From: Oscillospiraceae bacterium
GTDB taxonomy: Bacteria; Bacillota; Clostridia; Oscillospirales; Ruminococcaceae
Length of the DNA stretch: 33,338 nucleotides
Reading direction: 5' to 3'
Assembly (NCBI GenBank): GCA_016291435.1
Contig: JAEEXH010000027.1
Coordinates: forward strand, 1 to 33,338
Shown here: piece by piece, positions 1 to 33,338 of the stretch
How the letters are laid out: each line of letters starts with the position of its first letter
Numbering within the stretch: the first letter of the stretch is position 1
Notes under the pieces: generated by a model
What the model saw: the letters and a program-made list of their open reading frames with translations, nothing else
Told to the model about the DNA's origin: nothing
Databases searched by the model: none
Program-made: the position numbers and the translations under genes

Positions 1-633
1 GCCCGGACCGACGATCTTGTCAACGCGCGGGATTGTGTCAGTGCCGTAGGCGAGTGCCGCGACAGCCTGCGCGCCGCCCATCAGGAAGATGCGGTCAACG
101 CCGCAGAGCGATGCAGCGACGAGAATATCCGGATTCGGCTTGCCGTCCTTGGCGGGCGGTGTGACCATAATCAGCTCCTTGACGCCTGCGATCTTTGCAG
201 GGATCGCGTTCATCAGGACAGAGGAAGGGTACGCTGCGGTGCCGCCCGGAACATAGAGTCCGACGCGGTGTAAGCCGCGCAGACGCTGACCGAGAATGAC
301 GCCGTCCTCGCGGGTGTTGCAGAAGCCCTGCTCCTTCTGGCGGTTGTGAAAATCGGAAATGTTTTCGATGGCATTCAGCAGCGCCTCGACAAACTTCGGG
401 TCGGCAGCCTCCAGCGCATCGGAGATGGTATCGGCATCGACCTCGAAGCACTCGGGGCACTTGCCGTCAAATTTCTCGGTATAGGCGCGGACAGCCTTGT
501 CGCCGTCTCTGCGCACATCGTCGAGGATCTGTGTCACGGTCTCAACGACCTTCGGATCGGGTGCGGCACTTCTGCTGCGAAGCTGTGCGAAAAATGCGGC
601 TTCGTCGGTGCCGTTGCAGCGGATGATCTGCAT
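1..633 (-). CDS. hisD: Histidinol dehydrogenase, N-terminal part (runs off the left edge)
   Basis: HisD oxidises L-histidinol to L-histidine in two NAD-dependent steps, the last reactions of histidine synthesis, in the cytoplasm. I translated this frame by hand: it begins MQIIRCNGTDEAAFF and continues with typical HisD segments, including LHRVGLYVPGGTAAYPSS, a MNAIPAKIAGV stretch, and MGGAQAVAALAYGT followed by KIVGPG at the window edge. About 211 residues are present, roughly half the usual length of about 430; the rest lies left of base 1. The ATG at 633 follows an AAGGAGG ribosome site located inside the end of hisG, with one base between the hisG stop and this start, so translation is probably coupled. 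It is the third gene of the hisZ-hisG-hisD operon. Identity is secure. Confidence 0.95.
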   Translation of the reverse strand, partial: MQIIRCNGTDEAAFFAQLRSRSAAPDPKVVETVTQILDDVRRDGDKAVRAYTEKFDGKCPECFEVDADTISDALEAADPKFVEALLNAIENISDFHNRQKEQGFCNTREDGVILGQRLRGLHRVGLYVPGGTAAYPSSVLMNAIPAKIAGVKELIMVTPPAKDGKPNPDILVAASLCGVDRIFLMGGAQAVAALAYGTDTIPRVDKIVGPG

Positions 634-634
634 A

Positions 635-1282
635 TCAGGTTTCCTCCTTGTTCTCAAAATAGCGCTCGATCTTCGTCACCAGCGTCTCGATCTCGCTCTG
701 CCGGAGCTTCATGCTGACAGAGTTTGCGATCAGGCGTGCGGAGATCGGGCACACATCTTCATATACTTCAAGCCCGTTTTCTTTCAGTGTCGTGCCGGTC
801 TCGACAATATCCACGATGCCGTCGGAGAGCTCCAGCAGCGGCGCGAGCTCCACGGAGCCTTCGATCTTCACAATATCAACATCCATGCCCTTTGCCTCAA
901 AGAAGCGGCGGGTCACATTCGGATATTTCGATGCGATGGTCTTGACGCCGTAGCCGGAATAGAAATCGGTGCCCTTCTTCACGGCGAGCGCGAATTTGCA
1001 GCGTCCGAAGCCGAGATCCAGCAGCTCATAGAATTTGCCCTGCATCTCAAGAATTGTATCCTTGCCGACGACGCCGAGATCACAGACACCGTGCTCGACA
1101 TAAGTGATGACGTCATTTGCCTTCGCAAGGACGCACTCAATGCTGCCGTCGCCGATCGGGAGAATGAGGCGTCTGCCCTTCTCGCGGACCTGCGTGCAGT
1201 CATAGCCGAGCTGCTCAAGCATCCCGACGGTGTCCTTTTCGAGCCGCCCTTTGGTGAGGGCAATGCGCAGCGGTCTAGTCAT
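635..1282 (-). CDS. hisG: ATP phosphoribosyltransferase catalytic subunit, short form
   Basis: HisG condenses ATP with PRPP to phosphoribosyl-ATP, the first committed step of histidine synthesis. The protein (about 215 residues) starts MTRPLRIALTKGRL and carries DLGVVGKDTI, FALAVKKG and the PRPP-binding stretch DIVETGTTLKENGL near residue 160. It lacks the C-terminal regulatory domain of long HisG, so it belongs to the short class that works only as a complex with HisZ, which is encoded directly upstream. A GTG at 1291 overlaps the hisZ stop and would add three residues, but it sits one base from the ribosome site AAGGAG; the ATG at 1282 lies ten bases from it and is the better start. The downstream hisD begins one base after the stop. 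Confidence 0.96.
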   Translation of the reverse strand: MTRPLRIALTKGRLEKDTVGMLEQLGYDCTQVREKGRRLILPIGDGSIECVLAKANDVITYVEHGVCDLGVVGKDTILEMQGKFYELLDLGFGRCKFALAVKKGTDFYSGYGVKTIASKYPNVTRRFFEAKGMDVDIVKIEGSVELAPLLELSDGIVDIVETGTTLKENGLEVYEDVCPISARLIANSVSMKLRQSEIETLVTKIERYFENKEET

Positions 1283-1287
1283 GGGTC

Positions 1288-2481
1288 TCACGCTCCTTCC
1301 GTAGTCTTCTCGATCGGCAGCACCGTGTCAATGCCGTGTGCTTCCGCGTAGGCTCTTGCTTCTGCGAGCGTTGCCGAGAGCGAATGCTCGACGACAAGCC
1401 CCTTTGCGCGCATGTTGGTCGCCGCCTCGACCGCGGCCGCCTCACAGCCCTCTGCCGCCCAGATCAGCACATTGCTCGGAGGGAGCGTGCCGGAGGGTGC
1501 ATCCTGCCGCTTGCTCAGCACCTTTGTCACGGCATCGACATTGACCGCAAAGCCGGTCGCGGGGACATCATAGCCGAACTCCGCAAGCAGATTGTCGTAT
1601 CTGCCGCCGGAGAGGATCTCCTCGCCGTATCCCGAGAGATAGCCGCGGAGAATCATGCCGGTGTAATAATCCGTGCGGTGCATCATGCTGAGATCGACGG
1701 AAACACGGTCTTTTCCGGCAAATTCCGCAACGGACTTCCAGAGCGCGTGCAGATCGTTCAGAATCGCGGTGAACGCATCGCCGGTTGAATATTTTGCCGC
1801 CTTCGCAAAGACCTCCTCGCCGCCGAAGAGCCGCGGCAGAATGCGCAGCGCCTTTGCCGCAGGAGAATCCGGGAGCGTGTCGAGCAGATCGCCGAGCGCC
1901 GGGAAGTTCTTGGACTCAATGCAGTCGCGGAGCTGCTCCTTTGCTGTCTCCGATGCCGGAAGCTGCTGCATCAGCACGCGGAACAGCGCCGCATTGCCGA
2001 GCTCAAGCTGATAATTCGGATCGAAGGAGCGCAGGGCATCGACTGCCGCCGCGATGACCTCCAGATCCGCCATGCGCGAATCGGAGCCGATCAGCTCAAT
2101 GCCTGCCTGTGTGATCTCATCGTCCCTGCCCTTCAGCGAGGGAGAGATCACATGGATGCTCTGATTATAATAGAGACGGAGCGGGAGTGTGCTCTCGCGC
2201 AGTCTTGTCGCACAGACACGCGCAATCGGGACGGTATTGTCGGGACGCAGGACAAGCAGTCTGCCCTTTGCGTCGGTGAGCTTATACATCTGCTCCTGCG
2301 GGAAGGGCTGTGCCTTGCGGTTGAAAACATCGTAGAATTCGAGTGTCGGCGTGATGATCTCGCTGTATCCGCGTGCGGAAAAGAGCGCATGCAGGCGGCT
2401 CTCGATGTCGCGCCGGAGCGTACACTCGGCGAAGAGGGAATCTCTTGTTCCTTCCGGGGTGATGCGGTCGTATTTGTTCAT
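1288..2481 (-). CDS. hisZ: ATP phosphoribosyltransferase regulatory subunit
   Basis: HisZ is a paralog of histidyl-tRNA synthetase that lacks aminoacylation activity and forms the regulatory half of the hetero-octameric short-HisG enzyme, giving histidine feedback control. The 397-residue protein shows the class II synthetase-like motif 1 region (GYSEIITPTLEFYDVF) and motif 2 region (YKLTDAKGRLLVLRPDNTVP), and near residue 275 a segment YYTGMILRGYLSGYGEEILS matching the HisS/HisZ ligand pocket with GGRYDNL. It lacks the C-terminal anticodon-binding domain of true HisRS, and the adjacent short hisG supports HisZ. The ATG follows AGGAG at six bases. It is the first gene of the his operon, 72 bases downstream of a predicted transcription start. 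Confidence 0.95.
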   Translation of the reverse strand: MNKYDRITPEGTRDSLFAECTLRRDIESRLHALFSARGYSEIITPTLEFYDVFNRKAQPFPQEQMYKLTDAKGRLLVLRPDNTVPIARVCATRLRESTLPLRLYYNQSIHVISPSLKGRDDEITQAGIELIGSDSRMADLEVIAAAVDALRSFDPNYQLELGNAALFRVLMQQLPASETAKEQLRDCIESKNFPALGDLLDTLPDSPAAKALRILPRLFGGEEVFAKAAKYSTGDAFTAILNDLHALWKSVAEFAGKDRVSVDLSMMHRTDYYTGMILRGYLSGYGEEILSGGRYDNLLAEFGYDVPATGFAVNVDAVTKVLSKRQDAPSGTLPPSNVLIWAAEGCEAAAVEAATNMRAKGLVVEHSLSATLAEARAYAEAHGIDTVLPIEKTTEGA

Positions 2482-2540
2482 AGGTTACTCCTCATATTTG
2501 AATGCGGAATGATGGATTCTCAGCAGCCTTGTATTCACTT

Positions 2541-2558
2541 TAGCTTGCTAACATGCTA
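2541..2558. promoter_or_regulatory. Imperfect palindrome over the his transcription start, candidate operator
   Basis: On the minus strand the sequence TAGCATG-TTAG-CAAGCTA is a near-perfect inverted repeat (one mismatch per 7-base arm), starting about three bases after the predicted -10 box of the hisZ promoter and so covering the expected start site. A TrpR/YerC-family repressor is a reasonable guess for a his operon in this phylum, but I cannot identify the binding protein from sequence. Confidence 0.35.
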
Positions 2559-2560
2559 CT

Positions 2561-2589
2561 ATATTACCATAATATCATAGAAAAGTCAA
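2561..2589 (-). promoter_or_regulatory. Sigma-A type promoter of the hisZGD operon
   Basis: Minus strand: -35 TTGACT (2589-2584), 17-base spacer, -10 TAATAT (2566-2561). The -35 box begins two bases after the polC stop codon, so the his operon has its own start rather than depending on polC read-through. The leader to the hisZ ATG is only about 72 bases, too short for a T-box. Confidence 0.75.
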
Positions 2590-2590
2590 G

Positions 2591-5500
2591 TCAGAAGAGG
2601 GAAAGCTGATTGGATTTCGGCAGGTCTTCCAAAGCACCGAGCGCATCCAGCGCATCTATTGTCGCTTTTGACGCACCGCTCTGCTCCTGCAATTCATCCA
2701 CGGAGATGAAATCGCCGTTCTGCGCGGTCTCATAGAGCTTCTCTGCCGCCTTTGTGCCGACGCCGTCAATCGCAGCAAACGGAATGCGCAGCTTGCCGTC
2801 CTCGACGCGGTAATTCGTCGCGTGCGACTTGCGGATATTCACCTGCAGGAAGAAGATCCCGCGAGACATCGCCTCATTGACGATGCGCAGGATATCCAGC
2901 AGGTCGCCCTCCTTCTTCGTGCGCTCCTTACCCTTTGCGGTCAGCTCGCGGATCCTGTCGCGCACCGCATCAACGCCCTCGCAGGCGAGCCTTGCATCGA
3001 AGTCGCCGCCGCGGATGGAGAAATAGGTCGCGTAGTATTCCAGCGGATGATAGAGCTTGAACCAGCCGAGCTTGATCGCCGCGGTGACATACGCCGCCGC
3101 ATGCGCCTTCGGGAACATGTACTTGATCTTTAAGCAGGAGTCGATATACCACTGCGGGACATCGTGGTCAAGCAGCATCTGAATGATCTCCGGCGTAAAC
3201 TGCTTCGGCGCCTTGCCCTTTCTCGTCCATTCCATGATCTGGAACGCCATTTTCGGCTCGACATGGTGATAGAGCAGATAGGTCATGATCGAGTCACGGG
3301 TACCGATGACATCCGAAATCGTACAGGTCTCGTTCGCGATGAGCTCCTGTGCATTGCCGAGCCACACATCCGTGCCGTGTGACAGACCCGAGATTTGCAG
3401 AAAGTCGGAAAAGAGCTTGGGCTTTGCATCGAGCAGCATGCCGATGGTGAAGTTCGTGCCCATCTCCGGGATGCCGAGCGAGCCGGTCTTGCAGAAGATA
3501 TCCTCTTCCGTGACGCCGAGCACCGAGCAGTCGGTACACATTTGCAGCACCTTCGGGTCGGTCGTCGGCACATCGGCGATCTTGATGCCGGTCATATCCT
3601 CGAGATGCTTGTAGAGCGTCGGGACAACATGCCCGAGCTCATCGAGCTTTAAGATAGTATCGTGCAGCTTGTGGAAGTCGAAGTGCGTCGTGATGATCAT
3701 TTCGGAATCGTCATCATCCGCAGGTTCACCCGGCTGCTGCACGGGCGTGAAGTCAAACACATCGAATTCCTCGGGGATAACGACCATGCCGCCCGGATGC
3801 TGACCTGTCGTCTTCTTGACGCCGACGCAGCCTGCGATCAGGCGGTTCATCTCGCTGTTGTTGACGGTGATGCCGCAGTCCTCAAGATAATGCTTGACAT
3901 AGCCGTATGCGATTTTATCCTGCACGCCGGAGATCGTGCCCGCCTTGAACACATTTGCTCTGCCGAAGAGCTCCTCCGTGTAGCGGTGCGATTCCGACTG
4001 ATACTCACTGGAGAAATTCTGGTCGATATCCGGCTCCTTGTCGCCGTCGAACCCGAGGAAGGTCTCGAACGGGATATCGTGCCCGTCGCGCTTCATATCG
4101 GTGCCGCATTCGGGGCAGTTCTTCGGGGGCAGGTCGAAGCCGGAGCCGACGGAGCCGTCCTCGATGAATTCGCTGTGCCGGCACTTCGGGCAGACATAGT
4201 GCGGCACCAGCGGATTGACCTCCGAGATGCCCGCCATCGACGCGACAAACGACGAGCCGACGGAGCCTCTGGAGCCGACGAGATAGCCGTGCTCCTCGGA
4301 ATGCGCGACCAGCTTCTGCGCGATCATGTAAAGCACCGAGAAGCCGTGCTTGCAGATCGACGAAAGCTCGCGGTCGAGGCGCTTCTGCACCAGCTCCGGC
4401 AGCGGGTCGCCGTAGATGGACTTCGCCTTGTCGGTCGTGATGCGGATGAGATCCTCCTCCGCGCCGGGGATGGACGGCGTGAATGTGCCCTTCGGGATCG
4501 CGTGGCAGCGGTCGATCTTGTCCGCGATGAGATTGGTGTTCGTGACGACAACCTCATACGCCTTGTCCGCGCCGAGATAGTCAAATTCCTCGAGCATCTC
4601 ATCGGTCGTGCGGAGATACAGCGGCGCCTGTCTGCCGGCATCATCGAAGCCCATGCCCGATTGCAGGATCTCGCGGTAAATGCCGTCCTTCGGATCCATG
4701 AAATGCACATCGCAGGTCGCGACGGTCGGGATGCCGAGGCTGTCGCCGATCTCAATGACCTTGCGGTTCAGATTGCGCAGGTCCTCTTCATTTTCGACGG
4801 TATAGCGGTCGCTGTCGATCATGAAGTGATTGTTTCCGAGCGGCTGGATTTCAAGGTAGTCATAGAAGGATGCGAGCCGTTTCAGCTCATCATCCGGCTT
4901 GCCCTCGACAATCGCCGAAAAGAGCTCGCCCGCCTCGCACGCACTGCCGTAGAGCAGTCCCTCGTGATGCTTCACGAGCAGCGATTTCGGGATCAGCGGT
5001 TTCTTATAAAAATAGTCGATCTGCGAATAGGACACGAGCCGGTAGAGATTCTTCATGCCGGTCTGGTTCTTCGCGAGAATGATCTGGTGATAGGATTTCA
5101 GCTTGCGCGGATCGACCGGCGGCAGCGCCGTGTTGAGGTCGCCGAGCGTCTGAATCCTGTCCTCTTTCAGAAGGCGCTCCATCAGCGTGAGATAGATCTT
5201 CGCCAGCATATAGGCATCGTCGGAGGCGCGGTGATGCTCAAACTTGCCGAGCTTCAGCTGCTTTGCGACCTGATCGAGCTTATGGCGTGCCATCTGCGGG
5301 AGCATCACGCGGCACATGACGAGCGTATCGAGCTTCACGAACGGATGCGAAAGCCCCTGCCGCGCCATGACATTGCGCATGAAAGCGCAGTCGAAATCGG
5401 CATTGTGCGCGATGAGCACGGGATTCTCTCCGCAGAATGCAAAGAACTGCTCAACGGCATCCTTCTCCTTCGGCGCGCCCGCGACCATCTCATCGGTGAT

Positions 5501-6946
5501 GCCGGTGAGCTCGGTGATCTTCTCCGGGATATGGCGCTCGGGATCGACAAAGGTATTGAAGCTGTCCACAATGCGCATGCCGCGGATCTTCACGGCGCCG
5601 ATCTCGGTGAGCCGGTCCTTCGATGCCGAGAGACCTGTGGTTTCGACGTCGAACACAATGACCTCGTCCTGCGGCGTGCGCGGGTCGGGACGGTCGATGA
5701 TATGCACCGCGTCAAGGTCGTTCACCACATACGCCTCGCAGCCGTAGATCACGCGGAAATCCTTCCATTTCGCGGTGGCGTTCATCGCTTCGGGGAACGC
5801 CTGCACCACGCCGTGGTCGGTGATCGCCATTGCACGGTGCCCCCACTCATGCGCACGGTTACAGAGCGCTTCGGCAGAATTGACCGCATCCATCGCGGAC
5901 ATGTTCGTATGCAGATGCAGCTCCACGCGCTTCACCGGCGCATCATCCGTGCGGCGCTCGGGCGTGTAGCTGTTGATCGCGGTCGGCTTGATTGTGATGT
6001 CGCGGTCATAGTCGTCATAGGATACCGCGCCGTAGATCAGCAGATTATTGCCCTTCTTGCAGTCGCCGAGCGGGAAATCCTTGAATTCCTCGGCGGTGAA
6101 AAACATCTTGACAAGCACGCTGCCCGTGTAATCGGTGACAGGGAAGGTCAGCAGCGTCTTGCCGCTTTTCAGCTCGCGTGATTCAGGTGACGCAAAGACC
6201 TCGACTGCAATGCAGTATTTCTTTGCGCCGCTGTCATAGACATTCTGCGAGCCTGCGACGGCTTCCGCAACGGACACCGGCTTTTCCTTGATGAGCCGCT
6301 TGTAGATGACACCGAGCGTCTTCTTGTCGGGCGCATCGGGGCGCACGGGCTTCACATCCGGGTCGAGATTGCTGAGCGACGAAAATGTCGGGGCTGCTTC
6401 CTTTTCGGCAGCCTTGTACTCCGGCATCGGTGCATCGGGGATCTCGGCTGCGGTCGCGGCGTGCTGCGCCTCGCTGACATGGTTTTCTCCCGCAAACTGC
6501 ACGCGGACGCCGAGCGAAAACATCGTCTGCACGGCGCGGGTGATCTCATTGCGGATATGCGTCTGCTCCAGAAGCTCCGCGCCGCCGTGCATGAGCCCGA
6601 TCGTGACCACACCGTCTGCATAGCTGAGCGCGGCATCGTCGAAAAAGCCGTTGATAACGGAATAATCGCGGCGCAGGAGTTGAAGCAGATCGGGCAGGAT
6701 CTCCACGGAAAAAGCCTCCGAGGGATAGCGCGCCAGAATGCGCACGCCCGCAAGCTCCAGCCGCGCAGCCAGCTCCTTCTCGACCGCCGTCAGCGTCTCA
6801 AAGGGGATATATGCCGGATATTCGGTGACAAAATACAGTCTTGAGCGGTCTTTGTTGGCAAGCACCTGCGTGAGCGTGCCCTGCATGACGCGCTCCGGCA
6901 GCTTTGTGCTGTATTCCCGCAGAAAGCTGTGCAAGGTTTGTGACAT
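2591..6946 (-). CDS. polC: DNA polymerase III alpha subunit, PolC type
   Basis: PolC is the main replicative polymerase of low-GC Gram-positive lineages, with its own 3'-5' proofreading exonuclease. The 1451-residue protein has the usual domain order: N-terminal domain (1-200), OB fold (about 225-325), split PHP domain starting ELHLHTNMSAMDA at 342, DEDD exonuclease from VFDVETTGLSASKDRLTEIG (431-450) to HHRASDDAY near 572, then the rest of PHP, a four-cysteine zinc finger (C919, C922, C944, C947) and the palm with catalytic aspartates in the DKEPDIDQNFS motif (D973, D975). The C-terminal helix-hairpin-helix region reads DGVGTKAAEKLYE. Length is normal for the family. The ATG follows AAAGGA at about ten bases. 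Upstream is a dockerin gene, 52 bases away; no strong promoter is visible between them, so it probably shares the ispG transcript. Confidence 0.98.
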   Translation of the reverse strand: MSQTLHSFLREYSTKLPERVMQGTLTQVLANKDRSRLYFVTEYPAYIPFETLTAVEKELAARLELAGVRILARYPSEAFSVEILPDLLQLLRRDYSVINGFFDDAALSYADGVVTIGLMHGGAELLEQTHIRNEITRAVQTMFSLGVRVQFAGENHVSEAQHAATAAEIPDAPMPEYKAAEKEAAPTFSSLSNLDPDVKPVRPDAPDKKTLGVIYKRLIKEKPVSVAEAVAGSQNVYDSGAKKYCIAVEVFASPESRELKSGKTLLTFPVTDYTGSVLVKMFFTAEEFKDFPLGDCKKGNNLLIYGAVSYDDYDRDITIKPTAINSYTPERRTDDAPVKRVELHLHTNMSAMDAVNSAEALCNRAHEWGHRAMAITDHGVVQAFPEAMNATAKWKDFRVIYGCEAYVVNDLDAVHIIDRPDPRTPQDEVIVFDVETTGLSASKDRLTEIGAVKIRGMRIVDSFNTFVDPERHIPEKITELTGITDEMVAGAPKEKDAVEQFFAFCGENPVLIAHNADFDCAFMRNVMARQGLSHPFVKLDTLVMCRVMLPQMARHKLDQVAKQLKLGKFEHHRASDDAYMLAKIYLTLMERLLKEDRIQTLGDLNTALPPVDPRKLKSYHQIILAKNQTGMKNLYRLVSYSQIDYFYKKPLIPKSLLVKHHEGLLYGSACEAGELFSAIVEGKPDDELKRLASFYDYLEIQPLGNNHFMIDSDRYTVENEEDLRNLNRKVIEIGDSLGIPTVATCDVHFMDPKDGIYREILQSGMGFDDAGRQAPLYLRTTDEMLEEFDYLGADKAYEVVVTNTNLIADKIDRCHAIPKGTFTPSIPGAEEDLIRITTDKAKSIYGDPLPELVQKRLDRELSSICKHGFSVLYMIAQKLVAHSEEHGYLVGSRGSVGSSFVASMAGISEVNPLVPHYVCPKCRHSEFIEDGSVGSGFDLPPKNCPECGTDMKRDGHDIPFETFLGFDGDKEPDIDQNFSSEYQSESHRYTEELFGRANVFKAGTISGVQDKIAYGYVKHYLEDCGITVNNSEMNRLIAGCVGVKKTTGQHPGGMVVIPEEFDVFDFTPVQQPGEPADDDDSEMIITTHFDFHKLHDTILKLDELGHVVPTLYKHLEDMTGIKIADVPTTDPKVLQMCTDCSVLGVTEEDIFCKTGSLGIPEMGTNFTIGMLLDAKPKLFSDFLQISGLSHGTDVWLGNAQELIANETCTISDVIGTRDSIMTYLLYHHVEPKMAFQIMEWTRKGKAPKQFTPEIIQMLLDHDVPQWYIDSCLKIKYMFPKAHAAAYVTAAIKLGWFKLYHPLEYYATYFSIRGGDFDARLACEGVDAVRDRIRELTAKGKERTKKEGDLLDILRIVNEAMSRGIFFLQVNIRKSHATNYRVEDGKLRIPFAAIDGVGTKAAEKLYETAQNGDFISVDELQEQSGASKATIDALDALGALEDLPKSNQLSLF

Positions 6947-6979
6947 AGCATTCAGATCCTTTCGGGGATGTCGGCATGG

Positions 6980-6994
6980 CCCGGATCATCCGGG
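6980..6994. other. Short palindrome between the dockerin gene and polC
   Basis: CCCGGAT-C-ATCCGGG is a perfect inverted repeat immediately after the dockerin-gene stop codon. No T-run follows on either strand, so it is not a convincing terminator; it could be an RNA processing or stability hairpin in the polycistronic message. Confidence 0.4.
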
Positions 6995-6998
6995 GAAA

Positions 6999-7955
6999 TC
7001 AGGAAAGCACGGCGAGCGTCCGTTTTGCAATGCTGAGATCTGCCGCATTGATCTTCTCATTGAAATCGTAATCCACGACATGCCAGAGGTTCAGATCACC
7101 GTCGCAGAGCAGATATTTTTGCAGCATCACAAGATCTGCTGCGGTAAACACGCCGTCATAATTGCAGTCGCCCATCACAAATGTGTTCGGCATTTCCAGC
7201 GAGCCCGGGTCGAGCACACCGTTCGCCAGTCCGATCCGGAAGACCTGTTCGCCGGTCCGGTTCTCGCGGATGGCACACACAGGGTCATCCGTGATCTCCC
7301 TGCCGGTCACCAGAGGGACCGAAACTGTCCAGCAGTCCAGCATGCCCTCCTCCCCTGCGAGATAATGCGCGGGGGTATCGGCGGTGATGAATTCGGTGAG
7401 CTTCGCCTCGGCGTTTCCCGTGAAATGCACGGCGGTATCGGAGCCGTGCGGTGCAGTCAGGATCAGCGCACGAAACGCTCTGCTCTCCCCCGCTGCGCCT
7501 TCATAGGAGGTCGCAAACTCGATGCTCTGGAAATACCAGTCAGTCTGCAGCGATTCGTTGAGGTAGGAATAGTATTTCCCCGTCCACACAGGATCCGTCG
7601 GGTCGCCGTCCGGGTCGGCATAGAGCGGTTCGACGGACACATAGCCGTCCTCCATCGTGACAAGATAGGTGTAGTATGTCACGGTCTCGTGATTCTCGCC
7701 CCAGAGCGGCACAGTCACGACGGAAAGCCCGTCCTCCCGCGGCATATAGCGCACGCAGGTTTCATCGAAATAGCTGAAATATGTCCCCTGTGTGCCGACA
7801 AAGAAAGCACCCGCCTTCGGGGAATAGAACACCGCCTCGCCGCCTGTCGCTTCATAACGCAGCGCGGGCGCATCCTCTGCCGAAGCAGGCAGCGGGAACA
7901 CGGCGGCGCACAGCATCAGTGCGGATGTGAATGCAAAGAGTCTTGTCTTTTTCAT
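6999..7955 (-). CDS. Secreted protein with C-terminal type I dockerin
   Basis: A 318-residue exported protein. Residues 1-26 are a clear signal peptide (MKK, hydrophobic core, cleavage after PASA). Residues 27-255 match no family I recognise; they are rich in aromatic residues (YYTYLVT, GTYFSYFDE) and look beta-rich. Residues 262-318 form a type I dockerin with two duplicated calcium loops: D263-N265-D267-D274 and D295-D297-N299-D306, both complete, each followed by a helix. A dockerin anchors a protein to a cohesin on a scaffoldin, so this is predicted to be a cellulosome or amylosome component, or a cell-surface protein held by a cohesin. No glycoside hydrolase catalytic motif was found. 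The ATG at 7955 follows AAGGAG at six bases; a longer in-frame start at 8060 lies inside ispG and has no leader sequence. It sits oddly between two housekeeping genes. Confidence 0.88.
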   Translation of the reverse strand: MKKTRLFAFTSALMLCAAVFPLPASAEDAPALRYEATGGEAVFYSPKAGAFFVGTQGTYFSYFDETCVRYMPREDGLSVVTVPLWGENHETVTYYTYLVTMEDGYVSVEPLYADPDGDPTDPVWTGKYYSYLNESLQTDWYFQSIEFATSYEGAAGESRAFRALILTAPHGSDTAVHFTGNAEAKLTEFITADTPAHYLAGEEGMLDCWTVSVPLVTGREITDDPVCAIRENRTGEQVFRIGLANGVLDPGSLEMPNTFVMGDCNYDGVFTAADLVMLQKYLLCDGDLNLWHVVDYDFNEKINAADLSIAKRTLAVLS

Positions 7956-7989
7956 AACAGTCTCCTTATGGGGGATAAAAGAAGGCAGA

Positions 7990-9027
7990 TCAGAGCTTCT
8001 CGATCTCCGCAAGCAGTGCCGTGACGATCTCGTTCTCCGGCACCTTGCGCAGCACCTCACCCTTTTTGAAGATCACCGCGCAGCCCTCGCCGCCCGCGAT
8101 GCCGATATCCGCCTCGCGTGCTTCGCCGGGGCCGTTCACGACGCAGCCCATGACCGCAACCTTGATATTCTTCTCACAGCCGCGGAGTGCCTGCTCGACC
8201 TCATTTGCGACCTCGATCAGGTTGATGCGCGTTCTGCCGCAGGTCGGGCAGGAGACAAGCTGCACGCCGCCGCGCAGTCCGATCGCCTTGAGGATATCCT
8301 GCGCCGCCGCGATCTCACGCACGGGGTCTGCCGTCAGCGAGACGCGGATGGTCTCGCCGATGCCGTCCAGCAGCAGCGAACCGATGCCCGCTGCCGACTT
8401 GATCAGTCCCATGCGCTCCGTGCCCGCCTCGGTCACGCCGAGATGCAGCGGATAGGGACACTGCTCTGCGGCAAGGCGGTAGCATGCGATCATGTTCTTC
8501 ACATTGGAGGATTTGATCGAGATGACAATATCATTGAAATCATATTTTTCGAGCAGCTTCGCGTGATTCAGTGCGGATTCGACCATTGCCTGCGGGGTCG
8601 GCCCGCCGTATTTCGCGAGCAGCTCCTTCTCGACAGAGCCGGAGTTCACGCCGATGCGGATCGGAATCTGCTTCTCGCGGCACTTGTCCGCAACCGCCTT
8701 GACGCGGCTCTCCTCGCCGATGTTGCCGGGATTGATGCGGATTTTGTCGATGCCGGCATCTGCGGCGGCAAGCGCGAGCTTGTAGTCAAAGTGAATATCG
8801 GCGACGAGCGGGATCGAAACCGCCTGCTTGATTGCGGGAATCAGCGCAACGGCGTCCATATTCGGAATCGCGGCACGGACAATCTCACAGCCCGCAGCCT
8901 CGAGCGCCTTCGCCTGTGCGACCGAGCCTGCGATGTCATCGGAGCGCGTGTTGAGCATGGACTGGATGTAGATATGCTTGCCGTCGAGCAGACATTGCCC
9001 GACCTTTACAGGATGCAGATTTCTCAT
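7990..9027 (-). CDS. ispG: 4-hydroxy-3-methylbut-2-en-1-yl diphosphate synthase
   Basis: IspG (GcpE) is the iron-sulfur enzyme of the MEP isoprenoid pathway converting MEcPP to HMBPP, which feeds the UppS made from the same cluster. The 345-residue protein has the TIM-barrel N-terminal half (RAAIPNMDAV, PLVADIHFDYKLA, KIRINPGNIG) and the C-terminal [4Fe-4S] domain with cysteines in SCPTCGRT and MGCVVNGPGE, followed by the conserved glutamate. Length is typical of the two-domain bacterial form. An AGGA ribosome site lies about ten bases before the ATG. It starts 18 bases after the last of four paralogous membrane-protein genes and ends 34 bases before the dockerin gene, so all are probably co-transcribed. 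Confidence 0.97.
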   Translation of the reverse strand: MRNLHPVKVGQCLLDGKHIYIQSMLNTRSDDIAGSVAQAKALEAAGCEIVRAAIPNMDAVALIPAIKQAVSIPLVADIHFDYKLALAAADAGIDKIRINPGNIGEESRVKAVADKCREKQIPIRIGVNSGSVEKELLAKYGGPTPQAMVESALNHAKLLEKYDFNDIVISIKSSNVKNMIACYRLAAEQCPYPLHLGVTEAGTERMGLIKSAAGIGSLLLDGIGETIRVSLTADPVREIAAAQDILKAIGLRGGVQLVSCPTCGRTRINLIEVANEVEQALRGCEKNIKVAVMGCVVNGPGEAREADIGIAGGEGCAVIFKKGEVLRKVPENEIVTALLAEIEKL

Positions 9028-9045
9028 GATGATACGTCCTTTCTC

Positions 9046-9753
9046 TCAGAAGTAAAAACCGTTGCGCGACTGAATCGGCTTCGGCGCCGCCACCCATGTC
9101 ACCATGCCGTGATATTTCACCACGACAATCTTGCCGGCATCGCCGCAGCCGGGCTTCGCCTTCAGGATATATTTGCCCTCCGGCTGATAGAACACCAGAT
9201 AGCTTTCCGTCCATGTACGGCGCCGCGAGTGATGCGTAACCTCATACATGTGGTCTATGGGAATCTCAGTGCAGACAGCGCTGCTGTCCACATTTTTCCA
9301 GAGCATGCGCCGGAACAAATCAACTGCGAATACCGCCGCTGCAATCACGCCGAAGATAAACGCAGCACGCGGGTTGATTTCGGGATGACGGCGGCTCGGC
9401 AGCAGATTGGAGACAGCCAGCACTGCCCCGATTCCGATCGCAGCGCCTGCCTCACGCGAAACATGACCGGACTGCTCTCCCAGCTCGTTCAGCACCGCCT
9501 CGGAGACCGGCTCCCAGAGCGGCGGGAGCATGCTGTTGCATTGTTCCCGTTCCTCCGGAGAGAGATGATGCTCGATGAACCAGCAGATGAACGCGATGAT
9601 CAGCTCACCGAGCAGCAGAATCACCAGCAATGAGGTGAGTTCGGGATCCAGAAATCCTTCCACTGCGGCAGGAATGACAAACAATCCGGCAAGCATAATA
9701 TACATCGGGTATTTCTTCCCGCCGAAGGGGCAGGCAAATTTCAGCCTTTTCAT
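9046..9753 (-). CDS. Tandem paralog 4 of 4: four-helix membrane protein of unknown family
   Basis: A 235-residue predicted inner-membrane protein that I do not recognise. Layout: short charged N-terminus MKRLKFACPFGGKKYP, two hydrophobic helices (about 17-33 and 40-60), a loop with HHLSPEERE and PPLWEPV, two more helices (about 101-120 and 129-147), then a C-terminal beta-rich domain (about 155-225) containing IPIDHMYEVTHH and SYLVFYQPEGKYILKAKPG. An even number of helices puts both termini on the same side, probably the cytoplasm by the positive N-terminus. The same layout and motifs recur in the next three genes upstream. I chose the ATG at 9753, seven bases after GGAG and aligned with the paralogs, over an upstream in-frame start. 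One base separates it from the stop of the preceding paralog. Confidence 0.85.
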   Translation of the reverse strand: MKRLKFACPFGGKKYPMYIMLAGLFVIPAAVEGFLDPELTSLLVILLLGELIIAFICWFIEHHLSPEEREQCNSMLPPLWEPVSEAVLNELGEQSGHVSREAGAAIGIGAVLAVSNLLPSRRHPEINPRAAFIFGVIAAAVFAVDLFRRMLWKNVDSSAVCTEIPIDHMYEVTHHSRRRTWTESYLVFYQPEGKYILKAKPGCGDAGKIVVVKYHGMVTWVAAPKPIQSRNGFYF

Positions 9754-9754
9754 A

Positions 9755-10450
9755 TCAGTTCTCCGATCCGGTCTGCACTGTGCCGGAATGCGGCATCCAG
9801 AAAACAGACCCACGAAATTGAATCACGGCGATAAAATCCTTCCCGCCGCTGCCGGGCTTTGCACGCAGCACATAGCGTCCGTCCGGCTGATAGAACACCA
9901 GATAGCTCACACGCCGCGTGCTTCTGCGGTAAAAATGCGTAAGCTCATACATATGGTCAATCGGGATGACTGCATAGGCTGCGGTCTCGTCTGCCTGCCG
10001 CCAGAGATTGCGGCGGCGCCCGTCCAGCAGCAGAATCAGCACGACTGCCAGTGCGCAGATCAGGAAGATGCTGAAATGCATGTTTCCTTGATCATCCGGG
10101 ATAAAGGACAGCGGGCTGAGCGCCGCCGCACAGGAGATCCCGACGATCGCTGCGGTGCTGAATGCAGGCACCTGCGCGTGCAGATCACGGAGAAGCGCCG
10201 CATCGGCAGGCAGCCAGAGCGGCGGCACGGAGGCTGCGATCTTTTCCGCCTCCTCCGGGCGTAACCGCTGAATCATCAGCCGGCAGACAGCCAGCACAAT
10301 GAAGGGCAGCAGAATCATCATCCCGAACGCCGCAGAGGGCGTCACGCGCTTTGTCCCCAGCAAAAAGGCGGGCAAGGCGATGCCGCACATGCAGAGATAA
10401 TACGGATACTGATGCCCGCCGAACAGACAGGCATATTTCAGGCGCTTCAT
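9755..10450 (-). CDS. Tandem paralog 3 of 4: four-helix membrane protein of unknown family
   Basis: A 231-residue member of the tandem family. It begins MKRLKYACLFGGHQYP, has paired hydrophobic helices near 17-32 and 41-59, the family loop QRLRPEEAEKI with PPLWLP, a second helix pair, and the C-terminal domain with IPIDHMYELTHFYRR and SYLVFYQPDGRYVLRAKPGSG. The start overlaps the stop of the upstream paralog by four bases (ATGA), with GGGAGG seven bases ahead, so translation is coupled. A longer in-frame start exists at 10501 but has no aligned counterpart in the other copies. The first cysteine-proline pair of the N-terminal motif is CL here instead of CP. Function is unknown. Confidence 0.85.
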   Translation of the reverse strand: MKRLKYACLFGGHQYPYYLCMCGIALPAFLLGTKRVTPSAAFGMMILLPFIVLAVCRLMIQRLRPEEAEKIAASVPPLWLPADAALLRDLHAQVPAFSTAAIVGISCAAALSPLSFIPDDQGNMHFSIFLICALAVVLILLLDGRRRNLWRQADETAAYAVIPIDHMYELTHFYRRSTRRVSYLVFYQPDGRYVLRAKPGSGGKDFIAVIQFRGSVFWMPHSGTVQTGSEN

Positions 10451-11154
10451 GTAAGATCCTCCCGTTCTGCGACATACACCGTGCGCGGCACGGATACCCA
10501 TGTGACAAGATGCCGGTATTTCACGACGGCGATTGCGCCGTAATCGCCGCTGCCGGAACGTGCGCGCAGCACATATTTTCCGTCCGGCAGATAGAAGACC
10601 AGATAGCTGAGCGTGTAGTCGCCGTCCTTGTGATGATGCGTCACATCATACATATGGTCGATCGGAATGAATGTATACACGGCAGTGTCGTCGATCGAGC
10701 GCCAGATCATGCAGCGCACAAAGCCGAAGACGAGAATGCCGATGCCGAGGACAACAACGGCTTTGCACACCGTTCCTTCCCCTTCTGTGAGCCAGAGCTG
10801 CGCACCCGTGAGCAGCCCGAGCACGATGCAGCCGATGCCACATATCAGCGCTTTCGGATCAATGATGCGCTTGATACTGCGCACACGCGATATAATATCC
10901 GCCGTGACAGGCAGCCAGAGCGGGAATTCGCTCCGTGCGATTGCCTTCTGCTCCGCAGGCGTCAGGCGGTTCTCAAAAACATAGCAGAGCAGCAGCACGA
11001 CAATCACCGCTAGGAGCATCGCGGTCAGGCAGGAGTCTGCCGGGAGATCAAGCTGCAAACCACAGAATGTCGCAGCCCCAAGCCCCGTGATGCCCGCAGC
11101 AACAGGCGGATATTTCTTCCCGCCGAAGGGACACTGCATTTTCAGGCGTTTCAT
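10447..11154 (-). CDS. Tandem paralog 2 of 4: four-helix membrane protein of unknown family
   Basis: A 235-residue member of the tandem family. It begins MKRLKMQCPFGGKKYP and has hydrophobic helices near 17-33 and 42-60, the loop NRLTPAEQKAIARSE with FPLWLPV, helices near 104-123 and 129-147, and the C-terminal domain with IPIDHMYDVTHHHKDGD and SYLVFYLPDGKYVLRARSG. The strongest resemblance is to the two downstream copies in the C-terminal domain; the membrane helices are much less conserved, as expected for a soluble functional domain held by a membrane anchor. The start overlaps the stop of the divergent first copy by four bases (ATGA), with a GAGG site ahead. Confidence 0.87.
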   Translation of the reverse strand: MKRLKMQCPFGGKKYPPVAAGITGLGAATFCGLQLDLPADSCLTAMLLAVIVVLLLCYVFENRLTPAEQKAIARSEFPLWLPVTADIISRVRSIKRIIDPKALICGIGCIVLGLLTGAQLWLTEGEGTVCKAVVVLGIGILVFGFVRCMIWRSIDDTAVYTFIPIDHMYDVTHHHKDGDYTLSYLVFYLPDGKYVLRARSGSGDYGAIAVVKYRHLVTWVSVPRTVYVAEREDLT

Positions 11155-11876
11155 AAGTTTTCCTCACAGTCAGGCGTCAGGATGCAGAACCACTTTCTGT
11201 ATCGGATGACCTTGACGGTATCTGTGTGCGGTTTGTCGATTTGCAGGATATAGCGTCCGTCCGGAAGATAGCAGACGGCATAATGGCGATAGGATTTGCC
11301 GCCGTACCTTCTGGTGCTGACGCGGGTGAAGCAGTGATTGGCGCGGAGCTCTGCGGTCTCTGCCCGTGCGTCGATGTGCTTCCAGAAGCGTGTGACCAGC
11401 CACACACAGAGCAAGACAGTGCCGAACACACCGAGCAGCAGGCCGCAGACCGGCAGCATTTCGCCCCATGTCAGACGGCTTTTTCCTGCAGCGGTGACCA
11501 GTCCGACAATACCGGCGGGCACAAGCATCACCAGCAGCAGCGGGATGATCGTGAAATCGCCCATTCTGCGCCGGACAGCCTCCAGCTCATGTTCCGACGC
11601 CTGCCGGAATACCGGCGGCTCCGCATCGGCGATCTTCGTGCGCTCCTCGGGCGTCAGCCGATGAAACCAGATGTAAAACAGCCCGAGCAGCAGGAAAAAC
11701 AGCAGGGCGACCCCGCCGAATCCCAGCACCAGCATCATTGCGAGCGTGATGCGTTCCCTCTCATACATGCCGATGCGTGCAGCCAGAAGCGGCATGATCA
11801 GGCAGGCTGCGAAAAACGACACGCCGAACGGAAAATAATACCCCTTGAACAGCACGCGGTATCTGTGTTTTTTCAT
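11151..11876 (-). CDS. Tandem paralog 1 of 4: divergent four-helix membrane protein
   Basis: A 241-residue protein, the most divergent and first-transcribed member of the tandem family. The start MKKHRYRVLFKGYYFP replaces the CPFGGKKYP motif. Helices lie near 17-33, 44-69, 111-128 and 138-160. The loop FHRLTPEERTKIADAEPPVF matches the family loop, and the C-terminal domain keeps YAVCYLPDGRYILQ but lacks IPIDHMY (it has ANHCFTRVSTRRYGG there). The ATG at 11876 follows AGGGAG at about six bases; an in-frame start at 11915 falls within a hairpin and is less likely. It lies 76 bases downstream of rseP, with a GC-rich hairpin between. Function is unknown. Confidence 0.82.
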   Translation of the reverse strand: MKKHRYRVLFKGYYFPFGVSFFAACLIMPLLAARIGMYERERITLAMMLVLGFGGVALLFFLLLGLFYIWFHRLTPEERTKIADAEPPVFRQASEHELEAVRRRMGDFTIIPLLLVMLVPAGIVGLVTAAGKSRLTWGEMLPVCGLLLGVFGTVLLCVWLVTRFWKHIDARAETAELRANHCFTRVSTRRYGGKSYRHYAVCYLPDGRYILQIDKPHTDTVKVIRYRKWFCILTPDCEENL

Positions 11877-11903
11877 AGCAGCTCCCTGCGCAGAAGACGC
11901 GCA

Positions 11904-11934
11904 AAGCCGCGGCACCGCTTAACTGCCGCGGCTT
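11904..11934 (-). other. 11-bp perfect hairpin between rseP and the paralog array
   Basis: AAGCCGCGGCA (11904-11914) and TGCCGCGGCTT (11924-11934) form a perfect 11-bp stem with a 9-base loop. On the minus strand it is followed by TGCGCG, not a T-run, so it is not a standard intrinsic terminator. It may mark a processing site or partially attenuate read-through into the four accessory genes. Confidence 0.6.
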
Positions 11935-11952
11935 GCCGTATCTGCGTCCGGT

Positions 11953-13002
11953 TCACCGGTTGAAGATCTTGAAAACATCCTGGAATGTGATCGCAACCAT
12001 CAGCAGCATCAGCGCGGAGAGCCCGACAAAATGGATCATGCCCTCGACCTTCGCAGGAATCTGCTTTCTGCGGATCGCCTCGATGATGAGGAACACAAGC
12101 CGCCCGCCGTCCAGCGCGGGGAACGGAATCAGGTTGAAGATGCCGACATTGATCGTGATGAAGCTCATGAGGTCAAAGAGCGTCATGCAGGCTTCGCGGA
12201 AGGTCGCGCTCTGCTGCACATAGGTCGCAGTCGTGTCCACGATGCCGACAACGCCCGAGAGATCCTTGAAGCCGTATTTGCCGCGGATCAGGTCAAAGAG
12301 CGAGATCCAGATCAGGCGTGCGGTCGAGACAAAGTTCTTGCAGGTTTGCAGCAGGACATTGCCGACCGTTTTCTTCTGCCCGTAGACATAGAAATCGAGC
12401 AGAGTGCCGGTCGCGTTGTCGTGGAATTTCACACGGTCATAGGTGACCTTCTCCCCCTCGCGCACGACGACAACGCTGTAAGTGTCGCTGTCGGTATTTT
12501 GCAGCGCGTAGGAGATGTCATTTGCCGTGTAGATGCGCAGCCCGTTGATCGAATAGAAGGTATCGTCGGGCTGAAGCCACTCTGCCGATGCCGCCGTCAC
12601 AGCGCCGCTGTCATCCGCGTGGAATTCCGCGATGGTCGTCGTCGTGATCGCCGTGTCGATGCAGAGCACGGCAATGATGAGGAAGAAGCCGAGGATCAGG
12701 TTCATTGTCGCACCGGCAACGGTCACGAGCATCCGCTTCCAGACCGCCTGCTTGCGGAAGGCACGCGGATCGTCGCTGTTTTCATCCTCGCCCTCCATCG
12801 CGCAGTAGCCGCCGATCGGCAGCGCACGGAGGGAATACTTCGTCTCGCCCTTTTGCTTTGAGATGATCGCGGGACCCATGCCGATGGAAAATTCCAGCAC
12901 ACGGATGCCGCATTTTTTTGCCACAAAGAAATGTCCCGCCTCGTGAATCATGATGATGATGCCGAAGCAGAGAATCGCAACCAGAACGGTGAGCAGGGTC
13001 AT
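11953..13002 (-). CDS. rseP: Site-2 intramembrane zinc metalloprotease (RseP/RasP family)
   Basis: Site-2 proteases cut transmembrane anti-sigma factors and leftover signal peptides within the membrane. The 349-residue protein has the first-helix zinc motif HEAGH (H20, E21, H24), a PDZ domain around residues 125-205 (the stretch DDTFYSINGLRIYTANDI is its ligand-groove strand), and the second active-site motif NLIPFPALDGG (LDG at 297-299), followed by a last helix. Multiple hydrophobic segments fit the family. The start overlaps the dxr stop by four bases (ATGA), with GAGGAGG eight bases ahead. The standard neighbour in this cluster is ispG; here four accessory genes intervene. The natural substrate in this organism cannot be read from the window. 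Confidence 0.96.
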   Translation of the reverse strand: MTLLTVLVAILCFGIIIMIHEAGHFFVAKKCGIRVLEFSIGMGPAIISKQKGETKYSLRALPIGGYCAMEGEDENSDDPRAFRKQAVWKRMLVTVAGATMNLILGFFLIIAVLCIDTAITTTTIAEFHADDSGAVTAASAEWLQPDDTFYSINGLRIYTANDISYALQNTDSDTYSVVVVREGEKVTYDRVKFHDNATGTLLDFYVYGQKKTVGNVLLQTCKNFVSTARLIWISLFDLIRGKYGFKDLSGVVGIVDTTATYVQQSATFREACMTLFDLMSFITINVGIFNLIPFPALDGGRLVFLIIEAIRRKQIPAKVEGMIHFVGLSALMLLMVAITFQDVFKIFNR

Positions 13003-14156
13003 GCACTTGCCTCCTCGAGATGTGCAGCGACAAATTCACGCGCTGCATGATCAGCCTTCACAACATCCTCATAGCATGTGAGCGGCGTGACAGGGATCGC
13101 GTCAATCGCCTGTGTGACAAGCTCGCCGATGCGCAGGAACGGGATTTTCTCCGCGAGGAATGCCGCAACTGCCGCTTCGTTCGCGCCGTTCGCGGCAACG
13201 GGAGCCGTGCCGCCCATTTCGCTCGCACGGATACATGCGGTGAGACAGTCGAAGGTGTCGTAGTCGGGCTTTGCAAAGGTCAGCGTGCCGTAATCCGTGA
13301 GGGAGAGCGGCTTTGTCGGGCAGGGAAGCCGGTCGGGATAGCAGAGCGCATACTGAATCGGGATTTTCATATCCGGCACGCCCATCTGTCCGATCATCGA
13401 CTCATCCTGATAGACAACTGCCGAATGCAGCACGCTCTGGCGGTGCACGACAATTTCAATCTCGTCGGGCTTCAGGTCGAAAAGCCAGCGTGCCTCGATG
13501 AATTCCAGCCCCTTGTTCATGAGCGTGGCGGAGTCGATCGTGATTTTATTGCCCATGCTCCAGTTCGGATGATTGAGTGCATCCGCAACGGTCACATGCC
13601 GCAGATCGTCCTTTGTTTTGCCGTAGAAGGGTCCGCCCGATGCGGTGAGAATGATCTTTTTGAGCTGCGCACGTTTGTTGCCCTGCAAGCACTGAAAAAT
13701 CGCCGAGTGCTCGCTGTCAACCGGATAGATCGGAACGCCTTTTTCCGCAGCGGCATTCATCACGAGCGCACCGCCCGCGACCAGCGTTTCCTTGTTCGCG
13801 AGTGCCAGCGGCTTGCCGGCTTCGATGGCTTTCAGCGTCGGCAGAAGGCCGACCATGCCGACAACGGAATTGAGCAGAATATCTGCGGATTTCTGCTGTG
13901 CGATCTCGCAGAGACCGTCCATTCCTGCCAAAAGGCGGCAGCCAAGACCGGCTGCCGCTTCTTTGAGTGCGGGATAACGGGATTCATCTGCGATGCACAG
14001 GAGCTCGGGGTGCAGGGCGCGTGCCTGCTGCACCAGATCATCGACGCGGGTATTTGCGGCAAGGGCGGTGACGCGGAGATTGTGCTTCTCCGCAACTTCG
14101 ATCGCCTGCGTGCCGATGCTGCCCGTTGAGCCGAGGATCGCAAGACTGTTCATCAT
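12999..14156 (-). CDS. dxr: 1-deoxy-D-xylulose 5-phosphate reductoisomerase
   Basis: Dxr (IspC) makes MEP from DXP with NADPH, the first committed step of the MEP pathway. The 385-residue protein opens with the NADPH-binding motif AILGSTGSIGTQA, then has LANKETLVAGG, the metal and substrate region PVDSEHSAIFQCLQG, LTASGGPF, and HPNWSMGNKITIDSATLMNKGLE in order, and a complete C-terminal helical domain. Length is normal. Two ATG codons stand in tandem; the first at 14156 is ten bases from AAGGAG and the second thirteen, so the first is preferred. It lies 14 bases after cdsA and overlaps rseP by four bases. Confidence 0.97.
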   Translation of the reverse strand: MMNSLAILGSTGSIGTQAIEVAEKHNLRVTALAANTRVDDLVQQARALHPELLCIADESRYPALKEAAAGLGCRLLAGMDGLCEIAQQKSADILLNSVVGMVGLLPTLKAIEAGKPLALANKETLVAGGALVMNAAAEKGVPIYPVDSEHSAIFQCLQGNKRAQLKKIILTASGGPFYGKTKDDLRHVTVADALNHPNWSMGNKITIDSATLMNKGLEFIEARWLFDLKPDEIEIVVHRQSVLHSAVVYQDESMIGQMGVPDMKIPIQYALCYPDRLPCPTKPLSLTDYGTLTFAKPDYDTFDCLTACIRASEMGGTAPVAANGANEAAVAAFLAEKIPFLRIGELVTQAIDAIPVTPLTCYEDVVKADHAAREFVAAHLEEASA

Positions 14157-14170
14157 TTCAGAGATACTCC

Positions 14171-15007
14171 TTATACAATGTTGAAGAAGGACGATGCCTG
14201 CACATAAGCGCAGAAGAACGGCAGAACCAGCAGCACGCTGTCGAAGCGGTCGAGCAGGCCGCCGTGACCGGGCATGATGGTGCCGTAGTCCTTGATGTCA
14301 AGCTGACGCTTCAGCACAGAAGCCGCGAGGTCGCCGACCGTGCCGAGCACAGCGCAGACCGCCGCGACGCAGACCGTCGAGAGCCAGCTCACTTCGATCG
14401 GGGTGCCCTTGTTCGCGAGCACCGCCTGATAGACCAGATTGAACACAACGAAGAAAATGATATTGGTGACAATGCCGCCGATGAAGCCCTCCAGCGTTTT
14501 CTTCGGGCTGACCTTCGGGCAGAGCTTTGTCTTGCCGAAGAAGGTGCCTGTGAAATAAGCGCCGGTATCCGCAAGCCATGCGCCGCCGAGCGCAAGCACG
14601 AGATAGGCAAGGCCGTGCTGGGAATGGGTGTTGTGCAGCGTGATCGCGCATGCCATGCCGTTTGCGGTCAGGAGCGTGCCCGCGACCGCAGCAAAGAAAT
14701 CCTTTGCGGGCATTTTCTGCGCCTGGAGCACATAATCCGAGAGCTGGAGCCCGATGCAGACAACGGTCAGCATCATGCGGAAGCGAGCCGCGATGCCGAC
14801 TGTCACAAAAGGCAGCGCAGCAGCATAGATCAGCGAAGCGATTGCCGTAATGCGGTATTTGAACAGATCGTTCGCACGGAAGAATTCAAAGAGAATGATC
14901 AGTGCAATCAGTGCGGCAGCGATCGGCAGCACGATCGTGTGATGCAGGAAGAAGACCAGCAGTGCGACCGCAACGCCGATGCCGGCGGAAATCAATCGAG
15001 TAGCCAT
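14171..15007 (-). CDS. cdsA: Phosphatidate cytidylyltransferase
   Basis: CdsA makes CDP-diacylglycerol from phosphatidate and CTP in the membrane, the precursor for phosphatidylglycerol and cardiolipin. The 278-residue protein is strongly hydrophobic with about seven or eight helices and ends with the family signature: DTGAYFTGTFFGKTKLCP, SPKKTLEGFIGG and later KDYGTIMPGHGGLLDRFDS, the metal-binding catalytic stretch. The start is unusual: the ATG at 15007 is preceded two codons earlier by an in-frame TAG, so it cannot be longer, yet the only good ribosome site (AAAGGAG, 15043-15037) is 29 bases away, separated from it by a small hairpin. See the separate entry. It is co-directional with uppS upstream and dxr downstream. 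Confidence 0.95.
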   Translation of the reverse strand: MATRLISAGIGVAVALLVFFLHHTIVLPIAAALIALIILFEFFRANDLFKYRITAIASLIYAAALPFVTVGIAARFRMMLTVVCIGLQLSDYVLQAQKMPAKDFFAAVAGTLLTANGMACAITLHNTHSQHGLAYLVLALGGAWLADTGAYFTGTFFGKTKLCPKVSPKKTLEGFIGGIVTNIIFFVVFNLVYQAVLANKGTPIEVSWLSTVCVAAVCAVLGTVGDLAASVLKRQLDIKDYGTIMPGHGGLLDRFDSVLLVLPFFCAYVQASSFFNIV

Positions 15008-15043
15008 ATTCTATATGTGTGCGGCATCACGCCGCTCTCCTTT
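14992..15043 (-). promoter_or_regulatory. cdsA translation start region: distant ribosome site, hairpin and 11-codon ORF
   Basis: Minus strand order: AAAGGAG (15043-15037), then the hairpin GCGGC-GTGAT-GCCGC (15035-15021), then ACACATATAGAAT and the cdsA ATG at 15007. The hairpin loop contains a GTG/ATG well placed for the ribosome site; the ATG at 15027 opens an 11-residue frame (MPHTYRIWLLD) that ends at 14992, overlapping the start of cdsA out of frame. Either the hairpin shortens the effective spacing for cdsA, or a leader peptide is translated and cdsA is started by reinitiation. This is inference from layout. Confidence 0.4.
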
Positions 15044-15072
15044 GATGTTAGTGATGTGCGGGGGTGTGTATG

Positions 15073-15822
15073 TCAGGAATCCTCGCCGGGATTGAGACCG
15101 CCGAAGCGTCTGGTGCGGCGCGCAAATTCGACGATTGCCTTGTCGAGCTCCTTGGAATCGAAGTCCGGCCAGAGCGTATCGCAGAAATAGAATTCCGCAT
15201 AGGCACACTGCCAGAGCAGGAAGTTCGAGATACGCTGCTCCCCGCCCGGTCTGATCAGCAGATCGACATCGGGCATATCCTTCGTGTAGAGATTCTGCGA
15301 GATCATCTCTTCGGTGATGTCATCGGGATTCAGCGTGCCCGCCTGCACCTGCTTCGCAAGGCGCTTCACGGCAGAGGTGATCTCATGCCGCGAGCCGTAG
15401 TTTGCCGCGATGCCGGCGGTCATGCGCTCAAAGTCATCGGTATCCTTCTGGATATCGAGGAACTGCTGGCGGAGGTCGCTCTCGAAGCCGTCCTCATCGC
15501 CGAGCAGCACAAAGCGCGTCCGCAGGTCAAAATGCTCGTAGGCTTCCTTCAGATACTTGCGCATCAGATCCATCAGCGCATGCACCTCGTCGTCGGGGCG
15601 CTTCCAGTTTTCGGTGGAAAACGCATAGAACGAGATGTATTCCACGCCGATGTCATTTGCATAGCGCAGGAGCTTGCGGAAGGAAAGCGCACCCTGCACA
15701 TGCCCGTAGGTGCGGGGCATGCCGCGTTTTTTCGCCCATCTGCCGTTGCCGTCCATGATGATCGCGATATGACGCGGCATCATGTCTCTCGGCACGGGCG
15801 GTTCCTTTGGTTTTCTTGCCAT
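15073..15822 (-). CDS. uppS: Undecaprenyl diphosphate synthase (cis-prenyltransferase)
   Basis: UppS extends farnesyl diphosphate with isopentenyl units to C55-PP, the lipid carrier on which MraY and MurG (encoded on the other arm of this window) build lipid I and II. The 249-residue protein has IAIIMDGNGRWAKKRG with the catalytic aspartate near residue 24, the FYAFSTENWKRP motif, DVDLLIRPGGEQRISNFLLW and AEFYFCDTLWPDF. All conserved cis-prenyltransferase regions are present. The ATG at 15822 is eight bases from AAGGAG. It sits between frr and cdsA in the usual order. Confidence 0.97.
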   Translation of the reverse strand: MARKPKEPPVPRDMMPRHIAIIMDGNGRWAKKRGMPRTYGHVQGALSFRKLLRYANDIGVEYISFYAFSTENWKRPDDEVHALMDLMRKYLKEAYEHFDLRTRFVLLGDEDGFESDLRQQFLDIQKDTDDFERMTAGIAANYGSRHEITSAVKRLAKQVQAGTLNPDDITEEMISQNLYTKDMPDVDLLIRPGGEQRISNFLLWQCAYAEFYFCDTLWPDFDSKELDKAIVEFARRTRRFGGLNPGEDS

Positions 15823-15851
15823 ATCATTGACTCCTTATCCTGCCGCTCCGG

Positions 15852-16418
15852 TCAGATGCTCATGATCTCCTTTTCCTTTGCGGAAACGAGCTTGTCAATC
15901 TCCTCGGTATACTTATCGGTGAGATTCTGCACCTTCTTGTCGGCATCCTTGAGATCGTCCTCGGTGATCTCGGAATTCTTCTTCATCGCCTTGAATTTGT
16001 CCATGACATCTCTGCGCTCGTTGCGGATCGCGACCTTTGCCTCATCGCCGTACTTCTTGATGGTCTTGCAGAGATCCTTTCTGCGGTCCTCGGTGAGCTG
16101 CGGGAAGACAAGGCGGATCTGCTTGCCGTCGTCGGTCGGGGTGATGCCGAGCTCAGAGGCAAGAATCGCCTTGGTGATCGGCTTGATCATGCTGGTATCC
16201 CACGGAGCGATGACGAGCATTCTCGCCTCGGGCACGGAGACCGCCGCGACCTGATTGATCGGGGTCGGGGTGCCGTAGTAGTCAACCGGGATCTTATCGA
16301 GCACAGCCGGGTTTGCTCTGCCCGCACGGATCGACGCAAACTCCTCAGTGAGGCGGTCGATGGTCTTCTTCATATGCTTTTCAGCGGAATTCAGCTTATC
16401 CTTCATCAGTTCGTTCAT
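15852..16418 (-). CDS. frr: Ribosome recycling factor
   Basis: RRF splits post-termination ribosomes together with EF-G. The 188-residue protein is of usual length and opens MNELMKDKLNSAEKHMKKTI, with the diagnostic EEFASIRAGRANPAVLDKI and VDYYGTPTPINQVAAVSVPEAR, and a long C-terminal helix that completes the three-helix bundle (residues 105-188, KKVQNLTDKYTEEIDKLVSAKE). A clear AAGGAG lies seven bases before the ATG. The gene follows pyrH by 61 bases, with no terminator between them. Confidence 0.98.
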   Translation of the reverse strand: MNELMKDKLNSAEKHMKKTIDRLTEEFASIRAGRANPAVLDKIPVDYYGTPTPINQVAAVSVPEARMLVIAPWDTSMIKPITKAILASELGITPTDDGKQIRLVFPQLTEDRRKDLCKTIKKYGDEAKVAIRNERRDVMDKFKAMKKNSEITEDDLKDADKKVQNLTDKYTEEIDKLVSAKEKEIMSI

Positions 16419-16479
16419 GACAATTCTCCTTACTGTATATGATATGGAGCCGGATGCGGTTTCATACCGGCAGCGGTTC

Positions 16480-17190
16480 TTATTCCGGGAGGATCAGTGT
16501 GCCGACCTTTGCGCCCATGCAGGCATCGTAGATATTGTCGGGGCGGCTGAGGTCGAAGACGAGCATCGTTGTGCCGTTGTCGCGGCAGAGGGCGGCTGCT
16601 GCGGAGTCCATGACGCCGAGCTGGCTGCCGATGACCTCAGAGAATGCGAGGGTATCATACTTGACGGCATCGGAATATTTGTTCGGATCCTTGTCGTATA
16701 CGCCGTCAACCATAGTTGCCTTCATGAGAATATCCGCTTCGATCTCGGAAGCACGGAGCGCTGCCGCGGTATCCGTCGAGAAGAAGGGATTGCCGGTGCC
16801 GCAGCCGAAGATGACGATTCTGCCCTTTTCAAAGTGACGGATCGCACGGTTGCGGATATAGGGCTCTGCGACCTTGGTCATGGTGATCGCGGTCTGCACG
16901 CGCACCTCACAGCCGAGATGCTCAAGCGCATCTGCGAGCGCGAGTGCGTTCATCGCCGTCGCGAGCATGCCGATATGGTCTGCTCTGGTTCTGTCCATCG
17001 AGCCGGACGATCTGCCGCGCCAGAAATTGCCGCCGCCGACGACGATGCCGATCTGGACGCCCGCATCGGCGCAGCGCTTCACCGCCTTGCAGATGGGGAC
17101 GATGACGTCATAGTCGAGTCCGGTTTTCTTGTCACCGGCGAGGGCTTCGCCGCTGAGCTTGAGAAGTATGCGCTTATATTTGAGTTCCAT
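16480..17190 (-). CDS. pyrH: Uridylate kinase (UMP kinase)
   Basis: PyrH phosphorylates UMP to UDP and is a hexameric amino-acid-kinase-fold enzyme. The 236-residue protein starts MELKYKRILLKLSGEALAG, with the phosphate loop in LKLSGEAL, the GIVVGGGNFWRG motif near residue 57, MLATAMNALAL and the C-terminal NGTTMLVFDLSRPDNI. The frame stays open for about 100 further codons upstream, into the promoter, but the ATG at 17190 has GGAGGTG at about eight bases and is the family start. It is the first gene of the pyrH-frr-uppS-cdsA-dxr-rseP cluster and has its own promoter about 30 bases upstream. Confidence 0.98.
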   Translation of the reverse strand: MELKYKRILLKLSGEALAGDKKTGLDYDVIVPICKAVKRCADAGVQIGIVVGGGNFWRGRSSGSMDRTRADHIGMLATAMNALALADALEHLGCEVRVQTAITMTKVAEPYIRNRAIRHFEKGRIVIFGCGTGNPFFSTDTAAALRASEIEADILMKATMVDGVYDKDPNKYSDAVKYDTLAFSEVIGSQLGVMDSAAAALCRDNGTTMLVFDLSRPDNIYDACMGAKVGTLILPE

Positions 17191-17221
17191 AATGGTACAC
17201 CTCCGTATGCTAGATAGTTCT

Positions 17222-17250
17222 ATTATACACGATTCCGAGCAGAAAGTAAA
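17222..17250 (-). promoter_or_regulatory. Sigma-A type promoter of the pyrH cluster
   Basis: Minus strand: -35 TTTACT (17250-17245), 17-base spacer, consensus -10 TATAAT (17227-17222). The leader to the pyrH ATG is about 25 bases, so no riboswitch fits between. This is the only strong promoter found for the left-hand cluster down to polC. Confidence 0.85.
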
Positions 17251-17325
17251 GGGGAAACGGAAAGAAAAAGATAAAAATTTCACAGGATATGCCGGATCGG
17301 GCACAATCTGCGGAGGCGGGCACAT

Positions 17326-17378
17326 ATGGGCGAGCCCCGGGAGTGCCCATCCTCTCCCGGGCGGCGGATTCCGGGGCT
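17326..17378. repeat. GC-rich nested palindromes in the pyrH/mraZ divergence
   Basis: Three inverted repeats share the same bases and cannot form together: ATGGGC (17326-17331) with GCCCAT (17345-17350); CCCGGGAG (17336-17343) with CTCCCGGG (17354-17361); AGCCCCGG (17333-17340) with CCGGGGCT (17371-17378). The block is much more GC-rich than the flanking intergenic DNA, lies upstream of both divergent promoters and has no plausible reading frame. Part of it (GTGCC, CGGCGGATT, GGGGCT, CCGC in this order) resembles the repeat after ftsZ, which suggests a degenerate copy of the same dispersed element. Confidence 0.6.
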
Positions 17379-17381
17379 TCC

Positions 17382-17429
17382 GCACTAGATTTAGCGCTGA
17401 CAGGTCGGTTCTGACACAGCATCTAGTGC
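17382..17429. repeat. 9-bp inverted repeat GCACTAGAT/ATCTAGTGC with inner stem
   Basis: GCACTAGAT (17382-17390) and ATCTAGTGC (17421-17429) are perfect inverted copies 30 bases apart. Within the interval, GCTG and CAGC and then CAG and CTG can extend the stem with an internal bulge. It could be a small structured RNA, a protein-binding site, or the end of a palindromic mobile repeat joined to the block at 17326-17378. No T-run follows on either strand. Confidence 0.5.
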
Positions 17430-17708
17430 TGGCTGATATGCACAAATTTTTGCGTTTATAGAAATAATATTTCTGCTTTTTGCACAAAGTTCGGGATTGC
17501 CGTTCTTCTTAAAATCCACGCAGATACGCGGGTCCGCGGTGATCTGTTCGCATTCTGCACTTTTTGCGCAAAAACGTGTGCCGGCCTCCGCGCACAGGGT
17601 ACAAAAATCCCGTAAATTGGACGTTTTTACGTTTTAGCACGGTAAATCAAACAAACGTTTTCGGGGCAAATGGGCAGAAAACACGCCGGATCCTTGGAAA
17701 ACTGATTC
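17430..17708. other. AT-richer intergenic stretch upstream of the mraZ promoter, with TTTTTGCGCAAAAA palindrome
   Basis: No credible gene in this part of the 854-base divergence. It holds a perfect 14-base palindrome TTTTTGCGCAAAAA (17561-17574), a related TTTTTGCACAAAG (from about 17476), a related inverted form near 17440 (TGCACAAATTTTTGCG), the small palindrome AGAAAT-AAT-ATTTCT near 17460, and three ACGTTTT copies between 17620 and 17660. The repeated TTTTTGC(R)CAAA pattern could be operator sites for a regulator of either arm. Confidence 0.35.
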
Positions 17709-17737
17709 TTGACAGAACGCAGAATCTGTGATAAAAT
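17709..17737 (+). promoter_or_regulatory. Strong extended -10 promoter of the mraZ (dcw) cluster
   Basis: TTGACA (17709-17714), 17-base spacer, TAAAAT (17732-17737) preceded by TGA, which is an extended -10 (TGN). This is close to the sigma-A consensus. The predicted start near 17744 leaves a leader of about 300 bases before mraZ. Confidence 0.85.
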
Positions 17738-17754
17738 AAGGTCACGGGCAGAAA

Positions 17755-17790
17755 TGGGAGCTCTTGGAGAGGCTTTGGGGAGATGATGGG
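17755..17790 (+). promoter_or_regulatory. Candidate MraZ-binding repeats
   Basis: TGGGA (17755), TGGAG (17765), TGGGG (17776) and TGGGC (17787) recur with spacing of 10, 11 and 11 bases, just downstream of the predicted mraZ start site. Known MraZ sites in other bacteria are tandem TGGG-type repeats at about one helical turn near the mraZ promoter, where MraZ represses its own operon. Autoregulation here is inference from that pattern. Confidence 0.55.
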
Positions 17791-17961
17791 CACGGCAATC
17801 GCTTCCCAGGCACTCCGGATACTCCTTTCTCATAATCCAAAACAAACAAAGATCGCCCCGTATTCATGTAGAACAATCCTCCAAACTCCAAACTCCATAC
17901 AAAGATAATGTAAAGAACAAAAGAAAGAGCACACAGCATTCGAGGAATTCGTTGAGTTGAA

Positions 17962-17989
17962 CACACCGGCGTCCGTGTCAGCCGGTGTG
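17962..17989 (+). other. Perfect 9-bp hairpin in the mraZ leader
   Basis: CACACCGGC (17962-17970) pairs with GCCGGTGTG (17981-17989), and beyond one mismatch the stem continues with TTGA/TCAG. The hairpin sits about 55 bases before the mraZ start. The following TCAGCTTTC is not a proper T-run, so it is a leader structure of unknown role rather than a terminator. Between 17791 and 17961 I see only AT-rich sequence with a short CCAAACT duplication. Confidence 0.55.
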
Positions 17990-18044
17990 CTCAGCTTTCA
18001 TTCGCATCCTTTGCCGCCGGTGTGCGGGAAGGGAGGCGGACGCC

Positions 18045-18563
18045 TTGCTGAGTCTCGCAAACAGACAGATCGTACAGCTCGACGAGCGCGGACGTCTGAG
18101 CTTTCCCCAGCAGTTCCGCTCCCGCATGGGCGATGAGCTTTATATCTCCCAGGATGACCGCGAGCGCGGCTTTCTGGTCGTCCGCACCGAAGAAGGCTAC
18201 AACAACAACATCAGAAAGATCGAAGCAGAGCGCGAAGCAGCCGGCGATACCCCCGAGGAGATCGAGGACTGCGTCCGCGACTTTGCAATGATGACTGCGA
18301 TCGTCAATCCCGATAAGAACGGCAGACTGACGCTCCCGAAAGAGCTCAAGCTGTATGCCGGCATCGACACCCGCGAGAATGTGCCGAAGGAAGAGCGCGG
18401 CAAAGCTGTGTTCATCGGTCTCGGCGACCACGCGGAAATCTGGGAGGAATCCCGCCTCGAAGCATATCAGAAGAGACGCAAAGAGGAAAGACAGACACAG
18501 CGAAAGATCGCTGACGCGGCACACGCAGCCAAGATGAAGGCAAACACAGAGGAGAACCAATGA
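18045..18563 (+). CDS. mraZ: Transcriptional regulator MraZ
   Basis: MraZ is an AbrB-like ring-forming DNA-binding protein that controls the dcw cluster. The 172-residue protein has both duplicated half-domains with their signature: VQLDERGRLSFPQQFR near residue 12 and VNPDKNGRLTLPKELK near residue 90, each followed by the usual strand (FLVVRTEEGY; AVFIGLGDHAEIWEE). I start it at the TTG at 18045, eight bases after GGGAGG, because the GTG at 17985 has no ribosome site and lies inside a hairpin. It is longer than the usual 140-150 residues because of an expanded charged helix between the halves (IRKIEAEREAAGDTPEEIE) and a basic C-terminal tail. It overlaps rsmH by four bases (ATGA). TGGG-type repeats near its promoter support self-regulation. 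Confidence 0.92.
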   Translation: MLSLANRQIVQLDERGRLSFPQQFRSRMGDELYISQDDRERGFLVVRTEEGYNNNIRKIEAEREAAGDTPEEIEDCVRDFAMMTAIVNPDKNGRLTLPKELKLYAGIDTRENVPKEERGKAVFIGLGDHAEIWEESRLEAYQKRRKEERQTQRKIADAAHAAKMKANTEENQ

Positions 18564-19489
18564 GCGACTATCATCAGTCCGTGATGGCAAATGAAGTGAT
18601 CGCGGATCTTGACCCGCAGCCCGACGGCATCTATCTCGACGGCACAGCGGGCGGCGGCGGGCACTCCCGTCTCATCGCAGAACGGCTGACCGGTAGCGGA
18701 CATCTCTTCGCGCTGGATCAGGACCCGGACGCAGTCGCGGAAGCATCGCGGCGGCTTGAGGGTCTCCCCGCAGAGGTCATACAAACGAATTTCACGCAGC
18801 TCGGCGAAGTGCTGGCTGCACATCATACGAAGGCAGACGGCATCCTGCTCGATCTGGGCGTCTCGAGCCATGAGCTCGACGACCCGGCACGCGGATTCTC
18901 CTATCTGCATGACGGTCCCCTTGATATGCGCATGTCGCAGCAGGGGCGCTCCGCAGCGGATCTTGTGAACAATCTCTCAGGGACAGAGCTCGCGGAGATC
19001 ATCTTCCGGTACGGCGAGGAAAAATTTGCACGCAGCATCGCGGCGCAGATCGTTTCCGAACGGGAGAAGCATCCGATTACAACCACATTCGAGCTTGCAG
19101 AGCTTGTGAAGCGCGGCGTTCCCGCAAAGGCGCGGCGCGAGAAAAACCCGTGCAAGCGAACATTTCAGGCACTCCGCATCGCAGTGAACGACGAGCTGAA
19201 CTGTCTTTCGGCAGCGCTCGACACCGCATTCGATGCGCTGAAGCCGGGCGGCGTCCTTGCGATTCTCACCTTTCACAGCCTTGAGGACCGCATCGTCAAG
19301 CAGGCATTCGCAGGATTCTGCACGGGCTGCATCTGCCCGCCGGAATTCCCCGTCTGCACCTGCGGCAGAAAGCCGCGCGGTGAGCTGCTCCGCCGGAAGC
19401 CGCTGACGGCAACAGAGGAGGAGCTCGCAGTCAACCCGCGGAGCCGGAGCGCAAAGCTGCGGAGCAGCCGCAAATTATCCGATCAATAA
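18560..19489 (+). CDS. rsmH: 16S rRNA (cytosine-N4)-methyltransferase
   Basis: RsmH (MraW) methylates N4 of C1402 in 16S rRNA using S-adenosylmethionine. The 309-residue protein opens MSDYHQSVMANEVIADL and shows the SAM-binding YLDGTAGGGGHS, then GILLDLGVSSHELDDPARGFSY and GPLDMRMSQ, KRTFQALRIAVNDEL and LTFHSLEDRIVKQAF, all in order. A CxGCxCPPEFPVCxC stretch near residue 250 corresponds to the family's usual small cysteine cluster. Length is normal. The start overlaps the mraZ stop. A hairpin-containing gap of 127 bases separates it from ftsL. Confidence 0.98.
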   Translation: MSDYHQSVMANEVIADLDPQPDGIYLDGTAGGGGHSRLIAERLTGSGHLFALDQDPDAVAEASRRLEGLPAEVIQTNFTQLGEVLAAHHTKADGILLDLGVSSHELDDPARGFSYLHDGPLDMRMSQQGRSAADLVNNLSGTELAEIIFRYGEEKFARSIAAQIVSEREKHPITTTFELAELVKRGVPAKARREKNPCKRTFQALRIAVNDELNCLSAALDTAFDALKPGGVLAILTFHSLEDRIVKQAFAGFCTGCICPPEFPVCTCGRKPRGELLRRKPLTATEEELAVNPRSRSAKLRSSRKLSDQ

Positions 19490-19539
19490 CGCATTATCAC
19501 AGCAAAGGAACGGCGCACAAAACGAGTGTTGCTGCAAGG

Positions 19540-19575
19540 TGCCGGCTGCATAGAGAAAAAAGCATGCAGCCGGCA
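19540..19575 (+). other. 12-bp perfect hairpin between rsmH and ftsL
   Basis: TGCCGGCTGCAT (19540-19551) pairs with ATGCAGCCGGCA (19564-19575) around a 12-base A-rich loop. No T-run follows, so read-through into ftsL is expected. It resembles the hairpin between rseP and the paralog array in strength and lack of T-run and may be a processing or stability element. Confidence 0.6.
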
Positions 19576-19616
19576 TCGGCAGCAGTCTGAACGCCGGCAG
19601 AGAGGAGGCAGCACCG

Positions 19617-20651
19617 ATGCTGGATGAATATCTGAGACCCGTATCTCACGAGAGCTATCTCAGCCCGGAGGAACGGCAGCGTCTCTCCGAACGCAACCGC
19701 GGTGCAGCAAGCCACACGATCCTGCCCGGCACGCCGGATGCGGCCGCACAGGCAGAGGAAGCGCCGCGCCGGACACGCCGCACGAAGTCGAAATCAAAGA
19801 TCCGTTCCCGCAGAAGATTACATGCTGCTCCCCCGTCCCCGCCCGCAGAGCCGGTGCGTGACGCGCACGCAGAGATGCTGGAGCGCATGGCACAGACGGA
19901 AGAAAACCGCAGACGTGCACGCGAACAGTACGCTGTTGCCGCCGCACAGCCGGACGAGTTCCCGGATGCGGTGACAGACGCAGAGGAGTACGAAGACAGC
20001 TTCGATCACGGAAGTTCGCATGCGGCTTCGGTCGCACGCAGCAGCTTCCGCCGCGAACCGTCATCCCGCCGCGGCTGGTATGTCGTCTTCCCGTTCATCT
20101 CGGGCTCCAGCGCGTTGCAGGCGGATGCTGAGGATGAGCCCGACGCACAGCTGCTCCCCGCCGAGGACCGCGCCTATGTCCCGGAGGCCGGGGCGGACGC
20201 CGAGGAATCCGCTTTAGAAGCCGCAGGCAGAAAAAAGGTCAGCGGCAGCCGCTACAACGAGACCGCAGGCGGCGGCTATCAGCGCCGCATCACGACCGGC
20301 GGCTCCATCATCATCGGTCTCCTGACCGTGCTCCTGATCGGATGCGTCATCTACGGCAAGGTGCAGACCAATGAGGTCTACACGAAGATCGCAGAGCTCC
20401 AGGCGGAGTATGACGACATCAACGCACGGAACATCAGCATGAAATCCGAAATGGAAGGCAAGCTGACCGTCAAGAATATCGAAGACTATGCGAAGAACAC
20501 GCTGGGACTGATCCCGCTGAACCAATCGCAGATCGAATACATCCAGATACAGACAGAGGATGAGGTCACCATCACGGAACCCGAGCAGAACCTCATCGTG
20601 ACCATCAACGATTATATCACCTCCTTCTGGGAATTCCTGCGCGGAAAGTGA
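19617..20651 (+). CDS. ftsL: FtsL-like divisome protein with long cytoplasmic extension
   Basis: FtsL is a bitopic protein that with DivIC and DivIB activates septal wall synthesis by FtsW and its class B PBP. The call rests on position (after rsmH, before the PBP) and on the C-terminal third: one transmembrane helix (about 226-247, GGSIIIGLLTVLLIGCVIYGK), then an extracellular coiled coil (about 250-285, KIAELQAEYDDINARNISMK) and the typical IEDYAKNTLGLIP segment. The N-terminal 220 residues are unusual: charged, Ala/Arg/Glu/Pro-rich and predicted disordered, with a basic patch RRTRRTKSKSKIRSRRRL at 51-68, an acidic run near 120 and a second acidic run near 170-200. Typical FtsL is about 100-130 residues. 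The ATG at 19617 follows GAGGAGG by eight bases. DivIC-type identity is possible but less likely given position. Confidence 0.82.
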   Translation: MLDEYLRPVSHESYLSPEERQRLSERNRGAASHTILPGTPDAAAQAEEAPRRTRRTKSKSKIRSRRRLHAAPPSPPAEPVRDAHAEMLERMAQTEENRRRAREQYAVAAAQPDEFPDAVTDAEEYEDSFDHGSSHAASVARSSFRREPSSRRGWYVVFPFISGSSALQADAEDEPDAQLLPAEDRAYVPEAGADAEESALEAAGRKKVSGSRYNETAGGGYQRRITTGGSIIIGLLTVLLIGCVIYGKVQTNEVYTKIAELQAEYDDINARNISMKSEMEGKLTVKNIEDYAKNTLGLIPLNQSQIEYIQIQTEDEVTITEPEQNLIVTINDYITSFWEFLRGK

Positions 20652-20770
20652 CATATACATAAACAGGATGCACTCCGCAGCAGGCAGACCGGCACAAAAA
20701 AACATACGCCGGCGCCGAAATTCTCATGAGGCAGAAAGAAATGTGCAGAACAAGAGAACATGCGAATGCA

Positions 20771-20846
20771 GGAGTGTGCCGCCCCGTTTCAAACGGGTGC
20801 GGCTGACTCCGCAGCCGGGGCATACGGCATTCCTGTATGTCCGGCT
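20771..20846 (+). promoter_or_regulatory. Candidate structured RNA leader between ftsL and the PBP gene
   Basis: Hairpin 1 (20771-20810): GGAGT, GCCGC and CCCGTTT pair with AAACGGG, GCGGC and ACTCC, giving 17 pairs with a 2x2 internal loop and one bulge. Hairpin 2 (20813-20846): AGCCGG and CATAC pair with GTATG and CCGGCT. They are followed directly by an intrinsic terminator. CTCCGC at 20807-20812, on the 3' side of hairpin 1, is complementary to GCGGAG at 20856-20861, the 5' arm of the terminator, so an alternative fold enclosing hairpin 2 would break both hairpin 1 and the terminator. ACTCCGCAGC is also duplicated at 20672-20681 and 20806-20815. It matches no riboswitch class I can recall. 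Between 20652 and 20770 nothing else is seen. Confidence 0.55.
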
Positions 20847-20853
20847 TTCGCGC

Positions 20854-20890
20854 GGGCGGAGGAGTCAAAAAGCTCACCGCCCATTTTTAT
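20854..20890 (+). terminator. Intrinsic terminator upstream of the PBP gene
   Basis: GGGCGG (20854-20859) pairs with CCGCCC (20877-20882), with an inner GAG/CTC pairing, followed by ATTTTTATT (20883-20890). This is a good rho-independent terminator, placed about 50 bases before the PBP start and inside an otherwise continuous dcw cluster. It either ends the mraZ-rsmH-ftsL message or acts as a conditional attenuator. Confidence 0.75.
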
Positions 20891-20939
20891 TGTAATCATG
20901 CAGAAATGAAACACACCGCTTATGAAAGGAGCGAGGTAC

Positions 20940-23387
20940 ATGCCGCAGCGTGTTCCTGCCGATGGCATACATAAAGAGCCGAGACCCGGAAGGGTCAGAG
21001 CCTCGAAAAATCAGAGATGGAGATACCGTGCGAAGGGTCCCTCCAAGAGCATGAAGATCCGCGCAAACGGCTTCCTGATGGGCGGCGTCCTGCTGGTCGC
21101 TGCCGGACTGACCGTCAATCTCTTCCGCATCATGGTCATTCAGCACAGCGAATATACCGAGCGCGCAAGCTCGCGCCAGTTCGGTACGATCACCCTGCCC
21201 GCAAGCCGCGGCACGATCTATGACGCCACCGGCACCGTGCTCGCACAGAGCGCGACCGTCTACCGCATCTTCGTCGATCCGGGTCTCTTCCGCAAGGAGA
21301 TGGACCTCATCGAGGAAAAGAACAAATCCCTTCAGGAGGCGGCAGACAAGGCAAAGAAGAACGGCGAGGAGACAAAGGCGCCCGATCTCGTCAACACGGA
21401 GACTGTCAAGACGCAGCTCTGCACCTTCCTTGCCGAACAGCTTGACCTCTCCTTTGATGAGGTGAAGGAAGCCTTCGACAAGCAGAACAGCAATTATGTC
21501 GTGCTGAAAAATCAGGTCGAGAAGAGCCGTGCAGACCGCATTCTCGATTATATCAGCGAAATGAAGATCCCGGGCAGCGAGCGCGTCATCCGGCTCTCGT
21601 CGGTCAGCCGCGAATCGGATACCAAGCGCTATTACCCGCAGAATGAGCTTGCCGCATCGGTCATCGGCTTCAACAACAGCGAGGGACACGGCATCTACGG
21701 CGTCGAGGCTTACTATGACGAATACCTCTCCGGCATCGACGGCAAGACCATCACCGCGAAGGATGCGAACGGCAACGAAATGCCCTACCGCTACACGAAG
21801 ACCTATGCCGCACAGGACGGCGACGATCTCTATCTCACGATCGACATTACGCTGCAAACCTATCTTGACAACGCAATCAGCGATATGGTCGAGACCTTCC
21901 GCGTTGCAAACCGCGGCTGCGGCGTGCTGCTCAATGCAAAGACCGGTGCCGTGCTCGCGATGTCATCCGCGGGCGGCTTCGATCCGAACGATCCCTACAC
22001 GATCATGGATCCGAATATGATCGCACAGATCAACACGGTCACGAACGAAGAAGACAAGAAAAAGGCGGCGAGTGCCGCGCTGGAACGGCAGTGGCGCAAC
22101 AAGGCGGTCACGGAAACCTATATCCCCGGCTCCGTCTTCAAGGTCTACACCGCGGCGGCAGCGCTTGAGGAGAATGCGATCAGTTATTCCGACAGCTTCG
22201 TCTGCTACGGACATATCGACGTCAAGGGCGTGACGGAGCCCTATCACTGCTGGCACCGCAAAGGCCACGGCACACAGACCTTCGAGGAGATCCTCATCAA
22301 TTCCTGCAACCCGGCATTCATTGAGATCGGCCTGAAGCTCGGCGGCAAGACCTTCTCGGATTATTTTTCCGCGTTCGGTCTTGCTGAAAAGAGCGGCATC
22401 GACCTCCCCGGCGAGACGAATTCCGTTCATGTGCCGCTGGGTGACATGAATGTGGCGGACCTTGCGTCCTCCTCCTTCGGTCAGGCAAATGCGATCTCCC
22501 CGATCCAGATGGCGGCAGGCTACGCGGCAGTCGTCAACGGCGGCTATCTGCTGAAGCCGTATGTCGTGAGCCGCGTGGTCGATCAGACCGGCAACACCGT
22601 GCTGGAAAACGAGAAGACCGTGCGCCGTCAGGTCATTTCCGAAGAGACCTCCGCGGAGATGTGCAAAGCATTGCAGGCGGTCGTGGACAACAAGGGCGAC
22701 GGCACCGCCGCTTCCATCGAAGGCTACAAGATCGGCGGCAAGTCCGGCACCGCGCAGAAATTACAGGGCGGCATCAGTGCAGCGCTCGCGGAATACATCG
22801 CATCCTACTGCTGCTTCGCACCCGCAGACGATCCCGAGATCGTACTGCTGATCCTCGCGGATGAACCGGACAAATCCGGCGAAAACTATTACGGCAACAC
22901 CGTCTGCGCACCGTATGCGCGCGCGGTGATGGAGCAGGCGCTCCCGCATCTCGGCTTCTATCCTTCCTATTCCGAGGACGGCGACTCCGCAAAGCGCACA
23001 ACCGTGCCGCTGCTCATCGACAATTCGCTGACCGAGGCACAGGCAAAGCTCGAGGAGCAGGGCCTCAAATATGAGGTCGTCGGCGAAGGACAGTTCGTCA
23101 GCATGCAGACACCGCTGACCGGCTCCGAGGTGATCGTCGGCAGCACTGTGATGCTCTACACCGGCGGCTCGACGCTCCCGCCCGTGACCGTGCCGAATGT
23201 GGTCGGTCTCCCGATGTCGGAAGCAAACGCAAGATTCGCAGAGGCAGGGCTCAACTACATTGCAAAGGGTGCTTCCGCTAACCGCGACGATGTCAAGGTC
23301 CTGCGGCAGAGCATCGCACCGGGCACACCGGTCGATAAGTGGTCGGTCATCACGGTCGATCTCGGTGTCAAGGATCAGACCGGCTGA
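20940..23387 (+). CDS. Class B penicillin-binding protein with two PASTA domains (FtsI/SpoVD type)
   Basis: A septal peptidoglycan transpeptidase working with FtsW. The 815-residue protein has a basic N-terminal tail, one membrane anchor (about 44-66), the PBP dimerisation domain with the conserved ASRGTIYDATGTVLAQS near 88-104, and the transpeptidase domain with all three motifs: SVFK (S398, K401), SCN (455-457) and KSGT (601-604). Two PASTA repeats follow (about 687-743 and 749-809, PPVTVPNVVGLPMSEANARF). PASTA domains bind muropeptides and mark PbpB/SpoVD-like proteins. The ATG at 20940 lies eight bases after AAAGGAG; an in-frame ATG at 20922 precedes that site and is rejected. The gene is just downstream of a terminator-containing leader. 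Vegetative FtsI and sporulation SpoVD cannot be told apart here. Confidence 0.93.
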   Translation: MPQRVPADGIHKEPRPGRVRASKNQRWRYRAKGPSKSMKIRANGFLMGGVLLVAAGLTVNLFRIMVIQHSEYTERASSRQFGTITLPASRGTIYDATGTVLAQSATVYRIFVDPGLFRKEMDLIEEKNKSLQEAADKAKKNGEETKAPDLVNTETVKTQLCTFLAEQLDLSFDEVKEAFDKQNSNYVVLKNQVEKSRADRILDYISEMKIPGSERVIRLSSVSRESDTKRYYPQNELAASVIGFNNSEGHGIYGVEAYYDEYLSGIDGKTITAKDANGNEMPYRYTKTYAAQDGDDLYLTIDITLQTYLDNAISDMVETFRVANRGCGVLLNAKTGAVLAMSSAGGFDPNDPYTIMDPNMIAQINTVTNEEDKKKAASAALERQWRNKAVTETYIPGSVFKVYTAAAALEENAISYSDSFVCYGHIDVKGVTEPYHCWHRKGHGTQTFEEILINSCNPAFIEIGLKLGGKTFSDYFSAFGLAEKSGIDLPGETNSVHVPLGDMNVADLASSSFGQANAISPIQMAAGYAAVVNGGYLLKPYVVSRVVDQTGNTVLENEKTVRRQVISEETSAEMCKALQAVVDNKGDGTAASIEGYKIGGKSGTAQKLQGGISAALAEYIASYCCFAPADDPEIVLLILADEPDKSGENYYGNTVCAPYARAVMEQALPHLGFYPSYSEDGDSAKRTTVPLLIDNSLTEAQAKLEEQGLKYEVVGEGQFVSMQTPLTGSEVIVGSTVMLYTGGSTLPPVTVPNVVGLPMSEANARFAEAGLNYIAKGASANRDDVKVLRQSIAPGTPVDKWSVITVDLGVKDQTG

Positions 23388-23402
23388 TACGAGGTATGTA
23401 AT

Positions 23403-24848
23403 ATGACATTATACAATATTTTGGAAGATCTGTCAACCGCTTTGCCGGACCGTGAGATCACGGGCGTGACAGACAATACAAAGCTGCTCCGTGCAGGCAT
23501 GCTCTTTGTCTGCATCAGGGGGCTGCACTTCGACGGTCACGATGCCGCGGAGGAAATGCTCGCACAGGGCGCCGCCGCGGTCGTCTGTGAGCGGGATTTA
23601 GGGCTCGGCGCAAAGCAGATCCTTGTCCCGAGCACGCGCATCGCATTCGGCAAGCTCCTCGCCGCATGGTACGGGCACCCCGAGCGTGCGATGACGATGA
23701 TCGGCGTGACCGGCACGAACGGCAAGACCACAACGGCTACGCTCCTCCGGGAAATGCTGACCGCTGCCGGCAAAAAGGTCGGGCTCATCGGCACCGTGCA
23801 GTATGAGATCGGCGACAAGGTGTATCCCTCAAAGAACACCACGCCGCTCCCCGCGGAATATTTCGCGCTGCTCGCGGAAATGCGCGATGCCGGCTGCACG
23901 CATGTCGTGATGGAAGTCTCCTCCTTCGGGCTTGCGCAGCGGCGCATCGGCGAAACGCATTTTGCGGCTGCGGTCTTCACGAATCTCACGCAGGATCATC
24001 TTGATATTCACGGCACAATGGAAAACTACTATCTCGCAAAGCGCATGCTCTTTGAGATCTGCGACTTCGCCGTTGTCGATACCGATGACAGCTACGGCAG
24101 ACGCCTCTTCGGCGAGATCACCTGCGAAAAATCCTCCTACGGGCTGAACAGCGCAGATGCGGATATTTCCGCTTCGGAAATCCGGCTCGGCACAGACGGC
24201 ACATCCTTTACGCTCACGCTGCACGGCGAGACAATTCCTGTGCAGATGCGCATGACCGGCATGTTCAATGTCGCGAATGCGTCTGCGGCATTTGTTGTCG
24301 GCGAAAAGATCGGCATTCCCCGCGGGACAATGCTCTCGCTGCTGAAAGAATACCCCGGCGTGCGCGGGCGCTGCGAGGTCATCCCGACCCCGCTCCCCTG
24401 CACCGTCATCTGCGACTACGCACACACGCCCGACGCACTCGAAAAGGTGCTTTCCAGCCTGCGGCAGTGTACGGACGGGCGGCTGATTGCGGTCTTCGGC
24501 TGCGGCGGCGACCGTGACGCGGCAAAGCGCCCGCTCATGGCAAAGGCTGCGGCGGCAGCGGCCGATATGCTGATCGTCACCTCGGATAACCCCCGCACAG
24601 AGGATCCGCTCCGCATCATTGACGATATTCTGGCAGGGCTCGAAGGTACCGATGTGCCGTATCTCACCGAGCCTGACCGCGCAGAGGCGATCTATCTCGC
24701 CATGAAGGAAGCGCACCCCGGCGATGTGATCGTGCTTGCCGGAAAGGGGCACGAGGATTATCAGATCATCGGCACCGAAAAGCACCATATGGACGAACGC
24801 GAGCTGGCGGCTGCGGCTGCGGCGCGCATTCTCAGTGAAGGAGTATAA
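23403..24848 (+). CDS. murE: UDP-MurNAc-tripeptide synthetase, meso-DAP type
   Basis: MurE adds the third stem-peptide residue to UDP-MurNAc-L-Ala-D-Glu using ATP. The 481-residue protein has the N-terminal uridine-binding domain (residues 1-95), the central ATP-binding domain with GVTGTNGKTTTATLL (P-loop 104-110), TNLTQDHLDIHGTMENY, and the C-terminal domain with DYAHTPDALEKVL and FGCGGDRDAAKRP. The motif DNPRTE (395-400) is the signature of enzymes that select meso-diaminopimelate; lysine-adding enzymes lack the arginine. So the wall is predicted to be the A1-gamma mDAP type. A GAGG site lies eight bases before the ATG, 15 bases after the PBP stop. The usual neighbours murF and murD are absent. 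Confidence 0.96.
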   Translation: MTLYNILEDLSTALPDREITGVTDNTKLLRAGMLFVCIRGLHFDGHDAAEEMLAQGAAAVVCERDLGLGAKQILVPSTRIAFGKLLAAWYGHPERAMTMIGVTGTNGKTTTATLLREMLTAAGKKVGLIGTVQYEIGDKVYPSKNTTPLPAEYFALLAEMRDAGCTHVVMEVSSFGLAQRRIGETHFAAAVFTNLTQDHLDIHGTMENYYLAKRMLFEICDFAVVDTDDSYGRRLFGEITCEKSSYGLNSADADISASEIRLGTDGTSFTLTLHGETIPVQMRMTGMFNVANASAAFVVGEKIGIPRGTMLSLLKEYPGVRGRCEVIPTPLPCTVICDYAHTPDALEKVLSSLRQCTDGRLIAVFGCGGDRDAAKRPLMAKAAAAAADMLIVTSDNPRTEDPLRIIDDILAGLEGTDVPYLTEPDRAEAIYLAMKEAHPGDVIVLAGKGHEDYQIIGTEKHHMDERELAAAAAARILSEGV

Positions 24849-24851
24849 CAC

Positions 24852-25880
24852 ATGCAAATCTGGATTACACTTCCCGCGGCGATCCTCGCGGCGATCATTG
24901 CGGCTGCGGGCGGCATCTGGCTGATCCCCTATCTGCGCCGCATCCACTTCGGGCAGACGATTCTGGAGGAAGGTCCCGCATGGCACAAATCCAAGCAGGG
25001 CACACCGATCATGGGCGGCTTTCTCTTCATCTTCGGCAGCCTCATCGCGACTGCAATCGGCTTTGCGGTCTGGCGCATCGCAAGCAGCGCCTCGGCAAGC
25101 CTCGACACGGCAAACCGTGACGCACTCCGTCTGCTGACGGTCGCCGTCTTCTCGCTGCTCTACTCCGGGCTCATCGGCTTCACCGACGATTACATCAAGG
25201 CGGTGAAGAAGCAGAATCTCGGCCTCAGCCCGAAGCAGAAAATGGCATTCCAGCTTGTATTGTGCATCGCATTTCTGGGCATTCTATATCTGCTGGGCGA
25301 CCGAGACACGACAATCGACCTCATTTTCGTGAAGCTCAATTTCGGCATTTTCTATTACCCGGTGATGATCCTTTTCATCATCTATATCTCGAACGCCGTG
25401 AACCTCACGGACGGCATCGACGGGCTCTGCGGCTCCGTGACGGTCGTTTCGATGCTTGCGCTGACGGTCATCTGCTCGCTGACGGGCGAGCATGAGCTCT
25501 CGCTCTACGCCATCACAATCGCGGGCGGCTGCATCGGCTTCCTCGTCTGGAACCTGCACCCTGCAAAATGCTTCATGGGCGACACGGGCTCTATGTATCT
25601 CGGCGGCGCATTTGCCGCGATCGGCGTGGCATGCAGAATGCACCTGCTGCTCGTGCTGGTCGGGCTCGTCTATGTGCTCGACGCGCTGAGCGTGGTCATC
25701 CAGGTTCTTTATTTCAAGTACACAAAGCGGAAATACGGCGAAGGCAGACGCATTTTCAAGATGTCGCCGATCCACCATCACTTCGAGATGTGCAAGTGGA
25801 GCGAATACAAGATCGTTGCGGTCTTCTCGCTGGTGGGGCTCGTCTGCGGCGTGCTCGGTGTGCTGACACAGCTCCGCTGA
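24852..25880 (+). CDS. mraY: Phospho-N-acetylmuramoyl-pentapeptide transferase
   Basis: MraY transfers phospho-MurNAc-pentapeptide to undecaprenyl phosphate, making lipid I at the inner membrane; its carrier is produced by UppS on the other arm. The 342-residue protein has about ten helices and the family catalytic regions GTPIMGGFLF, SGLIGFTDDYIKAVKKQN (adjacent aspartates), ISNAVNLTDGIDGLCGS and the histidine motif SPIHHHFEMCKWSE. Length is typical. AAGGAG lies eight bases before the ATG and overlaps the murE stop region. In most Firmicutes murD follows; here ftsW does. Confidence 0.97.
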   Translation: MQIWITLPAAILAAIIAAAGGIWLIPYLRRIHFGQTILEEGPAWHKSKQGTPIMGGFLFIFGSLIATAIGFAVWRIASSASASLDTANRDALRLLTVAVFSLLYSGLIGFTDDYIKAVKKQNLGLSPKQKMAFQLVLCIAFLGILYLLGDRDTTIDLIFVKLNFGIFYYPVMILFIIYISNAVNLTDGIDGLCGSVTVVSMLALTVICSLTGEHELSLYAITIAGGCIGFLVWNLHPAKCFMGDTGSMYLGGAFAAIGVACRMHLLLVLVGLVYVLDALSVVIQVLYFKYTKRKYGEGRRIFKMSPIHHHFEMCKWSEYKIVAVFSLVGLVCGVLGVLTQLR

Positions 25881-25934
25881 TGCGGCAGTGTGTATCACCC
25901 GGGCGAATCTCCGGCTTCTGAAGGGAGTAACAAT

Positions 25935-27152
25935 ATGGCATCGACAACATCCGGCGTGCGCAGCACACCGAGCCGCATTGCGCGGCAGAGACCGGTCGGC
26001 AGAGGATGGCGGCTCTTTCACGGCGATCAGGACGGCGTTCTGCTCGGCACCGTGATCGCGCTGCTCGTCATCGGGCTGCTGATGATGTTCTCCGCATCCT
26101 ACCCCGCCGCCATTGAGGACGGACACAAGGGCACCTTCTACGCGACCCGTCAGCTCATGTTTGCAGCGGGCGGTCTCGTGCTGATGTTCATTGCAAGCGT
26201 CGTCGATTATCACATCTACGAAAACCTTGTCATCTCGGGCGGCAGCTTCCTGATTTCATTCGGCATGCTGATCGCGGTGCTGATTCCGGGCATCGGCAGC
26301 ACACAGGGTACCTTCGCCCGCCGCTGGATTGCAGTCGGCGGCTCGGGCGGCATCACCTTCCAGCCCTCGGAGCTCATGAAAATCACGATTGTACTGCTCT
26401 TTGCGACACTCATCGTGCGCAACAAGGAACGCATGAACACATGGCAGTACGGCATCTTCCCGTTCCTTGTGATCCTCGGCGCAGTCTGCGGACTGATGGT
26501 GCTTGAGCCGCATATCTCCGGCACGATCATCATTGTCGTGCTCGCGATGACGCTGATCTTCGTCGGCGGCGCAAAGCCCACGCATTTTGCAGCAATGGCA
26601 GGCATCGGTGCAGGTGCGCTCGTGATCCTTGTCCTGATCCTGATGAAGGTCAAGGGCATGGACTATTTCGAGGACAGAATCCTCTCGTGGCTGGATCCGT
26701 TCAATCCCGATTATACGCAGGATGCAACATGGCAGACCTGCCAGTCGCTCATCGCGATCGGCTCCGGCGGACTCTTCGGGCTGGGGCTCGGCGCATCCCG
26801 CCAGAAATATCAGTATCTCCCCGAAGCGCAGAACGACTTTGTCTTTGCGATTCTCTGCGAGGAATTCGGCTTTGTCGGCGCAGTGACGGTCATCCTGCTC
26901 TTCTGTCTGCTCGTGTTCCGCGGGTTCTATATCGCGGCAAAGGCAAAGGATCAGTTCGGCATGCTGGTCGCGGTCGGTCTGACCATGCACATCGGATTGC
27001 AGGCGCTCCTCAACATCGCCGTTGTCAGCAATGCGATCCCGAACACCGGCATCTCGCTGCCGTTCTTCTCCTACGGCGGCACCGCACTCATGATGCAGCT
27101 TGCCGAGATGGGCGTGCTGCTCAATATCTCGCGGCAGGCAAAGCTCGACTGA
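25935..27152 (+). CDS. ftsW: SEDS-family peptidoglycan glycosyltransferase FtsW
   Basis: FtsW polymerises glycan strands from lipid II at the septum, paired with a class B PBP (the gene at 20940). The 405-residue protein has an N-terminal cytoplasmic tail, then about ten helices beginning with GTVIALLVIGLLMMFSASYP. The diagnostic stretches are FARRWIAVGG, FQPSELMK (SEDS signature), GSGGLFGLGLGASRQKYQYLPEAQNDFVFA with the catalytic aspartate region, and AVVSNAIPNTGISLPFFSYGGT. A longer in-frame start at 25890 is rejected because GGGAG stands seven bases before the ATG at 25935. Identity as FtsW rather than the sporulation paralog SpoVE is by dcw position only. Confidence 0.93.
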   Translation: MASTTSGVRSTPSRIARQRPVGRGWRLFHGDQDGVLLGTVIALLVIGLLMMFSASYPAAIEDGHKGTFYATRQLMFAAGGLVLMFIASVVDYHIYENLVISGGSFLISFGMLIAVLIPGIGSTQGTFARRWIAVGGSGGITFQPSELMKITIVLLFATLIVRNKERMNTWQYGIFPFLVILGAVCGLMVLEPHISGTIIIVVLAMTLIFVGGAKPTHFAAMAGIGAGALVILVLILMKVKGMDYFEDRILSWLDPFNPDYTQDATWQTCQSLIAIGSGGLFGLGLGASRQKYQYLPEAQNDFVFAILCEEFGFVGAVTVILLFCLLVFRGFYIAAKAKDQFGMLVAVGLTMHIGLQALLNIAVVSNAIPNTGISLPFFSYGGTALMMQLAEMGVLLNISRQAKLD

Positions 27153-27184
27153 CCGCTGAAATCCACACATAAGAGGGTGAAATC

Positions 27185-27715
27185 ATGCCTGAGATACTCG
27201 ATCTTTACGACGCAGACATGCGCCCGCTGAACCGCACGGTCATCCGCGGCGAGCCGATCCCGCAGGGCTGCTATCACATCGTCGTCATCATCATGACGGC
27301 CAGCCCGCGCACGGGAAAGATCCTGATGACAAAGCGCGCACCCGAGAAATCCCGCAGCGGCATGTGGGAGATCACCGGCGGCTCCAAGCAGTCGGGCGAA
27401 ACCGCGGAGCATGCGGCATGCCGCGAGCTTTATGAGGAAACGGGCATCACCGTGACCGAGGATCAGCTCATCCGCTGCGGCACGGACCGCGGCGCACACT
27501 GGTTTTTCACGCATTTTGCCGTGTTCGCGGACGAGCCGGAGGACGGCATCCGCTTGCAGCCGCATGAGACCGTCGATTCCCGCTGGGTGACGCCCGCAGA
27601 GCTGCTCGCCGAAGCGGACCGCATCGACCCCTCCGGCAGGGAGCGGACGCTCTATCAGCGGTTTTACGGCAGATGGCTCACAGACACAGAAAACAGAGAG
27701 GAACAGAACGAATGA
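27185..27715 (+). CDS. Nudix hydrolase of the YfcD/IDI-like subgroup
   Basis: Nudix enzymes hydrolyse nucleoside diphosphates linked to other groups. The 176-residue protein has a complete Nudix box at residues 66-88 (G66, E72, then RELYEETGI), so metal-binding glutamates E84 and E85 are present. The N-terminus EILDLYDADMRPLNRTVIRG and QGCYHIVVII resembles the group of Nudix proteins related to isopentenyl-diphosphate isomerase; the residues 53-65 SGMWEITGG fit that group too. The substrate is unknown. It lies between ftsW and murG: 32 bases after ftsW, and its stop overlaps the murG start (ATGA), so it is part of the operon and is translated in step with murG. A role on isoprenoid or nucleotide-sugar diphosphates is speculation from context. 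Confidence 0.88.
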   Translation: MPEILDLYDADMRPLNRTVIRGEPIPQGCYHIVVIIMTASPRTGKILMTKRAPEKSRSGMWEITGGSKQSGETAEHAACRELYEETGITVTEDQLIRCGTDRGAHWFFTHFAVFADEPEDGIRLQPHETVDSRWVTPAELLAEADRIDPSGRERTLYQRFYGRWLTDTENREEQNE

Positions 27716-28830
27716 AAATTATGATAGCCTGCGGCGGAACAGGCGGACATATCAATCCCGCGCTCGCGATCGCGGGCATCATCAGGGCACATGTGCCGGA
27801 CGCGGAATTTCTCTTTGCCGGCACCCCGCACGGCATGGAGGCGACCCTCGTGCCGCAGGCGGGCTACAAAATGGAATTCGTGCAGGTCGCAGGATTCCAG
27901 CGCAGCTTCACGCCGGAGAATATCATCCGCAATGTGAAGGCGGCGGGGTATCTCGTCACCGCGGGGCACCATGCGCGTGCCCTCGTGAAGAAATATGCAC
28001 CCGATCTTGTCATCGGCACCGGCGGCTATGCCTCTGCGCCCGTGCTCCGCGCCGCACAGCAGCTCGGCATCCGAACTGCCATACATGAGCAGAACGCCTA
28101 TCCCGGCGTGACAAACAAAATGCTCGCGAAGAAGGCGGATGCCGTCATGATGACCTTTGAAGCGGCGAAGGATTATTTCCCCGCAGATGCAAAAACGGTC
28201 GTGACGGGACTTCCCGTGCGCGGCAATCTCACGAAGCGCTCCCGAGAACAGGCGCGGCAGATGCTCGGCTTCCCGTCCGGCATGACGATCCTCAGCTTCG
28301 GCGGCTCGCAGGGCGCGAAATGTCTCAACGATCTGATGCCCGATTTCATCAAGTGGCATCTTGACTCCGATATGGAGATTAACCACATCCACGCATACGG
28401 CAAATTCGGCAGGGATACCGTGCCCGGTGCGCTCGAAGCGCTCGGCATCGCCGGTGACCGCCGCATCCGCGTGACCGAATACATCCACGATATGGACGTC
28501 TGCCTCGCCGCTGCCGATCTCGTCATCAGCCGCGCAGGTGCCTCCACGCTCACAGAGCTCGAAGCCGTCGGCAGGGCGTCCATCCTGATCCCCTACCCGA
28601 CCGCAGCGGAGAATCACCAGTATCACAACGCGATGGTGCTCGGGCGTGCCGGTGCGGCAATCGTCATCGAGCAGAAGGATCTCACCGCGGACAAGCTGCG
28701 CGCCTGCACGGAGGAGCTTTACCGCAATCCCGAAAAGCGCGTTGCCATGTGCGAGCGTGCCGGTGCGCTGTATAAGACCGACACCGACGAACGCATCTGG
28801 GAGACGCTCGCGGCGCTGCTCCCGCACTGA
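27712..28830 (+). CDS. murG: UDP-GlcNAc:lipid I N-acetylglucosaminyltransferase
   Basis: MurG adds GlcNAc to lipid I, forming lipid II, on the cytoplasmic face of the membrane. The 372-residue GT-B protein begins MKIMIACGGTGGHINPALAI with the G-loop GGTGGH (8-13), then GTGGYASAPV, IHEQNAYPGVTNK, SFGGSQGAKCLNDLM and the UDP-binding SRAGASTLTELEAVGRASIL followed by NHQYHNA. Length is normal. The ATG at 27712 overlaps the Nudix stop by four bases; an in-frame start at 27673 falls within the Nudix gene and has no ribosome site. The next gene starts three bases after the stop. Confidence 0.97.
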   Translation: MKIMIACGGTGGHINPALAIAGIIRAHVPDAEFLFAGTPHGMEATLVPQAGYKMEFVQVAGFQRSFTPENIIRNVKAAGYLVTAGHHARALVKKYAPDLVIGTGGYASAPVLRAAQQLGIRTAIHEQNAYPGVTNKMLAKKADAVMMTFEAAKDYFPADAKTVVTGLPVRGNLTKRSREQARQMLGFPSGMTILSFGGSQGAKCLNDLMPDFIKWHLDSDMEINHIHAYGKFGRDTVPGALEALGIAGDRRIRVTEYIHDMDVCLAAADLVISRAGASTLTELEAVGRASILIPYPTAAENHQYHNAMVLGRAGAAIVIEQKDLTADKLRACTEELYRNPEKRVAMCERAGALYKTDTDERIWETLAALLPH

Positions 28831-28833
28831 CCT

Positions 28834-29493
28834 ATGCTGGATCTCGGCTGCGTGCTCGCAGGGATTATACAGATCCTCGGACCTGTCACTCTGCTGATTC
28901 TCTGGCACAAGAAGACCGGCGCAAGATTCTATCCTGCGCTGATCGCTTATGCGGTCTGCTTCCCGGTGTTCATCGTCGGGGCAGGCATCCGCTCGGGCTT
29001 CCCGCAGGATGATCCGATCGCGTTTTATGTGCCGCAGGGATTTCTCTTCGGCATTCTCGAGGAGGGCGCGAAATATCTTGTTCTGCGCTTTCATCTTGCA
29101 AGCTATGACAGCACAAAAGACGCCGTGCCCTACGGCATCGGACACAGCTGCTATGAGCTCTTTGCTTCGGGGCTGAGCTGCTTCGGGCTGATCGGCACAG
29201 GCAATGCCCCGTCGGATATTTTTCTTGCGGGGGTCTATGGCACAGGCAGCTCTGTGATCGGCACCGTCTCCCTGACAATCCTCATTCATTACGGCATTCA
29301 CACGGGCAGGTCAAAGATTACGCTTCCCGCTGCCATCCTGCTGCACGCAGCCGGCAACATGGGGAAGGGACTCCTGCTGGAATGCGGTCTCACGGAGATT
29401 GCTTTTGCACTTGATCTTCTGCTGACCGCCGGCGCATGCTATGCCGCATACCGCTGCCGGAAGGCAATGGAAGATCCCTTCGCGGATATCTGA
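28834..29493 (+). CDS. Putative YhfC-family intramembrane protease
   Basis: A 219-residue membrane protein with about seven hydrophobic helices. It carries E76-E77 in ILEEGAKYLVLRF, H104 and E108 in YGIGHSCYELFASG, and H171 in AAILLHAAGN. This pattern (EExxxR/K, GxGHxxxE, later H/N) is that of the YhfC family, related to the CPBP/PrsW glutamate-type intramembrane proteases. Proteolysis by this protein is inference from family; YhfC substrates are not established. It starts three bases after murG without a visible Shine-Dalgarno, so it likely depends on coupling with murG. It separates murG from murA, which is not the usual dcw order. An alternative is that it is a non-catalytic membrane protein. 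Confidence 0.72.
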   Translation: MLDLGCVLAGIIQILGPVTLLILWHKKTGARFYPALIAYAVCFPVFIVGAGIRSGFPQDDPIAFYVPQGFLFGILEEGAKYLVLRFHLASYDSTKDAVPYGIGHSCYELFASGLSCFGLIGTGNAPSDIFLAGVYGTGSSVIGTVSLTILIHYGIHTGRSKITLPAAILLHAAGNMGKGLLLECGLTEIAFALDLLLTAGACYAAYRCRKAMEDPFADI

Positions 29494-29549
29494 ACCTGCG
29501 CTTTCACCAAAGCCCGCCCGTTCGCATAGGCTAGGCTGAGGTGATGAAC

Positions 29550-30818
29550 ATGGCAGAGGAATATCTCAGCATCACGGGCGGACGCCCGCTGCGCGGCGAG
29601 GTCACGGTGCAGGGCGCAAAAAACAGCGCACTCCCGCTGATGGCGGCTGCGCTCCTCTGTGACGGCGAGACCGTTCTCACGAATGTGCCCCGCCTGACGG
29701 ATGTCTACGCAGCAAGCCGCATCCTCAATCAGCTCGGCTGCCGCTCTCATATCGAAGACCACACGGTCACCGTCACGCAAAAGGGACTCACCGGCTGTGA
29801 GATCCCGGATGCGGATATGCGGCAGATGCGGTCTTCCGTGATGTTTTTAGGCCCGCTGCTCGGACGCGCAAAGCGCTGCATCATGACGATGCCGGGCGGC
29901 TGTGAGCTCGGCCCCCGCCCGATCGACATGCATCTTGACGCCATGCGGCAGATGGGTGCGGTCATCACGGAGGAGCAGGGCAAAATCATCTGCGACGCCG
30001 GAAAACGGCTCTGCGGCACACGCATTCCCCTGCCGTTCCCGTCCGTCGGCGTCACGGAAAATGTATTGATGGCAGCGGCACTTGCCGAGGGCGACACCGT
30101 GCTGACGAATGCAGCGCGGGAGCCCGAAATCGCCGATCTCGCCGCCTTTCTGAATGCCTGCGGCGCAGAAATTTCGGGCGCCGGTGAGGGCACGGTATAC
30201 ATTCACGGAAAGCCCGGGCTTCACGGCACGGAATACTGCGTGATGCCCGACCGCATCGCGGCGTTCACATGGCTCTGTGCAGGTGCGGCGACCGGCGGCA
30301 CGGTCAGCGTGCGCGGCGCCTCCCCGCCCGATCTTGAGAGCAGTCTGACTGTGCTGCGGGCGGCCGGATGCAGAATCGGCATCTGCGGCGACCGCATTTT
30401 CCTCGACGGGAGCGGTGCGCTCCGGCGGGTGCGGCACATCCGCACAATGCCCTACCCCGGCTTCCCGACGGACGCACAGGCGCCGGTCACAGCGGTTTTA
30501 GCGCTGGCACGCGGCACAAGCATGATCGAGGAGACGATCTTCGAGAGCCGCTATAAGCATGTCGGCGAGCTGCTGCGCATGGGCGCGGATATCCGCGTTT
30601 CCGGCTCTGCGGCGGTCATTACGGGCGTTCCGGCGCTGCACGGTGCAGCGGTCACGGCACCCGATCTCAGAGGCGGCGCGGCACTGGCTGTCGCGGCGGC
30701 TGCGGCAGAGGGCGAGAGCCGCATCAGCGGGCTCCGTCATATCGACCGCGGATATGAAAATTTCGCCGCATCTTTCCACAGCCTCGGCTGCGAAGCAGTG
30801 CGGTGCGGATTGCATTGA
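29550..30818 (+). CDS. murA: UDP-N-acetylglucosamine 1-carboxyvinyltransferase
   Basis: MurA transfers enolpyruvate from PEP to UDP-GlcNAc, the first committed step of peptidoglycan synthesis and the fosfomycin target. The 422-residue protein has GGRPLRGEVTVQGAKNSALP with the catalytic lysine, and the active-site loop MPGGCELGPRPIDMH with cysteine at 118, so it is predicted fosfomycin-sensitive at this residue (Asp here would give resistance). YPGFPTDAQAPVTAV and FESRYKHVGELLRMGADI are also present. The GTG at 29541 and ATG at 29544 are in frame, but GAGGTG overlaps them; the ATG at 29550 is six bases after this site and is the better start. It lies 56 bases after the YhfC-like gene. Low-GC Gram-positives often carry a second murA elsewhere. 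Confidence 0.95.
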   Translation: MAEEYLSITGGRPLRGEVTVQGAKNSALPLMAAALLCDGETVLTNVPRLTDVYAASRILNQLGCRSHIEDHTVTVTQKGLTGCEIPDADMRQMRSSVMFLGPLLGRAKRCIMTMPGGCELGPRPIDMHLDAMRQMGAVITEEQGKIICDAGKRLCGTRIPLPFPSVGVTENVLMAAALAEGDTVLTNAAREPEIADLAAFLNACGAEISGAGEGTVYIHGKPGLHGTEYCVMPDRIAAFTWLCAGAATGGTVSVRGASPPDLESSLTVLRAAGCRIGICGDRIFLDGSGALRRVRHIRTMPYPGFPTDAQAPVTAVLALARGTSMIEETIFESRYKHVGELLRMGADIRVSGSAAVITGVPALHGAAVTAPDLRGGAALAVAAAAAEGESRISGLRHIDRGYENFAASFHSLGCEAVRCGLH

Positions 30819-30853
30819 ACTGCGTGAAAAAACAGTCTTTTGCACACCAAAAT

Positions 30854-30876
30854 GTTGAAAACTTGGTTGAAACTGT
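30854..30876 (+). repeat. 23-base direct repeat, copy 1
   Basis: This copy starts GTTGAAAACTTGG and ends GAAACTGT. It matches copy 2 at 30938-30960 in 21 of 23 positions, 84 bases apart, within the murA-divIB gap. It overlaps the DnaA-box-like site at 30874-30882 at its right end. Confidence 0.7.
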
Positions 30877-30937
30877 GAAAAACTCGGCGTGGAAAACGGG
30901 AAAACCGCTGTTTTTCGCTTGAATACGGCATCTTGCT

Positions 30938-30960
30938 GTTGAAAACTCGGTGGAAACTGT
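30938..30960 (+). repeat. 23-base direct repeat, copy 2
   Basis: This copy starts GTTGAAAACTCGG and ends GAAACTGT. The two differences from copy 1 are at positions 11 (C for T) and 15 (G for T). The sequence from here to 31032 contains a weak -10-like TATATT at 30979-30984, but no matching -35 was found. Confidence 0.7.
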
Positions 30961-31032
30961 TAAGAATTCTACCGCTTGTATATTCTTTTTCCACAGCCCC
31001 CGGAACGGGGAAATGACAGAGGAGGGTCACTC

Positions 31033-31899
31033 ATGCGTGATGTTGTCAAACAAAACGTCAAACGTCAGCAGAGCAGCAAGCGTCAGCACAGGCGCTCGCG
31101 GCTCAATGCCGTCTATTTCTTTCTTGTGCTGGTGCTGGTCGTCGGCATCGGCGCCGCGCTGTCGATGACCCTCTTCTTCAATGTCACGGATGTTGTTGTT
31201 CTGAACGAAACCGACACGCCGGATATGGACATTGTCGAAATGAGCGGCATCAAGTATCAGGATAATCTCGTGCGGCTCGATACATATTCGATCGCACAGA
31301 AGATCGCCTCGCAGATCGTCTATGCCGAGCGCGTCAGCGTGAAAAAGAAGTTCCCCGCGACTGTCGTGATCACCGTCGAGAAGGCGGTACCGGTCGCGAA
31401 TGTCGCGAACAGCTACGGCTATCTGCTTGTCAGCGCCTCAAACCGCATCCTCGAGGAGCTCAAGGAAGACACGCCCCCGCGTGAAGGTCTCATCATCATC
31501 AACGGCTTCAACGCCGCCGAAGGCACCGTCGGCATGGTGCTCACCTCCGAAGACGAGCGCCGCGACAGCGTCCTGCAAACCCTGACGGCAGCCGTCACCG
31601 AGAGCGGCAGCGAGCACATCGTCTCGCTCGATATGACCGACATCAGCGCAATCACCGTGCAGTTCGGCGACCGCATCACGTTCAACATGGGCTCCAGCAG
31701 CGACGCCGTCTATAAGCTGCGGCTCGCCGAGAAGACCATCTCGCAGCTCAACCCCGGCAAGCGCTATAAGCTCACGATGGTCGGAAACAACCAGATTTCC
31801 GTCCTCCCGGATGAGGCGCCGCGCAGTGTGACGACCGCTCCTGCCGTGACTGAAACCACAGCGGAAACAACAACATTGCCAAAACCGGAAGATGAGTGA
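31033..31899 (+). CDS. divIB: Cell division protein DivIB/FtsQ
   Basis: DivIB (FtsQ) is a bitopic divisome protein that binds FtsL and DivIC. The 288-residue protein has a strongly basic cytoplasmic tail (RQQSSKRQHRRSR), one helix (about 25-46), then an extracellular POTRA domain (about 48-118, FFNVTDVVVLNE to VSVKKKFPATVVITVEKAVPVA), a beta domain to about 260 and a Thr-rich tail (TTAPAVTETTAETTTLP). The order TM-POTRA-beta and the position before ftsZ support the call. The ATG at 31033 lies seven bases after GGAGG; a longer frame at 30976 is rejected. No ftsA is seen between it and ftsZ. Confidence 0.88.
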   Translation: MRDVVKQNVKRQQSSKRQHRRSRLNAVYFFLVLVLVVGIGAALSMTLFFNVTDVVVLNETDTPDMDIVEMSGIKYQDNLVRLDTYSIAQKIASQIVYAERVSVKKKFPATVVITVEKAVPVANVANSYGYLLVSASNRILEELKEDTPPREGLIIINGFNAAEGTVGMVLTSEDERRDSVLQTLTAAVTESGSEHIVSLDMTDISAITVQFGDRITFNMGSSSDAVYKLRLAEKTISQLNPGKRYKLTMVGNNQISVLPDEAPRSVTTAPAVTETTAETTTLPKPEDE

Positions 31900-31920
31900 A
31901 AAACAATTTTATGAGAATTG

Positions 31921-31939
31921 GCAAATCTCCGAAATTTGC
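31921..31939. other. Inverted repeat GCAAAT/ATTTGC abutting the ftsZ -35 box
   Basis: GCAAAT (31921-31926) and ATTTGC (31934-31939) are a perfect 6-bp inverted repeat with a 7-base loop, ending one base before TTGAAA. It could be an operator for control of ftsZ or the remains of a weak divIB terminator, though no T-run follows. Confidence 0.3.
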
Positions 31940-31968
31940 TTGAAATCAAATGCAAACTGTGGTAGAAT
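31940..31968 (+). promoter_or_regulatory. Extended -10 promoter of ftsZ
   Basis: TTGAAA (31940-31945), 17-base spacer, TAGAAT (31963-31968) preceded by TGG, an extended -10. It gives ftsZ its own transcription start near 31975, independent of the upstream dcw cluster, which fits the need for high FtsZ levels. Confidence 0.8.
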
Positions 31969-31993
31969 GATACTATATGTTTTGAAGCGCGGT

Positions 31994-32012
31994 TCCGGGC
32001 AGCCGGACTGCC
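31994..32012 (+). other. Two mutually exclusive small hairpins in the ftsZ leader
   Basis: TCCGG-GCAG-CCGGA (31994-32007) and GGCAG-CCGGA-CTGCC (31998-32012) overlap and cannot form together. Both lie upstream of the GGGAGG ribosome site of ftsZ. Either could modulate access to it slightly; the effect is unproven. Confidence 0.4.
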
Positions 32013-32033
32013 GTGTATGGGAGGAACAACAGA

Positions 32034-33206
32034 ATGACTGATTTTGTGTATGAGGATTCGTTTGACCCGCAAGTCAATATCAAAGTTGTCGGCGTCGGCG
32101 GCGGCGGCGGCAACGCGCTCGACTGCATGGTGCAGGCAGATGTGAAGAACATTGAGTATATCGCGATCAATACCGATGCAAAGGCGCTGCTGAATTCCAA
32201 GGCACCGACCCGCATCCAGATCGGCGCGAAGCTCACCAAGGGCAGAGGCGCAGGCAACAAGCCCGAGGTCGGCAGACAGTCCGCTGAGGAGAACCGCGAT
32301 GAGATCTCGAACGCACTGAAGGGTGCGGATATGATCTTCATTACCGCAGGCATGGGCGGCGGCACCGGCACCGGCGCGGCACCCGTTGTTGCACAGATCG
32401 CACAGGAGCTCGGCATCCTGACTGTCGCAGTCGTCACAAAGCCGTTTGCATTCGAGAGAGAGCAGAAGATGCTCCAGGCTGAGCGCGGCATCGAGACCCT
32501 GAAGCAGTATGTCGATTCGCTGATCATCATTCCGAATGAGCGTCTGCTCGTCGGCATGGACAAGCCCCTGACAATGCGCGAGAGCTTTGCACTCGCCGAT
32601 GATATCCTGAAGACCGGTGTCAAGTCGATCTCCGACCTGATCGTCGAGGACGGTTATATCAACCTCGACTTCGCCGATGTGTCCACCATCATGAAGGGCG
32701 CCGGCTATGCGCATATGGCAATCGGCCACGGCTCCGGCAAGAGCAAGGCAGACGATGCGGCTGCGGCTGTCATCTCCAGCCCGCTGCTTGAGACCAGCAT
32801 CTCCGGCGCAAAGCGTCTGCTCATCAACATCGCAATGAGCGAGGATGTCCTCTCGACGGAAGTCGATGCAGCGACCAAGATGATCACCGAGACTGCCGCA
32901 CAGGGCGTCGAGGTTATTCTGGGTACTGCCTTCAAGGAGGATATGAGCGACGAGATGGTCATTACCGTCATCGCAGCAGGCTATGAGGAGGCAGGCGCCG
33001 CGGAGGAGGCTCCGGCAGAGCAGCCCGCACCGCAGGCAAAGACCGGCATGCAGGAGCGTGTCATCTCGATCAACAATCCGCTGGTCGAGGGCTTCCCGCA
33101 GCAGGATCCGCGCAAGCCCGCAGCACAGCGTCCCGCAGGCGCAATTCCGCGTCTGGATGATGACGATGATCTCACCGAGATCTTCCGCATCCTTGATAAG
33201 AAATAA
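32034..33206 (+). CDS. ftsZ: Cell division GTPase FtsZ
   Basis: FtsZ is the tubulin-like GTPase that assembles the division ring. The 390-residue protein has the GTP-binding KVVGVGGGGGNALD near 17-30, the tubulin signature GGGTGTG (108-114), and the T7-loop segment INLDFADVSTIM that completes the active site of the next subunit. A low-complexity linker (about 320-370, Ala/Pro/Gln-rich) leads to the C-terminal peptide DDDDDLTEIFRILDKK, which binds partner proteins such as SepF or FtsA. The ATG at 32034 has GGGAGG nine bases upstream; an in-frame ATG at 32013 lies in the leader hairpin region and is rejected. It has its own promoter and terminator, so it is transcribed at least partly alone. 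Confidence 0.99.
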   Translation: MTDFVYEDSFDPQVNIKVVGVGGGGGNALDCMVQADVKNIEYIAINTDAKALLNSKAPTRIQIGAKLTKGRGAGNKPEVGRQSAEENRDEISNALKGADMIFITAGMGGGTGTGAAPVVAQIAQELGILTVAVVTKPFAFEREQKMLQAERGIETLKQYVDSLIIIPNERLLVGMDKPLTMRESFALADDILKTGVKSISDLIVEDGYINLDFADVSTIMKGAGYAHMAIGHGSGKSKADDAAAAVISSPLLETSISGAKRLLINIAMSEDVLSTEVDAATKMITETAAQGVEVILGTAFKEDMSDEMVITVIAAGYEEAGAAEEAPAEQPAPQAKTGMQERVISINNPLVEGFPQQDPRKPAAQRPAGAIPRLDDDDDLTEIFRILDKK

Positions 33207-33215
33207 GAACATGAG

Positions 33216-33241
33216 CGCCCCGCAAAATGCGGGGCGTTTTT
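33216..33241 (+). terminator. Intrinsic terminator after ftsZ
   Basis: CGCCCCGCA (33216-33224) and TGCGGGGCG (33228-33236) form a perfect 9-bp stem with an AAA loop, followed directly by TTTTT. It is the strongest terminator in the window and ends the dcw cluster ten bases after the ftsZ stop. Confidence 0.93.
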
Positions 33242-33266
33242 CGTTGCAGTAACCCGTCCCCGCGCT

Positions 33267-33338
33267 GGAAGTGCCTCCGGCGGATTTATAATGGGGCTCC
33301 GCCCCAAGCCCCGCCGGGGGCAGCGGCCCCCGGACCCC
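33267..33338. repeat. GC-rich palindromic intergenic element, runs off the right edge
   Basis: Two adjacent hairpins, TGGGGC-TCC-GCCCCA (33292-33306) and CCGGGGGC-AGCG-GCCCCCGG (33314-33333), are preceded by GAAGTGCCTCCGGCGGATT. Such GC-rich palindromic cassettes are common dispersed intergenic repeats in Clostridia; I recognise the style but not a named family. Part matches the degenerate block at 17343-17383. The right end lies outside the window. Confidence 0.6.

Follow-up and report, generated by a model that had tools for sequence, protein, structure and literature searches.

Four tandem genes between rseP and ispG are probably the local expansion of a family of small membrane proteins that is lineage-restricted and apparently undescribed

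In a contig of an uncultured, Ruminococcus-like Oscillospiraceae bacterium (JAEEXH010000027.1, assembly GCA_016291435.1; the window analysed is the whole stretch of 33,338 nucleotides), four consecutive genes for small membrane proteins lie between rseP and ispG, raising the question of what these proteins are and whether their position tells what they do. The coordinates, strand and spacing assigned to the four tandem genes by a first-pass annotation, made from the sequence alone, were correct, and the features concerned are the following:

11953..13002, minus strand: rseP, upstream neighbour, RIP metalloprotease (TIGR00054, above cut-off)
11151..11876, minus strand: copy 1, rseP-proximal, 241 aa, four predicted helices, the most divergent copy
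10447..11154, minus strand: copy 2, 235 aa
9755..10450, minus strand: copy 3, 231 aa
9046..9753, minus strand: copy 4, ispG-proximal, 235 aa, long type
9706..9753, minus strand: N-terminal motif of copy 4, MKRLKFACPFGGKKYP, where conservation across the family is highest (mean column entropy 1.32 bits, residues 1-16)
9079..9303, minus strand: residues 151-225 of copy 4, its C-terminal domain, with a predicted cytoplasmic location
7990..9027, minus strand: ispG, downstream neighbour (TIGR00612, above cut-off)

Copies 1 and 2 overlap by 4 bases (11151-11154), as do copies 2 and 3 (10447-10450), copies 3 and 4 are separated by a single base (9754), and the gap between the array and ispG is 18 bases. 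Across the loci compared, the junction distance was -4 bases in 12 of 24 cases between family genes and in 11 of 21 cases between a family gene and ispG, bearing out the close spacing claimed for the array and the operon genes. A consensus scan of positions 6900-16600 yielded 6 promoter-like and 12 terminator-like sites versus 3.9 and 7.2 in shuffled sequences; these counts were uninformative about promoters or terminators within the array.

When copy 2 was searched against the window's own assembly (E-values up to 10), copies 2, 4, 3 and 1 were recovered and no others, with E-values of 3e-45 for copy 4, 1e-37 for copy 3 and 5e-11 for copy 1. Copies 2-4 share 34-36% identity with one another and 19-22% with copy 1 (19-36% overall). 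The four genes are thus paralogs, as had been proposed, with homology over the full length beyond chance and not only at short motifs. All four belong to the long type; the window's own genome yielded no short form. Alignment over the loop, the helices and the C-terminal domain, by which membership of the family was judged, was found for the window copies, for the short forms, for the forms at the coaX site described below and for one member each from genomes G015 and G448. In hhalign, a profile (A4) built without these last two matched the G015 member with a probability of 98.7% over 152 columns and the G448 member, in which there is no literal PDG, with 97.8% over 196 columns. An antisense match of 71 aa in locus L038 was discarded as a false positive.

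No credible family was found for copies 1-4 in Pfam, NCBIfam, PHROGs or PADLOC, where there was neither a score above a curated cut-off nor a consistent significant match, so that the description as an unrecognised family stood up to the profile searches. In a Pfam survey of 54 members, with curated cut-offs known for copies 1-4 only, the matches were spread across 55 families, none of which occurred in more than four members. Copy 4 had low-scoring matches to DUF4818 and DUF6962 (all scores of copies 1-4 being below the cut-offs), three members matched a YdcZ-type DMT family (best E 5.5e-6) and one matched SPC12 (E 4e-5); in these likenesses it was mostly helix segments that aligned. A sequence-profile search of the PDB gave three matches up to E 10, the best to CD9 (E 0.041), and no family with a solved structure. 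The proteins resemble the CPBP/Rce1-type intramembrane proteases in being small multi-helix membrane proteins, but no CPBP profile matched copies 1-4 in Pfam or NCBIfam or appeared among the 25 most frequent Pfam matches of the 54 members. Families such as the YcxB-like, the bacterial PH-domain and the DUF3592 proteins, which seem to share the general layout of one or more hairpins plus a small beta-rich cytoplasmic domain, were absent from the Pfam matches of the window proteins and from the same 25, and hhalign to a single sequence, a neighbour gene product presumably of the DUF3592 type, gave a probability of 0.2% and hence no support for a DUF3592 link. Full-text literature searches, judged by titles and abstract openings and with subscription journals mostly outside their reach, returned no description of the family. 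Relatives were found neither in viral contigs nor, with copy 4 as query, in plasmids, and six matches in a phage collection (E 0.9) were taken as chance; an origin from a mobile element or phage was rejected on these searches. The array thus seems to have arisen by local expansion within a lineage-restricted family, apparently undescribed, whose members are small membrane proteins.

The layout ascribed to these proteins, four helices with a conserved loop and C-terminal domain, was supported. Among the long forms, mean column entropy was 1.9 bits in the C-terminal domain, 2.2 bits in the loop and 2.4-2.8 bits in the helices, as expected from a conserved loop and C-terminal domain and variable helices, but the most conserved stretch had been missed: it is the N-terminal motif MKRLKYxxPFxGKxxP (residues 1-16), at 1.3 bits. 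Copy 1 had been described as lacking IPIDHMY; IPID is indeed missing, but the aligned histidine is kept (RANHCF). Not all copies of the family have both helix hairpins, some lacking the one and some the other, and the hairpin loop of the C-terminal domain (residues 169-184, copy 4 numbering) varies in length and sequence. The topology prediction follows the positive-inside pattern, and the N-terminal motif, the central loop and the C-terminal beta-rich domain are predicted to face the cytoplasm.

Within the genus, the family occupies the rseP-ispG site in 25 of 30 genomes (23 with both neighbours on the same contig as the family, 2 where the contig stops on one side), in one to four copies and as a single copy in 7 of the 25. 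In four of the five remaining genomes, rseP and ispG are adjacent with no copy at the site, and in three of these four no family member was found anywhere, although two of the three are less than 90% complete. Of the 28 outgroup genomes in which rseP and ispG could both be located, 26 likewise have them adjacent, so that both comparisons confirm that the array interrupts a usual adjacency. The family thus recurs at this site, but not as a fixed quartet, and of the two arrangements first envisaged, a fixed four-part complex is not supported whereas a diversified array is. In 8 of 20 loci, dxr and rseP have a gene for a CPBP-like intramembrane protease between them.

The site had also been taken, tentatively, to connect the family with undecaprenyl-phosphate and envelope synthesis. 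Of the 11 genomes of a related Ruminococcus clade, however, 10 carry the family in front of coaX, the pantothenate kinase gene; in this clade whole-genome searches found no copy at rseP-ispG, and rseP directly precedes ispG in the 8 of 11 genomes allowing the check. Because this clade keeps the family upstream of coaX, a specific isoprenoid or undecaprenyl tie is not supported and was rejected as the default reading; the further neighbourhoods in which other members occur and the four site-negative genomes of the genus tell against it as well. The position between rseP and ispG, taken alone, would mislead on function. A truncated N-terminal remnant in one genome (G001) indicates that copies decay. 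The comparison sets the bounds of a protein family that lacks annotation in dozens of genomes of the Ruminococcus type, with subtypes and two recurrent genomic homes.

Median identity was 36-38% for the family versus 69-90% for its operon neighbours, and omega was 0.13-0.49 versus 0-0.18 for the flanking genes in the same 8 pairs. The family is therefore diverging much faster than its operon neighbours, yet under purifying selection. Region-wise omega was below 1, the one exception being a tail of 20 codons in the coaX clade, at 1.26, which is too short a stretch to rely on, so that positive selection was rejected and a role in conflict or an arms race is not demonstrated. In the hairpin loop of the C-terminal domain synonymous sites were raised too (dS 1.0 and 1.8), and the loop is thus mosaic or misaligned and no proof of selection.

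In two of ten close species pairs, the long gene departed strongly from the synonymous divergence around it, whereas in the other eight it differed from its neighbours by no more than about 2.3-fold. In L126/L129 the divergence was 0.67 versus 0.13-0.17 around (approximate Fisher p 8e-18), and in L142/L144 it was 0.07 versus 0.49-0.65 (approximate Fisher p 5e-20), with 96-99% identity over the long gene versus 79-93% in surrounding genes. As the last part of rseP is included, the L142/L144 segment is not exactly one gene. Both segments are contig-internal, and the flanks to either side of them are collinear. Family dS was lower than coaX dS in 20 of the 25 coaX-clade pairs listed; in L137/L140 it was 0.19 versus 0.83-1.08 for five flanking genes. 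Judged from these sequence comparisons, the departures suggest allele replacement, and family members may have been swapped between species, although all 33 compared loci were labelled MAG and assembly could affect both discordant pairs. The end of one contig (L122) looks chimeric or recombinant.

The explanation that we prefer, tentatively and at somewhat less than an even chance, is that these are accessory proteins of the membrane face, a family that has diversified. The cytoplasmic C-terminal domain, loop and N-terminal motif would be its working part, anchored to the membrane through one or two hairpins that are interchangeable, and the copies might form homo- or hetero-oligomers. The family would be a dispensable factor, its partner or challenge varying from lineage to lineage, and housekeeping operons would provide steady expression without their pathways being served by it. 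Its diversity would arise from tandem duplication, hairpin loss and whole-allele exchange through homologous recombination in the conserved flanks. Points against this explanation include the region-wise omega below 1, the possible effect of assembly on the discordant pairs, the prediction that the conserved part is cytoplasmic rather than exposed, and the confinement of strong discordance to two pairs.

Ordinary fast-evolving accessory membrane proteins under weak constraint, whose discordances reflect MAG artefacts together with differential loss of old paralogs rather than any special process of exchange, would account for the moderately relaxed omega, the varying copy number, the decay seen in the G001 remnant, the eight pairs without strong discordance and at least one suspect contig end in the locus set. 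Since copy number varies, hidden paralogy is plausible for L126/L129, where differential loss of old paralogs could have produced the discordance, but it cannot explain the excess similarity in L142/L144, and the contig-internal position of both segments and the low family dS in the coaX clade also make this account rather unlikely. That the proteins regulate RseP, a site-2 protease, or steps of the MEP/undecaprenyl pathways, with the insertion site reflecting function, is quite improbable: linkage to both genes in 25 genomes, the 4-base overlaps with ispG and the CPBP-like gene near rseP would fit, but the coaX clade without a copy at rseP-ispG, the members in other places and the four genomes of the genus without the family at the site do not.

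Protection of the membrane from bacteriocins, phage or toxins delivered by rivals, in which novelty is an advantage and alleles are for that reason exchanged across species, would agree with the fast divergence, copy-number variation and tandem paralogs, with the apparent replacement in two pairs and with the CPBP-like neighbour in some loci, some CPBP proteins acting in bacteriocin immunity. It is nevertheless unlikely, as the four window proteins had no PADLOC and no credible PHROGs match, searches of phage, plasmid and viral collections turned up no credible relatives, an unsystematic look at the flanks of the arrays revealed neither toxin nor defence genes, omega is below 1 and conservation is on the cytoplasmic side. 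We hold as equally doubtful that this is a polymorphic locus hidden in a housekeeping operon, serving self-protection or recognition at the cytoplasmic membrane face, with long-form alleles replaced between species via recombination in the conserved flanks and a lineage-specific repertoire arising from hairpin loss and duplication; such a system would have been missed so far because it resembles part of the isoprenoid/rseP cluster. Should allele replacement be borne out by isolates, this locus would be well suited to finding what these bacteria compete over or guard against.

In a quick tree of the family, the short forms and the coaX-site forms each made up one clade (SH-aLRT 98 and 100, respectively), and copy 1 paired with the rseP-proximal copy of a sister genome (L117/G027; support 80).

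Gene assignment by NCBIfam gave the order frr, uppS, cdsA (with a match below cut-off), dxr, rseP, array, ispG and polC, that is, the standard cluster with four paralogs inserted between rseP and ispG:

11151-11876, minus strand: copy 1, 241 residues
10447-11154, minus strand: copy 2, 235 residues
9755-10450, minus strand: copy 3, 231 residues
9046-9753, minus strand: copy 4, 235 residues

Two junctions in the array are 4-base overlaps, and copies 3 and 4 are separated by one base. The proteins could be aligned over their whole length, with 34-36% identity among copies 2-4 and 19-22% between copy 1 and the others, and when copy 2 was searched against the 155 contigs of the window's assembly, copies 1-4 and no further family copy were recovered; both results uphold the homology beyond short motifs proposed in the first-pass annotation. 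Its view of the family as unrecognised also stood, as neither profile libraries nor PDB sequence search returned a credible match, and no description of the family was found in the portions of the literature accessible to our searches. Upstream of copy 1, the spacer that follows rseP holds a perfect inverted repeat of 11 bp with a loop of 9 and no T run (11904-11934, read by eye), possibly an attenuator or processing site. Between ispG and polC, a small ORF (6999-8060) encodes a predicted secreted protein with C-terminal dockerin-like repeats, also read by eye, fitting a cellulosome-bearing Ruminococcus relative.

When copy 2 was used as query, matches were detected in 25/30 genomes of the genus and in 0/31 outside it; the family profile added one genome of the genus (26/30), G015, where the match lies at another place. 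All 25 genomes matched by copy 2 carry the family at the rseP-ispG site, with both flanking genes on the contig in 23 (a contig end removes ispG in one and rseP in one). The survey of these neighbourhoods, which extended the initial observation in the window, revealed one to four copies in 25 of the 30 genus genomes: one in 7, two in 13, three in 4 (one of them with a copy cut by a contig end) and four in the window alone. Upstream of the two copies of G001, a 26-residue match to the family N-terminus within a 34-aa open frame (G001:C7:3096-3173) is probably what is left of a copy that has decayed. rseP directly adjoins ispG in G006, G012, G014 and G015, G016 being left out of this judgement as its contig ends inside ispG. 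Both genes were matched in 28 of the 31 outgroup genomes, at 75 bases or less from each other in 26; they are 742 bases apart in G041 and on different contigs in G057. rseP and ispG were concatenated for a tree with 25 genus rows plus 3 outgroups, in which the copy-bearing G010/G013 were deepest and the empty genomes fell in three places; some of these forks are weak (91/56, 91/41), but the topology implies about three losses or several gains. Each of the four empty-site genomes is small, at 2.0-2.3 Mb, against 2.4-3.9 Mb for 16 of the 18 with several copies; phylogeny, reduction or incompleteness may be behind this.

A pattern-based scan of the genome collection yielded 33 loci from MAGs, each of which carries the label Ruminococcus, Oscillospiraceae, Clostridiales or Clostridia; the family is adjoined by rseP and/or ispG in 22 and lies elsewhere in 11. 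Across these 33 loci, junctions between family genes were of -4 bases in 12/24 and of 46 or less in 21/24, and the junction of the last family gene with ispG was of -4 in 11/21; that of rseP with the first family gene was of -4 in 5/21 (median 34). As the junctions are tight or overlapping, the array is probably expressed together with the operon. Upstream of rseP, a gene for a CPBP-like intramembrane protease is inserted in 8 of 20 loci examined:

L126:4168-4839: CPBP-like gene, EExxR/EExxxR-type motif; also in the dxr-rseP gap of L117 (sister genome of the window), L118, L125, L128, L129, L131 and L139

In the one copy scanned, the matches to NCBIfam CPBP models stayed under the cut-off. The window has no such gene at this junction, as its dxr and rseP overlap.

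Of 54 members, 37 have four helices predicted by hydropathy counts, 5 have three and 12 have two. In six printed two- or four-helix proteins, the side of the membrane that holds the N-terminus carries 17-27 lysines plus arginines and the opposite side 0-5; because of this bias, the N-terminus, loop and C-domain should be cytoplasmic. For three printed three-helix proteins to fit this topology, the count must have overlooked a weak first helix. The 42 long forms had a mean column entropy of 1.3 bits in the N-terminal motif, 1.9 in the C-domain, 2.2 in the loop and 2.4-2.8 in the helices, so that the conserved parts are those predicted to be cytoplasmic. In 17/25 rseP-site genomes there is a short form of 164-200 aa, in every case at the end of the array, which has no first hairpin but retains an N-terminal xPF motif and the loop, and the last copy of G007 is a 185-aa form without the second hairpin. 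Therefore, either hairpin can be lost with the predicted topology unchanged, which argues that selection maintains the cytoplasmic parts. Among the 54 members, the Y, P, G and Y of a YxPxGxY hairpin were invariant and one histidine nearly so, with no catalytic signature evident among the conserved columns.

Protein identity was compared in 210 pairs from 21 rseP-site loci, the window left out, each gene being measurable in 105-210 pairs. Median identity of the best-matching pair was 0.36 for long forms and 0.38 for short forms, compared to 0.73 for rseP, 0.90 for ispG, 0.87 for dxr, 0.69 for cdsA and 0.83 for uppS. In eight close pairs, the family had an omega of 0.13-0.49 and its neighbours one of 0-0.18; the family evolves fast, yet under purifying selection. 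No region gave a convincing omega above 1, and diversifying selection is not demonstrated by region-wise omega. In a quick protein tree, short forms (98) and forms from a second site at coaX (100) each made one clade, and copy 1 of the window paired with the rseP-proximal copy of L117 (support 80); the remainder was poorly resolved, with long branches.

The long gene was discordant with its surroundings in both directions. In L126/L129, dS was 0.13-0.17 in flanking genes and short form but 0.67 in the long form, and DNA identity in 150-base windows was 92-99% on both sides, 81-82% in two end windows and 64-68% in the middle of the long gene. In L142/L144, dS was 0.49-0.65 in surrounding genes and short form versus 0.07 in the long form, and identity was 96-99% over a stretch that takes in the final part of rseP and the long gene, compared to 80-92% over the remainder of rseP and 79-93% over ispG and the short form. 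Fisher tests, with synonymous counts approximated from dS, gave p values of 8e-18 and 5e-20, respectively. Over the 10 pairs whose median dS was at most 0.7 (the ispG fragment of L122 left out), the log2 dS ratio to the neighbours had an SD of 1.33 for the long form, 0.45 for the short form and 0.18-0.33 for the neighbours, the long-form spread being due mainly to these two pairs (the other eight fall within -0.64 to +1.22). L126/L129 could be accounted for by differential loss of old paralogs, but L142/L144 could not. Assembly error is possible, as the loci are MAGs, but would require two collinear switches per contig. Allele replacement by recombination would explain both directions. In the coaX clade, family dS (best-matching copies) was below coaX dS in 20/25 pairs printed, that is, in all but L136/L149 and four pairs with L138; codon-usage effects may contribute to this. 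Separately, the last bases of the UBA4350 contig of L122, inside ispG (L122:7339-7648), are nearly identical to the window's ispG (8719-9027), while the genes upstream match another species; this contig end is either chimeric or a real recombination.

The second home was found in 10 of the 11 loci elsewhere (all except L146), with 1-3 family copies upstream of coaX in the same orientation and, in the 8 that include it, coaBC in reverse orientation at the other flank. Two of the ten are titled R. flavefaciens, and the clade is called related from ispG identity (74-77%) and record titles. In L137 and L138, the family gene and coaX are some 700 bases apart; in L137, an ORF in this gap (6739-7383) resembles by eye a type I restriction specificity subunit. 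Whole-genome searches of the 11 genomes found no extra family copies outside known loci; rseP lies directly before ispG (82 bases or less) in 8 and aligns in part only in 2 (L208, L211), and 1 is truncated by a contig end. Distant single members were detected in G015 (within the genus, but at a different site), G448, G742, G692 and G749 (by search match alone), that of G448 following an FtsX-like ABC permease, identified by eye, in another neighbourhood (L186:63-2759).

In draws by taxon, where the first-look candidates scored in each genome were capped at 7 or 14 and weak members may be missed, 17 of 396 family-level genomes matched at 1e-3. These were 6 of the 7 genomes drawn from the genus, G448 (already part of the search profile), G742, G692 and G749, with values of 8e-12 or better, and 7 weaker matches (1e-3 to 1e-5; G740 inspected) that we treat as chance. 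The 391 class-level genomes gave the window's own match and 5 at 1e-4 to 7e-4, and the 398 phylum-level genomes only the window's own at 1e-4. The family looks narrow in distribution, and its position appears to track lineage, not pathway. Its members might be accessory membrane-face factors with a cytoplasmic working domain, for which housekeeping operons would serve as a source of steady expression. A role as partner of RseP or of the isoprenoid steps is less likely because of the second home at coaX. A role in immunity or defence is conceivable and would fit the putative exchange of alleles.
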